DNA of 64,000 nucleotides, from NCBI RefSeq assembly GCF_963675165.1, contig NC_087391.1, positions 2,809,001 through 2,873,000 of the forward strand, written 5' to 3'. A program made the position numbers and the translations under genes. Below the pieces are notes generated by a model. It made no database searches and had not been told where the DNA came from. It saw only the letters and a list, made by a program, of their open reading frames with translations. Every line of letters starts with the position of its first letter. Positions within the stretch are counted from its first letter, which is position 1. Source of the DNA: Halichondria panicea. Taxonomy: Eukaryota; Porifera; Demospongiae; Suberitida; Halichondriidae. Shown in pieces: positions 1 to 64,000 of this stretch.

Positions 1-1513
1 GCATCTAACTCTTACAGTTACTCAACTAACTGTTTAACTATGTAATAAGTTGTGTAGCACCACAAGCTAACAAACCCACAAGAGATATTATTGTGAACAT
101 TTCACATTTCTATTATGCCCTGAGGCGCGGTAAAGCTGACTGTGTTTAGGGAGCGTGCGGATTTTATATTAAAGTGGTAATACCCAGGTGGTCAATGATC
201 GCTTAAATATTAGTACTCGAAACCTTTGCCCCCCCCCCCCTCTGAAAATTACCTGCCATATGGTACTTGGTTCTTAGGCCCACCCGCTTTGTTTTTTGAC
301 ACTGATGGCTCCTTTTTATTACGATGGGCTTAATTTAAAGACGTCATCATAACAACTGGTTTCTAAAAAATAATGATTGTGCATGTAGGTGACTGATTGA
401 GCTCCAAAAATGTTTCCTCGATCCCAGGCTGCACTTTCTTGAAAAGGGGAGGCCAGTGAAGGAGGCGGATATGTGGTTGCTAATGTTCAGCAACAAATTG
501 TTATAGTGGGAATTGCTTAGCCGTGATATGGAAAACACCAACCATTGTCGGCGAGGCTTTGGCACAACATCAGTGGATCGATAGTTCATGGTTTAAAATA
601 GTTTACGTAAGTACTCATTCACGCTGTTTCATTCAATTATCTCTATTTTAGGTACCTAATTTGGAACTCGGCAAATTTGTCAGCTATTAAATTGTTGTCA
701 ATTAAATTGTCTATCGTTCGGAAACACTTTACTTCCAGAGATAATAATTATTATTAAATTTTATAAATTATACATTAATTTTTTTATCACCCCCGTTTTC
801 ACCTAAATGATTTCCCACTTAACAATTATTTGGAAATAATGTTTTTGATGTGTTTGTAGCTTCTTCATTCACCTACACAATGCATGGTATCAGCACCATT
901 TCTTAGAAATGTTCCCACCCTAAGATACTATTAAGTTTGTGAGATCCCTCCCAGAGACGGCATGCTGACAATCCAGTACCATCTCCAAGGCTACTGTATC
1001 ATACTGGTTACTAGGGAGAATTAGGCTGTGTGTGTACAACTACTCAGGTATTCCACTCTCTAGATTACAGGCACTGTACTCTATTGCTGTACCCTAATCC
1101 TGGATATAACCACACAACAGACACAGTTAGTCAGGTGTTTTATAATTAAGCGTTCAATTGGAGACGGATCGGCCTGGGAACGAGGCTAGGTCACAACAAG
1201 TGTCTACGTAAAATTATAGTGGCACCTTCCATTACAACCTCAAGGCTATGCAATAATGCAGCTTTCTCCAAAACGACAACACTAATTAAAAATGCCTAAT
1301 GGGCTTTGTGTTTGACGTACAGTACAGGCTATAATAATTATGTAACCAGTGTAGTAACATAGGTTTTGACACAGTTCGTTACTGATCTGTGAGTGAGTAG
1401 AGTCTATAGCTGGAACTCCTCATGGATCCGTAAATAAAAAGGGGAAAAGGAACACACAGTCATATACTACATGTAATTATAATACATGTAGAGTCATCTG
1501 TACAAGGGATCTG
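1..1513. other. Intergenic, no gene recognised
   Basis: This stretch is AT-rich. It holds a poly-C run near 231-240 and a short fragment ('gaaaattacctgccatatgg', near 245) resembling the ends of inverted-repeat elements seen elsewhere in the window. The open frame on the minus strand at 347-589 has no recognisable domain, and I do not treat it as a gene. It may contain 3' flanking or UTR sequence of the minus-strand membrane-protein gene that ends at 1514. Confidence 0.5.
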
Positions 1514-2731
1514 TTAATAATCTTCCTGACTGGGATCTAAATCTTCTGTATCTTCAAGAGTGGGCCCTGCTTGTTGACGCAATATTCGTGTCACCAGCTG
1601 CTGCCATTTCGCAAACAGCCACACTCCTACCCAAACTATCAGAGTCATATACAATGGCAGTGAGAGAAGTAGAAAGGCCTGGTGTGTGTGTGTGTTTATG
1701 CCTTGAAGGAAGGTATTTGCAATGGTGTTATTCTGCTAATAAATTATCATGCAGACGCATATTTAATGTGACACAGGGGCTACATAGCTAAAAGAAGATT
1801 CATAAGGTATACAATATTATTTACCCCAGTAGCCTGGCAGGATGACTCAATGCCAGAGTAGTCCACCGCAGGCAAAGGCAATTCGACTTGTAGCACTGGC
1901 CAAGTCGTTCCCCCGAACACAGCAAAGATGATACCCTCAATAAACACAGAGAGTGCGAACATTACATGGATCACAATGTCCTGGGAAAGTTATGGGAAAG
2001 TTATGGTGTAAAAATAGTGAACAAAACCAAAGTATCTGGAACGCATGTATAGTACATGTAATGAGACTGATGAGTGATCATATCATGTACCTATTTATCT
2101 ACTAGCTACTACATTTTTTATATCACGTTGTTAAAAAAACAAGAGCGTAAAAGAAGACATACAGTCGGTCATATATAGAACCTCGAGCATAATTGGTAAG
2201 GGGTCGTCATGATAATTATAAAACACATAATTATAGTATGAAAATCCTCTTGTTTTATGCAATTAATATACAGGCAACTTGATCGCCCTCGTGCCTTAAA
2301 ACAGTTGGTCTCATGCTAATGTTTTGTGTTCAAACACCAAAGGTTGCATTAGCAAAAATCATTAAATTAAGGTGGACATGAAATCAAAATTGGGCCTATT
2401 TCCTAGCACAGACCTCAACAATTTTGGGAGTCTTCATGCCAATAAATTCATTGGATATACATGTGTATTGTCGAAACACTCACAGTGATAAGAAAGATAC
2501 CGATGTATTGATCCAGCACCTCCAAGTTCAAGAACCGTAGTGCAAGTATAATACCCTCATATATCATGCCTACAAAACAACCAAATATTACCCAGCCAGC
2601 TAGGCCATGGGTGCTGTCTCTAAGAGATAGAAGGTCAAGTACTGTTGCATTACTGGGATCCGTCGAGACTTTGTCAAAGGAAGTGTGTGTGGATGTAACA
2701 GCTGCACAGATAAACACTACAAAGCAAAGCA
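1514..2731 (-). CDS. Small multi-pass membrane protein, partial (5' exon not found)
   Basis: Three minus-strand exons join cleanly: 2731-2483, 1980-1825 and 1678-1514 (249, 156 and 165 nt, all phase 0, GT-AG borders, stop TAA). The joined 189 residues contain hydrophobic stretches near the start (beginning LCFVVFICAAV), around GWVIFGCFVGMIYEGIILAL, around VMFALSVFIEGIIFAVFGG and around FLLLSLPLYMTLIVWVGVWL. An acidic hydrophilic tail follows the last one. The layout suggests a protein with about four membrane spans, of the general MARVEL or TMEM179 style, but I recognise no family signature. The initiating exon lies upstream of 2731. A candidate begins with ATG near 2815 and another near 3200, but neither phases convincingly. 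The membrane location is inferred from hydrophobicity only. Confidence 0.6.
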
Positions 2732-3545
2732 CCTGTGTGTATGTATGAGGGAGACACGCAATAATACTCCGATGGTCATGCCATTATACACAAGAAGTAG
2801 TTTGCCCATAGATATAAGAGGGAGGGGGATTAGAAATGAAGCACATGCACACATTCACTTCTGTGTTATGCATGTCAGTTGATCTGTGTTTCACTTCCAG
2901 AACCTCCGAGAAAAATGTTACTAATATCATTCATATCTCCCCAATTCACCATGTGATTCTTTAGGACTGCATGTGCATCAAGCGCAGTCTATGTCACCAG
3001 TAACAGGGTATTGAAATAACAGTTGACCTTTTTTGTAGTAAACATTTCTGAAAAGCGTGCCTTATTTCCCTCCTCTACTTCAAAATCCTGTTGCCAAGGG
3101 TTCCATTGAACCTCCTCTGGGTACGGGCCTAGGTTTTAAACTAGCTACGGAGCTACATTTACATGCCAGTAGAACAGCCGCAGCAAGACAGTAGCAATAG
3201 GCCATAGTGAGCCCTGCAAAAAAGCAGCTTGGACGGCAAATTCTTGAGAGCAGTTCCGTATATACAGTTGAATATTCAAGAGTCACAATCATGATAGAGA
3301 ATTGTGGAACTATATCAAGCCGAAACGATAATTATTGTGTATAATACAACATGCTTTTGAAGCTTTCATGCTAGTATGTAACATTGCCGGCTATGGACAC
3401 TCAGTTATACAACTAGTACCTGAATGCAAATTTTAGGGGAGAAATTAGGGTCAGAGGGGGATATTCTCCCTTCCCTGGTTAATTACACACCTGTATACAA
3501 ATCAGCAATTATTTTGTACCAAATACCTTATTGTGCAAGGTACAT

Positions 3546-3743
3546 ACTGTATAGCGGGTATATTGGGTTAGGGTTAGGCCAAGGGTATAAATGTTTGCGG
3601 TTTTCGCTGATTAAGCATGTACTGTAAACATACCCACGAATTTAATATCACATGCATGCATGCTGCCCAAGGGCAGCAACCTTTCTAACGGTCATTCCGT
3701 GAAAGTTTATATCATCAAAATATACCCGATATACGATATATAG
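3546..3743. repeat. Short inverted-repeat element (family 'GTATAGCGGGTATATT')
   Basis: The ends are imperfect inverted repeats ('gtatagcgggtatattgg' on the left, the complement of 'ccgatatacgata' on the right). The interior, with its 'ttcgctgattaagcatgta' and ATGCATGC run, recurs in inverted orientation at 45340-45543. Two copies with shared ends fit a MITE-like non-autonomous DNA element. No coding capacity is seen. Confidence 0.6.
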
Positions 3744-3842
3744 AGATATCTACATACATAGAGATATCTGACGATGTTCATATATGAAGTACTACAGTGG
3801 CAATCCTTGCAGGACTATATGCCTGCAAGAAGTACATTCTAT

Positions 3843-4145
3843 AGTCTACTGTACTTATTCGATTTAAGGCGATCCTCAAATTATGTGACACCCTCGATCT
3901 TAGGCAATTTTCTGAACTTTAAAAGTAGTGACTGCTGCGTTGACATTAATTTTTTCATTTATGTCACATCCTAAATGGATGTCAAATCATTGTTTCGATT
4001 CTAGGCTGCTAGAAACAATGTAATTTAAGCGGCCTATAATCGAGGATAATAGAGTAACCTCGACCTACCTCCAATTAGAAGCGACAACAGGAAACCATCA
4101 TAATTTAACGACCTATGGCTGTATCGAATAAGTACGGTACAATAG
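3843..4145. repeat. Short inverted-repeat element
   Basis: The left end ('gtacttattcgatttaagg') and the right end ('ctgtatcgaataagtac') are inverted repeats. The left half, including the conserved 'taggcaattttctga' region, recurs around 63360-63480 near the other end of the window, so this is a dispersed repeat. No open frame is supported. Confidence 0.5.
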
Positions 4146-4392
4146 AACCTCGAAAATTCAGAAAATGAACGTATCCCTTAAATGCGCATGTGCAGTGCAG
4201 CTGTTACTATGGAAACAGGCCTGCTTATCTTCTGCGCATGCGTGCAGACAACCATGTGGCACTGCTGTTTATCAATTAAGTGGGTGTATCAAGGCGTGGT
4301 TATCTATGCAGATTTCTAACCCCCGCCCTCTTCAATAATTCATAGTTGGGCATCATAAACTTAAAAGAAGTTACATCATCATTCTAATTATG

Positions 4393-4793
4393 TACAGTAG
4401 ACTCTCGCTATTCTGGCTCTCTGAAATATATACGACCACCTCGATATACCGGCCATTATTTTGGTTTGGCACGGATTGCTAGCTAGATGTGTACTGCACA
4501 AAACTCACCCTGAAATGTGGCCACTCGCTATTCCATATACTGGCCAGTACTGGCTGCTAGGTTTTCAATGTATGTTTATTACGGCCGAATACGATGTTTG
4601 GGTGTGGTTTGGCAGATAAAATTGTTAATAAGAGCAGAATGATTCATTATCCTTCATTATCCTCGAGACAGAACCGCATTAGATTCGAGGTAAGGTCGTT
4701 TTTTTAGCCACGGCTATTATTTTTCTGAAATACAGCCACCTCGCTATTCCAGACAAGCTGCACTGTCCCAGATTAACGAGTCTACGTACTGTA
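4393..4793. repeat. MITE-like element, pogo/Tigger-style ends
   Basis: It begins 'tacagtagactctcgctatt' and ends with the approximate reverse complement ('aacgagtctacgtactgta'). It is about 400 bp and flanked by TA. Ends of the CAGTAGACTC type are typical of non-autonomous pogo/Tigger elements. Family assignment is inference from the end sequence only. Confidence 0.6.
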
Positions 4794-6611
4794 ATACATC
4801 TCTCTAATTTACAGATCGATGTATTACTCATTTAACCTTACCGTACCGTACCATCATTTACTTATAATCATCATTTACTTATAAACCTGGAACTCACAAT
4901 AGTTACAGATCTCAGCACTATTTCCACAATTCCCTGCCAGAACTTGACTATAGCCAAACTGGGACTGGGAGACAACACATCTTTCATACGCTGCATGATG
5001 GAGTTGGCTTATAGTTAGTATAGTAGAACTATATCACTAGCTGGATCAACAGACAGCGCAGCAGATTAAATTATATGTTAAGTTGTAGCTAGCTGCTGAT
5101 TTTGCAATTTTGTCAAATCCCGCCCCAATTATAGGCATACATACGTGTAAAGTAAACCACAATACCACAAAACAAGGAACAAAGTTTAAATTCTGAAGAT
5201 TCTATAAACTTATCTTTATGTATATGTGGATATATAGATCTAGCTATACCTACAATATTCAGCATGAAGTACTATAGCTAGTTGGGTAACCAGGCTAATC
5301 CTTATCAAGTGGCGTATTATATGTACATGGCAGAGAATTGGAGACTGGTTCAGCATCAGGCGCAGGCTGTTTCTCAGTCAACAATTTTAAGATTGTTTTA
5401 AACGAACAGGCAGTGTATGTCGTAATCAAGCTACCCCTATAGCTAGAGCCCATACTTTCCACAAACATGACGAATATCTACTGGTCCATGCGATTACTTG
5501 CAGAAAATCCCGGTAGACTCTATGTACCTCAGTGAAATCAGAAAGATCGAAGCTCACTGGGGTAATTACTACAGAATATAGATTAAAGCTATACTCTGTA
5601 TGATCAAGACAGCTTGAATGGACTGAATATTGGGGCTTCAAAATTTGAACTTTTGTGCCTATAGATGGAGATCTTACCAAGTTGTTGGTTTAGCTGTAAA
5701 CTGTTAGATAAGTGGTTTTAAGTGGTTTTTTTTTTGCATTTTACAGTAATACTATTTGCCAAAACCTCACGTAAGCTACACCAAATAGCGTGAAAAACTG
5801 CAACAACAAAATCTGGTCTATAGAATCTTCTGTTCCAAAATTTAAACATTTCCTTGCTCTATAGTATTGTGGTTTACTTACGTAAACTGTCACACTTATT
5901 TCAAGTGGTTTTTTGCAATTTACTATATATTTGCCCCAAACATCCAAGTCAGCTGCAAAAGGCAATAGGTATATCACATAATTATTGCTCCGTAAAACTT
6001 AGATAACAAAAGAGAACAGCTGCAGCAAGATGGACCACAAAATACCTTTTTGCAAGGCATGCATGTTTAAAAATTATGCATGTGTGAAGATCGAGGCTAA
6101 AAGCAGAACTATACGAGAAGAAGTGAGTGGGAAGACCTGACAATTAAGCTCACATACAGCATTAATTAGCAGCAGTACTTTAGTTGCAAACTTGTTTCAG
6201 ACGAGAATACTAGCTACATGTATACTGTAATAAGGGAGGAGGCGTTCATTAATACTCTCGGTACATGTATACCATTATTTTGATATGTCATATCCTGTGA
6301 GAATGAACTCATTCTTGCAGTATCAGCAGTACGTACCGTATAGCAGGTTCGCACCAACGAAAAAATAAAAAAATAAAAAAATAAAAAATAAATTTCATAT
6401 TATTATAATTTTTGTACAGCTCAGGATAGTGACGTTGATTTCATTGCGGTAGAATAATTTTATTTTCGTATGATAATAATTATTATTATGCTCTTCAATA
6501 CGAAAGATACGCCTTACGAAAATAAAGTAGGGATAGAAAAATGGAGCAACCGTATAAGAGAGAGCAACCTCATCACTATATAGATTCTTGTTTTCTCCCC
6601 TTACGTTTTAT

Positions 6612-6643
6612 CATAGACTGAAGAGTTAACTCTTCAATCTATG
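6612..6643. repeat. Near-perfect palindrome around TTAA
   Basis: The arms 'catagactgaagagtt' and 'aactcttcaatctatg' are inverted copies with one mismatch and essentially no loop, so the site could form a cruciform. No gene or element boundary explains it. Confidence 0.6.
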
Positions 6644-6782
6644 GTTTTATTAAGAAAAAGCGGCCTGATGAAGCTACCGTAAGAGCATGACACTGTCTGG
6701 GATGCCTCTTAAAAAAACACCCATGGCCATCTAACCTGAGGATGGTGTAATAATTATAATTAATTATACACTATGGGTGAAT

Positions 6783-6918
6783 TCAGAGGAGGTCTGACAC
6801 GACTACCTCGTTGGGCTAAAATTGAGGTAATTATAGTAACACGCAACAATGACTTCACTGTTGAATTTTACACGTGACCAAGCCTAATCAAGGTACTCGT
6901 GTCGTACCTCCTCAGTGG
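6783..6918. repeat. Short inverted-repeat element (family ending GAGGTACTCGTGTCG)
   Basis: The left end 'cagaggaggtctgacacga' pairs with the right end 'ctcgtgtcgtacctcctc'. The same ends and spacing recur at 31916-32032, and a partial copy lies at 27093-27160. It lies just downstream of the INTS7 stop codon at 7159, within or near its 3' flank. Confidence 0.6.
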
Positions 6919-7158
6919 CAAATAATAATCAGAGTCACCATACTATTGCACGATGACTCTTGCAGAAAGAATCGTAATAAATAACCCTTTGACCTGACAG
7001 ACCTCTGTACTGATGGAACCAGCTTCCATGCTTGTTACAATTATTCTTCGCCCTCGCCATTGAATGATGATTGACATGAATTTGTTGGCAACTTAAAGTT
7101 GGATTATAGCCATGCATTTATATATCGATCAACTACAGTATCTAAGCAGTAAATTCAG

Positions 7159-10100
7159 TCAGTTGTTCCTTTGTGGTTGTTTAGAGTCTCCGCTGCCAGG
7201 TCTGGGAAGAAGGTTCTCCTTTGATTTTAGCTTCAAATTTTCTTCTGTGTTTACCACTACTGGCAGGGTCTCTTTGTGCCCAGTGTGCCACACAGTTCCA
7301 TGATTGTCGAGCAGACTTGCCTCAATATGAACTACATAGTATCCAGGTAGGGGTAAAGCAAGTACAAACTGGGTTTGAAAATAGTCCTTCTCAACCGGCT
7401 CTGTAAGCTCTAACGTCTTAGGTTCTAGAGTCTGTAGACAAGATAAAGTAGTTCTGAAACAATTTTAGAAGCTCAATAGGATTCAGTTACCTTTGTATTA
7501 TGAGACACAAGCTTTTCTACTTCTGGTTTCACTCTCACATGAACAGCACGCAATGACCTATACATTTCTAACAAAAAAACAGACTCTAAATGGTTATGTT
7601 GAGTTAGTATAACTATATACTCACTCTGTTTTCCAGCATGCTGGATGACTCCTTCCACCTTGAGTGTCAGATGAGTGTCCAAGATGAGCGAAATATGCTG
7701 TCCAGTGGGCGGAATGGGAGGAGATAGGGCCAACTGCAATTACGAAATTAGCGTAGAAACCTTTAGAGACGGGAACATTTTCGCAATTTTTTACGGATAA
7801 ATTTTGTGCAATCTGCGATTTTTTTGCAGAATAAAATTATCAATGGTTCTCAAAAATTTGGCACACTGGTATAATACATAATTTGTTACTGAAAATTCAT
7901 TGCATAAGTAGGGGCTACATTGTTACGTACATGAGATCCACGGAGTAATTACTAATCTTGAAAACTCATGCAGCAACAGCTATAGGCATGTCCGTAATCT
8001 TTCTACAAGAATCTCGAACAGCTTAAACTCTTATAGACCGTAACAGGCTGGTTACTAAAATTAACGAGACCACTGAAGCGCTAAACCCTCGGTTGTTGAC
8101 ATGAATATCAAAATCAATATAGATCCGAGGAATTTTATACAATAAATGCAGTAGTATGCCAAATGTACAGTATTAGTATGGAAGCTTGGGAGTAGGAGCA
8201 ACTGGACGGAGGCATGCTGAAACTTTTGAGAACATTCATGTCTATGCTCAGTTAGCTTATAGGATCACAGCAAAGTCAGCAAAGAAGCCTCGAGTCTTAG
8301 ACATGTAGCCAATGTGCAAGTTCAAGCTTTGATAACGAAGTTTTAATACTATTATTAGAGCACTAAAGTGCTAACCTTGGATGCTGACATGAATAAATAG
8401 ATCTATAAAAAGCAGAGGAGTGTTCAGTTATACTAAAGAAGCAACAACCTACAATTCTACTTTCAACGGAGACCGGTAAAGGATCACTTCAGCTGCAAAT
8501 AGATTTTTTATGTAGATCTACCTCGAATAAAGGTTGCGTGTAGAGGTAGCCACGTGAAAGTTCAAGCTTCTTAGCTTTTGCTCCCCTTTATACGACAAAG
8601 AAGCTTTAAGATTGAGATCTGCAACAACTATAATAACTTGTTGTGTGGAAGCTATCCATGCTGTAAACGCATTGCTATGGCATCCAGGTGAGTAGACTCA
8701 CATAATTATGTCACATACAAATGAACAAACAAACCAACGGACTACTATACCCGTGGCCGCCCACGCACACCTCGGGTAATAACTTGTTGTATGGAGGCTA
8801 TCCATGCTGTAAACGTAGTGCTATGGCAAGCCAGGTGAGCACTCACTAAACTCGAGTGTGAACACGTGCTATTTTAGCTACTGTGCATGCTCAAAGTTTT
8901 AATTTGGGGTGAGCGTATTTTCGAATCAAATACCCGCATGCAGTAGCAAAAGAGGAGAAGGGCGTATTTTCGTGAGGGTATGGTATTGACTTAAACCGTG
9001 CATGATTATGCCGCCCGATAAATTTGTGGATACTATACACTATACCTGTAAGTACCGTAAGACACCTACTTTACGCTATGTAAGTACTGTTAGACACTAG
9101 TTGATAAGATCTACATGGGAAGTACATGGGAAACGTCCATCAGAGGAGGTATACTATGTGACTTAGTATACATACAATTTACTTAGTATATATACCTAGT
9201 ATCCTGTTGTCGTAATTGTATTGTAGTCAAGCCTCGAGGGCAAGGTTTGCGTATGTGCACTAGTGTCAAATGAGTATACCGTATTTACTTGATTAAACGC
9301 CCTCCTTGAATAAACGCCCATCTCGTTTAAACGCCCAGGGTAAAAGCTCTGTCTTTGTCAATAAACACCCATCTTAAATAATCGCCCATATATGGGGCGT
9401 GGCACTGTGGGTGGAGCTGAAATAGCACGTGGAACCCAGTTGCAAGCATGGCAGCATAGAATAATATTTCTTATTATGATGCGTCGATGGCAGAGAGACA
9501 GATACCGACACAGAGGGAACTCCTATGACTTAAATTTAAGCTGAGAAATAGATTGATGCTGCGACAGCAGCCCAAGAAGAGCACAATAACTGCTGCTGTG
9601 CAAGAGTTTTGGAGTAGACATAACAATAAACGCCCTCCTCGTTAAACACCCCCTCTAAAGACTGCGATCTGAAATAAACGCCTGGGCGTTTAATCAAGTA
9701 AATACAGTACATCCCTTACAGAATGTTTAAGTGCAAGTTTTTGTTTAAGTGCATATTAGACACTGTTTTGTCGGTGTCCATGCGATTCAGAAGCCCAAGG
9801 GCACTGCTTTAGTATCCTGAGCGTATAGACACCTCCAAAACGGTGTCTAACTAGTATATACCTGTATAGGTATCGTGAGTATAAACCACGATTTTAAGCC
9901 TCTGATGTTCAAGGTGGTAACATTTTGCTAGATCACTCACCTTGACCGTGGTCTGCTGTAATGAGACGAACATATACTGTGGTAGACAAACAGGCACACT
10001 AAGAAGCATTTGACAAAATTCCTTTAGCAAAGATGAGTGCTGTAGATCGAGAAGATAATCAAAATACACGTACTACTCACGTAACGTATTGATCTTCGAT

Positions 10101-13100
10101 AAAAAATTAATAGTCACCTTTTCCCCAATCGGCAGTGATTGAATGGACTCTCCAGCTGACTGCATGCGTACAAGGAATGGACAGTACACTTTATTAATAT
10201 AATTGGCTCACTTGAGCTCTCTGATAGACACTCCTGCAGATCTGCCCCAAGAGAAACTTGGTATTAAAATTGTCTGACATCTCAACAGGAGCAAGCACAG
10301 GGACACAGCCTGAGCTTGGAGTTGATGGTTTGGGGCTAAAATATTAATATTATGACGAAGCATTGCAAAATCTCTTAAACACAATATGGAGTGATGAGAT
10401 CCCACCTTACTAATGGTCTGCGTGAGCATGTTATTGATGATATAATACTGGCCATTAGTAGACACGACTGCTGCAAGCTAGGGTTGTCAAGGAAACGTAT
10501 GTACAAATCATGACATGCACACCAACAATTATACGTCCATATTTGGGAAAAGCCATACAACGATCTACACATACTGGTAATAATTACATGTATTATCATC
10601 ATTAGTGCTCAAGAGACAATAAGATGATACACTACGCTTCAACTCTATTTCTAGTTGCAATAATTTCCATTCAAGCTAGCTGGGCAGTGAGAGTGTACAC
10701 ACACCTTCTACAACCAAAGGAGAACCCCGACTATGACAGATACAGAGTAATTCATCCCTCTCTGGAGGTGTTTGAACCTCTTCCCCAATTTGCAACTCTT
10801 CGAAATCTGCCATCGAGCCAGGCTTATTTGATAAATTACACACAAGCAATCGACAAGTATTGCCTCAATCCAAATACTACCCTTGGAGGAATACTCTGGC
10901 CAGTAAGCCCGAGTTTCATGTTTTCCGACAACTATAAAGATTTCATTGATTACATTAAAGAGAAGGGTTTGTACATTACAAGCGTGCATGGATTCAGTCC
11001 AGTAAGTGCAGGGTATAGACCTCCAAAAAGCGTGCTGGAGTACATGGAAGCAACACTAGGCAGCCACTGGTTTGGAATAGCGAATGGCGAACAAGATGGG
11101 CACTATTTTGGAGCCTTCATTAGAGAGGAGATGCCCCTCAACAACCCACCATTGGATCAGTATTTGAATTTCAGAGACTACTTTGACCGAATGGAGCACA
11201 TACTTGGTCCAAGACTAACAACTCTTCTAAGCAGCACCTACCCTCATTATCAGTTAAAGACTGGGTTGTACACACTAGCAGGAGCAGAAACCTCACAGCA
11301 TGGACCAAATGCACAACTAAGGTATTCGTTCATCAGAGGAGCAGGCAAGCAGTATGGAGTGATATGGTTTGGAAATGTCTCAATATACAATCGATTCGGA
11401 CACAAGGTGTATAGTAAGAAGAAAAAAGCAAGTAAAACATCACACCAAACAACGAGGAAAATCAAGTTTTCGTGTGTGAATTATACATCAATGGAAGGAT
11501 ATGATGTTGACTCCTTCGGTGATCCATTTGGTCCAAGTTGTGGTACCTCACTAAATTTGATGAAGAGGCTCATGTATGCTCAGATGATGTATAACAGTGG
11601 ATATGTAAGCTTTGAGGGAAACTGGTTCTATGAAAGTAATAAAGGAAATGATCTAAGCCCTATCGGATTGATACAGCACAATGCTTACAAGTGGGTTTCA
11701 CAAAAGAAGGTGTCATTAGGCAAACATTTAGCTACAGTGGCAATCTACTTGGATTATTTTAATGGCTGGGCATCTCCACGACAAAATAAAGGAGTTATCT
11801 ATCGAACTTGGATGAACTTACCGTACGTAAATGCTGATTATCTGACAGATGGCTTACTGAGATTACTGTATCCACACTATCAAGATTCATCATACTTTCA
11901 TGATGAAACCGGAGTTAGCTCCCCTACACCATACGGTGACATAGTGGACGTGATTCTAACAGATGCACCTGTTTGGGTGCTGAAGGCGTATGATACTATT
12001 TTCGTGTCGAGTCAGCTAGCTGGAGGAGAAGAAATAGCGAGAAATTTATTTGACTATGTTCAAAGTGGTGGCAACTTAGTGATAACAGCAGGTAATCTTG
12101 CCACATTGCCTAGAGGATATTTCAATGTTTCAGTGACTGGTGGATTTAGGGTCATACAAGCAGGCGAAAAGGTCTACTTGCACTCACAGAAGCAGCCTAT
12201 CACTGAGCGATATAATATGACAGTTCGCCATTTGGAATACACCCAAGGGGCTACAATTTTAGCGTGGTTAAAAGATAGTACGCCTTTGGCCATACAAATT
12301 AAGGATACAAGCGGAGGAACATTAGTTGTATTAGCAACTTCTTACGCAGTGTCTTCCACACAAACAAACAAGCCAGTCAGTGAAATTGATGAACCTATAA
12401 CGACACCATTTCCACTACTAGACCATGCATCATTGATCTTACACAGTTCATTGAGCAATGCGAGTATTATAAAGAGTACCACTAAATTGAGCATTGTCAC
12501 CAACTATGTTGACACCGACAAGCTATTGGTATTAGTTTCTAATCCTCTACTGGAGCAACAGCCTCTTAAATTTGTGGTGCAAAATGGAGAGATTATAAAT
12601 GTAAAAGAGATAATCTTGGATCAGTCAGAGAAAGGGCAGATTGGATACTTACCAGATGGCTACGAAAATGCAGACATTGGTAAGAGTACCCCAACAACCA
12701 TTGCCGGCGGTGATACTAGGCTGTTCCAAGTAACAACAACCCTAAAGATGACAGAAATTGACAAACCTAGTGTTAAGCCTAGACCAATAGGAATTGCACT
12801 CCATATTCGTCACATTAGGCTATCCCTTAGACGAGAGATTAATTCTCGGCCAACCTTCTTCCAACACTACGATTCTGTTGTAATCGACTATTCGTATTTG
12901 ATCACCAAAGACGAGGAATTTCTGGTGAAAGAAAGAAACTGGATAGCAACTCAAAGAGTGAAAGTATACGTAGATGCAACACCGTCGCTTGACCTTTTCC
13001 CAACTCTTAGACTAACTAGTGATGCACCAGACTTGTACAATGAAAGTATGAGTTCATTTATTTCACTCCTGAAAAAGATGGCTATACTAGGGTCTCACGA

Positions 13101-16100
13101 TCTTATCCTTTCTCTGCACATCTTTCCAGGAGACCAAAGCAAAGAGTCTACATTCGAGCAATTCAACACCACTCTACAGTTTCTACGTGAACTGGCCAAA
13201 CCGCTAAATATCACATTGCACATTCTAGATACTCCAAAAAACCAGCTTGAGTTACTACCAATGAGCAGATGGCTGGAAACCTACAGCCTTAGTTCTATCA
13301 GCTTTGCACTGAGTACATCAGCACTACTTGCATTCACAGACTACAAGTACGACACAATACTTACCACAAGAACAAGCATGCTGTACATAAATGCTCCAGG
13401 CTGGGATTTGTTTGGACTGAAGTACACAAACAATGAGGCAATATCTAAAAATCAAACAACTGAATTAGAGATTAAACAACTCTTGAAACACATATGCTCT
13501 CTTGTCTGCTGTCCTTACGCTAAATCTCCGAAAACACAAACACTTGACAAGCTGGCTAAACAACAGAATCACATGTACAGAGGTACACAATGTAACAATG
13601 TTTTGCCGTTTGTGATGGACAGTGTCTATCTGAATCAAGATGAAGAATACAGTGACATACGAGCTGTAGAACAGCTTTTAGCACCACAGTAGCTCACATT
13701 ATAATTATACGCACACACATAATTTTTGATTAACATTACCCATGTACATTTGTACGTACACGTAGTTTTGATACGTACATGTATATTAATAATATAATTA
13801 CCATTACCCCATGTAGTTTTGGATACAGTGTAACATATTCGAGGGTGGAGGGATCGGCATCAAACAGAGTAGTGTAGAGTTTATCATACATCTGACTCAA
13901 CAACTGGAACTGAGATACGCATTCTTGAAACTGTAGATAATAATAATACTGTGAGATAGGAATACCTCCATGTATCTAAATTAATATGCGCTGCAGTGTT
14001 GGTAACTATAACCAGATACTACAAGAACCAAACACATGCAGGTAACAATCAAAACATGTTACCTTCTTCTCAGTACTTCTACTAAGGTCACTGCTCGGAG
14101 GGGGCATGGTAGATAGGCTGACACAGGTGGCCAGCAATTGACTGTGGGTGCTCAGCCATGAGGCGTGCACAGAGAGGAACTGGACGCCAAACAAAGACGG
14201 AGGATCTGAAGCCTATATAGTTGGGTTGGGAATCAACACGAGCATAACAACGCAATAATTAAGTTAGGGAAATGAATTACTAATGCGCAGAAACAATACA
14301 TGATGCGTCTACATTGATATAGTTTCACAACTTTGAGTATCTACCTTGAGGAACATGATGGCATTGTGCACCATAGAAGAAGACTGACAGAGAGAGGATA
14401 TGAGGTCAGAGTAGGTTGCAGACTTTCTGGCTGCTGACAACACCAGAGACTGAGCCTCACAGAACTGACAAAGAGCGTTCAACCAATTGCGGTACTTCAC
14501 TGCTGTCACCTAACAGTGTCAGTCAATCACAATAATAATTGATCATGCACGCGGCTACTCTATTTACAAGTGGGTTACCCCCACACATCGTCATGGCTAG
14601 GGAATTACCATGTTCCTTTACTTGGAATTATAAATTATGTTTAGTCACCCCAGGCAACTAAAAACTAAAGCAAAAATATTGGTACACATTATTAAGGGAA
14701 GAAACAAAGACACAAAAATAGGTGCACTAGGGTGATAATACTCTTGCATAACCTAATAATGTGCAAGGAGAAATGGGAGAAATGCATGGGCACAATTTTT
14801 TTTAATCACAACATTTTAGTTTAGTTTTCCGGAGGCTGTAACCACTTGACTTTAGCTAATTATAGTCACTAATTGGATTTCTCCAAACTTCTCTTGCAGA
14901 CTACTCAAGCCTATTTTTTAGTTCAAAACGTTATTTTGCAGGGGAGGGGGGGGTCAATTTCACCAATTTTGCAGAGAACAATCAAAAGTCAGTGCTCTTG
15001 TACTATCCTTGATATCATGAGCAGCTTGTTATCGAGGTCAATGTACAGCTAGCTAGCTTTGCGACTGGTATCTCGATATTTTTTAGTTTAAAACGTTATT
15101 TTGCAGGGGGGGAGGGGGGTCAATTTCACCAATTTTGCAGAGAACAATCAAAAGTCAGTGCTCTTGTACTATCCTCGATATCATGAGCAGCTTGTTATCG
15201 AGGTCAATGTACAGCTAGCTAGCTTTGCGACTGGTATCTCGATAATTTTTAGTTTAAAACGTTATTTTGCAGGGGGGGGTCAATTTCACCAATTTTGCAG
15301 AGAACAATCAAAAGTCAGTGCTCTTGTACTATCCTCGATATCATGAGCAGCTTGTTATCGAGGTCAATGCACAGCTAGCTAGCTTTGCGACTGGTATCTC
15401 GATCTGCTTTTGAGCAAAATCGCCAAAAATAAAACTTGACCCCCCTGCCCTGCAAAATAACTTTTTAAACTAACCTACCGGTCTAAAAGTATAGGCTGCA
15501 AGAGAAGTTTGGAAATATCCAAATAGTGACCTTAATTAGCCAAGTTCAAGTGGTTCCAGCCTCCTCTGAGCTTCCGAATGACTTATAATATAGGCGTACC
15601 AAAGATTGTGTGATATTATTCTTACCAATTTTGAGAGCCTTGAGTAAATAGGCATGGATATTTCGTGGATACCCTGCAGTGATAAATTAGGAAGTTCAAT
15701 TATAATCAAATTCAGACAAATGTTTACCATGAGCAGTGGTATTAGTTAGACGCACCATTATAGAGGCCTTCCTGGCAACCTTATAAGCTAGCCATAGTCG
15801 AGAAGGATGCTCCAAACCCCACAGGAGAGAGAGTAGTTTGGGGAGGACCAAGGACATATGCTCTTCCCTAGCTTCCTGGCTAAACTCACTGGCAAACAGT
15901 TGCACGAAGACTGCTGTCACTGGTACCTGCAATAGCCATGAACAGATAACTCTACTCTTTGTTGGTTGGGAAAAGAGATCACTACATGTGCGTGACATAC
16001 CAGCATCTGCTGTGTATTAGCTGTGTTGTCCAGGTACTCCATCAGCTTTGGTATGATGTGCATCCACGCACCTGATGTAATAGTTGCTGTGGATACCAAT

Positions 16101-19100
16101 GCCTGACAGACCACTGAGGCATGAACACCTGTAATGATAAAAAAACAAGTGTCACAGACTCGGAATGGAATGTACCTGTGTGTTATACTACGGACTCTGC
16201 AAGGAAAAATAATGAAACCTGAAACCACAGAAAGAGACATATATATCATTCCTTTCCAAGCTAGAAAGCAGCAACGTCATCAGCTGAAGTGCATTTCAGA
16301 GTGTAATATGGAGGACCAAGAGTGTTTTACATTGATAGCTGCTTAATTACTGTATTCTTGTTATCTATTTAGAGAACGTCAATAGTAATACCAAAGTTTG
16401 TTTTACAATGTTGTAAGAACCTAGCTATAGCAGCTACAATCCCAAACATCTACGATGCCAAAGTTACAAGCGCCTAAAGTCATAGTTTTCGGAGTGGATA
16501 AGGCCACAGTCAGTATGTTTAAAGGTAAAACTTGTACATGAAGTACCCGAGAAAAGAAGTCTGCTCAGTGCAAGTGTTTACTTTTAATACTGACTGCAGG
16601 GTCGTTTGGGATCGTTGCTCCTAAAAATGATACAATGAAAGCATTGACGGTGCTGATGCCTCGGTAGATGTGTCACAACTCACAACATAGCTGTCCCTAA
16701 TTCACAGATATCATAATGTTCTTACAGTAATTTTGCTGCATGCAGGCTATATTATCTGTAATCACAAAGAGTGGGAAATGATTGTTGCTAAAAAGGGTGC
16801 CAAAAGTACAGTCTAAAATTAATGGCTGCATCAGTACTTGCAGCTCTCTTTTCACTCCTCTTTTCACTCTTGCAGCTACATGTACCAATAGCTAACGTTC
16901 TAGTGCAGAGCTAACTACTAAGTAGAGTTGCAACACTCTATGAACAATTTTTGCTATACGGTACATACCTAGTAGTAATGGTAGCAGGGAGAGCAGACAA
17001 TCCAGTACAACTTGGCTGACGTCATGGTGAGCACCTGTGAGTCTAACCAAACTACTCAGCGCAACCTGCACATGCAAACGTCAAAAAGTGAGGGTGACAA
17101 TTACAAAATAATTTGACAATTAAGGAAATTGTGAATGTAAGAGATGGACTTGCTTTTATAAGTGCATACGAACTTAATTGTTTCTGTCTGAGATCAAAAC
17201 AATAACCTTGTGTATCTGAAGCACTCATGATAATCCCTACACCACATACTAGACAACAAAAGGCACATTGTATACGGGTTTCAAAACAGAAAAGCAATCA
17301 GGCTGGTACACAGTGTAATTTGCAAATAATTATACTAGTGCTATTCATCTGTATCTGACTACCATTCAAACAAAAGCTCATCATTTGACACTTCATGCTA
17401 ACGAATTTGCTGTCCTCAATACCCTAAACACATTTTGAGCCCGTAGTACCCAGAGGAGGGAGGACACGATTAACCTTAGCTCTAATTAGCTAATTATCGC
17501 GACCTTTTAATTACATTCTTTGAACGATTCATCTTTTCTTTCTTTATAACCTCTACATATTGGGACACACAGAACAGTACTGTAGTATGAGTGACAGGCA
17601 ATTCTTGCAGGCACAGAGCAAACCATACAAATAAAGGGGTGCTAGAAGCTGAGACTGTTAGTGTCATTGATGTTCTTCATGTTGGAGACACTCTGAACTA
17701 AACAATTCCATGTTGCAGCTTTATCACAGAGACAGGAGTGCCTGGGGTGCTTCTCACAGGGATCTTGGAGACAGGAGTGCCTGGGGTGCTCCTCATAGGG
17801 ATCCTGTCTCCAGGATCAAGAGTGCTTCTCACAGAGAAGATCAGAGTGCCTGGGATGCTTCTCACAGGGATCTTAGAGATAGGAGTACTTGAGGTGCTTC
17901 TTATAGGGGTCCTATTACTTTCAGGTCCTGACAACTTGGCCATAGGGGTACCTCCAGTAGGAGAAAAGGCTTACGTTGCTCTAGCTCTTGTGTCCAATAT
18001 GTAGAGGTTATAAAGAAAGAAAAGATGAATCGTTCAAAGAATGTAATTAAAAGGTCGCGATAATTAGCTAATTAGAGCTAAGGTTAATCGTGTCCTCCCT
18101 CCTCTGCGTAGTACCTATACCCTTAATATCACACGCAAACTTTTCTGATTGAGAGATGACATATAATTATGATCAAACAAACAGAGTAAGTATTATTATT
18201 ATAACACAAACATTTTAAATACACTGATTGGTAGACAAGCTGTAAAACCAACCTTAAAGAGACAGTGTTCTTTCAACTCTCTGAAATCAGTGAGCAAGCA
18301 TACTTCCATTGTCATCTTTACAACCTCCACCACCTCTGCGCACTCACATACTCCTTTCTTGTGCATTGCCACAATGATATTGGTGACTACTCCAATAGAA
18401 TAAATAGCTAGGGATGCGGACTGAGAGTAGGTGAATGGTAGCAGTTTATCTGTAAAAGGAAACAACACAAAAAATTTAATACCGTGAAGTAGAGAATGGC
18501 CAGTCAATACTAATGAAGGAATGAAATTTATTAGAAGAAAAGAGAAGTAGAGTGTGAGAGGTCAGTCATCATGCCTCGTGTAAGCGATCGCAAATTTGAG
18601 AAAACGCTTTTAATCCAGGTTGTAGCCGTTTGGAAACTGGGTGCAGAATGTCTTGGAGATGGCGGCTATACTTGGAGAAAATGCTCTTCGAGATCACTGT
18701 CACTCAAACAAAATGCGGTTTAATGCAATTTTCAAATGACTGCACGTGAATCTTTCGACTATCATACACAACAACTCAAGAAACTAGCTGTGCAGTCAGA
18801 TTCTAGATATGATCTTTCCCTGCAGAGATAAATTATATACACATTTAAGTATAAACATAAGTAATTAAAAAGCTCTTCCAATTTATCCACACTACACAAT
18901 TCGAACAGTACATGCATGTGGCTCCACAGTGCAGGTTTACAGAAACTCATTGGAATGCAATCGTACACATGTCTGCGGACTCCACTCACAAAATTATGAG
19001 TATAGTCACTGGCAAAAACAGTTTTTGTGTTTAACTGCAGACGGGGGAGTACATGCAGAATTATTAACCCAAAACAATCTACTCTAGGAGGTAAACATAG

Positions 19101-22100
19101 TAATCATTAGCAGTAGGGTTGAGTCGAAAACAGTAAAAATCCCCTTTCTGGATCTCACCCAAGACACAAGATAGAGTTAGTTTATACGTTTGTGATTCAT
19201 TTGTGGCATTTGTGTGAAATATGAACTGAATCGAATATGTATGAAGAATTCATATTTAGGAACAAAAAACTACAAAAAAACAACATTTCGTCATCTTCTT
19301 CTCAGGTTCTTCAGTGAGATAATCTAGAGAACTGTAGGTCCACAGGAAAAAGTAATGACAGCTAGGATACTGTTAATGTTAATGTATGCCGTCTTGGGTA
19401 CGCTGCCAACTAATCGCTTTCCAAAACTAGATTTGCTAGGTAGAAGCCAGTATAGTAGAGCAAGAAAAATGTATGTGTGATGCTATGTATGTGAGTGATG
19501 CTATGTATGCGAGTGCCTATCGTATCGCATAAATTTGTATCGCACTATTGGCCTTTATTCGAGGCCTGTACAATCCCCATTGAAATCGTGGCGTGAAATA
19601 AAAATCCGCATAACATTTTTGTAGCCTTTTTTTTTTATTATTGGCTAAAACGCAATATTTTATGCTTGAATAATTATTATAATTATTTCTAGCACTACAG
19701 TATACGGCACAAAATGCTTTTGATATTACAGTTGCGCAACACGAGGGGAAAACATTGTTTCATTTATGACCACTGCAAAACATTCAGAGCCCCCCTAAAA
19801 CATCACTATTATGCTCCCTAGTGGTGCATGAGCATCATTTGGAAATGAAAAAGACATTTTGATTTAGCTAGATCGAGATACTTTGCCACGCTATGAGAAC
19901 CTAGAATGCTTCTACAAATGTAGTAGAGTCTATTGCAGACAGCAGTGTTAGAAACACGTACAGCGCCTTAACAGATTTAACCGCGGCCGAACGCGGTAGC
20001 TAGCTTCCGTTTCCAATCCCAGACAACTCCCTAAGAGCACAAAAAAATTAATTACATGGTATAGACAATTAAACTCGTATGCTATAATTATGTGTTTTAT
20101 ATAGCGACGACCCTTTACCAAATTATGCCTCGAGGCTATACGCAACTGTGTAAAAAATATAACACAGAAGGGACTGTTGGACTATATAATTACACTCTTG
20201 TTACAGTGTACATTGACAACGTGATATAAAGTGTCATACAAAGGGAAGGAGTTTTAAGTCAGTGAATAAACTGCACACCAACCTTTAAGAAAAGTCATGT
20301 TGTGAACTGCAGCTGAGAGGGAAAGAATGTAGAGAGCATGTAGCCCTGATGACTTCTCCTTGTCTCTACCGGCCCTGTCCACAACAAGGTATAACCCCTG
20401 TGTTGTCAAAAGGTATGAATTTCAACTACGGTGATTGAAGATCTTAGCCGTCCATGCATGTAAAGGTAGCCCCGAAAAAATAGCATTATTTCGAGGCCAC
20501 AGCAGAGAATAATACCGGTAATTTCCGAGGGTCAAAGTTTTCATAGTCATGCATACTCATAAGTGTTCATGTGACTATTTTCGTGGTTGTGACAGAAATA
20601 CAATGAGTGAAAGTACTGAAAGGCCTATATATGTGTGGATGCACAGTACGTAACTATATATTGACTCTAATAATCAAGTTATAGAGTTAGAACACTAAGC
20701 TACATCTAGCTATATAGCGTGCCTGTTAGAGCTGTTTTTATCAACCGAGACAACAAATCAAGCAAAATTCACGCTGCACTGACCCAAGAAATGCACAATA
20801 GATCTGACATAATATTATATAACTTATAGTATCTATCTTGGGGAGCTACAATATACACTATTTAATAGTCACTGTAAACAAAGAGAAGGTTTTATTGTTT
20901 TGTAGAGTTTAATTAATACCTGCCCAACAGTGGTGCTAGCTACGTCAGTTGATCTATGAGCCCAGAATAATAGTAGTTGGGCCTGGGGTGGCCCTCCAGG
21001 CTCCTGGCTCAATCCTACTAGCTATAACAGAGCTGCGAGCCCCCCTCCCCCACTCCAATTCTAATCATCGTGGGTAAAAATATTCGTGCTCTGTACTTCA
21101 ACTAAATACCCCCCGAAAATTACCGGCTATACGGTATACATATCTGGTAGTCACCGATCCTATGAACTAGAATTAACTATGTGTCGAATTCCACACATGA
21201 CGTATTCGTACGTATACATGTACCTGTATCATGTTCTTAGACCAGATATGAGGGACCTGTGACACTAACTTGTTGAGCTGGGAGAGTGCTTTCTGTCGAA
21301 TCACTTTCCTACTGTCGCCTTGAGCATAGTATAGCAGCAGTTTCACCTACATGGAGTACACGCAGACATGATTGTAACGATTCACCGATTTGTACATGAT
21401 AAGCTGGAAGTAGCCATATACATGTAGTAAGCACGGTTAGCCCCATTAACTAAGAACCAGTGCTAGTACCTGGTCTGTACTGTGCACTAGTGTGTGTAAC
21501 GTGAGGGTGGTAAGTGTCTGGAGGAGGGCAGAGACCAGTGAAAGAGACGGGTGGGAGAGCAACAGTCTGACACAAAGGTCGCGAACCTGGAACATTTTAA
21601 GCGCACGTAACATTGTTTGTACGCAAAGATAACCTCATCAGTGTTACCTCACCTGCGTAACTGTCTCTGTGTCATGATGCATCAGATCTAGTATTGGGAT
21701 TAAATCGAGTTTCTTCTCGACAGGAGTTGTTAAACCTACGGAAGGTCATTGTCAATGCTAGACACTACGTAATGGATATAGAATGAGACTGAGTGTTTTA
21801 CAGGCACAAGTACAAGGGCTATAATTATATGTTTTATATATCACAGCGAGCCATTACCGAATCATGCCTCGAGGGTACGTGACCGTGTAATAATAATAGC
21901 ACGGAGTGTATTATATGACTTTTATTACATCATTGTAACCTTGACAACGTGCAATACACAGTTGAGCCTCGATTATCCAAACCCTGATCATTCGGCCAAT
22001 TTAATGATATTCATAGCACATGCGCGTAAGTGTTAAATAGAAGCAGCAACGCTTCAGATTAGCCAACATATAACATTATGGCTGCTACCTTGTTCTGTCT

Positions 22101-24350
22101 TATGTCCAGACTAGTACATTTGTAAGAGATCTGGACATCCGTTTGCTGATTTTGCATGCAGAGGCTACTTGAATTAATGATGCGCGTGGCTCATTGAGAG
22201 TCATTCTGGTATCCGAATATTTCATTCGTCCAGATGAGGTGGGGACACCAGGTGTTCGGATAATCGAGACTCAACTGTACTGCTAGTTGTATCTTCCACT
22301 AAGAATTCGTCCACGTACCTTGTATCATAGTGGCAATCTTGTCGTAGACTCCAGCAGCGAATATCGCAGAGTGCTCACAGAGACAATGAGTGGCATATAT
22401 GGCAGCACTGGCCTCTACCTGATCAGTGGACTCCAGTCCATGATGGATACTATACAGAGTGAAGCGTCGCATGTAACAGCACTTTCGCAACATTTTACCG
22501 TACTACAATGTTTTGTGAGTGAAAAACCTTCGCGAATGAGCCATATCTGCACACTTTCACAATCTGGTACAGGTTGTTGCACTATATAGCTTAATTAGCT
22601 TTGCACTTGCAGAGCTAGTATATATAGCTCGCAGAACATTTTTTAATACGATAATAATTAAAATACAGATTGTACAGACACAAAATATTAATGATATTTA
22701 TGTACCTATGGTGGACATTTTTTTTGTCAGCGACAATGCTCGCAATACTTCCAAACACTCTGCAAAAGAATACATTACTCAGTAACATAATAAAAAAGTA
22801 CACAAAAAGTTATAAAATCAAACAATCAATGCAAGAGTCATGATGTGATCTGCATAATTATAGCTATTTGGTATCATGGCTTTTGCATGTCTTCGTTCCA
22901 GTTGTGTGGATGCATGGTCAATCACATCACAGCTCACCTCATTGTAACAGCCCTGGCAATAGGGTCATTGCTATGAATGACGGAGTAGATGCGTCGGAGG
23001 AACTCATCCACACTTGTGATTTTGTTCAGGTGCTTCTCTGTTACTTGCAGTACTTTCAGGATGTTAAGGCGAAGAAAATTTATACTGCGTCAACGAAAGG
23101 GTATGTCATGAAATATTTGGTCCAGGTTGGGGAGGGCAAAACATTTCAGATAACGCCTGTAATATACTTTGGCCCTCCAGTTCATTACCAGTATATACAT
23201 GCAGATGGTGGACTTATCAAAGTTTATTTTTCTGTTTTAGATAGCTACACGTGTCAAGATGAATCCCCAACTATTATAGATACATTGTAGAGATCCTGAA
23301 CGTGCACTCGGTGTATGTGTAAAGCATTTACAGTCAATTGAATCAGCCGCACCTTGACAGTAGAGAGTCTATAAGCACTTATAGTCTGGCAAGGACAGAA
23401 TTCCAACCCGACCAATCAGAAACAATCAGAGAGCTATAAGAAGCATGCGTTCTACGCATCTGGGAGGCATTTGGGAGGCATTTGGGACGCATTTACAGCT
23501 AGCACTAGTCATTCTAACTACCGCAGAAACTATATTATTAATTAGCGTATGCGCTAATCAAACGCAGAGCTCTATGTCGAGGATGCATTTATAATGCAGG
23601 CACAAGCCCTACCCAGTAACCAGCGAGACGAGGTGACTGCACTATAGGCCTGTGCGTGTTCCTTTAGCAACGATTCATACATGTAGCTGTTGGTTCCCTC
23701 AAAAACGCTTCTTGCATAATACATGTAATTGCATAATTCTTCTGGTTACCGTAGTGCTAGAAATATAATATGCGAGCATAAAATATTATGGTTTTGGCCA
23801 ATTATAAGGCTACGAAAACGTTATCTCGATTAAACGCCACAATCTCAATGGGGATTGTACGGGCCTCAAATTAATGTGCAATACAAATTTATGATGGGCA
23901 CTCGCATAAATAGCATTAGTTTGTATCATGCATACATTTCTAGAACTACGGCATGACACTGATGTAATGACCTTCAGACGAAAGTGCTCAGACGTTCTAT
24001 TGTCAAGGTAAAGTAGTGTTTACCTGGTTCTGTACACTTCGGCCAGTTTCAGATAAGCAGCATTGATGAGGATAGGAAATGGAAACCGATCAATGAGGGA
24101 CGGAAACTTGACTATGGCCTCGCACTGGTCACCCACACGACTGGAACGAAGACCTGAAAAGGCCAAAATAGCAGACTAGTCATATATAGAATCAGATCAT
24201 ACATAGATCTGTCGCTGGAAAAATGGTCCTGAAAATGGTTCAGGGACCGAAAATCACCCCCTGAAAATAAACCGTCCACTTTAATTGAGAATCTTTGTGG
24301 TTGCACTGGTTATTATGCCTCAGTGCGCATGCGCAAGCGAGGTATACGGT

Positions 24351-24396
<46 letters not shown>

Positions 24397-26680
24397 CTAT
24401 TTCAGCTGCTCAAGGATCAATGAAGTGCAAAGTAAGATTTTCTATAGGCTTCTAGTCATGTTTTTTTGGCAATATTAATTTTGTGGATTTGCAAATTAAA
24501 GCTTCGTTCTCGAGTTATGCCAAGTTTTGCTTACTTGGAATGCCATTGCAGCCTTTTCAGAAGAGTCCGTAGCAAAACTTGTTCACCGAGTGTTGCTACT
24601 CTACTTAGTAGTTAGCTCTGCACTAGAACGCTAGCTATTGGTAGCTGCAAGAGTGAGAAGAGAGCTGCAAGGCTCTGCTGACTTGCAGCCATTAATTTTA
24701 GACTTGAACTTTTGGCATCGATCGTTTTTAACAACAATCATGGTCGATCATTACCCACTATTTGAGTTTCCTAGTGATTGCAATGCAGCAAAATATTTTA
24801 TGTTATGTAGCTTTGGCACCTCCACCGAGGCATCAGCACCCGTGGTGCTTTCATTACTAATAATGAAGTTCTTTATCTAGAGTTATGTTGGTAACCTAGG
24901 GTCCTCCCTCTCCACACCATAATTACATGCACAGGCAGCTACACTTGATCTGAATGAAGTAAATGCAGGGCCGTAGCCTATGGGAGTGATCAGTGCCAAT
25001 ACATGTACCTCCAACTCTTTTTAAATTAGTACTAAAATCATTTGCATGGTGAAGTACTTTTACGTACAAATGATAATTACGCTCTCATTTGAATGGTGAA
25101 CTTCTACATACAAATAAAAAGCTCTATAATTATACAAATGAGTTACAAGTTTTTGGCACTGATCACCTCCCATAGTAGCCATGTACCAGCCTAGTTTTGA
25201 CCTGACCACTTTTTTGACGAAATGGTCATCACTATAGTGTAAACACAAAATGGACAAAGGGGTGGGGCGGGGCAGCCCACATAAACTCCTTTTCAGCATG
25301 CGCAATTCTGAGAATCTATTGCTATGGCTGCCGCTGTGAACGTCAAGAGAGCAAGTCTTCCTGACCAGGCTCACCATCCAGCAGAGAAATCCGACAACCA
25401 TTGGTACAGGGCGTGGCAGAGGAATTTTCAGCGCGTATTGCGCGCACGCATTTCTATTGTTCACCTGACCAATACAAAATTGATGGCTAGGGCCCTGGAA
25501 TGTGCAATGGAGCATGTCAATACTTCTTCATTTAAAAAGCGTAATTCCTTGTCCTAAACTCATTAACCAGGCCTTCATACAGAAAAAATTGACAGGATGG
25601 GGCAAAAGTCATAAAAATTGGGGAGGGGGGGGCAAGCCGGATATCCGTGTGCTCAGGCATCTGGGGAGTCTAGGAAATTGTTGCTTTAGACTGTCTGATA
25701 TCGCATCTGGTGCATTCTTAGGAACTGAGGTGTCAGTGTTAGAGTTAGGGTTTTTATGAAGGACAAATTGCAAAACAAAATGCCAGCAGCGACTATTTAA
25801 TGAAGTTTCAAGGTGTTATACTACTACATTATGAGTCAGTTCTTAGATAGATAAAATAGCTGTCTATTCCTGTCGCTACTGCATCGGTAGAGGAAAGCTT
25901 TTTTTAGACGAAGCTCATCAAAGCCCGGCATCCTGAGCAACACTAACTTAATGAACATCGTCCTGAAATCGCTGCATTTACTTACAGAGAGTGAATTAGA
26001 GGAAATTGTGGATATTATGAAACAGAAAGAATAAAAGTTTATCCTGTGATTCACATTGTAATGAATAATAAGACAAGATCTTTGTTTACTTTGTGTGCCA
26101 CAGGCCGTAACACCGACCTAATCCCAGGGGGGGGGCGCTTGCCCCCCTGTATATGAAGCCTTGCAAATTGCATGAGCTAGCATTGTATAGGATCACTTTT
26201 TAAAGGGCGAACCAATATAAAATTTAAGCCCCCTCAGCCTAGCTGGGTGTAGCCCGGCACCCATTCCCAACGGGTGGCCGGGGGACACACTTATGTAGGA
26301 TTTGTACTGCTGTGTTATGCAATACTGCTCCGTAAGCATCATGAATAAAATTATAAACCGCAGAATGCTGCTCTGTTGCTTATGAATAAAATTATAAACC
26401 GCACGTCCGGTGTTGGGCTGCACTCCTCAGTGCAGCAGTACAAATCCTATATAAGCATGTCCCCCGGCCACCTACCCTCAGCCCTGGACAGAAATTTTTG
26501 GCAGACCCACAATTTTTATGACGGATCTACTATAGGGATCTACTATATAATTATAGTAGATTCTACAGTACTACAGCTCTCACACTGATTAATTCGACAT
26601 TAATATGTTATACCTTTCTCCACTTCCATGAGTGCTACATTTGCCTCCTGTCTTGTATCGTTTGTCAGACCTTCAGACAT
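7159..26680 (-). CDS. INTS7: Integrator complex subunit 7, complete, 24 coding exons
   Basis: INTS7 is a helical-repeat subunit of the nuclear Integrator complex, which attenuates RNA polymerase II and processes snRNA 3' ends. Coding exons, in transcript order: 26680-26614, 24153-24024, 23084-22938, 22759-22706, 22449-22319, 21735-21653, 21586-21470, 21346-21224, 20397-20283, 18449-18253, 17065-16969, 16128-16001, 15926-15728, 15673-15626, 14502-14345, 14212-14063, 13930-13835, 10470-10406, 10314-10212, 10159-10118, 10039-9941, 7733-7625, 7567-7491, 7431-7159. Phases match at every junction; the total is 2,808 nt, 935 aa (human about 962). Diagnostic matches to animal INTS7 include ALMEVEKGLRSSRVGDQCEA, RFPFPILINAAYLKLAEVYR, DEFLRRIYSVIHSNDPIARA, LDLIPILDLMHHD, VPHIWSKNMIQ, LTLKVEGVIQHAG and the C-terminal KDYFQTQFVLALPLPGYYVV. 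The alternative AG choices at 10470 and 10314 are the least certain borders. One intron hosts a complete opposite-strand gene. Confidence 0.93.
8636..8840. repeat. Dispersed repeat, two tandem partial copies, in an INTS7 intron
   Basis: The phrase 'gctatccatgctgtaaacg' followed by 'ctatggca.ccaggtgag' occurs twice (about 8650-8695 and 8790-8840), separated by an ACAAACAAACCAAC-rich stretch. A third copy lies near 51650-51780. The repetition shows a dispersed family. I see no terminal inverted repeats and cannot assign a class. Confidence 0.45.
9277..9709. repeat. MITE-like element in INTS7 intron
   Basis: The ends are inverted repeats, 'taccgtatttacttgattaa' on the left and the complement of 'ttaatcaagtaaatacagta' on the right. 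Each continues into AAACGCCC motifs that recur inside. It is about 433 bp with no coding frame. It lies in the intron between the exons ending at 9941 and starting at 7733. Confidence 0.7.
10624..13692 (+). CDS. Secreted glycosidase-like protein, intronless, nested in an INTS7 intron
   Basis: This is an uninterrupted 1,022-aa frame with a signal peptide (residues 1-21, hydrophobic core TLFLVAIISI) and many Asn-X-Ser/Thr sites, implying secretion. Residues about 80-440 look like a TIM-barrel hydrolase: strand-like segments around GGILWPVSPSF, the motif GIANGEQDGHYFG (151-163) and VSFEGNWFYE (328-337). A class-I amidotransferase-like fold follows at about 455-495 (YDTIFVSSQLAGGEEIAR, then SGGNLVITAGN). 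That order resembles beta-galactosidase-type glycosidases with a trimerisation domain, but I cannot name a family, and the acidic residues as catalysts are inference. The C-terminal third is unrecognised and includes a Cys-rich CSLVCC stretch. The whole gene lies antisense within INTS7 intron 13834-10471, with 153 bp to the exon on one side and 142 bp on the other. Lack of introns beside a 24-exon host is compatible with retroposition or lateral gain. Confidence 0.85.
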   Translation: MIHYASTLFLVAIISIQASWAVRVYTHLLQPKENPDYDRYRVIHPSLEVFEPLPQFATLRNLPSSQAYLINYTQAIDKYCLNPNTTLGGILWPVSPSFMFSDNYKDFIDYIKEKGLYITSVHGFSPVSAGYRPPKSVLEYMEATLGSHWFGIANGEQDGHYFGAFIREEMPLNNPPLDQYLNFRDYFDRMEHILGPRLTTLLSSTYPHYQLKTGLYTLAGAETSQHGPNAQLRYSFIRGAGKQYGVIWFGNVSIYNRFGHKVYSKKKKASKTSHQTTRKIKFSCVNYTSMEGYDVDSFGDPFGPSCGTSLNLMKRLMYAQMMYNSGYVSFEGNWFYESNKGNDLSPIGLIQHNAYKWVSQKKVSLGKHLATVAIYLDYFNGWASPRQNKGVIYRTWMNLPYVNADYLTDGLLRLLYPHYQDSSYFHDETGVSSPTPYGDIVDVILTDAPVWVLKAYDTIFVSSQLAGGEEIARNLFDYVQSGGNLVITAGNLATLPRGYFNVSVTGGFRVIQAGEKVYLHSQKQPITERYNMTVRHLEYTQGATILAWLKDSTPLAIQIKDTSGGTLVVLATSYAVSSTQTNKPVSEIDEPITTPFPLLDHASLILHSSLSNASIIKSTTKLSIVTNYVDTDKLLVLVSNPLLEQQPLKFVVQNGEIINVKEIILDQSEKGQIGYLPDGYENADIGKSTPTTIAGGDTRLFQVTTTLKMTEIDKPSVKPRPIGIALHIRHIRLSLRREINSRPTFFQHYDSVVIDYSYLITKDEEFLVKERNWIATQRVKVYVDATPSLDLFPTLRLTSDAPDLYNESMSSFISLLKKMAILGSHDLILSLHIFPGDQSKESTFEQFNTTLQFLRELAKPLNITLHILDTPKNQLELLPMSRWLETYSLSSISFALSTSALLAFTDYKYDTILTTRTSMLYINAPGWDLFGLKYTNNEAISKNQTTELEIKQLLKHICSLVCCPYAKSPKTQTLDKLAKQQNHMYRGTQCNNVLPFVMDSVYLNQDEEYSDIRAVEQLLAPQ
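14831..15564. mobile_element. Foldback/MITE element with internal 165-bp tandem repeats
   Basis: The left arm 14831-14957 ('ggaggctgtaaccacttga', then 'ccaaacttctcttgcag' and 'gttattttgcaggg') is matched in inverse by the right arm 15434-15564. Between them lie about three tandem copies of a roughly 165-bp unit starting 'aaaacgttattttgcagg', 'tcaatttcaccaattttgc' (near 14928, 15092 and 15258). Unit copies differ mainly in the length of the G-run. It sits in the INTS7 intron 15625-14503. No open frame is supported. Confidence 0.75.
16633..16960. repeat. Truncated copy of the 'TGCCTCGGTG' dispersed element
   Basis: It shares 'aatgaaagca', 'ggtgctgatgcctcggt', 'tctcttttcactc..gcagct' and 'gcgttctagtgcagagcta'-type segments with the copies at 24309, 28137, 41731 and 49272, but lacks the CA-repeat end. 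It lies in an INTS7 intron and stops within about 10 bp of the splice donor of the exon ending at 16969. Confidence 0.6.
17443..18114. mobile_element. Foldback/MITE element with internal minisatellite
   Basis: The arms are almost perfectly inverted: left 17443-17573 and right 17991-18114, sharing 'cagaggagggaggacacgat', 'ctaattagctaattatcgcg' and 'gaacgattcatcttttcttt'. The centre (about 17720-17930) is a degenerate minisatellite of about 24-30 bp units built on 'ggagtgcctggggtgct' and 'cacagggatcttgga'. The unit keeps frames open on both strands and produces GVPGVLL-type peptide repeats; I consider those coincidental. It occupies much of the INTS7 intron between exons 18253 and 17065. Confidence 0.8.
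20085..20235. repeat. Dispersed repeat (family 'TATAATTATGTGTTTTATA')
   Basis: It shares 'ataattatgtgttttatata', 'accctttaccaaattatgcc', 'cgaggctatacg', 'taacacagaag' and 'ttgacaacgtg' in the same order with 21815-21960 and 45720-45890, and in inverse orientation (partial) with about 2180-2240. It is a dispersed non-coding element in an INTS7 intron; class unknown. Confidence 0.55.
21815..21957. repeat. Dispersed repeat, second copy of the 20085 family
   Basis: It has the same block order as the copy at 20085 (ataattatatgttttatata, accgaatcatgcctcgag, gtgaccgtgtaat, ttgacaacgtg). It directly abuts the inverted-repeat element that begins at 21958. Confidence 0.55.
21958..22278. repeat. MITE-like element, pogo/Tigger-style ends
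   Basis: The left end 'acagttgagcctcgattatc' and the right end 'gataatcgagactcaactgt' are inverted repeats of about 20 bp with one mismatch. The element is about 320 bp, with no coding frame. The CAGTTGAG..CTCAACTG termini resemble non-autonomous pogo-type elements. It lies in the INTS7 intron between the exons at 22319 and 21735. Confidence 0.7.
24309..24866. repeat. Dispersed element with CA/TG microsatellite (reference copy)
   Basis: This is the longest uninterrupted copy of the most abundant repeat in the window. It starts 'attatgcctcagtgcgcatg', runs through a (TG)n tract (24357-24392), 'gctcaaggatcaatgaagtg', 'gcttctagtcatg', 'tctgcactagaacgctagct' and 'gcaagagtgagaagagagct', and ends 'gaggcatcagcacccgtggt' plus 'gctttcatta'. 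The ends contain the inverted motif TGCCTYGGTG. The short frame at 24638-24880 ([13 protein letters not shown]...) recurs in other copies and belongs to the repeat. It is in the first INTS7 intron. Confidence 0.75.
25857..26040 (+). pseudogene. Possible hAT transposase C-terminal remnant
   Basis: Translated in shifting frames, the segment gives SIPVATASVEESFF, a stop, TKLIKARHP, then NLMNIVLKSL and LTESELEEIVDIMKQK. This resembles the hAT dimerisation-domain pattern (IPVASASAERSFS..LK..K..LR, then RL..LALLNI, then a short acidic helix). At least one stop codon and one frameshift interrupt it, so it is dead. It lies in the first INTS7 intron. The match is weak and by eye only; a chance match remains possible. 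Confidence 0.4.
26273..26472. repeat. Foldback element, about 40-bp arms
   Basis: The left arm 26273-26312 ('ggtggccgggggacacactt', 'gtaggatttgtactgctg') is inverted at 26432-26472 ('cagcagtacaaatcctatat', 'gtcccccggccacc'). Two direct copies of 'atgaataaaattataaaccg' lie between the arms. It is in INTS7 intron 1, beside the possible hAT remnant. Confidence 0.65.
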
Positions 26681-28136
26681 TCTGATCTTTCAGGTATCTA
26701 ACTTTTTGGTGCCTCAGATATAATATATGTACGTAGTCTACATATGCTTGCACCATAAGTACGTTACTACGTATCTCTGGGTACGTATATTGTACCAGAT
26801 TGTACTATGCTTGCACAGTCGAGTCCATGTGTGAGGTGTTTTATATAGAATCATAGAAGTGAAGAGACAAGATCCACCAGCCCCGAATGTTTCTATTGGA
26901 ACGTTGGGCCAAAAACCTGTTTTTAATCAGGGCTGGTGCGAGACTAAATTTAAAGAGCAAAAAACCTGACTGCTTTGTGCACTTCTTTATTACATGGATT
27001 TTTAATGTAGGAAGGTGAAATGTGAAATGCTGATTGCACATGACAGTTTGTAGAGGTACGTCTAGACTCGGACTCTACTGGAGATCTCATGTGTGCATGC
27101 GACGAATTAACTCAATTTTGCCTAATCGAGGTACTCGTGTCGGACCACCTCCTCTAGATCTGGTGCTCCCCTGATACCTGATTATGCACATGTAGATAGG
27201 ACTACAGATCGAGGCCCTAAGGCTGTTGAGGAAGACTATTTTGCTGACTCTATAGACTCGTGGGTCATGCATGACAGCTGTTTTCAAAGCCTTATGCAAT
27301 GTAGTGCCATTAATTGTCATCGTGAAATGACTTCATTGCATGTTTACTTTTTGCTCTTGAATTAGATCTATATCTTATATAATTATACATGTACGTAGAA
27401 AGGATCAGTAATGCAACATCGTTGCCATGGTTACTGTCATGTTGTGTATGTTACCTGTGACCCACTGCTCTTTTGAAAATGCAGCCTCCAATATACACAC
27501 TTACAAAAGAAATTAAGCTTTTACTAAGGAGCATTTAAGGCAGCTTTCATGTACTTGCCACAGTGGCATGCATAATTATGAATTAGAATGACCTCATACC
27601 CCCAAATTCTCAGTATCACCAAGAGCTTTTGGTAAGGTTAGGTCACAGCCAATTAACGCAAATAGTAAATCATATCAAGTATATACATTTTGGGTGAAAA
27701 ACGGTATTGTCAAGATATTATACAAGAAACCTTATAGTAGATCTGATCTACATGCACTTCAATTTTAATGCGGCTGTTTTTGTAAAAATCTGCCTTAACC
27801 TATACTGAGGTGTTACAAAAAGTGTAGTTTGCCCTTTGTTGCTGCATACTGCTAAGTTTCCATGTTCGTCTAGATATACGTTAGTGTTGGCAAGCTGACC
27901 ATGACGAACATTTTTCATCATGAAAACCTAGACGCTGGTGGGATGCTGGGATGCATGCAACACAGTACATGCAAATAAGTGTGAAAATTGATATCACTGC
28001 TGTTCAAGTTAACTTTATCACATGAAAAAATGACCTCCTATATCTATAATTATACGGTATAATATTTGGAGTGCATGATGCAACACTCAGAAAATTATAC
28101 AACCGCCTACGCTCCTAGACATCTAGCTATAGGTTA

Positions 28137-28411
28137 ATGAAAGCACCACGGGTGCTGATGCCTCGGTGGAGGTGCCAAAGCTACATAAAATAAAACTACT
28201 ATATTGTACTAATAGCTAGCTTCATGATGAACATCTATAATTTTGCTGCATGCAAATAGTGGGTAATTGAAGAAAACATGACTAGAAGCCTATAGAAACT
28301 CTTACTTGCACTTCATTGATCCTTGAGCAGCTGTAGTGGTCTACACACACACACACACAGACACACAAACACACCACCGTTACCTCGCTTGCGCATGCGC
28401 ACCAAGGCATA
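28137..28411. repeat. Internally deleted copy of the 24309 element, inverted
   Basis: It keeps both ends ('atgaaagcaccacgggtgct', 'gatgcctcggtggaggtgcc' and, at the far side, CA repeat plus 'gcttgcgcatgcgcaccaag') but lacks most of the interior present at 24309 and 41731. Retention of both ends with internal loss is typical of non-autonomous element derivatives. Confidence 0.7.
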
Positions 28412-28585
28412 ATTAAGTGTATCATGAAGTATTTTGTCTCCTAGCTGATATTCCTCAAAACAAAATATTTCAAGACAGCCATAATATTTGGTCTGGGAAG
28501 AGGAGGACAGATACCGCCTTTAAATATTGGTTCCCCAGTGAAACTTGGTCCCCCAGCCTAAACAATAGACTGATGCTACAATTCT

Positions 28586-28625
28586 CATGTAGTGTGTCCC
28601 CTGACATCAGGGGACACACTACATG
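28586..28625. repeat. Perfect 19-bp inverted repeat, 2-bp spacer
   Basis: The arms are catgtagtgtgtcccctga and its exact complement, separated by 'ca'. The site lies about 355 bp downstream of the semaphorin stop codon. It could extrude as a cruciform or form a hairpin in the 3' UTR. Confidence 0.7.
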
Positions 28626-28980
28626 CAGACAGTGTTTGCCATGCATTTCTTCTGTTCCACAATTATTTCAGTGGAGTTGACCCCCCCCCCCCCCGGATAA
28701 AAATGTGTGACAAGTGTCACAGTATTTGTGTACTGGCTCAACGTACTTATCACTTTGCTAGTTAGACAGTGTTACCGTCACTGTATCATGAGGCTGTCTT
28801 GAAGGTTTATTTCTTTATGTCAATGATGTCATCGGAGCACATATATACATGTACAATAATACATGCGTGATTGTAATGGTTGTACATGTTACTTATCGGT
28901 ATGATTCATAGCACTTGAGTTCAGGATAACAGAACGCATGTTTACAGTTAGCTGCTACAGTTAGTTAGTTGCTGTATACC

Positions 28981-31371
28981 CTACACATCAGAAATGGGTG
29001 AGTCCAATGGTGAGGATGGCTCGCTCGATAAACTGTTTTCCCTTAGCCAGGTTGTGGAGTCAGTTCTCCCTCGAGGAGCAGTGTAACCTGGGAATTTCTT
29101 TCGCCCAACGCCATTCGTAGTAGTGTGGCCAATAGACTTGTGTCCTCGATGTGGATGGCTGCTGCCTGCAACATTAAAACTTCTTAGAGGAGGAACAACA
29201 TCACACTCGTCAAAAGCGTCATCTTCAGTTGAAACATACATGTTGATGTCTTTACTATTTTTGCGCTTGTGTGTATTTCCAGAAGGAGGTGGAGCAAGAG
29301 CAAGGGGAGTTGGTTTCAGTTGCAACGAAGGAATTTTTGAGGGAATCGTCGGAATGTAGCTAGGATTGTCTCTCATAGCAAGGTCTTTCTTTTGAATCTG
29401 TTTCTGAATGTCATCAGTGATTCGGTTGTTGACTTGTGTGATAGTGTTAGATCTAGCGTCTGCTTGACCAGAATGTCTGTGATGGTTTATGGAGTGTTTG
29501 TGCTTTTTTGGAGTTATGAACAACTTCAAGAAGAGAAAACACACAAAGGCACCAACTGGTATTCCTACAACAAAAGCTCCTATTGTAGCTCCGACTAGAT
29601 CTGGAATTGAGATGGAACTATCAGACATGGCAGACAAGCTACCAACAGAGGTAGTAGATATTTCTCCAGGCTCTTCCTCATGATCTAATGTTGTGATCTG
29701 GCAAGAGGGTGTAAGTGGTGTAGTAGTGTCTGATCTTGAACCGCAAGTGTCAATGATACGACTCTCAATTGTCAGAACAGATTGAATAATGGTTAGAGGA
29801 CTAGATGTTATCTTATTGGTGCACCTGTCTCCGTCCCAACCACAGTATGCATCTTTCGAGTCCAGGCATGCGAAGCAACTGTCATATTTAGAACAATCAC
29901 CTAGTGATATTAGCATTACATGGTTATCTGTTGTTGCATACAGGAATCGAGTTTCATCGGAATTACGACGAATAGTGAGGTGTCCTAATGCACTTCCAAA
30001 TCGATTTATCACATCTTCCTGTCTGTTTCCTTCATCATCAATCACTAGTTGATGAAGATCACCATTTTGAGTGGAATAGTACATAATAGTTTGAGTACTT
30101 TGATTGTAATTAATGATGTCAACGATAAGCTTGTCTAGTCTCTTTCCCGCGACTGTGTGGAGAGGTTGGGAGTCCATTGAAGTAACATCATTGAACACCA
30201 GCTGGTACTGGGAGGCATCAGAAATTGATCGTTGATTATCACCCTCTCCTGGACAAGAAAACGTGTCTGCAGTCACTCTTCTCCATGTCAGAGGATTTCC
30301 ATCAGAAACCAAATATTGCCCATCCTCAAACACTTTTGTTAAACTCCCGGCAGAGTTGGGATCAAAATTAAACTTGCAGATTGCACTTCCACTTGGTGCG
30401 TTAACAGGTGAGGTGAACACTCCGTAGAGAAACTGTTGCCCATCAGGTTGTACCCAAAAAACAGTTGACTGCAGGTTGTCATAAGAATATGGTATTGTGC
30501 CTTGTGTTGCGAAAGAAGTGCAAGACATTCTCGCCTTCTGAAATGTAAGGAAAAAGTTGGTCGGGTAAATTGCTTCTGGGTTCATTCCATTGTCACTCTT
30601 ACATATCCTGACTGCTCTTGAATAAACCACAGATTTTCCTTGATCAACTTCATAGGCACGCTCTCGCAAAAAAAAGTACACATGACTATCTGTCTCGTAA
30701 GATGAAACAAATGTTGGCTCGTGCAGCCAGCGCTGATCCGAACTAGGAACATTGACAAGAATTGTATTATCTCTTTGTAAAGGATTAGGGGCCATTCCTA
30801 TGGTCTGGGAAGCAAATGCATTAAATCTTGTTCCAGAGAAGAATCGTTCACCACTAGTGAGTGTAGCAACAATTTGGGTGTTGTCAGAGTAAGGACTGAA
30901 TCCATTGTCCACATTCTGAACATCAGTCATATATTCATAAACAGAAATGTTGGAAACGTTGTGTAGAGTGCATTTCGGTCTGAATGCATTTGTACCGCAT
31001 ACCAATATTCTATCACCTGCAGGTACCAACTGTATCAGCTTCACAAAGTTTTGGCATGATGAGGGATCGTTTCCAAGCTGCCCTGGAAGCTCAAACCCCA
31101 CACAGTTTTCGTAGACGCTGGCCTTAGGAGTCAAATCAGCATACTCGTGTACTTGGAGCTCAAAACTTGTGGAAAATAGACTGTTTAAGGATCCCAACAT
31201 CAGTTTATTGTGGATAATGGATACAGTATCAACAGGTCCTTGCAGTGAGCATATACGACCATAGGTTGTGTCCTGACAGGTAGGTGCACTGATTCCAGCT
31301 GAGTATGCGGAACTCAGTGCTAGATGTAGACAGAAGAGTAGAAACACAAAAACTTGCATCTTTAAAACCAA
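28981..31371 (-). CDS. Transmembrane semaphorin (Sema-PSI-TM), intronless
   Basis: Semaphorins are plexin ligands or receptors that guide cell movement and adhesion at the cell surface. The 796-aa frame has a signal peptide (about 1-22, VFVFLLFCLHLALSS). A Sema beta-propeller covers about 45-490: DRILVCGTNAFRPKC at 120-134, GERFFSGTRFNAF at 174-186, and FVSSYETDSHVYFFLRERA then YSRAVRICKSDNG at about 221-262. A PSI module follows (about 493-517, CSKYDSCFACLDSKDAYCGW), then one membrane helix at about 592-618 (GAFVVGIPVGAFVCFLFLKL) and a basic, Ser/Pro-rich cytoplasmic tail of about 175 residues. There is no immunoglobulin or thrombospondin module, which is closest to the class 6 layout. The start used is the first Met (31371); Met5 is also possible. 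Bilaterian semaphorin genes are normally split into many exons, so the single exon is notable. I do not assign a vertebrate symbol. Confidence 0.92.
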   Translation of the reverse strand: MVLKMQVFVFLLFCLHLALSSAYSAGISAPTCQDTTYGRICSLQGPVDTVSIIHNKLMLGSLNSLFSTSFELQVHEYADLTPKASVYENCVGFELPGQLGNDPSSCQNFVKLIQLVPAGDRILVCGTNAFRPKCTLHNVSNISVYEYMTDVQNVDNGFSPYSDNTQIVATLTSGERFFSGTRFNAFASQTIGMAPNPLQRDNTILVNVPSSDQRWLHEPTFVSSYETDSHVYFFLRERAYEVDQGKSVVYSRAVRICKSDNGMNPEAIYPTNFFLTFQKARMSCTSFATQGTIPYSYDNLQSTVFWVQPDGQQFLYGVFTSPVNAPSGSAICKFNFDPNSAGSLTKVFEDGQYLVSDGNPLTWRRVTADTFSCPGEGDNQRSISDASQYQLVFNDVTSMDSQPLHTVAGKRLDKLIVDIINYNQSTQTIMYYSTQNGDLHQLVIDDEGNRQEDVINRFGSALGHLTIRRNSDETRFLYATTDNHVMLISLGDCSKYDSCFACLDSKDAYCGWDGDRCTNKITSSPLTIIQSVLTIESRIIDTCGSRSDTTTPLTPSCQITTLDHEEEPGEISTTSVGSLSAMSDSSISIPDLVGATIGAFVVGIPVGAFVCFLFLKLFITPKKHKHSINHHRHSGQADARSNTITQVNNRITDDIQKQIQKKDLAMRDNPSYIPTIPSKIPSLQLKPTPLALAPPPSGNTHKRKNSKDINMYVSTEDDAFDECDVVPPLRSFNVAGSSHPHRGHKSIGHTTTNGVGRKKFPGYTAPRGRTDSTTWLRENSLSSEPSSPLDSPISDV

Positions 31372-31557
31372 ATCGCTTTTACTAACACAAAATTTTCATT
31401 GTGCAAGGAGACTGACATACCGGGTACTGTGCTGCGTTGCGACTTTTTACCACTGGAATGCTGGAATCTTCAATTTTTCACTCCCTAGGCCCTTTGTGAT
31501 CTTGAAGCCTCGCCTGAAGCACCGCCTACAGAGCTGCACACTCGACACTATTTTAAG
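31372..31557. promoter_or_regulatory. Head-to-head promoter region between semaphorin and the 31558 exon
   Basis: Only 186 bp separate the semaphorin start codon (minus strand) from the ATG of the plus-strand leader exon. Both promoters and 5' UTRs must therefore overlap or be very short, unless upstream 5' exons exist. No TATA motif with convincing spacing is seen. The shared-promoter role is inferred from geometry. Confidence 0.45.
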
Positions 31558-31791
31558 ATGTTTGCTGTCAAACTACGCTCACTTTTTCTCCCCAAGGTAC
31601 GGTAGATGTATAATTATTTTCACAAATATGTATTCAATCTATAGTTGAATTTATAGCGCAGAAGTGCAGCCAGGAATTTTGTAGCCCTAGTAAGGTGAAG
31701 TACTGACTGACAATGTAAATATTGCAGACATCGCTGGCAGGACCTTTAGTCAGAGGAAGGTTCCTACTAAGCAACAGTCAAGGCTCCAGCA
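31558..31791 (+). CDS. Two putative 5' exons encoding a mitochondrial-type leader
   Basis: ATG at 31558 opens MFAVKLRSLFLPK, followed by a GT donor at 31597. After an AG at 31727 the frame continues TSLAGPLVRGRFLLSNSQGS up to a strong GTAAGT donor at 31792. The 34-35 residues are rich in Arg, Lys, Leu and Ser with no acidic residues, as in matrix-targeting presequences. The next plus-strand gene is DLST, a matrix enzyme that lacks its own leader in the exons found, so these are probably its first exons. However, the exon leaves one base and the DLST exon at 37610 needs two, so at least one intermediate exon or another border would be required. They could instead belong to an unrelated gene. 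Confidence 0.5.
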
Positions 31792-31915
31792 GTAAGTATG
31801 GTATACTCTTAATTGATTGCATAGCTGTACAGGGCAGAGAGAGAGAATGTGTGTGGGAATCGTGGTGTGCTCCAATTAGAGTGGCACCTTAGGCATGCAG
31901 GGTGAAATGCACACC

Positions 31916-32032
31916 ATGCAGAGGAGCGACACGAGTACCTCCATTAGGGTTAAAAGTCACATGCCACGTTAATGTTGAATTTTGCACGTGATCAAGCCTA
32001 ATCGAGGTACTCGTGTCGCACCTCTGGGTACA
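31916..32032. repeat. Short inverted-repeat element, second copy of the 6783 family
   Basis: The left end 'gcagaggagcgacacgagta' pairs with the right end 'gtactcgtgtcgcacctctg'. The interior 'gttgaattttgcacgtgatc' matches the copy at 6783-6918. It has no coding capacity. Confidence 0.65.
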
Positions 32033-33560
32033 AAAGAGAATGGTCAACCCATCAAATTTTACTCATTAATTATTCATGAGCTATGTTTTACGGAGTGCTC
32101 AAAGGCGGCCGTTTTCCTTGGGTTAGAGCGCCATATCTTATTTTGTGAGAGTTGCTTGGTCTTGAAAGCAAAAAAACGCTTCGTGGTGCTCTCCACTGCA
32201 CAGAGCTAGAAGTTTTACTACTACAGTCTCTTGGTGATTACTCAGAGCTTCCACTGGAATATATTTTAAGGCTTGTCTTGATACTTGTCTTGATACTTGT
32301 CAGTCAGAATAAAACACCAATATGGTCGTCTTGGTATTGGTAGCCTGGAAAACGTAGCCAATCCGACCCTAATCTCCTCTCTGGCTACTCGAGGGGTTGT
32401 GGTCACCCACTGTGTCTGATTATGCTCTTTCACGTAGTATTTTTAATATGATGCCTGGCTCAATGGAGGAGTGGCCTGTGTGTGTGATGTGGCGTGGGCG
32501 TGAAGGGAAGTTAATCATTTCATTTCATGTATGTATGTGTGTGTGTGTCGAGGTACACTCAGTGCAGTAATATCTACCGACCGTTAGAAAAATGCTTCAA
32601 GATCCTCGTAGTATAACCTCAGTGAGGTTCTAGAGCAGCCAGTGAAACTATCGATGCCTATGGCCTTGTTGAGGTGAGAGAACACTGGCTGGGATCATAG
32701 CTAGATATAGAAGCTACCTCAAGCTAGAAAATAAAGCGCCTGAGGAAGAAGCTCTTGCGATGGACTAAAGTTCCTGGATTGGTAAGTCTAGAGTAGCCTC
32801 TGTAGTCTTGATAGCTTCAGTATAACTTTGTTTAGGCTAGTTAGTAAAGCAGCAGTGGACATCATGAGCCACCATTAAACTTGTAAACCTGTGTGCAGGT
32901 GAAAAAAACTTTTCCCAGGAAAAGGGCGTCTGCTGATTAGAACCTCGCAGATAAATTTCTTTAGATCCTGATTGAACCATGTCACTGTGAGAACATTGAG
33001 AACTCGTGTCTTTAGTCACTTTGTGCATTCATACTGTAAATTGTAACCAATTGCTAATTAGTGGGGATGGTCAGTTGCTTGGTAACGATGATGGTGTCGA
33101 GATACCCCTGTGGTCTGCGCTACCTGTCAGAAATAGTGACAAGTCATTTCAATGTATGATTCATGGTATAATTGGATTGTAAAACATCTTGTTTTCTTTA
33201 AAACGGATTAAACCACACCTACTCGTAGCATGTGCACCTCCCGTGCCAAGCTGCAACAGGAGATTTGATAGTTTATCTTATGTACCTCTTCTTAATTAGC
33301 TTTTATTTATTCCATCAGGATGTTGGATAGCAGCAAGGACTCTGACCACCACTTCACATTCTGTTCAAGTCCAATCTAAGAGGTACTTGACAAACTTGTT
33401 TGTGAGTGCATTCCACCTAAGTAGCCACGAATCCGGGCTGATTAAAGTACGGCCTGGTATCTATTGCATAGGTGATAGTGCACATGTGCAACTGAGTTCC
33501 CCAGAATCTGAGGATTTTGTTCACTAGTTTTTTCCGTAATAATGTCTCTTGTGAAGCGGC

Positions 33561-33797
33561 TTATGCCCTCTATTGTGTTGTTGAGAAGGCTAGCTTGCAC
33601 ACTAGTCTGAAGCCAAAAGAGGCTCTCATATACGTCCATGATGGTCGTATGGTCGGGAAGCACAAAGACTTTCCATAGCCTGTACAGGAACCAAGCTCGG
33701 ACATCCTGACCATACGACCATTGTAGAGGTAGATGAGAGCCTCTCTTGGCTTTAGACTAGTGTGCAAGCCTTCTCGACAACGAAATAGAGGGCATAA
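33561..33797. repeat. Long hairpin, arms about 95 bp, loop about 47 bp
   Basis: The left arm, from 'ttatgccctctattgtgttg' through 'gcttgcacactagtctgaag' to 'atggtcgtatggtcggg', returns in inverse order with about 10 mismatches and small indels in the right arm ('cctgaccatacgaccat' to 'gaaatagagggcataa'). The transcript of either strand would fold into a nearly continuous duplex. It may be a foldback element; no other copy was noticed in the window. Confidence 0.75.
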
Positions 33798-34080
33798 CCA
33801 CAGCTAGCTAAGGTACAACGTAGATAGTAGATGGGCGTGGACGGGTCACGCCTATGTCAGTGTATGATTAAGCGCATGTGTAATATCACCCATGCAATAA
33901 TACCGGCCTGGATTTGAGGTTGTATGTTTGTAGTGGCTAACTCGCATGGTAATTAACTCATTCATTATACAGTCATGTGAATGGTATGTCCGGACTGCAC
34001 CCATTTGTCTAGACCAGGACTCACTCTTACCCATAAGATGCAGTAAATACTTATTTACTGCATTTGCATTTGCATTTGCA

Positions 34081-34154
34081 TTTGCAGGCTCAAAAGATAG
34101 TAGACTAGTGTCTACTATCTTTTGCACTAGTCTACTATCTTTTGAGCCTGCAAA
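34081..34154. repeat. Perfect 30-bp-arm hairpin beside a TTTGCA microsatellite
   Basis: The arm at 34081-34110 (core 'ggctcaaaagatagtagact') is exactly complementary to 34125-34154, with a 14-nt loop that repeats part of the arm ('tctactatctttt'). It directly follows four copies of TTTGCA or a close variant and a small palindrome at 34041-34060. Confidence 0.75.
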
Positions 34155-34628
34155 TAGTAAAAATCGGTCATCAACTTAATTTTTGGAGGTCTTCCAGTCT
34201 GTACCTGCTGTTGTATACATTGTACTGTACAACCTCCATAAAACGAACACCATTGGGGAACAGCCTTTTGGCCGTTATAGAGACGTGGTCTTCCTTAGGA
34301 GGTTTCAATTGCCAGCTATGTATGCTCTCTGATTCATTTCTTGCTGCAAATGAATCTTGGGGCTGCTTCTTTAGTTCATACAAGCTTTGAAAAGGTTGAA
34401 GGGACAAGCTACGTACAGCTAAGTTTTCACAATTGTGCAAAATAATGCTATCTCAGCTGCTAATTCTGAGTGTGGCTGTCCATTCTGGGAGGTTATTTTC
34501 CATTGCTAAAGCTGATTGGGGGACTAGAAAGCTGCTCGTTATACAGAGTAGAGAGGTGGTCGGTCCTGAGAGGTTGCTTTACATTGAAGTCATTGTAGTT
34601 TCAATCTGGACCTGAGCACTTGGCCGTT

Positions 34629-35003
34629 ATATAGCGTGTGGTTGCTCTTTGAAGGTGGTCATTAATGGAGGTTCCACTGTATTTGTACTTTAATTGCCCA
34701 GGGTAATCCTTAAAACCAGTAAGAGGTTGTACGAGTGGTGTACAATGCAATGCCAAGCATTTATACGAGCACTCATGCATGCATGTACTAATTTTCTGGA
34801 TTCTGCTTTGTAATGGTACAGCGTGTGGTTGCTCTTTGGAGGTGGTCATTAATGAAGGTTCCACTGTATTTGTACTTTAATTGCCCAGGGTAATCCTTAA
34901 AACCAGTAGGAGGTTGTATGAGTGGTGTACAATGCAATGCCAAGCATTTATACGAGCACTCGTGCATGCATGTACTAATTTTCTGGATTCTGCTTTGTAA
35001 TGG
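34629..35003. repeat. Tandem duplication, about 190-bp unit
   Basis: Two direct copies (about 34629-34817 and 34820-35003) share 'gcgtgtggttgctctttg', 'ttccactgtatttgtacttt', 'ggtaatccttaaaaccagta' and 'atgcatgtactaattttctg' with only a few differences. The unit starts with a sequence resembling the end of a CAGTGGAACCTCC-type inverted-repeat element. It contains overlapping minus-strand frames that are products of the repeat, not genes. Confidence 0.75.
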
Positions 35004-37609
35004 TACTCCCATGGGGTATTAAACAGGAATGCAATAACTTATACATTTGACTTCATTGGCTGAGAATGCACACTTTGAGGTTAATCCACACTTGCAGCAT
35101 ATAGTACTAATTGTTTTTTGGACGATCATTTGTACTAATTCGTTTACTTCATTACGTGCACTGCACTTCATGTGTCCCGGTAAATAGTTTCCGTGCGACA
35201 ATTTTCGGCGAGGTCAACTTGCCCACCGGCATGAAAATAACGAATTTTTTACCCCACAAAAATTATTTGCTCTACTGTATAACGGCTATTATACATGTAA
35301 GCATCACATGTATATAATTATGTACACATGTTTTCTTGAGATTGATTCATAGATTTGCAAATAATTTGTAGCTTAATTCATTCTCGAGTTATAGCGCTAG
35401 TCATTAAAAGGATCCTAACCCTAACCCTAATACATGTAATTTGTCTACTGAACAATAACCATAGAATAATTTGTAATTTGCAGTTTCTTCAGAATCATTA
35501 GCAAAATCTGGCTTTGAGGTGAAGGGTTCAATGCTGCTGCTTCTGGTCGTGAAGCTTCCTACGTGAATGTGCGCGTGTTTATCTGAATGTGTGAAACATG
35601 TTTTTTACTTGCATCTGTTAGTTGTGAAAACCATGCGAGCATTTCTTTTCTTATCCTGGTAGCTACCAAATTAGCTAGTGATCTAGTGGGGGTAACATAC
35701 ATGTGCGATGAATAGAATGTCCATTGCATGATTTTCACTCCCTTTTATGATAGAAAATGCGCTATCATAATTCTGTCAACTATACATATACGCTTTTAGC
35801 TATGATGTGTCCGTTGGTCTGTATAGCCATACCACTTCTTGTCATTGTTTTCAATGGGATATTTGCAAACTCAATATATTTTTTGCTCTTGAGCCCTGTC
35901 CTGTACACCTTAAAAAAGCCTGCATTGAGGAAACTTACATCACTGGTGTTTGGCCTGCTCGGAAGTACTTCTTAATGTGCCTTTTATTGTGTGCTTAAGA
36001 CAAGAAAGATCATTATTATGCTATACGTAGCAATTAAATGTTACTGTTACTGTGACAGTGTGATTGCGTAAAATAGCGATTGATCCTTCCCACATAAATT
36101 CAGTTTTAATGACGGATATGATATAACGTACTAACAATAAATTATTGGGTATAGCGTTTTAATTCAAAAGCTTGACATTTCTTGAGTTTCTGTAGTGGTG
36201 ATAATGAGAGTGTCTGGCTTCAACTGAAACTGTACACCATTCCAGAGGCACTACCATTACCTCATATGTATCCAAGCAGTAGTGATAGCTCGATTTCTAT
36301 ACGTCTTATCTAATTAGAAGTGACTAATTGTTTACTGGTTGCTTGTACGATTTCTTCATAATACTGCAGCTTCGCTGTTTTGCTAGTGGTCAATTTAAGA
36401 CCTGTTGTAATAAAAGTGTCCTTGTACACCTTCAATATACACAGTCATGTAATTGTACTACTAAAAGCACACTATATAATGTAATAACAGATTCTGCTGC
36501 CATCATTATCTGGCACAATATTTACAACTGTCTTGAGTGTGGTATTAAGTGATGTTGCCTATATAATTATAGTGTCACAGCTGTAGTGTGATCTCTATTT
36601 CGCTTTTTGTAATGTGGGCAGTGGCTCAGAAGTGCTTAACGTGGTGATGAAACTATTTAAAGAATTAAACCAAAGATCATGCAGATACATGTATTGTGTA
36701 TTGGCTAATGTATGAACACCTGTAATGAATGCTCATTCTTGGTCATTACCACAATAATTATGGCTATAGCCTACATGTAAGTACGAACCATGCATGTAAA
36801 TCTATACCTACACTCTACACAGTAAAGGATCACCAATGATGTGTACTACTGTACAATGTGTATAAACTACGAAGTCATGTAGTTGACACACACAATGTGT
36901 ATGGGCGTTTGAGAAGGTTGGACACGTGCACTGCTTTTTGCTGAGCTGGTACTGTAACAGTTTATTGACGATTTTCTATGTGATTTTCCACGGTCATTGG
37001 AAATTGATGGCAGCATTTCTGTTACTCTCTGGTTACTCTCTGTCTACTGTGAATATAATTCACCAACCCAACCCCCAGCGATCCCCTCCATTCTGACGGC
37101 ATAGAGTGTTTACTAGATTTTTGCCTGCCAGTGCGATGCAATTAAATTACATACAGCACTGCTGAACTATACTCTATACCCTATAGTCTACATGGTCAAT
37201 ATACAATATGCTAGTCAGGTGATATAAGTTCCAGAGGTGGCCATATCTTTTGCTTACAGTTGTTTAATATCTATGGTAACGTGAGCAAGAACCTTAGGAA
37301 TACCACGTGAATGCATGATGATGCGTGTCCAATCTCTTCTGCATGAGTGTGCTAAGGAAGTGGTGCAATGCAATAATATTTTTAGTGAGTACGTGTGTAA
37401 TGTATTCAGACTAGCAGAATATTTAACAGTTTTGTCTAATTGTCAAACCAGTTTGTTACAACAACTTCTCGCTGCAGTTACACTTACACTTAATTTGCAC
37501 CACTCCTCACCAATCTGCACACAGCATACACAATTGAACGTATTTTCCTTGGTAATTGCAAACTAGGGTAAAGGCTCACATATGTATATACATTACCTTC
37601 TACACACAG

Positions 37610-40600
37610 CAGCTTCCCGTGCCAACCGTCGTCACGCTCAGTTCGGAAAATTTGGAATACTCCATGTCTCTGGTCTGACTACCAAATTGTCATCACCCCT
37701 CCCTTTGCGGAGTCCATAACGGAGGGAGACGTCAAATGGGAAAAAGGTAATGTGGTTCACTGGTGGTATTGCTATAGCATTTACAGTCCTGTACGTACAA
37801 AGTAACTAAGGGTGGATAACTAGTGTTTCAAAGTTTCCATGGCAGTATAACTATTGATCTTGCACCAACTGTAGCATAATTATGGTAATTGCCTTGCGAC
37901 ATATTATGTCTTCTTTGCCTATGGCTTTTTGCTTGGTAGTTTTGATTACATCGCGCAGCAAATAGAGAATGAAACGATTTGATGTTAGAAATGCGTAAAT
38001 ACAACTCCACTGCTGCTGCTCATGAATTTGCATACAGAGGTTGGTGACTCAGTGGCAGTGGATGAAGTTATTGCTGAGATTGAAACAGACAAAGTAAGTA
38101 CGAACATTTTTTCATACCCATGTAGCGGTTGGTCTTTGTCAGTAATTTATACAACAAATAAATTATAGAACTCATTCCTCTGGGCTCAGTTGTTGTATCG
38201 ACTGTCTGTTTATGGTAGTTCCTATCCAGTGGAGGTAATAATTGTCCCAGCTGTGCTCGTGATGTGTTTGTAGCGTCTGTGTTGTGCATTGTATGTTCTG
38301 CTATGGAATGGGGTACTGGTGATGCTGTGAGCAGTTTGGTTCACACAATAAATGTGTCATGATTATAAGCACTAATTTTGCAATTAATTTTGCACTCTAT
38401 TTTAATTATGTTCTAATATGGGTAGTAGTCTCGCTGTACATGTAATTGGTGTTACAGTACTACATTGTCAAGTTGATTGGAGAGCTTCAAATGAGTACTC
38501 AGTGTGTACTCAGCGTAGTGTGTTATAGTAGCAACTCAGCACCAAAACATGTACTAACGTACGTAAGAGACAGTTACGGTGGTCTGGGCATTTTAATGTA
38601 CATGTACATGTAGCTCAAATCTTTTTAAATCTTCAGTTTTTTGTACCCGTCCATTGGCTTGTTACATGTAAAATTCCGAATCACACAGACAGCAATCCCG
38701 GTGCTCTCCTCAGTGACTGGAGTGATAGAAGAGCTCTTTGTGCCAGACGGGGAAAAGGTGCTTGCCAACACTGAGCTGTGTAAGATCAAAATAAGTGAGA
38801 CCTTAGGGGAGGCACCAGCTCTACAAACCACTACCCAGCAGCCCCCACCACCATTACAACCTTCACAATCTCCACTGCCTGCACCATCACAACCCGAGTT
38901 ACCCACTCATGCTTCCATCCCGACTATTCTGCCACCTATACCACCATTGCCTAGTAAGAACTGGGTATAATACTGCATTGATTCTGATTTAGATTTGAAG
39001 CAGTCTCTTTCAAAAGGTGTGCATGTATGTAAGCGTGCTTTGAGTATTTGTGTTGCCGTCCATACGTGTACATGTATAATGTAGATTTCGAGAATGTTTC
39101 CCACAGACCAACCATTTGGTGAGGTTCCAAACCCACCGCCCCCAGCACCTAGAGCCAGTGCAGAGCTACACTCAAGCACTAGGAGTGAGAAAAGAGTAAG
39201 TGAATGATGATCTTAAAAAACAGTGGTAGCCTTTTTATTTTTGAGCCTATTTTCGACGTTTTGCAATTAACCGGCCTGTAGAAGTTGTTTTGGTGTAAGA
39301 GCAGTATTGATTGAGAGTGTGCAGTCCAGTATGAAAATTGTTTCAGGTGAAGATGTCTCGTATGAGGCACCGTATAGCACAAAGGCTGAAGGAGGCGCAA
39401 AACACCAACGCCATGCTCACCACCTTCAATGAAGTGGACATGAGGTTGGTACACTGTAAGCACAGTCTTTACGCCTTTTTGTGTAGTCTCCATACCTCTA
39501 GTTCTTATTTTTAATTCTCTTTATTTGTCATCTATTAGTCTGGAGCCTCAAACACGTTGTCAATTAAACTACTTACTTTTTTGCTCCTTGAAAAACTGCT
39601 GTGGTAGATTCACTTTAATTAGGTGTAAATACATGTACATGATGTGCGTATAAATCTCAGTGCTACATGCAGTATGGTTGCGGTCGAATGTGCATGCAAT
39701 GTTGTGTATATGTAAATAACATCTATGTCGTGACGTCCACGTTGAAGGGAGAGCCAATGCTGTGTTAGGGTTACTGTTTTAAACCCTGTTGTGCAGATCA
39801 GAGTAGGTCTGGGGTAGGCGTCCCGTAGTAAGTTAACTGTGCCTGTATAGTCTATTCATTGCCAGTAATAGATCTGTTCCACACTCGCAGTAACGTTATT
39901 GAAATGAGAAATACACATAAGGAGGCATTTCTGAAGAAGCATGGAGTTAAACTCGGTTTCATGTCTCCCTTCATCAGAGCTGCCTGTTTCTCTCTCCAAG
40001 ACCAGCCTATAGTCAATGCAGGCAAGTTCTCGAGACCCGTATCGACGTGAATCACCTTTATCAGTGGTGCAAAATTGTTGCATGGTTGCATGTATTATGC
40101 TTTGAAATTAAACTGTACAACACTGACTCATCTGCAGCCTTTCTAGTCATGTAAATATAGCCTGCGTTGAATTGCATTTTAGCCAGCTCCATAAATGTAC
40201 CTTCCTCACTAGCCTCGCCACCATGCAGGCTGATTTTTTTCTAATGGAATGCTAAGAAAAATCGGCCTGTAGACGAGGCTATTAATGTCTCACCTCTGCT
40301 TTTCCCCTATTTGCAGTGATTGACGATGGAAACATCGTTTACAGGGATTACGTAGACATCAGTGTAGCAGTGGCTACTCCCAAGGTAGTCTCATGAATGT
40401 ACTCCAGTATTTAATTTCCAATGCCACTCAGAACATAGATAGAAAAGGACAGGGAATGGAAACGAAAATGTTTGTAGGGTGTGGCTAAAACTACAAAATT
40501 TATAATCAGCATGCTCATTACCTGTCTTGACTGCCATACAATGTGCTGTACATAGAAATAGCGAAATTGATCACTATTCGATGTTGATTATGCTAAACCT

Positions 40601-43057
40601 AGCTCTAAAAGATTAAGCCACTCAACCACTAAAAAAATAAATATTATACTAGCCATTACTATGAAGTCGTGGGAGGTCAAGGCCCGTGGTGTGTCTACTA
40701 AAGCAGTTTGAAGGACTATACTATACTGCAATGTTTATGAACAGTACAGCTTATCCATAGCATGAAACCATCCTATATAGCACTTATACATAATAACCAA
40801 GTCAAGCAATGTCCTTTGCCGTTTTGGCTTCACAGCAAGGAAGAGAAAAGTTGACATGAGTAAGTCAACAAAAATGGAGTAAAGACAACGGACTTAGAGC
40901 TTGTCAGTGGTATAAACTTACTTCTCTAGAATACCTCCCAGCCCCTGAGTAATCCCTAGTGAATAGGAGAGCTAAATATAACCTCAGAACGGTCAACCGC
41001 GAAATATAATGCGGAGAGTTTCAACCGCACACACAGGGCGGCCCGGTCGTTTCCAATCCCCCCCTCCTTTTCTATCTATGCTCAGATAGTCAATGTCAGT
41101 ATGATTTGCGTTTTGTGCATACAATGGTGTAACAAACTATTATTTCAGCATTGTTTGAATCACAGGGTCTTGTGGTACCTGTGCTGAGAAATGTTGGGAC
41201 AATGAACTACGCTGACATTGAAATTGGAGTAAATGAACTAGGACTCAAGGTAAGTAAACAATATTATTATAGTGGAGCCTTCGAGCAGTAGACACAAGGT
41301 TTTCTTGAATAATGCAATATTCCATAACCGATTCAAAAGCGTGTCCTTTCCTACGTTAATGTGCACCACTTACTAGAATATTTTGGTATAAAAATCAAAT
41401 TCCTGAAAGAAGTCTTGACCATTGTCGGAAGCTCCACTGTACTTTTTCACGACAGAAACAATCAGCTTAAGTGTGTTTATTAACCCTACAGGATTGGTTG
41501 ATTAGCAAGTAAATGCATATATATACAAATACATTATACACGCCATGTAAGCTATCCGGTTTAGAAGCCTTTCTCAAATGAATACTAGTTATTACCTTTG
41601 ATGTATCTGGCTTCACTGTGCAATATGCCATATATTTGCAAAGGGACTTAATCTAAATGTACTTATCACATAGCAATTGTTACGTACGCTGTGCCTGCAA
41701 AATGGTGTGTGATGTGTACAACTGTATGTTAATGAAAGCACTGCGGGTGCTGATGCCTCGGTGGAGATATCAAAGCTACATAACATAAAGCTAAATTTAC
41801 ACACATTATAATATCATGATAAACGTTTTTGCATTTTGCTGTGCATGCAGAGGCAGAATCCAGAATCGCAGGGAAACTCGAAGAGAGGGTGATGATCGAC
41901 CATGATTGTTATTAAAAACGATCGATGCCAAAAATCCAAGTCTAAATAAATGGCTGCATCAGCAGAGCCTTGCAGCTCTCTTCTCACTCTTGCAGCTACC
42001 AATAGCTAGCGTTCTAGTGCAGAGCTAACTATTAAGTGGAGCAGCAACACTCTGTGGACAAGTTATTCTACGCACTCTTCTGAAAAGGCTGCAATGACAT
42101 TCCAAGTAAACAAGAGTAGGCATAACCATAGATAGTAACTATGGCATAACTCGAGAAAGAAGCGAATCCACAAATTAAAATCCAAGAAAGCATGACTAGA
42201 AGCCTATAGAAACTCTTACTTGCACTTCATTGATCCTTGAGCAGCTGTAGCAGTCTACACACACACACACAAACACACTACCGTATACCTCGCTTGCGCA
42301 TGCGCACCAAGGCATAATTAGCATTCATTATAATATTATCGTACTCTTAAACTGTTGTGCATGCACTTGTGTTTGCTGTGTAGGCTCGTGATGGTACACT
42401 TGCCATAGAGGACATGGACGGAGGTACATTCACTATCAGCAATGGTGGAGTGTTTGGCTCCATGTTTGGGACGCCCATCATCAACCCCCCACAATCAGCC
42501 ATATTGGGTATGCACGCTACCATACAGAGACCAGTGGCCATTAATGGCAAGGTGAGAGTAATTACATTAGCTACTCAACTGATTATGGCCAAGCTGTTGG
42601 TTTTTTTTAGTGTGCAACAAGTTGAAGTGGCTTGTTACACTGTTACAAAGGCAGTTACAGTATCTACACTATTCAGAGGGAAGGACTAGGTTAAAAACGG
42701 CAGATTTTTACTAGCACAACACTTCTTCTGTCTTTCAATTTTCTCTAGAATCACTTTTGATTATCGTTCCTGAAGCCTGCAAATCAAAATCACCAACTAA
42801 CTTTTGAGCTCATCGAAGATACTGGAACTGTGCTGATACATTTTGAATTTTGCACAGCAGCTTTTGTTGCTGATTATTTTAGTGATACTTGACTTATTAA
42901 AACTCGCTATATCTGTGTACAGGTTGAGATCAGGCCTATGATGTACGTGGCACTAACGTATGACCATCGGTTGATTGATGGTAGAGAGGCTGTTCTCTTC
43001 CTGAAGAAGATCAAATCAGCTGTAGAAGACCCTCGTGTGATTTTGTTAGGCGTGTAG
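37610..43057 (+). CDS. DLST: Dihydrolipoamide succinyltransferase, E2 of 2-oxoglutarate dehydrogenase (5' end unresolved)
   Basis: This mitochondrial matrix enzyme transfers the succinyl group from lipoamide to CoA in the TCA cycle. Exons: 37610-37746, 38038-38093, 38689-38953, 39107-39195, 39347-39444, 39891-40021, 40317-40384, 41166-41249, 42384-42551, 42923-43057; all phases agree. The lipoyl domain opens with [15 protein letters not shown], and its lipoylated lysine is in EIETDK at the end of the second exon. A Pro-rich linker ([16 protein letters not shown]...) follows with no recognisable E1/E3-binding domain, as in animal DLST. The catalytic domain starts at [18 protein letters not shown] and includes [24 protein letters not shown], the [11 protein letters not shown] loop and the catalytic [12 protein letters not shown]. 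The product ends RVILLGV. The intron after 40021 must use a GC donor (CAG|GCAAGT) to keep frame. The leader may be encoded by the exons at 31558-31791. It converges on the TPR gene, 372 bp away. Confidence 0.92.
41269..41441. repeat. Small MITE-like element in DLST intron
   Basis: The ends 'tagtggagccttcgagc' and (complement) 'tgtcggaagctccactgta' are imperfect inverted repeats of about 15-18 bp, and the element is about 170 bp. The ends resemble those of pogo-like MITEs. Confidence 0.5.
41731..42317. repeat. Full-length copy of the 24309 element, inverted, in DLST intron
   Basis: It begins 'taatgaaagcactgcgggtg' and ends with a CA repeat plus 'cgcatgcgcaccaaggcata'. It matches the 24309 copy throughout in inverse orientation. 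It sits in the intron between DLST exons 41249 and 42384. The frame on the minus strand at 41814-42002 is the repeat's own frame. Confidence 0.75.
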
Positions 43058-43429
43058 ACACTTAACTATAAAAGTTTTGTTATTGTGTGTGCTGCAGAGT
43101 TCTAGTTAGTTATAAGGTGCCACTTTTACTTCGTTGTGTACTCAAGTTAGCAACAGCATCATTCCTTTAGTAATAAACTTGGAGGTCTCATGCCTACATG
43201 TGTAGAATTACCTAACAGTGTGACATTGAATAAAAACATGTCGTACAAAAAGTTCTAGTCTAATATTATATATACTACATGTATATATATATAAAAAAAT
43301 TATAATTATTCTATTGATAATTGCTTTAAAAAAAGGTCAGCTTACAATAATAATAAAATTGATCTGCCAAGGAACAGAACCAGTTGTTTCATTGTTACCT
43401 TGTGTTTGAGACGTGATTGTGATGAGAAA

Positions 43430-46400
43430 CTAAATTAGATGCGATTCCTTCGATTTTGTGGCAATTCTGTAAAAAAATACGAGTTAAAAACTATGGACTG
43501 TGCAATCTCCATAGGGTACAAACTTACGGTATCTCTTTGGCGGCAAGCATCCAGCCTTCCCAGTCCAGCAACACACTTAAGTCTACGGGCTCATTTTCAC
43601 CAGAGGACTTGAGGAACTCCTTTACTCGTTGCAAGTTTAGTTTGTGCTGCTTATCTCCAAACTCCCAATACAGCTTTAGCGATCCTTTCTTGTATGCCTC
43701 CTCTTCCAGGTCACCAGACCCGCCCTCTGGCCATTCTTGGATCTGATGGTGGTCTGACATATATCCTCGATTGAAGTGGCCGTCATCCCCACTTTGATCA
43801 AATGTACTTATTGGGATATCGGAGGATGACTGTGTGCTGTACTGATCCTCTGGGCCTGTGTAGGACTGCTGGGAGAGAGAGTGGTTGGAGATTTTACCAG
43901 ATACCTGGGACAAGCTGAACTGCTCAATGATAACAATGTCGGCTGATTTTGGAGGTGTGGTTATCACATGAGTTGGTGTTTGTGTAGGCTCAGACTGCGT
44001 ATCAAAGTGGTCCACGGATGGTGGGAGCTTTAGATTGACATGACTGGCATCCTCATTACTGCTCTGACTGGCTGGACGTTGGATGCTAGTATCCATTGAT
44101 ACTCTTCGCAGCTTGGGGGATGAGTTGGGCTCCCCCGTAGAAGCGTTTACACTGTCTTTTTTTGACCACTTTCCAACGATAGCTCCCTTGCCTTTATTTC
44201 TCTCATCCTCCCTCACAGTAGCTAATGCTTGAGACTTCTTGGCAGCCTCAGCTAATGTCTGGGAGCTAATCTCAGGAGCAGTCATATTTCTCTGCTTCTT
44301 TTTCTTCCCTTTGAGTTTCTTCCATGTACCTTTGAGGCCAGCACTCCCGGTTTTGGATCTTTCTGTCTCTTTTAGTTGGTTTATCAGCTCTAGTCGTGTC
44401 GTGGTTTCAGTTGCTTCTGCTCTCTGCTTCAGTTTCTTTTGAACAGAAATTAGCTGAGGGTATAGAGGAGAAACACTTGTACAAATGTACATGTACATGT
44501 ATAAGGATGGTCAACTGCCAGCCCTCGGTATACCTTGTAACTCACTTTTACAACGAGTGTTCAAGCACCCACGGGCCTAAAATTTATGGCTCATGGCATG
44601 TTTTGTTTCGCTCAAAAGTGTTAGAGTGTTAGAACAAAAGAGGATCGAAGCAAAGGTAATGATGACGGAAGTTTAGTATAATTTATTATAATTATTATGC
44701 ATGGTTTAATTTGCAGCTTGAAGCTAGGTCCCTGCCTGAAAACTACTTTGTGATCAGCACCTTTGTAGCACACTTAGCTAGCTAGCCAACATGTTTTAAT
44801 TGCTGATGCACTTTCGTGCTTACCAATAAAACCTACACTTAGCTAGCCAACGTGTTGTAATGTTGGGTGCACTCGCTATGCTCGAGCATTACATAACCTC
44901 GAGCATTATTGCATCACCCTCGTGCACATGTACAATAAAACACTTACTGCTAGCTAAGTGTGATTTAAATGTTACATAGAGTACGTAGAAGAGGGATTGG
45001 AAACGAAAGTACCATGCATCCGTGTATCTCTGCGGTTTTAATCGAGGCTTACCTTTAACACGGCTTAATTTTAGGATAATTATATCTATATAGTTTGGAA
45101 CATGACACAGTTTCACAGAGCTAAAATTAAAATTTTGTTGATTACAGTAGTTGTAGAGTTTACGGAGTAAATTTGCCTTCAGTATTTTCAAAAGTGCATA
45201 CCCTGCTGCAGAGGACACAAAATGTGTCTGCTGTTGTTTGTTTCTGGTTCATATCCACGCTCTGATACAACCAATCCAGGCTATTTAATAATCTGCTGCA
45301 CAGCTCTGTTTACAGCTCCAAGCGTATGGGGTGCGGTTTGCGTATAGTGGGTATATTTTGAGGGTATAAACTTTCGTGGATTGATCGTTACAAAGGTTGT
45401 CGCGGAATAGCAGCATTTCTGCAGCATGCATGCATGCGATATTAAATTCGTGGGTATAAAATGTTCGCGGTACATGCTTGATCAGCGAAAACTGCAAACA
45501 TTAATTTTATACCCTCAAAATATACACGCTATACGATATACAGAATTATAGCACAATGTTTTGGTAGTACCAATTATGAGTTTTAGATAATTATAGCATG
45601 AGAATCCTCGTGTTGTGTGCAATATATATACTAGCCCCGAATCCAGGCCGATTAAATAGGCCTGGGTAAGCAATATACAGGCACAAGCCCGAGGGCGAGT
45701 TGTATTATGTAGTACAACACGAGGCTATAAGTGTTTTATATATCAACGACCTTTACCGAACGATGTCTCGCGGCTACGTGACCGTGTAATAAAACAATAA
45801 TTATAACACGGAAGGAGCTGTACGACTTTTACGACGCGCTTGTTACCTTGACAACGTGCTTAGTACGGTAACAACCAGAGTGCAATACAAATTATGTGAA
45901 ATGGAGTAGTACATGTATGTATGGAAACTGAGAAGCAACTACATTTAATTATACAGGGAGATGAAAAGGACAGTGGTGCATGGTAAGACAGACTAGGACC
46001 ACAGCAGAGCCAGCAAAGAAGCCTAGCTGGACTGCTACAAATTGGGTACCTGGCATGTACTGGGACTGGGGAGAGTTTGCAAAGAAGCTGTCCCTTGAAA
46101 TTAAACAAATAGCGCTCCCACGTGGCTGTAATAACTAGTGTGCATGTGTATAATGAGGTGCCTCATAAGCAACTCCGAATACACACACACTGACCTGTGG
46201 CGCAACCATCAAGTTTGAGCTTTTCCCACACAAATTTGCGGTAGGGTTTCTGTTGGCAATTTGTATAACTACTCACGCCTTGGATTAAGGAATCTAGTAC
46301 TGTTTATAAACCTGTGCCCTTGATTGATGTGTAGTATTTATGATTCGGGGCTAACCAACTCATGCATTTATACTAACTACCCTCAAGCTCCCTATAATTA

Positions 46401-49400
46401 TATAATACATGTGCCACCAACACCATGGGCCCTTGCCATATAATTATGTTGACATAAACGGCACCTCACACAGATTTACATATATCTGTGTTTTCGATAC
46501 CAATAATTATTGTTGTTGACTTACAGCCTCCAATGCTTCTCCAGCTTTTGCCAAGTTAGCTAGATATTCGTAGGTCCTGGCTAAGTTATTGAGTGCCAGT
46601 GCCTGCCCATACAGATTGTTTTCTCTTTTCATCAGCTCTAGCTCCTGTGTGTATGTTAATTAGTAGTCATATACATGGTTTCAGCCCCCCCCCTGATCAT
46701 TCCATACCTTTTCAAAATGCTCCTGTGTTTGGTCAAGGTTGGCTAACATCTCATAGGTCATACCCATGTTATGGTGGATCACTCCCTCCCCCAGCTGATC
46801 TTCAAGCTCTCCAGCAATGGCTAGTCCCTGCACAGTAGTGGTAGTTTCCATATAGGCAGCATAGCTAACTATCTAGTGTCGTACTGTGCATACCAATGCC
46901 TATTTTATGACTCACCCTAATGTAACACTCGTTAGCCTTTTCCAGCTGAACCAGAGCTCTGAGGCAGTTTCCTATGCTGCAGTATGACCGTCCCTCCATA
47001 CCCTTATCTGCAGTCTCAACCGATATCCTTAGTCGCTAGTGGATTAAGTATACAGGTTAATACTCGCACAAGACATTTAGCTGCATATCAGGTAAATTTA
47101 ATGGGAAATTGAACTATAATTGGCAATTATTATTGCAAGCTAAAACATTGACGATTTTAAATTTTGTTGGGGCTGATTTTCTGCAGAAATTTCCCCAAAT
47201 AGTCCTGCCCTCGAGGCTAAAACCACACAATTTGTGACATAATGATTTCATAGATTTTCAGGCGTACCTTGCTGGGGACAGACCGCGGTCACTCACATGC
47301 AAATTTCAGGTTGGTGACCCTCACCTTGATTCGATTTATCAGCTACATAAAAGCTAGTATATGGTACCTAATTTCTGGCTAAAGTCAAGAAACCATGTCC
47401 ATGATCCTGTATCAGCTAGGCTTCTGTGTTGTTTGGTAGCTCAGCCTACTAATTGCACGGGTAATAGTACACATGCGCTTAATCATAACCCGACGTGGCC
47501 TATGGTAAAGCAGCTCAAGGCTTGAACACTATAGGCTATCTTGTCGTATGCATGGTCAGGATGCGGTATTATTTTTCATGCTAGTATAAATGTACGTTCG
47601 CTGTCGAGATCTCTACATATCTAGTGCTTTTATGGCCATATTCTTACTCATTTTCAAGTTTATACGTTCCTGAGCCTCTCTTAGTGTTTCTAAAGCTAAC
47701 GGTAACTAATTTGCATACTTATTCTATACATGTATCACCCTGACGATTTCCCATGCAGATGATTATAATTATTGATATATATACATGTATATATCACCCT
47801 GGAGTGCTGAAAGTACAGTATTACCCAATAATGTGCAGTGTGTATTGAATCACACAGAAATGTTATAATAGCTAGTAAATGCAGAAGTAAAACATTCGTA
47901 TTATAACATTGCTCGTTAGATTGATTTTGTGCCTCAACATTAGTTTTATGGTGGCCAGTGCCAGGTGCTTTTTTAGATAATTGAATCCTCCTCACCTGCT
48001 CATAGTGGTCAATGGCTTTGTCTGTGTCCTGCAGCAGCTCGTACACATAACCCAGGCTGCCATGAGTCCGTGCTTCGGCTGACCTACAAAGACAATTATT
48101 GCAAGGCAATTAATGTTACTCATTTTCAATCTGTTGAGGCAGGTGTACAAAACTGCATACGGGTGTTTGTGTACGTATATATGCGCATTACTTGAGTAAC
48201 TATTACACCTATACTCGACTATGAATTGAATGCTGAGTATAACGAGTACTACAAGCTGCACTGTGCTAATGCCTCTCGCCATGTTTTGCTTTTGCTTAAA
48301 AACTATTAGAGTGTTATAGAAGAGGTAATTATGGTTTGCTTTGTGTATATAATTATAATGTTACATTATTATTGTTAATACACAATTGATGAATTGAATT
48401 CCACATACCGTATAGCGCGAAATTTTCGTATATTTCGTGGAATGGCCTCTAAAAGTATTTCGTTGCACAATATTTGCGGAATGACTGCTTACCGGAACCC
48501 ACTCCTTTAATCTTTGCAACGTTATAGCTAATTAAAGAACAATTTTCGTGGACTTAATTTTCGTGTAGGATTGCTAACCCACGAAATCCGCGCTATACGG
48601 TAGTAGAGGAGCTTAATTGCAACAGAAGCCTATCTGATGGGTTGATGAATGATCTTCAAGGACAGAAAGCAACTGCATGTTATTGTAGATTTACAATGTA
48701 GAAGCTTATGCATGTCAATAAACAAAATGGGGGGGGTTCAGAGAAATAGTTGTGTATCTACATGGTAGCATTGCAGTGTTTGGTGGCTTACCAATGAAAA
48801 TAGTGAAAAGAAGAAGAGAAATTGTATTCTGTCTCAAAATCTCACACAAATGGGATTGAATGCGCATGCGCAGAAAAAAGGGGTGTATCCGCAATAGGTT
48901 AAAGTTTGCAATGGCTGCTGCAACTCTAGTACTATAGGCAGTACAGCTTTGCAGCTCTTTTCTGACTCTTGTAGCTAACAAAAAGCTAGCTTTAGTGCAA
49001 GGCTAACTCGAATAGAAACTTTGTGCGAACAGATGATGCTACGAAAGATTCTGAAGAGACTGCAACAGCCTTCACTGTAAGTAAAATTAGCCATAACCCA
49101 TAACTAGAGAACAAAGCTTTAGTTTGCAAATCCACGAATCAAAAATCCAAGAGAACGTGGCTAGAAGCCTATAGAAGCTGTTAGTACTCGTCGCATTGCA
49201 ACCGTCAAGCAGTTACAGCTGGAATACACACACACAGTCAGTTATCCCTCGTGCGGCTACGCCTCGAGGCATAATGAAAGTACCGCGGGTGCTGATGCCT
49301 CAGTGGATGTGTCAAAGCTACATAACATATAAAGCTACTAGCTATTGCTAATACACACTATAAATGATCAACCATGATTGATGGCCAAAATGATGAAAGT

Positions 49401-50527
49401 CGAAAAGCTAAATTTAATGGCTGCATCAGTAGAGCCTTAAAAGTTCTCTTCTCACTCTCGCAGCTACCAATAGCTAGCGTTCTAGTGCAGAGCTAACTAC
49501 TAAGTTGAGTAGGAACACTCCCCTAACTACTAAGTTGAGTAGGAATACTCCATGGACAAGTTTTGCTAGGCACCTGAGGTAATAACATTCCTAGTAAGCA
49601 AAACTAGGCATAACTCGAGATTGAAGAGTATTTTGCAAATTCATGAATTGAAATCCAAAGAAAATATGACTATAAGCTTACAGAAACTCTTCATTGATCC
49701 TTGAGCAGCCACTCCTTTTTCTCTGATTGGACGAGGACGGGAGAAAAAGGACCGGTGACTCTGGGATACAGCTTTTGTCTCTACCAGAATTTAGTCTTAC
49801 CACGTGATCCAAACATTGCGTAAAGTAGTAGAATTGCATAGCCTGCAACAGGTGCTTGCGGGTGTCTTAGCTACAGATTGAGAATGGATGCTAGTGCTGA
49901 AGATTGGATGAAGTAATAACGACATCAGGCATTCAGCTAGGATAATATAGTCATTTTAAGAGACCAGCAAGATGCAGGTTTTTGTACTCGAATTGAATCC
50001 AATTATGCGAAGGATATAAGTGAAACTTCAGGGCTAATTTTGTACAGTGCATGGTAGCTATATAGCAGGTGACATCCATCTGGAAGACTCTCTGGGCATG
50101 CTGTTACCAAGGGCGTATAAAAGAAGAGAGGGCTTGTCTGCATGATCATGCTGAGAGAATGTGAGACAAAAATGAGGTCAACTTTCGTTCTAGTTCCTGG
50201 TCGTAAAATGAACTGTAAAATGAACTATAGATCCAGTTAGGGTTGTCTGCTTGCCTTGCTTACTCACTTTCTAGCTAGCTTACGAGTCAGCTCTCATCAC
50301 AGAGACATCCGGTTACTGGGTGGGGCTAAAAAATTACTGCATAATAGGCGTATTCTAGAATATAAGCGTATAGAGCTCTGCTATTGACCCATGAGCGCAT
50401 GCGCTAATAATCCAGTTTCTACAGTATTACGTCATAGCATTCCTGAGATACACAAGCTGTATCCCAGAGTCACCAGTCCTTTTTCTCCCGCCTCCGTCCA
50501 ATCAGAGAAAAAGGAGTGGCTTGCGAG

Positions 50528-50558
<31 letters not shown>

Positions 50559-52670
50559 TACTGTATACGTTGCTTGCGCATGCGCTCCGAGCATAATTAG
50601 TATAGCATAGACAGACTATACATAAAAACACAGCGAGGGAAAGCAACTTTAATAAACAGGAACATCTGTATTTTCATGTGCGCAAGGGTCAAATACAACT
50701 AATGGTATAGAGACGTGCGATAGCTTTGTGACACATTGATCACATTACACTGTCATTAAGGTACCATTTCACAGACATATCACATACGTACTATATGGAA
50801 ACAACAAATTAGTTACCATTCTGAATGATCAATTATCACACAAAGATGCCCATGCACTTTGTCCTATACTATAAATGTACTAACTTCCTAATTACAGTAC
50901 ATTAAAATAATGTGAACTACATGTACGTGCATGCTGATATTTACATCTGAAAGCTTACACACATGCCTGTGGTTTACATCGCTTGGTAAATTCTGTAGTG
51001 GCAACCACGAGAAACACCACTCACAATTACTGTATATTGAGTTTCGAATGGGTAGTATCATTTACGAGTACAGCCTGATTTTATTTCCATGCAACTATTG
51101 AACTGCATGCATACGCAATGCTTTCTTCTTTGCAAATATTTCACTTGAGATCTTACGCAAAGACTTGCAATTCGCCATTTAAAAATCTTGTATTCGAAAC
51201 CCGTAATATTATGGTACCTCTTAACGATTCTGTTTGCTATCACAAATCATTACCATGTGTAACTAGTTAGAGCAGTTGAATTGCTAATCACTCGGCAGTT
51301 GTATATATATAATTCTCACAACCAGAGTGTTGTACAAATTATGTGACAAAAATAGTAGTATAATTATTTCAATGAACATGGAAACCTAGCAGCAACTAAT
51401 AAAATGAAACTAGAAACTATAATTATACAGAGGAAAATCAGATCAGAACGCATGTATGGACATGCACAAGACTAGGATGATCATAGCAGAGTCAACAAAA
51501 GCCTTGAGTCTTCACCATGAAAACAAATAGTGCTTCACATGGCTGTATGGTCTAAAACCCCATTTTAAAAGCTACAAACCAAAGTCAATTAAGTGCCTTA
51601 GCTTTGCTCGTTTTTATTCAACACATGCTCTATAATATTATCTTGTTGCGTTGAGGCTATCCATGTTGTAAACGCGCGCTATAGCATTCAGGTGAGCAGA
51701 CTCAGAAAACACAGACATACAGACAAACCAACCAATGAACTACTATGATAATCACTCATGGTTGCCTAAGTGCCTCGGGTTATAATTAACACGCATCTTT
51801 GACTTAAAATTGCAGGCCTACTATATCATTTGTCACACAAGTGGGAATGTACAAACACAAGATCACTCCTACTAAGGTCAATACTTAGTGTATTCATTGG
51901 AAACTCCTCCAAAGGATTCACTTACCCCACTTACCCTATGAATAATAATTTTACACTTACTTGTTTTGTGTTTCTCGGACATATTCAAGATGTTTCAAGA
52001 AATATTCCTCTGCCTTCAACAGGTGCTCCTTGGCCTCAGGTGACTGATTTAGTTTCTTTTCTCTTTGCAGTTTAAGGCGTCCAAGCGTAAGGTGGAGATC
52101 GCCGAGATTGTGGTGAGCTTTGGATCTAGAGCGATTGTCTTCAATTTTTTCGCTGATGTCTAGATATCGCTCATAGCAGAGCTTAGCTCTTTGCAAATAA
52201 CCTGTTTTGCGATTGGCTATGCCCAAATTGCAGTAAGCCTGAGCTTGATTCCTCTCATCTCCAAGCTCGTTACAAATGGCTAGATCATGCTGGTGGCAAA
52301 GAGCAGCTTTCTCATAGTCTCCCAAATAGAAGTGTGCATTGCCAAGCAAGCTCCATAGCACACTAAGCAGCTGGAGATCATCTGTACCCAATTCTAATGC
52401 AGACTCGAGTAGCGGTATGGCTTGTTTGTGGTCTCCCTGTTTAGTGAGCCTCTCTCCCTCTATGGCTAACTCCTGACAGGTTGGCAAGTCTCTCGTCCCG
52501 CCGCCAATTTCAGAGTCAGCACAGGACGCAAAGCTCATCATAGAGATGCCATCAGCAGCAAGATCTCTCGGATCTATACCATCCAGTAGAAACGAGAGAC
52601 TGGCCTTCGTGACACTCGGTTTGGCACGTTCCAGCCCAGTGAAATCTTCCGAATCACTCATGGTAGTCAT
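43430..52670 (-). CDS. TPR-repeat protein with basic/acidic C-terminal tail
   Basis: Exons in transcript order: 52670-51961, 48083-47996, 47035-46916, 46827-46708, 46644-46525, 44453-43528, 43466-43430 (2,121 nt, 706 aa; phases agree). Exon 1 encodes an N-terminal segment then TPRs (around LALEGERL-like ELAIEGERLTKQGDHKQAIP, LLGNAHFYLGDYEKA, CNLGIANRKTGYLQRA, HNLGDLHLTLG). Three 120-nt exons each encode exactly one 40-residue repeat (SYCSIGNCLRALVQLEKA, HHNMGMTYEMLANLDQT, ALNNLARTYEYLANLAKA). The repeats and their G-[DN]-x-G spacing resemble the Pins/LGN/AGS3 (GPSM) group of scaffold proteins. No GoLoco motif is visible, so I give no symbol. The last large exon is low-complexity: basic WKKLKGKKKKQRN, Ser-rich linker, and a final EFLKSSGENEPVDLSVLLDW. 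The frame can also stop directly at 43524 if the last intron is not spliced. The start could be 52661. Confidence 0.85.
45340..45543. repeat. Short inverted-repeat element, second copy of the 3546 family
   Basis: The ends are 'gtatagtgggtatattttga' and the complement of 'caaaatatacacgctatac'. The interior 'gcatgcatgcgatattaaat' and 'tgcttgatcagcgaaaactg' match the 3546 copy in inverse orientation. It contains TTCGTGG motifs shared with the element at 48408. Confidence 0.65.
45590..45895. repeat. Dispersed repeat, longest copy of the 20085 family
   Basis: Blocks 'gagaatcctcgtgttgtg', 'ctataagtgttttatatatc', 'gacctttaccgaacgatg', 'ctacgtgaccgtgtaat' and 'ttgacaacgtgc' occur in the order seen at 20085 and 21815. 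The 5' part also matches about 2236-2280. It has no coding function. Confidence 0.55.
48408..48602. repeat. MITE-like element, ends ACCGTATAGCGCG
   Basis: It begins 'accgtatagcgcgaaatttt' and ends with the complement ('gaaatccgcgctatacggta'). It is about 195 bp with internal TTTCGTGG motifs. End sequences of this type recur as fragments at about 6337, 16955 and 21115. Confidence 0.75.
48880..49271. repeat. Diverged copy of the 24309 element
   Basis: It shares 'gcatgcgcagaa', 'gcagctctttt.tgactcttg.agct', 'gaagcctatagaa' and a short CA repeat, but with many differences. Copy order is as in 41731. It abuts the next copy at 49272 head to tail, indicating repeated insertion into the same intron. 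Confidence 0.55.
49272..50600. repeat. Copy of the 24309 element split by a later insertion
   Basis: The left part ('ataatgaaagtaccgcgggt' to 'tcattgatccttgagcag') and right part ('cttgcgagtctacacacaca' to 'cgctccgagcataatta') together match the 41731 copy. The 813-bp segment 49708-50520 interrupts it. Confidence 0.65.
49708..50520. mobile_element. 813-bp inverted-repeat element inserted in another repeat
   Basis: Terminal inverted repeats of about 68-75 bp: the left begins 'gccactcctttttctctgat' and runs to 'gtgactctgggatacagct', and the right is its complement with few mismatches. The interior has no recognisable transposase. Because it breaks the CA-repeat element, its insertion is the younger event. 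Confidence 0.7.
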
Positions 52671-52814
52671 AATAATTATCAATATTAAAGAAGCCTTTTC
52701 TAGATCTAGATTATATCTAGGTCCAACACCCACACGTACACTTAACTTACTCAAGCCAATAATTATGGGCGTGGCGATTTTTTTGCATTTTACATTCATG
52801 AATCATGGCAGCCG

Positions 52815-52899
52815 CCTCTGTTTAGACTCGCAAGCCGTCACTGTTGCAGGAGAACAGTTCGCCTGCAACAGTGACGGCTTGCGAGTCTACCTCTGTTTA
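52815..52899. repeat. Perfect 28-bp-arm hairpin flanked by 10-bp direct repeats
   Basis: The arms are 52823-52850 (core 'actcgcaagccgtcactgtt') and 52862-52889, exact complements, with an 11-nt loop. 'cctctgttta' stands on both sides (52815-52824 and 52890-52899), overlapping the arm start by two bases. It is about 145 bp upstream of the TPR start codon, so it falls in that gene's promoter or 5' UTR. The direct repeats look like a target-site duplication. Confidence 0.75.
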
Positions 52900-54205
52900 C
52901 GTTTACATAGTATCGCTGTGGTCTATCTCTGCTCTGCCCTTAGTCTCGCGAGCAGACTTGCCTAGAGGGAACTAAGACCTGGATCTCTGCTTCTGAGCAA
53001 AATGGGCAAAAATAAATGACCACTTCTGAAAAAGAGTGATAAGACTTCTTAGTTTTTGCTCGCTGGTCAGCAAAATTGATTTTAAGGGTGCATATACATT
53101 TTATGTTGTCATAATTTTGGAGACATTTCACCGTCATCTTTTGGTGTAGGCCTACTGTATTAAACATCAAATTACACTATATAGAAGTCCTCTAAAGATA
53201 ATAATTATGGTTTGATGTTTACGTACAATATCATGCAGATCTCAACCACGCAGAATGGAACCATAGATTGAGTACTCTATCTATGATGGAACTGTGCTAC
53301 TTGTATGTATGTTAGTATGTACATCTTTGGCAGTGTCGAACATGTGTGTGCGCATATACTCAAACTATGCCAGCATATATCAGTGGCGTGTACAATGGGG
53401 GGCTTTGGGGGCTTGAGCACCCCTCTGTCCTCCCAGACAACCATGCAACTAATCCTATCACAGTGGCGTAGGAAGCACGGGTGCTCAGGGTGCTGGAGCA
53501 CCCCCTTATCTCAAGCTGCCTTACCTATTTGCTCCATGAAGTTCAGAACAGCTAGCTAGAAGTCGAGCTAGTAGCTATTAGTTATACTAAGCTAGCTATA
53601 CTAGCATAGTTACGTACACAGAAGAAAGGTCAGCTAGATGAACCACATTGTAGATATCCTTAGGCCACTCCAAGTGACACTCTCTGAAGTTTTTCTAATT
53701 GCATGCGGGCGGGCGGCTTTTCTCATTATGTCATTATCAATTTCACCTTATGAATCTCATTATTTTGCAAATGAATATCATTATCACACTATTTTGTACC
53801 ACATGGACCATTATGCGCATGCGTAGTAGAAATAATGGGATAGAAATCCAATAATGAGATAGAAATCCAAGAATAAAATCTGATGCGGGCGGTGGACCAG
53901 AAACCAGAGTATCACTTGGAGTGGCCTTATAAAGAGCAAGCACATTGTCAATCTGCAACAAGCAAGTACGTAGTCTCCTCTCATTTTTGACATCAATGGT
54001 AGTAAGTTTCCATGAACAGCTACTAAAGAGGGTAGCTAGACTATAGATCAAGTGTAATTGGATCCTAAAATAGACATGCTGTAGTTAGAACGTTCGTTTT
54101 AATCACTGCAAAGATTGAAACATTCCTCCGAAGTACAATGACACAATGCAATCTTTTTTTATTGTATATTCATACCCACTTAACAGATTTTATAGATTTA
54201 AAGTA
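52900..54205. other. Intergenic between TPR gene and transposon; element ends only
   Basis: No gene is seen. Near 53381 and 53461 are two 'cagtggcgt' starts followed by 'ggtgctggagcaccc'-like sequence, which resembles hAT element termini. A MITE occupies 53660-53930. The 84-aa frame at 53305-53559 spans these ends and is not treated as a gene. Confidence 0.45.
53660..53930. repeat. MITE-like element, TTAGGCCACTCCAAGTGA ends
   Basis: The left end 'taggccactccaagtgacac' and the right end 'atcacttggagtggcctta' are inverted repeats. Both ends are followed inward by GCGGGCGG-type motifs. It is about 270 bp with no coding frame. Confidence 0.7.
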
Positions 54206-54769
54206 GAGTAATCAATCGAATATCGGGCGGCACCTATTTCCGGACACGGCCACGCCTAACTAGAGAACAGCTGTGATCATTTATTGCCAGCAGTACATAG
54301 CAGGGGCCCCTACTAACCTGGACACAAAATTTCGAGTCGTATCATTAGTCGTAGTAGAAGCAAGAGCTCTTGAAACGCAAAATACGGACATACACATGAT
54401 CATCCAATCTGTTGTATTCTCGTTTAGCCACTGCAGAGACCTCTTGTAAAGAGCAAACAGAACGATAAGTATACCTAAAGAAAGATAGACTACTGTGCTA
54501 TACAAACAGCATCTAAACAAAACTCTTGGTGCTATACAAATTACACAGTTCAAGTAATCGTTGTAGTGATGGTTAAAGTGCGGACATCTTCTCTTCCATT
54601 GCTGCCTCCCTGATCACACTACCTCAGCAGATCAATTTCAAACACATGGATGGATTAAAGTTAGCTGATGAACATGTGCATGTGAAGGGCTCTGTACTGG
54701 ACCTTTAGCTTGCTTTGAAATTTGTGAGTTACACTTACTTGGTTGTAATGTTTTTGTACACAGTGTGTA
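54206..54769 (+). repeat. Left terminal inverted repeat (564 bp)
   Basis: Complementary to 60175-60742 with only scattered substitutions and a small indel near 54700 ('gtgcatgtgaagg' versus 'gtgcatgtacgtgaagg'). Similarity stops at 'cagtgtgta' (54769). It contains the minus-strand 90-codon frame 54281-54553. Confidence 0.9.
54281..54553 (-). CDS. 90-aa hydrophobic frame in left TIR (uncertain)
   Basis: It starts MNCVICIAPRVLFRCC and contains a membrane-like segment (YSTVVYLSLGILIVLFALYK) and a second hydrophobic stretch (WMIMCMSVFCV). The translation is identical to that of 60395-60667 in the other TIR. That could reflect selection, or simply the near-identity of the two TIRs. No known domain. 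Each copy reads from the transposon end inward or outward symmetrically. I list it because it is exactly conserved, not because a function is known. Confidence 0.3.
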   Translation of the reverse strand: MNCVICIAPRVLFRCCLYSTVVYLSLGILIVLFALYKRSLQWLNENTTDWMIMCMSVFCVSRALASTTTNDTTRNFVSRLVGAPAMYCWQ

Positions 54770-54891
54770 GACTCTACCAATCATACCAAACATCACATGA
54801 CTAATGAAAAACACATGACTAATGAAAAATTATAAAACTAATGAACAGTTATATAACACAATACTGCAAAATGATTCACAAAAAAATAGAT

Positions 54892-57800
54892 CTAACAGCA
54901 TTCAAAACGGATTTCTTTGGCATTTTCTATAACAATTCCCACACATTCACAGTGATACCATTGCCCACAATTGTCACACTTCACCCAATCACCACTATCA
55001 GCATTAGTGCACCTACGGCTGATGCACAGACCTACACAAGAAACATTAACTTTAATGACAATGGGTGCATACAAGTGTGAAGGGAATACCTTGACTGCTC
55101 ACAACACCAGTTTTAGTAACCTTCTGCGAGACTGAAATATGGAGCAATATCAAGTTTCTAATATATACGTTACTTTCTCACAACTTACTAGTCTTCCTTG
55201 GACGCCCAACATTGTGCTTGTTGATAGCCACAGACTCTGAGAGAAAATGATTTGTATAACTGTAGAGCTCAATGTCATGAGTGTGTGTGTGTGTAATACC
55301 TCGAGTGTTCATAGGACAAAGTGGAGAAACCCTCCGCAGCACTAATTTTAAGAAAACAAATATAAAGGTGTATACATGTAAAACTTATAAGTAAGTGTGT
55401 ACTACTATTCTAAATTAACTGTAGCTTACCAGTTCTCGTTGCATTACCAGCAGTACTACAGTGTGTAACTGACACAGGCTCTGCAAAGATCATAAATTTA
55501 CATTATGTACAATAACCAGACAGTAAGCACATGACGTGAGGCTAGGTGCAGACAGTGTGGTGCATATTTACCTCCATTATTGAGACAAAAATGGAACAGT
55601 GTATACAACTTACTGGTTTACCTTCAACTTCCTGTGATCTTGACCCACTATTCTCAGCTCCTAAATAAATTAATTAGACGTTAATTTTCAAAGCCACAAT
55701 GTCTGCATGTATTTTTTAAACACCTTGACTATTCCCGGTTACTGTAACGGGTGGAGTAACCTTCCGGGAGACTAAAGAGAAGCAAAATGAAAAGTTATAA
55801 GTTTGTCCCCTCACAGCATATTTATACAACATACCCGTTTTCTTCGGGCGGCCAACAGGGCCTTTCTTGCTGTCTGGACCTTGACTGATGAGCCTGCCAT
55901 TTTTCTTCGCAGTAGCTGACACAGGCTCTGTGACAATTAACGCATTTATAATTAACTACTACATGTCTGTAGGTTGGATCATGCTACACCAAGTAGCGAT
56001 CATGAACCATTTAGTGCCTAATGATGGTATAATATACCTTCAACTTCCTGTGATCCAGTATTCTCAGCTCCTAAATAAATAAACGAGACACCTTAATAAT
56101 TATTTCCAAAGCCACAATGTCTGCATGTATTTTTAAACACCTTGACTGTTCACAGTTGCTGTAACAGGTAGAGTAACCTTCCGGGAGACTAAAAAGAAGC
56201 AAAATGAAAGTTTATAAGTTTGTCCCACAGGCTTACAGCATAATTATACAACATACCAGTTTTCCTTGGGCACCTAACAGGGCGTTTCTTGCTGTCTGGA
56301 CCTTGACTGATGAGACTGCCATTTTTCTTCGCAGCAGCTGACACAGGCTCTGTGACAATTATAAAACATGAAGGTCACCTACATGTATGCATTTAATTGG
56401 ATCGCACAGTGTAATAATAACGTTAACTATTGGATCGTAATAATAACGCAACCATTGGATCGTAATAATAACGCAACCATTGGATTGTAATAATAACGTA
56501 TAAACTATTGTATCATAATAAAGTTATTAATATGCAAATAGTTATTATTATGATCCAGTAAAGGTTACTATTATGATCCAATAGTTAACATTATTATTAC
56601 ACTGTACGATCCATATACACGTACATGTAGCTAGTACATGTGATCATGCTATACAAGTACATGTAGCGATTATGTACCATTAAATTTTAGTGCCTAATGG
56701 TTACATGTAAGTACAAATCAAATGTACATATACCCTCAACTCTTGACCCACTATTCTCAGCTCCTAAATAAATTAATTAGACGTTAATTTTCAAAGCCAC
56801 AACGTCTGCATGTATTTTTTAAACACCTTGACTATTTACAGTTATTTTAATGGGTGGAGTAACCTTCTGGGAGACTACGCAAAAATGAAATTTATAAGTT
56901 TGTCCCCTCACAGTAAAATTATACAAAACATACTGTACCAGTTTTCCGTGGGTGCCCAAGAGGGGGAAGCTTCTTGTTGGACACAGACTCTGTACTGTTC
57001 ACAGGACCAGGTGGTGAAACTTTCTGCGAGACTAAAATGGCGCAAAATGAACTTTCCAAAAACTACCCAATAATTTACCAGTTTTCCTTGAACTCCTAAG
57101 AGTATATTTACAGCTCTTTACTGATAACGGATCTGTGTGAATCATGTTGGCTTATCATGTATGCAACTGTACCTGTATATGGTACATGTATGCACACTCA
57201 TTCACATATTCATGTGTGAGATATACCTTGACTGTTCCCAGGAACAGGTGGAGTAACTTCCTGTGAGCCTGAAATAAAAAAGTTTCTAATAAACATACTG
57301 TATAAATTAATTATGTAACTTTGTACAATTATAGTACAGCAAACATTTACATTGTAGCTCACCAGCTCTCGGCAGACAACTGCCAGTAGTATCAGGCACA
57401 GACTCTGTTTCACGATCTGAACAAAGCAGCATGTTATTATAGGGTACACAACTGTATTACAGAGTGAAAATCAAACACGCTGTATCATGAGTACATATTA
57501 TATTCTTTACCTGGTCCAATAGATTCATCTCCTGAATAGCACCAACTATCAAAAAGGGCATCCACAATAGGATCACAATAATCATCTACAGTAATAAAAA
57601 AAACCAGTCATTATTGTGTTCGCAAATCCAATACAGCACATATAATATGTACATGTACCTGGTCCGAACGATCTTCTACCTTCTGAATCATCAGCATCTT
57701 CAAAAGCAGGAAACAAATATTACGTAAAGTGTATAATGAAGTGTATTGTACATGTAAGTACCTGGTTGAGGAGACACTTCTAAATCCGACTCACGCTCGT

Positions 57801-59775
57801 CAGTTTGTTTGTTACAGGTACCACCAGCTACATGTATGAAACAAAAATGTGTGTACAGTACGTGTACACTCTAGAGAACGAATGTAACGTTCCACATGTA
57901 ACACACAAAACCCACCTTGTGGATGATACATTTCAAGCCATAGTTTATACCTTCCCTTTGGTGCAAGATCATAGCCTTCAAGCAGCCTCGTTTCAAAACG
58001 GTCCCACTCGTTGTCGGTGAAGACAACATCACTCTCAGGAACAGCTGCATAAATAATTATAAGCTATAATTATACGACCAAACATAACAGTACTTTGACT
58101 CACAGTTAGTCGATTCTTTGGGCAACCTTGCGGGTGTGAGAGTTCGCTTCTGTTTCTGTTTCTTTGCTTCTTGCTTCTGAAGTCTCTTCTGCTGAGCTTG
58201 TTTCTTCTTAAGTTCCTTCTCAAGCTTCATTTGTTCCTTTTGGTTAATAATCTTCAGATTTTCAGAACTTGTTAGCACCCGTCCACTGCCAACTGGCTTA
58301 GCTTGTTGGGTGTGCAACTCAGGCACCGTCACTGCAGAAAGACATTTCGTAACAGCAGTCTGTCGTAGAACACAGCTGTTTTTAGCAGGACTCTTAGCAG
58401 GGGAGTCACCATCAGAAGAGTCTGTTTCTTCAACACTTGCATCATGTAGATGTATAGATCTTGATGGACTGCAGTTGTAGAGTGGTATGAAATTAAGGCC
58501 TGTTTCCTGTGCCAAGCTTGAAACCCGATCCTTAAAATCAGCAACAGGTAGCCTAATTGCCTCTCGATTAAAAGGGACTATGCCTGTGCATCGAAATCCA
58601 CTTATGGCATTAGCTGGGGTCATTGATGCAAACCATGCTTTGTTGAACAGCCGAGAAAACTCGTATCGGGTCACCATTTTTCCACCACTTTGTGCCATAT
58701 AACTATGACATTCCTTCCTCCAGGCACGCCCAAAACAGCCCTTATCAAGGGGTTGTGTTAAATGCGTTGTATTCGGCGGGAGACAGAAGAGTATTACCTG
58801 CTCCGAAGCTGCAAGTCTCACAGTACTCGGCTGGTAATGGGTAGAATGGCCATCCATTATTAACAACACAGGACGCACTGGAGATGCATTAGGCAAAAAT
58901 TGGCACTTAAACCAGTCTTCAAACAACACACTATCAATCCATCCATTTTTTGATGTTCCATACCTAGTTCCTGGTACTTCTCCATAAGTCCAAGCTGTTT
59001 TAATGTTCATTCTGTCAAATATAATCATAGGAGGAATGATTTGACCTGTTGCACTGACAGCTGAAACACATGTAAGCTGTGCTTTATTTCCGGTTGAGAT
59101 TTTTATTGGGTGTTTTACACCTCTGACAGTGATGATTTTTGGAGGTGCAGGGTCGAGGGGCATGCCTGTTTCGTCCATGTTGTAGATTTGGGATGGGCAA
59201 TCGAGTAAATCATTCTCTGTCAGCGTCTGCTCCAACAAGTCATAATAGCAAGAAATTACTTGGGGAGAACTTGCTACAGCCCTTGAGTATGATAATGGCT
59301 CTGCAGCACGTACAGCTAGTTCACCATGCCTCTTCTTAAACGAGGTCCACCACCCATCAGTGACTACGGCAGTTCGAAGTCCTTTTGTTTGAACAATGTT
59401 ACGAACCAGTGCCAAAACTTCCTGTTTGGATTTTGCATAGCCCATTGATGCACAACCACAGAGAAAACTAACAAGTTCATTCTCTTCCTCATCAGTGAGG
59501 AGCTTTGGTGGGCCACTTCTCGCCCCAAACTTAACTCGTCCACTGACGCGATCCTGAAGAGTTGACTTAGGTACTCCATATGCCTCGGCAGCATCTCGTA
59601 CTGAGAGCCCATCTTCAATATGTGCTAAGTATGCTTTATAGAGGGTACTTTCAGTCCATGACTTGTAAGAGGTTGGTCGTTTCGCAACTGTGGGTATATA
59701 AGACGATCGCGGTGGCGAGAGAGTAAAAGTTCTTCGTGCGACAAACACACGGTCATTCAAGCTGAGCTGAGCCAT
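54892..59775 (-). CDS. Pogo-like DDD transposase with AT-hook exon array and PHD finger, 22 exons
   Basis: It should bind the TIRs and cut and paste the element. The main exon 59775-58104 (557 codons) has a psq/CENP-B-like helix-turn-helix (residues about 57-80, LSVRDAAEAYGVPKSTLQDR) and a DDE_1 domain with D201 (YNMDETG), D308 (LLIMDGHSTH) and D344 (QPLDKGCFG). A Lys/Gln-rich helix follows (near the exon end). Further exons: 58044-57916, 57827-57762, 57697-57659, 57585-57511, 57416-57363, 57268-57227, 57132-57079, 57031-56939, 56874-56827, 56763-56734, 56349-56257, 56188-56141, 56070-56038, 55927-55835, 55771-55724, 55660-55622, 55480-55430, 55341-55300, 55236-55189, 55131-55090, 55031-54892. 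All 21 introns are phase 1; total 2,979 nt, 992 aa. The last exon encodes a C4HC3 PHD-type finger (GDWVKCDNCGQWYHCECVG, ending ECC). An AG just upstream of the start suggests a 5' UTR intron. Confidence 0.88.
55090..57268 (-). other. Repeated mini-exon array of the transposase (AT-hook modules)
   Basis: Fifteen exons of 30-93 nt fall into three recurring types. Type A (42-48 nt) reads V-S-[QR]-K-V-T-P-P-...-S-Q-G, at 57268, 56874, 56188, 55771, 55341 and 55131. Type B (30-39 nt) reads A-E-N-[ST]-G-S-..-E-V-E-G, at 56763, 56070 and 55660. Type C (48-93 nt) starts E-[PS]-V-[SA] and ends GRP[KR]KT or a variant, at 56349 (VRCPRKT), 55927 (VGRPKKT), 55480 (degenerate), 55236 (VGRPRKT) and, fused with A, 57031 (LGHPRKT). 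The order A-B-C is repeated about three times. GRP flanked by basic residues is the AT-hook signature that grips the minor groove of AT-rich DNA. Uniform phase-1 borders allow exon gain or loss without frameshift. Confidence 0.85.
56401..56610. repeat. Nested foldback element with internal tandem repeats in a transposase intron
   Basis: The arms 56401-56437 ('cacagtgtaataataacgtt', then 'aactattggatc') and 56574-56610 are inverted copies. Between them 'taataataacg.aaccattg' is repeated about three times and then appears in inverted form ('atgatccagtaaagg'). It lies in the intron between transposase exons 56763 and 56349 and does not disturb splicing. Confidence 0.7.
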
Positions 59776-60100
59776 CAAACAACTGCAAACAACAAAAATA
59801 TGCATATTAAAAACCAAAGGAATACTTTGTATCCTGTGCCTTATACCCACAACAGCAGGTTCTTGCAATTAGCCTACCACAGGTAAAGTGGCTGGGCATG
59901 AGACTATGTACGTTTAAATGTATGTGCAGAATAGCTAGCACTATATTTCTATTCAAGGGGCATACTTTTACACACGTGCCTGGCCTTAGGTGTGCTGGCA
60001 TGCCAATCACATGCCCCTTTACAGGCTAAACTACACATATGGCCTATTACAAAGCTCTAGGCTTGAATTTGAAATTATATTCTCCGTTCCAATGCCTAAG

Positions 60101-60163
60101 AGCTCTGGTAGCTCAGTAGTAAGAGCATCTGACTATTATTCAGAAAGTCTCAGGTTCATGTAA
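60101..60163 (+). pseudogene. tRNA-like fragment (possible SINE head), degraded
   Basis: The sequence 'ggtagctcagtagtaagagc' matches a tRNA D-arm/A-box, and 'tctgactattattcaga' can form an anticodon arm. The B-box region reads 'aggttcatg' in place of GGTTCGANTCC, so it is damaged. No acceptor stem closes. It lies inside the transposon, just inside the right TIR. Confidence 0.4.
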
Positions 60164-60174
60164 CAGTTTAATCA

Positions 60175-60742
60175 TACACACTGTGTACAAAAACATTACA
60201 ACCAAGTAAGTGTAACTCACAAATTTCAAAGCAAGCTAAAGGTCCAGTACAGAGCCCTTCACGTACATGCACACGTTCATCAGCTAACTTTAATCCATCC
60301 ACGTGTTTGAAATTGATCTGCTGAGGTAGTGTGATCAGGGAGGCAGCAATGGAAGAGAAGATGTCCGCACTTTAACCTTCACTACAACGATTACTTGAAC
60401 TGTGTAATTTGTATAGCACCAAGAGTTTTGTTTAGATGCTGTTTGTATAGCACAGTAGTCTATCTTTCTTTAGGTATACTTATCGTTCTGTTTGCTCTTT
60501 ACAAGAGGTCTCTGCAGTGGCTAAACGAGAATACAACAGATTGGATGATCATGTGTATGTCCGTATTTTGCGTTTCAAGAGCTCTTGCTTCTACTACGAC
60601 TAATGATACGACTCGAAATTTTGTGTCCAGGTTAGTAGGGGCCCCTGCTATGTACTGCTGGCAATAAATGATCACAGCTGTTCTCTAGTTAGGCGTGGCC
60701 GTGTCCGGAAATAGGTGCCGCCCGATATTCGATTGATTACTC
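60175..60742 (-). repeat. Right terminal inverted repeat (568 bp)
   Basis: It mirrors 54206-54769 and ends '..cgattgattactc' before the TA duplication. It contains the plus-strand 90-codon frame 60395-60667. Confidence 0.9.
60395..60667 (+). CDS. 90-aa hydrophobic frame in right TIR (uncertain)
   Basis: Its translation is identical to the frame in the left TIR (54281-54553). It has two hydrophobic stretches and no known domain. Both frames begin with the same ATG context after 'cgattacttga'. Whether it is expressed is unknown. Confidence 0.3.
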   Translation: MNCVICIAPRVLFRCCLYSTVVYLSLGILIVLFALYKRSLQWLNENTTDWMIMCMSVFCVSRALASTTTNDTTRNFVSRLVGAPAMYCWQ

Positions 60743-62249
60743 TATATAGCAGAACAATTAATCCAGGTAAACTCATGCATGTAGATCTAGAATTAATTAT
60801 TTAAATTTTGATACTGATAATTTTATACCAAATTTGCTCAGAATTAATCTCCGGGAATATAGAGTGCCAAAATTTTCCTGGGACTAGCCCCCGGACCCCC
60901 AGATTTGTAAAGCACCCCCTTACAAAAACATCTTCCTACTCCTCTGTATCACTCAGTAGCTAGCTAGCTAACTGTGCAGCTCCAGAGATACATGCAGCTC
61001 TATCTCACGGTTACAAGTAATGACCACGCCTAATTGAGCATGCGCAATCAGCATTGCCATTGCCATTCCAATGTTGTTATGTAATGCATAATAGCTGATC
61101 AAGATCCTCTGCACTCTCCCAGTCACCTCTTGCTCCACTGAGAGATACTGCGAAGCAATGACTAACACTAGAATGACTGGACATCCCCATTGCAGTGATT
61201 GACCAGTTTGCTAGGATGTACCCCAGGAGAATAGTGCATGGAGATCCTACAAGATAACTGACTCATAATTATGTCTTATTATCACACTATGCATGTATTA
61301 GATCCCATTTGAATGTATTTAGCAGGGAACTATGAGCTATAGTACCGGTACTATAGATTCTGGGCTACAAACCACAACATTATACATTTTGATACACATA
61401 AAATTATTGTAGCTAGATGCTTTGTGTAGTAACATAGTAACAGAACTAGAATGGAAGAGAGAAGCTCTAGAGTATTTTTGGCTTTGTTCGAGAGTAGTAG
61501 GAGCCGCTCGTTTCTTGGGCAGTGTGCTGTACTTTTTTGCTGCAAGGCTGCATGGGGGAGGAGCTGAATGTATGAAAGACGCGCTGCAATAAATGCGGGG
61601 GCATAAAATCGCGCGTGCTATGCACGCAGCCCCATTTTTTTCTGTGCTCTTGAGCACCCTCCTGCTTCAATCTCTAGAAACGCCCCTGTATATTATTATA
61701 ACTTCCACTGTCACTATTATTTCATAATGGTTGGGTCATAATGTACCCAGACTACCCAAATGCACTATAGGGGTTGGTAGATTATCAGAGGAGGTTGGAA
61801 GGAAGTTGAGATCACGTGCAATTAAAGCTATATAATTATGTGCTGAGTCGGCGCTATTTTTGTGTCTAGTCAGCAGTTTCACAGTAGCTACTGGTCATCA
61901 AGGACATGGGCAGTCAGACTTCTTCCTCACTCTAAGCTGTACAACATTGATCACTGCACCTGCTTCTGATTTAAAATCTCTACTAAGATTTCTCCTAGCC
62001 AAAGTACTAGATCTAAGGAGATAAAGATTCTCTTCCTGGATTGAACAGGAGTCTGGCATGTAGGTGATCCTCTGGATCTTTTACTGCTCATCTCTAGCTC
62101 TTGATATCTTATGTATAACTAAACTGCTGACTAGACTCAAAAATAGCGCCGACTCAGCACATTTCTAGTTAGATTTCCAGTATAATCATCAGTAACGCAC
62201 GCTCACCCTACAATGTGTTGAATTATATCACAACGACGTGATTATTAAG
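60743..62249. other. Intergenic between transposon and TSNAX; element remnants
   Basis: No gene is recognised. Near 61660-61690 'ttgagcaccctcctgcttca' followed by 'tctctagaaacgcccctg' reads, on the minus strand, as a hAT-type terminus (CAGGGGCGTTTCTAGAGA). A second fragment with 'tagcccccggacccc' lies near 60890. The 61,839-62,161 inverted-repeat element is listed separately. Confidence 0.45.
61839..62161. repeat. Foldback element, 41-bp arms
   Basis: The arms 61839-61879 ('tgtgctgagtcggcgctatt', 'gtctagtcagcagttt') and 62121-62161 are inverted copies with one mismatch. The 240-bp interior has no coding frame. It ends about 90 bp from the TSNAX stop codon. Confidence 0.75.
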
Positions 62250-63056
62250 TCATAAAGAGTAATCATCAACGTTGTTATCAGTATCAGTGGCAATAGCACG
62301 TACTAACAAATGTTCAGGTATTTCTGAACCTCGAATCTTCAGTGTATAGCAAACCCTCTCAACCTTCATAAGACTGCTCTTGAGCACACTGGTTTTTCTG
62401 CCCATTTCCTTACCAATCGACCTCAATGACAGAAACCCACTGTACGTTGCCCTCATGAATGTTAGCATATTGAATGGGAGCTCTCTATCACCACAACCAA
62501 CAGCATTAATACACAGACGCATAAGTTCTCCAGTCAAGTCTGCAATGCCCAACACATAGTCCACAGGGTCTAAGGGAAGACATAGTATAGCCTCTTCTGA
62601 ACCCAATTGTGCACCAGTAGGTTCACACAAAAAACTCTCTTGTTGAACTTTAAATGTTAGATAGGATTGAACTTCCTCCATTGTAACTAGGCGTCTCTTG
62701 CTCAAGAAAGTAAGAAAAGCAATTGCTTCAATGAACTCTTGCAGTCCAGGTGAAAAGGCAGTATGATGTTTTCTTGGGTCTTTTTTTTCATTTTCAAGTA
62801 TTATACCTTGAAGAAGACATAAAATTTCACTTGATATTTTTTTTCTTGCTTCTGAAAGAATTCTTCCCTTTAACGCTTCATTTCCTGATATTCGATGAAG
62901 TGCAAATATGACCCTTTTGCTTTGAATGGTACAGTCTCTGCTTAACTTCACCAATCTCTCATGCTTGTCATACTTAAAATCTAACTCGTGTTGAAACTCC
63001 AAAAAAATTTCCTTGTACGGAGATGAAGGGATCTTATCTTCTTCACATTGGCACAT
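62250..63056 (-). CDS. TSNAX: Translin-associated factor X (TRAX), intronless
   Basis: TRAX pairs with translin in the C3PO nuclease, which removes the passenger strand of siRNA and trims tRNA leaders; TRAX carries the active site. The 268-aa frame is slightly shorter than vertebrate TRAX (290 aa) and lacks the basic N-terminal extension. Conserved landmarks: FQHELDFKYDKHERLVKLSR (21-40), FALHR (51-55), LQEFIEAIAF (105-114, with the acidic pair E107 and E110), DYVLGIADLTGELMRLCINA (166-185, with D173) and CYTLKIRGSEIPEHLL (236-251). E107, E110 and D173 match the positions of the catalytic acidic residues of TRAX. It is a single exon starting at the only upstream Met (63056). It lies head to head with the FHA gene, 171 bp apart. 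Confidence 0.94.
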   Translation of the reverse strand: MCQCEEDKIPSSPYKEIFLEFQHELDFKYDKHERLVKLSRDCTIQSKRVIFALHRISGNEALKGRILSEARKKISSEILCLLQGIILENEKKDPRKHHTAFSPGLQEFIEAIAFLTFLSKRRLVTMEEVQSYLTFKVQQESFLCEPTGAQLGSEEAILCLPLDPVDYVLGIADLTGELMRLCINAVGCGDRELPFNMLTFMRATYSGFLSLRSIGKEMGRKTSVLKSSLMKVERVCYTLKIRGSEIPEHLLVRAIATDTDNNVDDYSL

Positions 63057-63227
63057 TGTTTCAGGTTCATGCAGCTAGCCTAGCCCTAGCCTAGCCCTGC
63101 TCGACCTCTGTTTGACCTTTAAGACTTGTAGTCTAATTAACTCTGATCTTTGGTGGGTGTGTCTTTTTTTAGCTTCTGACATGATCTCTACATTTAATAA
63201 ACTTGCAGATCTCAGTTTAGACTGAAC
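63057..63227. promoter_or_regulatory. Head-to-head promoter region, TSNAX and FHA gene
   Basis: 171 bp separate the two divergent start codons. A 'cttgcag' before 63209 could be the acceptor of a 5' UTR intron for the FHA gene, in which case its transcription start lies further left, inside or beyond TSNAX. A tandem 'ctagcctag'/'ccctagcctagccc' motif is present at about 63076-63096. Confidence 0.4.
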
Positions 63228-63323
63228 ATGGTCGTGGTGGTTTGTCTTCAGAGGAAGAACAGTGGTGAAGAACTGCCTGTTCCTGAAGGCGAAACAGCTG
63301 TGGGGAGAGGACCGTTCTTTAAG
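63228..63323 (+). CDS. First coding exon of an FHA-domain protein (APLF/aprataxin/PNKP type), partial
   Basis: ATG at 63228 opens 32 codons ending at a GTACTT donor (63324, phase 0). The peptide contains LPVPEGETAVGRGPFFK, the start of an FHA domain as found at the N terminus of the strand-break repair proteins APLF, aprataxin and PNKP, where GRGP is followed by [IV]TD[KR]. These FHA domains bind phosphorylated XRCC1 or XRCC4. The remaining exons are not identifiable in the last 680 bp and must lie to the right. Which of the three it is cannot be decided; by eye APLF is closest. Confidence 0.7.
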
Positions 63324-64000
63324 GTACTTACACTTTCACTGCATTATGTATAATAAAACCTCGATCGATTTAAGGCTACATTCGAGCTCAGGGCAATTTC
63401 TGACCTCTAAAACTAACGACAACTGCGATGACAAATTTTTTAAATGTTACGCCCTAAATGAGAGCCATACCCTAGCTTCGATTATTGCTGATCATGTGAT
63501 CTACAGCCAGTACTTTAAATGATTATTGCACAGCAGTGAGTTGTTATTGCACACCTTTTTTCATTGTGATTCATCTTATTGCCATCTTAAAACTTAAATC
63601 AAGGTCTCACTGTAAATGTGCCACATGCAGTCGTAGTCTTGCGAGCAAGGTGTATTGTTGGGGGAACATTTTGGCAAGGGCTACGAAATCAGTGCAATAG
63701 TGAGTGACCAGACGTTTTTCCACCAATAGTACGGTCACAATAATAGGTCACACTCGTGAGAGCACAATTTTAAACTGCTCTGACTGTTGGCCGGGAAGTC
63801 TATCTTATCAAATGTACATACTAACTGCTTGCAAAGTCATGAATCCTTATCTTAAGTGACTGCATGAGCATAATTATTATACATGTACAATATGCTTTGC
63901 CAACTAAAATTGATCAGAGAAGGTAACGACATCCGTGACGCGCAGGAAGTGTTTGAACCTCACATACGTTATTATCAGGTCAATTTTTCTTCGCGTGTTA
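63324..64000 (+). other. Intron of the FHA gene, no further exon recognised
   Basis: The region 63355-63480 shares blocks with the element at 3843-4145 ('gatttaaggc', 'caatttctga', 'ccctaaatg'), so it is a dispersed repeat. The frame at 63262-63522 is a read-through of the exon into this repeat. The final 100 bp may approach another exon but show no FHA continuation (VSRxH) signature. Confidence 0.45.

Follow-up and report, generated by a model that had tools for sequence, protein, structure and literature searches.

Which features lead a cut-and-paste transposon to its landing site is open for most families, and the question is raised by a locus of the sponge Halichondria panicea. The stretch of DNA analysed here (64,000 nucleotides of contig NC_087391.1, hereafter the window) holds a pogo-type element of 6537 bp (54206..60742), which a first-pass annotation had described as encoding a DDD catalytic core, an AT-hook array and a PHD finger in a single transposase. 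Does the transposase gene really continue to the finger, and what could such a tail do?

The terminal inverted repeats (TIRs) of the element measured 564 bp on the left (54206..54769, starting GAGTAATCAATCG) and 568 bp on the right (60175..60742), paired with each other, and were flanked by TA target-site duplications (54204..54205 and 60743..60744), as previously annotated. With the TA of each side included, the arms 54204-54769 and 60175-60744 formed two blocks with 98-99% complementarity. An alignment of 12 distinct termini began with GAGTAA and had CG at zero-based offset 18 in nine and at offset 35 in 11 of them; no shuffled column reached 8 in 2000 shuffles. These termini and the two CG boxes 17 bp apart were common to diverged relatives, four of which had long TIRs. 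The TIR of locus L047 could not otherwise be aligned with that of the window element, and the top 6-mer common to both was CGGACA, with three boxes on the forward strand in the window (54241..54246, at offset 35, 54385..54390 and 54581..54586) and five to six in L047.

Searching the genome with the TIR gave 14 matches, representing six two-ended copies (window included) and one one-ended copy. The flanks of the copies were unrelated, and TA was present at both ends in 6/6 two-ended copies. Among the five further two-ended copies, all at unrelated sites, four were ~99.4-99.6% identical over long stretches. Mobility, for which such copies had been proposed as a check, is supported because near-identical copies occupy unrelated TA sites, and from its sequence we identify the element as a pogo-superfamily DNA transposon of the cut-and-paste type that was recently mobile in H. 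panicea. No empty site was found with the left flank of the window copy, the 600 bp of which were unique among the matches listed except for a MITE at query positions 54-325. The earlier proposal that the element targets AT-rich DNA was not borne out, as the AT content at the six insertion sites was 0.61 compared to a background of 0.60 (P=0.38), with low power at so few sites.

Exon 1 (58104..59775, minus strand) encodes HTH_psq and a DDE_1 core with D201, D308 and D344, followed by a basic coiled tail, as indicated by Pfam and by mapping of the NCBI protein model P0001. Both domains scored over their Pfam cut-offs in exon 1 (HTH_psq, PF05225, 28.6 bits vs 20.4; DDE_1, PF03184, 73.9 bits vs 22), and DDE_1 reached 84.5 bits in P0001. 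The Tc5-type domain PF03221 stayed under its cut-off (13.8 vs 22.2 bits), and besides DDE_1 a weak DDE_3 was the only catalytic core listed, with no Gypsy-type integrase core among the matches. The annotated triad was confirmed. In a set of 120 proteins including P0001, 35 residues lay between the second and third Asp in all 116 with both motifs matched (DD35D). The element had also been called intact. Relative to the other copies, a 9-bp in-frame gap follows D344 in the window copy, and its intactness is doubtful because the three residues missing beside the third catalytic Asp were filled in 119/119 motif-matched proteins (of the 120, P0001 included).

HTH_psq plus DDE_1, DD35D in several families and a TA target site are features of the pogo superfamily in the available text of Gao et al. 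(2020, PMC7386202), and the element is alike in all of them. Its TIRs fall within the 392-856 bp range of pogo type 4, given there for insects only, so that long-TIR pogo elements are extended to sponges. At 6.5 kb and 992 aa the element exceeds the published range (1.2-5.2 kb and 300-977 aa), which is descriptive and not a definition. The terms 'intron', 'sponge' and 'PHD finger' were absent from the text available.

The annotated gene model was reproduced on the minus strand, with 22 exons, 2979 nt, 992 aa, one stop codon and 21 GT-AG introns, all of phase 1. The independent NCBI model P0001 (969 aa) fitted the sister copy C15b without mismatch in 20 exons and 19 phase-1 GT-AG introns. In the window, exon 2 (57916..58044) encodes an FxxRxxEGYDLxxxxRYxxWL module, a motif of such kind being found in 47/120 proteins. 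It is followed by exons 3-9 of 39-93 nt (56939..57827), of which exon 9 encodes GHPRK (GRPRK in C15b), and by exons 10 and 11 of 48 and 30 nt (56734..56874), which are missing from NCBI isoform X2. Exons 12-17 (55622..56349) were recognized from direct repeats and module comparison as two copies of a module of three exons (93/48/33-39 nt), with the cores RCPRK and GRPKK. Exons 18-21 of 42-51 nt (55090..55480), with GRPRK in exon 20, lead to the terminal exon 22 (54892..55031), which encodes the PHD-type finger and the stop codon. Counted over five elements, the internal exons numbered 48 (window 20, C17 9, C9b 5, C14 7, C1c 7), and the length of each was a multiple of three; the tally covers the modelled exons of the relatives and leaves out one C9b copy broken by a nested insert. 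Where a module occurs in several copies, their lengths also differ by multiples of three.

These exons could be dispensable if the functional product were a short transposase translated through exon 1 and on into intron 1, with the downstream exons rarely or never joined or serving a repressor isoform. The frame is indeed open into intron 1 up to a stop at 58059, giving 572 aa in the window copy, and many relatives are shorter metagenome ORFs, which may merely reflect intron-free gene calling. Against this reading, which we regard as very unlikely, stand the 20 exons of the NCBI model, the unbroken multiples of three, and the PHD-like exon kept in relatives that are only 43-48% identical. The variants among copies showed no signal of purifying selection on the exons (14 nonsynonymous, 5 synonymous, 1 stop), and variant sites per kb were 6.7 in exons vs 6.3 in introns. 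This absence fits young copies and lends the exons no support. On the gene structure and its recurrence, the architecture, a predicted transposase gene extended by small phase-1 exons and closed by a PHD-type finger, is well supported.

The linker before the finger (P0001 residues 721-922) had a pI of 11.1. Four AT-hook-like cores are present in the window copy, which partly upholds the AT-hook array of the first-pass annotation, but they are weak: GRPRK/GRPKK was retained in only two, and Pfam AT_hook in P0001 scored 16.2, below the cut-off of 17.4.

The finger was likewise upheld in part. Exon 22 alone scored 27.1 bits with Pfam PHD against a cut-off of 24, but the whole P0001 scored 20.6, and the finger ends in FECC-stop, with the last Cys pair compressed instead of C-x2-C, a departure from the C4-H-C3 ligand set. 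The fingers of the relatives C14, C1c, C9, C6 and C1d and of a protein from the sponge Dysidea avara end in C-x2-C. An AlphaFold model of the window PHD was poor (pLDDT 62), and a structure search with it gave no match. Zinc fingers of the PHD type commonly recognise histone marks, and the solved PHDs nearest to the finger were those of KDM5B, TAF3, CXXC1, EBS and JARID1A. A Trp before [YF]H, typical of K4me3 readers, was matched in 10 of the 11 tabled fingers and seen by eye in the eleventh; a twelfth, from L036, a decayed locus, is interrupted by a stop codon at this position and was left out of the table. The chromatin reading that had been proposed is plausible from the nearest solved PHDs, but AT-rich targeting is unsupported. 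By resemblance, in the kept Trp and the nearest solved PHDs, the PHD of the element would contact the histone H3 tail, with H3K4me3 as the putative mark.

Alternatively, the tail could serve DNA binding or assembly, the basic linker holding the long TIRs and the PHD acting as a structural or DNA-binding zinc finger. We consider this unlikely, given the full ligand sets in the PHDs of several relatives, the chromatin proteins (ING1 for Dysidea) that are the nearest solved structures of the relatives, and the retention of the Trp linked to K4me3 reading. It would suit the long TIRs with their repeated CGGACA boxes, the basic linker of P0001 and the noncanonical last Cys pair of the window PHD, and it has a precedent in piggyBac, the cysteine-rich domain (CRD) of which binds DNA (PMC8086355, available text). 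In that source the CRDs of piggyBac, PiggyMac and Tpb2 share with our element a C-terminal zinc-binding transposase domain, which in these proteins makes contact with DNA or with the tail of histone H3; unlike our element, they belong to another transposase family and have no exon array, and the fold of the PiggyMac CRD differs from that of a PHD.

The predicted fusion is not a one-off. PHD-like coding DNA was located downstream of the transposase in eight of the nine elements read in the genome, including the relatives with 43-48% identity. Five of the eight were above the Pfam cut-off of 24, and the others scored 22.5 (C1d), 21.3 (C17) and 18.1 (C9b, decayed); C6b showed neither a PHD nor a mini-exon array. 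A 2255-aa open frame at C17 proved to be a run of N and no gene. Arrays of phase-1 mini-exons were found in five of the elements read and a Ulp1-like protease in three. GRPRK-type cores occurred in the window member only, the others having mini-exon arrays of different repeats (RATKSTRANPS, GGRGR, TTRSKGAR, TTRAKRQ) or the Ulp1-like domain. By eye, some of the array repeats resemble histone tails.

In other sponges, P0062 of Dysidea avara and P0109 of Amphimedon queenslandica share psq, DDE_1 and a C-terminal PHD-like finger with the element, and in P0109 the finger is also preceded by a stretch of basic repeats. They differ in their C-x-C and C-x4-C finger spacing (ING type in Dysidea) and in having no GRPRK-type cores, and both are uncharacterised entries. 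The PHD of P0062 was ING1-like (E 3.8e-17) and scored 22.0 with Pfam PHD, below 24, yet it passed an NSD-type PHD model. P0109 scored 17.9 as a whole protein and 25.4 with the finger alone, over the cut-off. Another of the proteins scored, P0039, reached 17.3, below it. A PHD was recognized by pattern in 4/120 proteins, a low number that may be caused by missing introns in many metagenome ORFs. A search with the Dysidea PHD region returned only the query. Host chromatin proteins often carry PHD and AT-hook motifs, as would be expected if the tail were host sequence captured by one transposon family. We find this highly improbable, since diverged members also have PHD-like DNA behind the transposase, such a finger occurs in proteins from two further sponges, and a search with the P0001 tail (residues 555-969) matched only P0001 among 5607 candidates, its reach being close relatives of similar length.

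Pogo cores fused to additional domains are also known from POGZ, POGK and CENPB, which, unlike the element, are immobile, domesticated host genes with ZNF/KRAB on the N-terminal side or a C-terminal dimerisation domain (PMC7386202, available text). No pogo element with a PHD was found in the literature at the level of titles and abstract starts, a scope outside which most subscription journals and Repbase Reports lie.

In C9, C6 and C1d the Ulp1-like domain lies beside the PHD, with His, Asp, Gln and Cys invariant in 3/3. Pfam Peptidase_C48 scored 19.5 in one member, below the cut-off of 20.7, and was not listed in the other two. A fold model had low confidence (pLDDT 42), although XopD and Ulp1 structures were its top matches (E 0.02-0.05). 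A sequence search against solved structures gave one unrelated match (E 1.5), and PHD fingers were among the matches listed by a profile search (best 60 of 87). The putative pairing is shared with Ginger1 of Hydra, which carries a C-terminal Ulp1, joined by a PHD in Ginger1-9_HM, and which differs in its Gypsy-integrase-like core in place of psq and DDE_1 and in the lack of a mini-exon array, the column taken as introns showing 0-4 (Bao et al. 2010, PMC2836005, available text). A possible role of such proteases in transposition, suggested in the same source, together with the invariant residues in three diverged members, would favour an anti-silencing tail, in which the PHD and, in some members, a Ulp1-like deSUMOylase counter host silencing instead of choosing targets. 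The window element model contains no Ulp1-like domain, and this and the weak Pfam and fold evidence make such a role quite unlikely. That a tail of this kind recurs in diverged relatives, with a putative Ulp1-like protease plus PHD replacing it in some, is supported by the sequences.

We therefore return to chromatin tethering. The reading that we think probably correct, if by no means securely so, is a pogo lineage with its transposase tethered to chromatin through a variable linker and a PHD contacting the histone H3 tail. The psq domain would bind the terminal CG boxes, the linker, basic in the window member, would provide weak affinity for DNA or nucleosomes, and the PHD would contact the H3 tail, probably at H3K4me3. 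Held at open chromatin in this way, the transposase could find both donor elements and targets there, and we infer that the element combines histone reading with targeting. Since every internal exon has phase 1 and a length divisible by three, duplication, loss or skipping of exons would leave the frame intact, and the length and charge of the tail could therefore change quickly. Tandem duplication of tiny symmetric exons is an unusual way for a protein to evolve within a transposon. Since different repeats, some of them histone-tail-like, fill one slot, we tentatively suggest a more specific version, for which we hold only modest expectations: a sponge pogo lineage with a modular tethering tail, consisting of a histone-reading PHD and a hypervariable linker of multiplying phase-1 mini-exons, the linker being a fast-evolving nucleosome binder or histone mimic that is tunable by in-frame exon skipping.

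One 131-Mb genome holds similar catalytic cores with different tails (array plus PHD, Ulp1-like plus PHD, or none found). With this variety partly recently mobile, insertion landscapes can be compared between tail types and the question of landing-site choice becomes testable. In a tree of the family without the Gao et al. reference set, the array carriers, C17 and C9b included, were unclustered and needed three changes, a pattern still compatible with a single origin.

The window element spans positions 54206-60742 and is bounded by TA on either side, with terminal inverted repeats (TIRs) of 564 and 568 bp, as the first-pass annotation had described. A search of the 131-Mb genome with the left TIR returned 14 matches, representing six two-ended copies (the window copy included) and one one-ended copy. 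They were located on contigs C15 (window copy and C15b), C12 (C12a and the one-ended C12b), C1 (C1a and C1b), and C3. Over the longest aligned stretch, C15b, C1a, C12a, and C1b were 99.6%, 99.5%, 99.6%, and 99.4% identical to the window copy, respectively, and a second piece of C1b was 96.9% identical. The annotation had proposed such a TIR search for near-identical copies with empty sites; the copies were recovered, and a search with the 600-bp left flank found no empty site. C3 aligned only piecewise (98.3-99.2%) and was broken by a premature stop and several frame-changing gaps. C12a has 399 bp inserted into one of its TIRs, and in C1b the last exon contains an insert of 94 bp. Because all six two-ended copies had TA at both ends and their flanking sequences differed, the family has recently been mobile. 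The TIRs (54206-54769 and 60175-60742) varied between copies at 12-14 sites per kb, about twice the 6-7 per kb of exons and introns. About 280 bp to the left of the element lies a MITE of ~280 bp with inverted ends (53660-53930), with at least ~40 genome copies of 92-96% identity among the matches listed.

The 22-exon transposase model of the annotation was reproduced: it comprises 2979 nt encoding 992 aa with a single stop, and all 21 introns (47-384 nt) are GT-AG and in phase 1. The top protein match to exon 1 was P0001, an NCBI-predicted protein of 969 aa (uncharacterized protein LOC135348769 isoform X2 [Halichondria panicea]). This model, itself a prediction, fits C15b with zero mismatches, with 20 exons and 19 phase-1 introns. 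It leaves out exons 10 and 11, and C15b with both added encodes 995 aa. Between copies, variants fell at 20 sites in exons (14 nonsynonymous, 5 synonymous, and 1 stop) and 12 in introns, with densities of 6.7 and 6.3 per kb, respectively, and did not favour exons over introns. A foldback in intron 11 (56398-56613; 50-nt arms, 92%) is probably an older nested insertion; no indels between copies were listed there.

The description of the window element as intact is less secure. The window copy lacks three residues immediately after DKGCFG at D344, the third catalytic Asp, yet these positions were occupied in 119 of 119 motif-matched proteins (120 examined, P0001 included), by PLK in 107 and by variants such as ALK or SLK in 12. 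The gap is not present in C15b, C1a, C12a, or C1b. Judged from this gap, activity of the window copy is doubtful.

The annotation had assigned an AT-hook array and a PHD finger to the tail. Pfam PHD scored 27.1 bits on exon 22 by itself, above the cut-off of 24, and 20.6 bits in full-length P0001, where AT_hook was weak (16.2, cut-off 17.4). P0001 contains four AT-hook-like cores (GRPRK, RCPRK, GRPKK, and GRPRK), the first of which has H in the window copy. The last zinc-ligand pair of the finger is unusual, since its final cysteines sit side by side at the end of the protein. The closest solved PHDs were those of KDM5B, TAF3, CXXC1, EBS, and JARID1A, several of which are H3K4me3 readers. Exons 12-14 and 15-17 form a duplicated module, introns included, whose two copies, when aligned, differ at 17 of the 174 positions in exons and at 27 of the 160 in introns.

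P0001 had 56 matches in the H. panicea genome, including ten long DDE_1 frames at 43-50% identity. Downstream DNA was read for nine elements, including the window element, and PHD-like coding DNA followed the transposase in eight. Five stretches exceeded the Pfam cut-off of 24 (window, 27.1; C14, 29.7; C1c, 30.7; C9, 34.8; C6, 26.7) and three fell under it (C1d, 22.5; C17, 21.3; decayed C9b, 18.1). No PHD and no array were seen in the ninth, C6b, over the 8.8 kb read, ~5.6 kb of that downstream of the frame. A tenth locus, L036, with 1.5 kb downstream read, was left out of this count; its PHD-like stretch has an internal stop codon. PHD-tailed transposases are a family rather than a one-off.

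Small-exon arrays were present in five elements: the window element, C14 (7 exons of 48-57 nt), C1c (three two-exon modules and one leading exon), C17 (9 exons of exactly 90 nt each), and C9b (5 clean exons of 90-132 nt and one interrupted exon). In C9b (L065+L024), a nested insertion of ~800 bp at gene-sense ~4240-5030 splits this 90-nt copy. All 48 internal exons counted, 20 of them from the window element, were multiples of three. This count includes non-independent tandem copies and, for the relatives, relies on borders placed by matching GT and AG splice patterns, with some exons outside the model. By eye, array repeats appeared unrelated from member to member, and in a tree of relatives the array carriers were scattered, with no signal for or against clustering. 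A 2255-aa open frame on C17 (G000:C17:5545827-5547200; L029, L067) was rejected as a giant gene, being an artefact of an upstream run of N. In place of an array, C9 (L049+L023), C6 (L046), and C1d (L047), all diverged and pogo-like, have, downstream of the transposase, an open frame with an Ulp1-like domain and then PHD. His94, Asp113, Gln148, and Cys154 of this domain are invariant across the three; Pfam C48 was barely below cut-off in one member and not listed in two, and a fold search placed XopD and Ulp1 structures on top, as weak matches to a low-confidence model. Among predicted proteins of other sponges, the finger of Amphimedon queenslandica P0109 is preceded by a basic repeat stretch, and Dysidea avara P0062 has a PHD of ING type.

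Long TIRs also occurred in L047 (7368-bp element; arms ~430 bp, 97%), C9 (5.1 kb; 398 bp, 99.5%), C14 (~390 bp, 99%), and C9b (398 bp, 93%), and were not found in the DNA read for L046, C1c, C17, and C6b. Inside L047 lies a nested 1245-bp element with arms of ~524 bp (C1:14032075-14033319). Of 23 related loci, 15 carried TAGAGTAA upstream on the sense strand and one carried it upstream on the opposite strand, with 18 occurrences in all in 93,759 bases. L041 and L044 overlap and represent two halves of a single locus, and near-identical termini are shared by some loci. Twelve distinct termini were aligned ungapped, all with GAGTAA, which was the selection criterion for those other than the window and L047. 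CG occurred at offset 18 (zero-based from the TIR outer end) in 9 of 12 and at offset 35 in 11 of 12, and no column was as high as 8 in 2000 shuffles. Since both CG boxes are retained amid divergence, they may be binding sites, though common descent can also explain their conservation. The TIRs of the window element and L047 are unalignable but share CGGACA, first spotted by eye, as their top common 6-mer (3 in the window TIR; 5 in the tested part of L047, and 6 and 5 in its two whole arms).

Anatomy, mobility, and recurrence of the PHD-tailed pogo element are supported. The annotation held in its detailed observations, and its interpretation was right in kind and too limited in scope; the AT-rich targeting that it suggested was not borne out, as far as six insertion sites can tell. 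In the mechanism we propose, the psq domain would bind the terminal CG boxes, DDE_1 would cut at TA, and the basic linker and PHD would hold the transposase on nucleosomes, with the H3 tail as the most likely contact. Zinc domains of PiggyMac and Tpb2 contact histone H3 (PMC8086355), which is a precedent. The Ginger1-9_HM transposase, which carries Ulp1 and PHD (PMC2836005), is another. In the pogo survey of Gao et al. 2020, long TIRs are reported for insects only and the term "PHD finger" is absent (PMC7386202). The symmetric exons of the window element would let the linker change by duplication or skipping, as illustrated by the two-exon difference between the 22-exon model and isoform X2.
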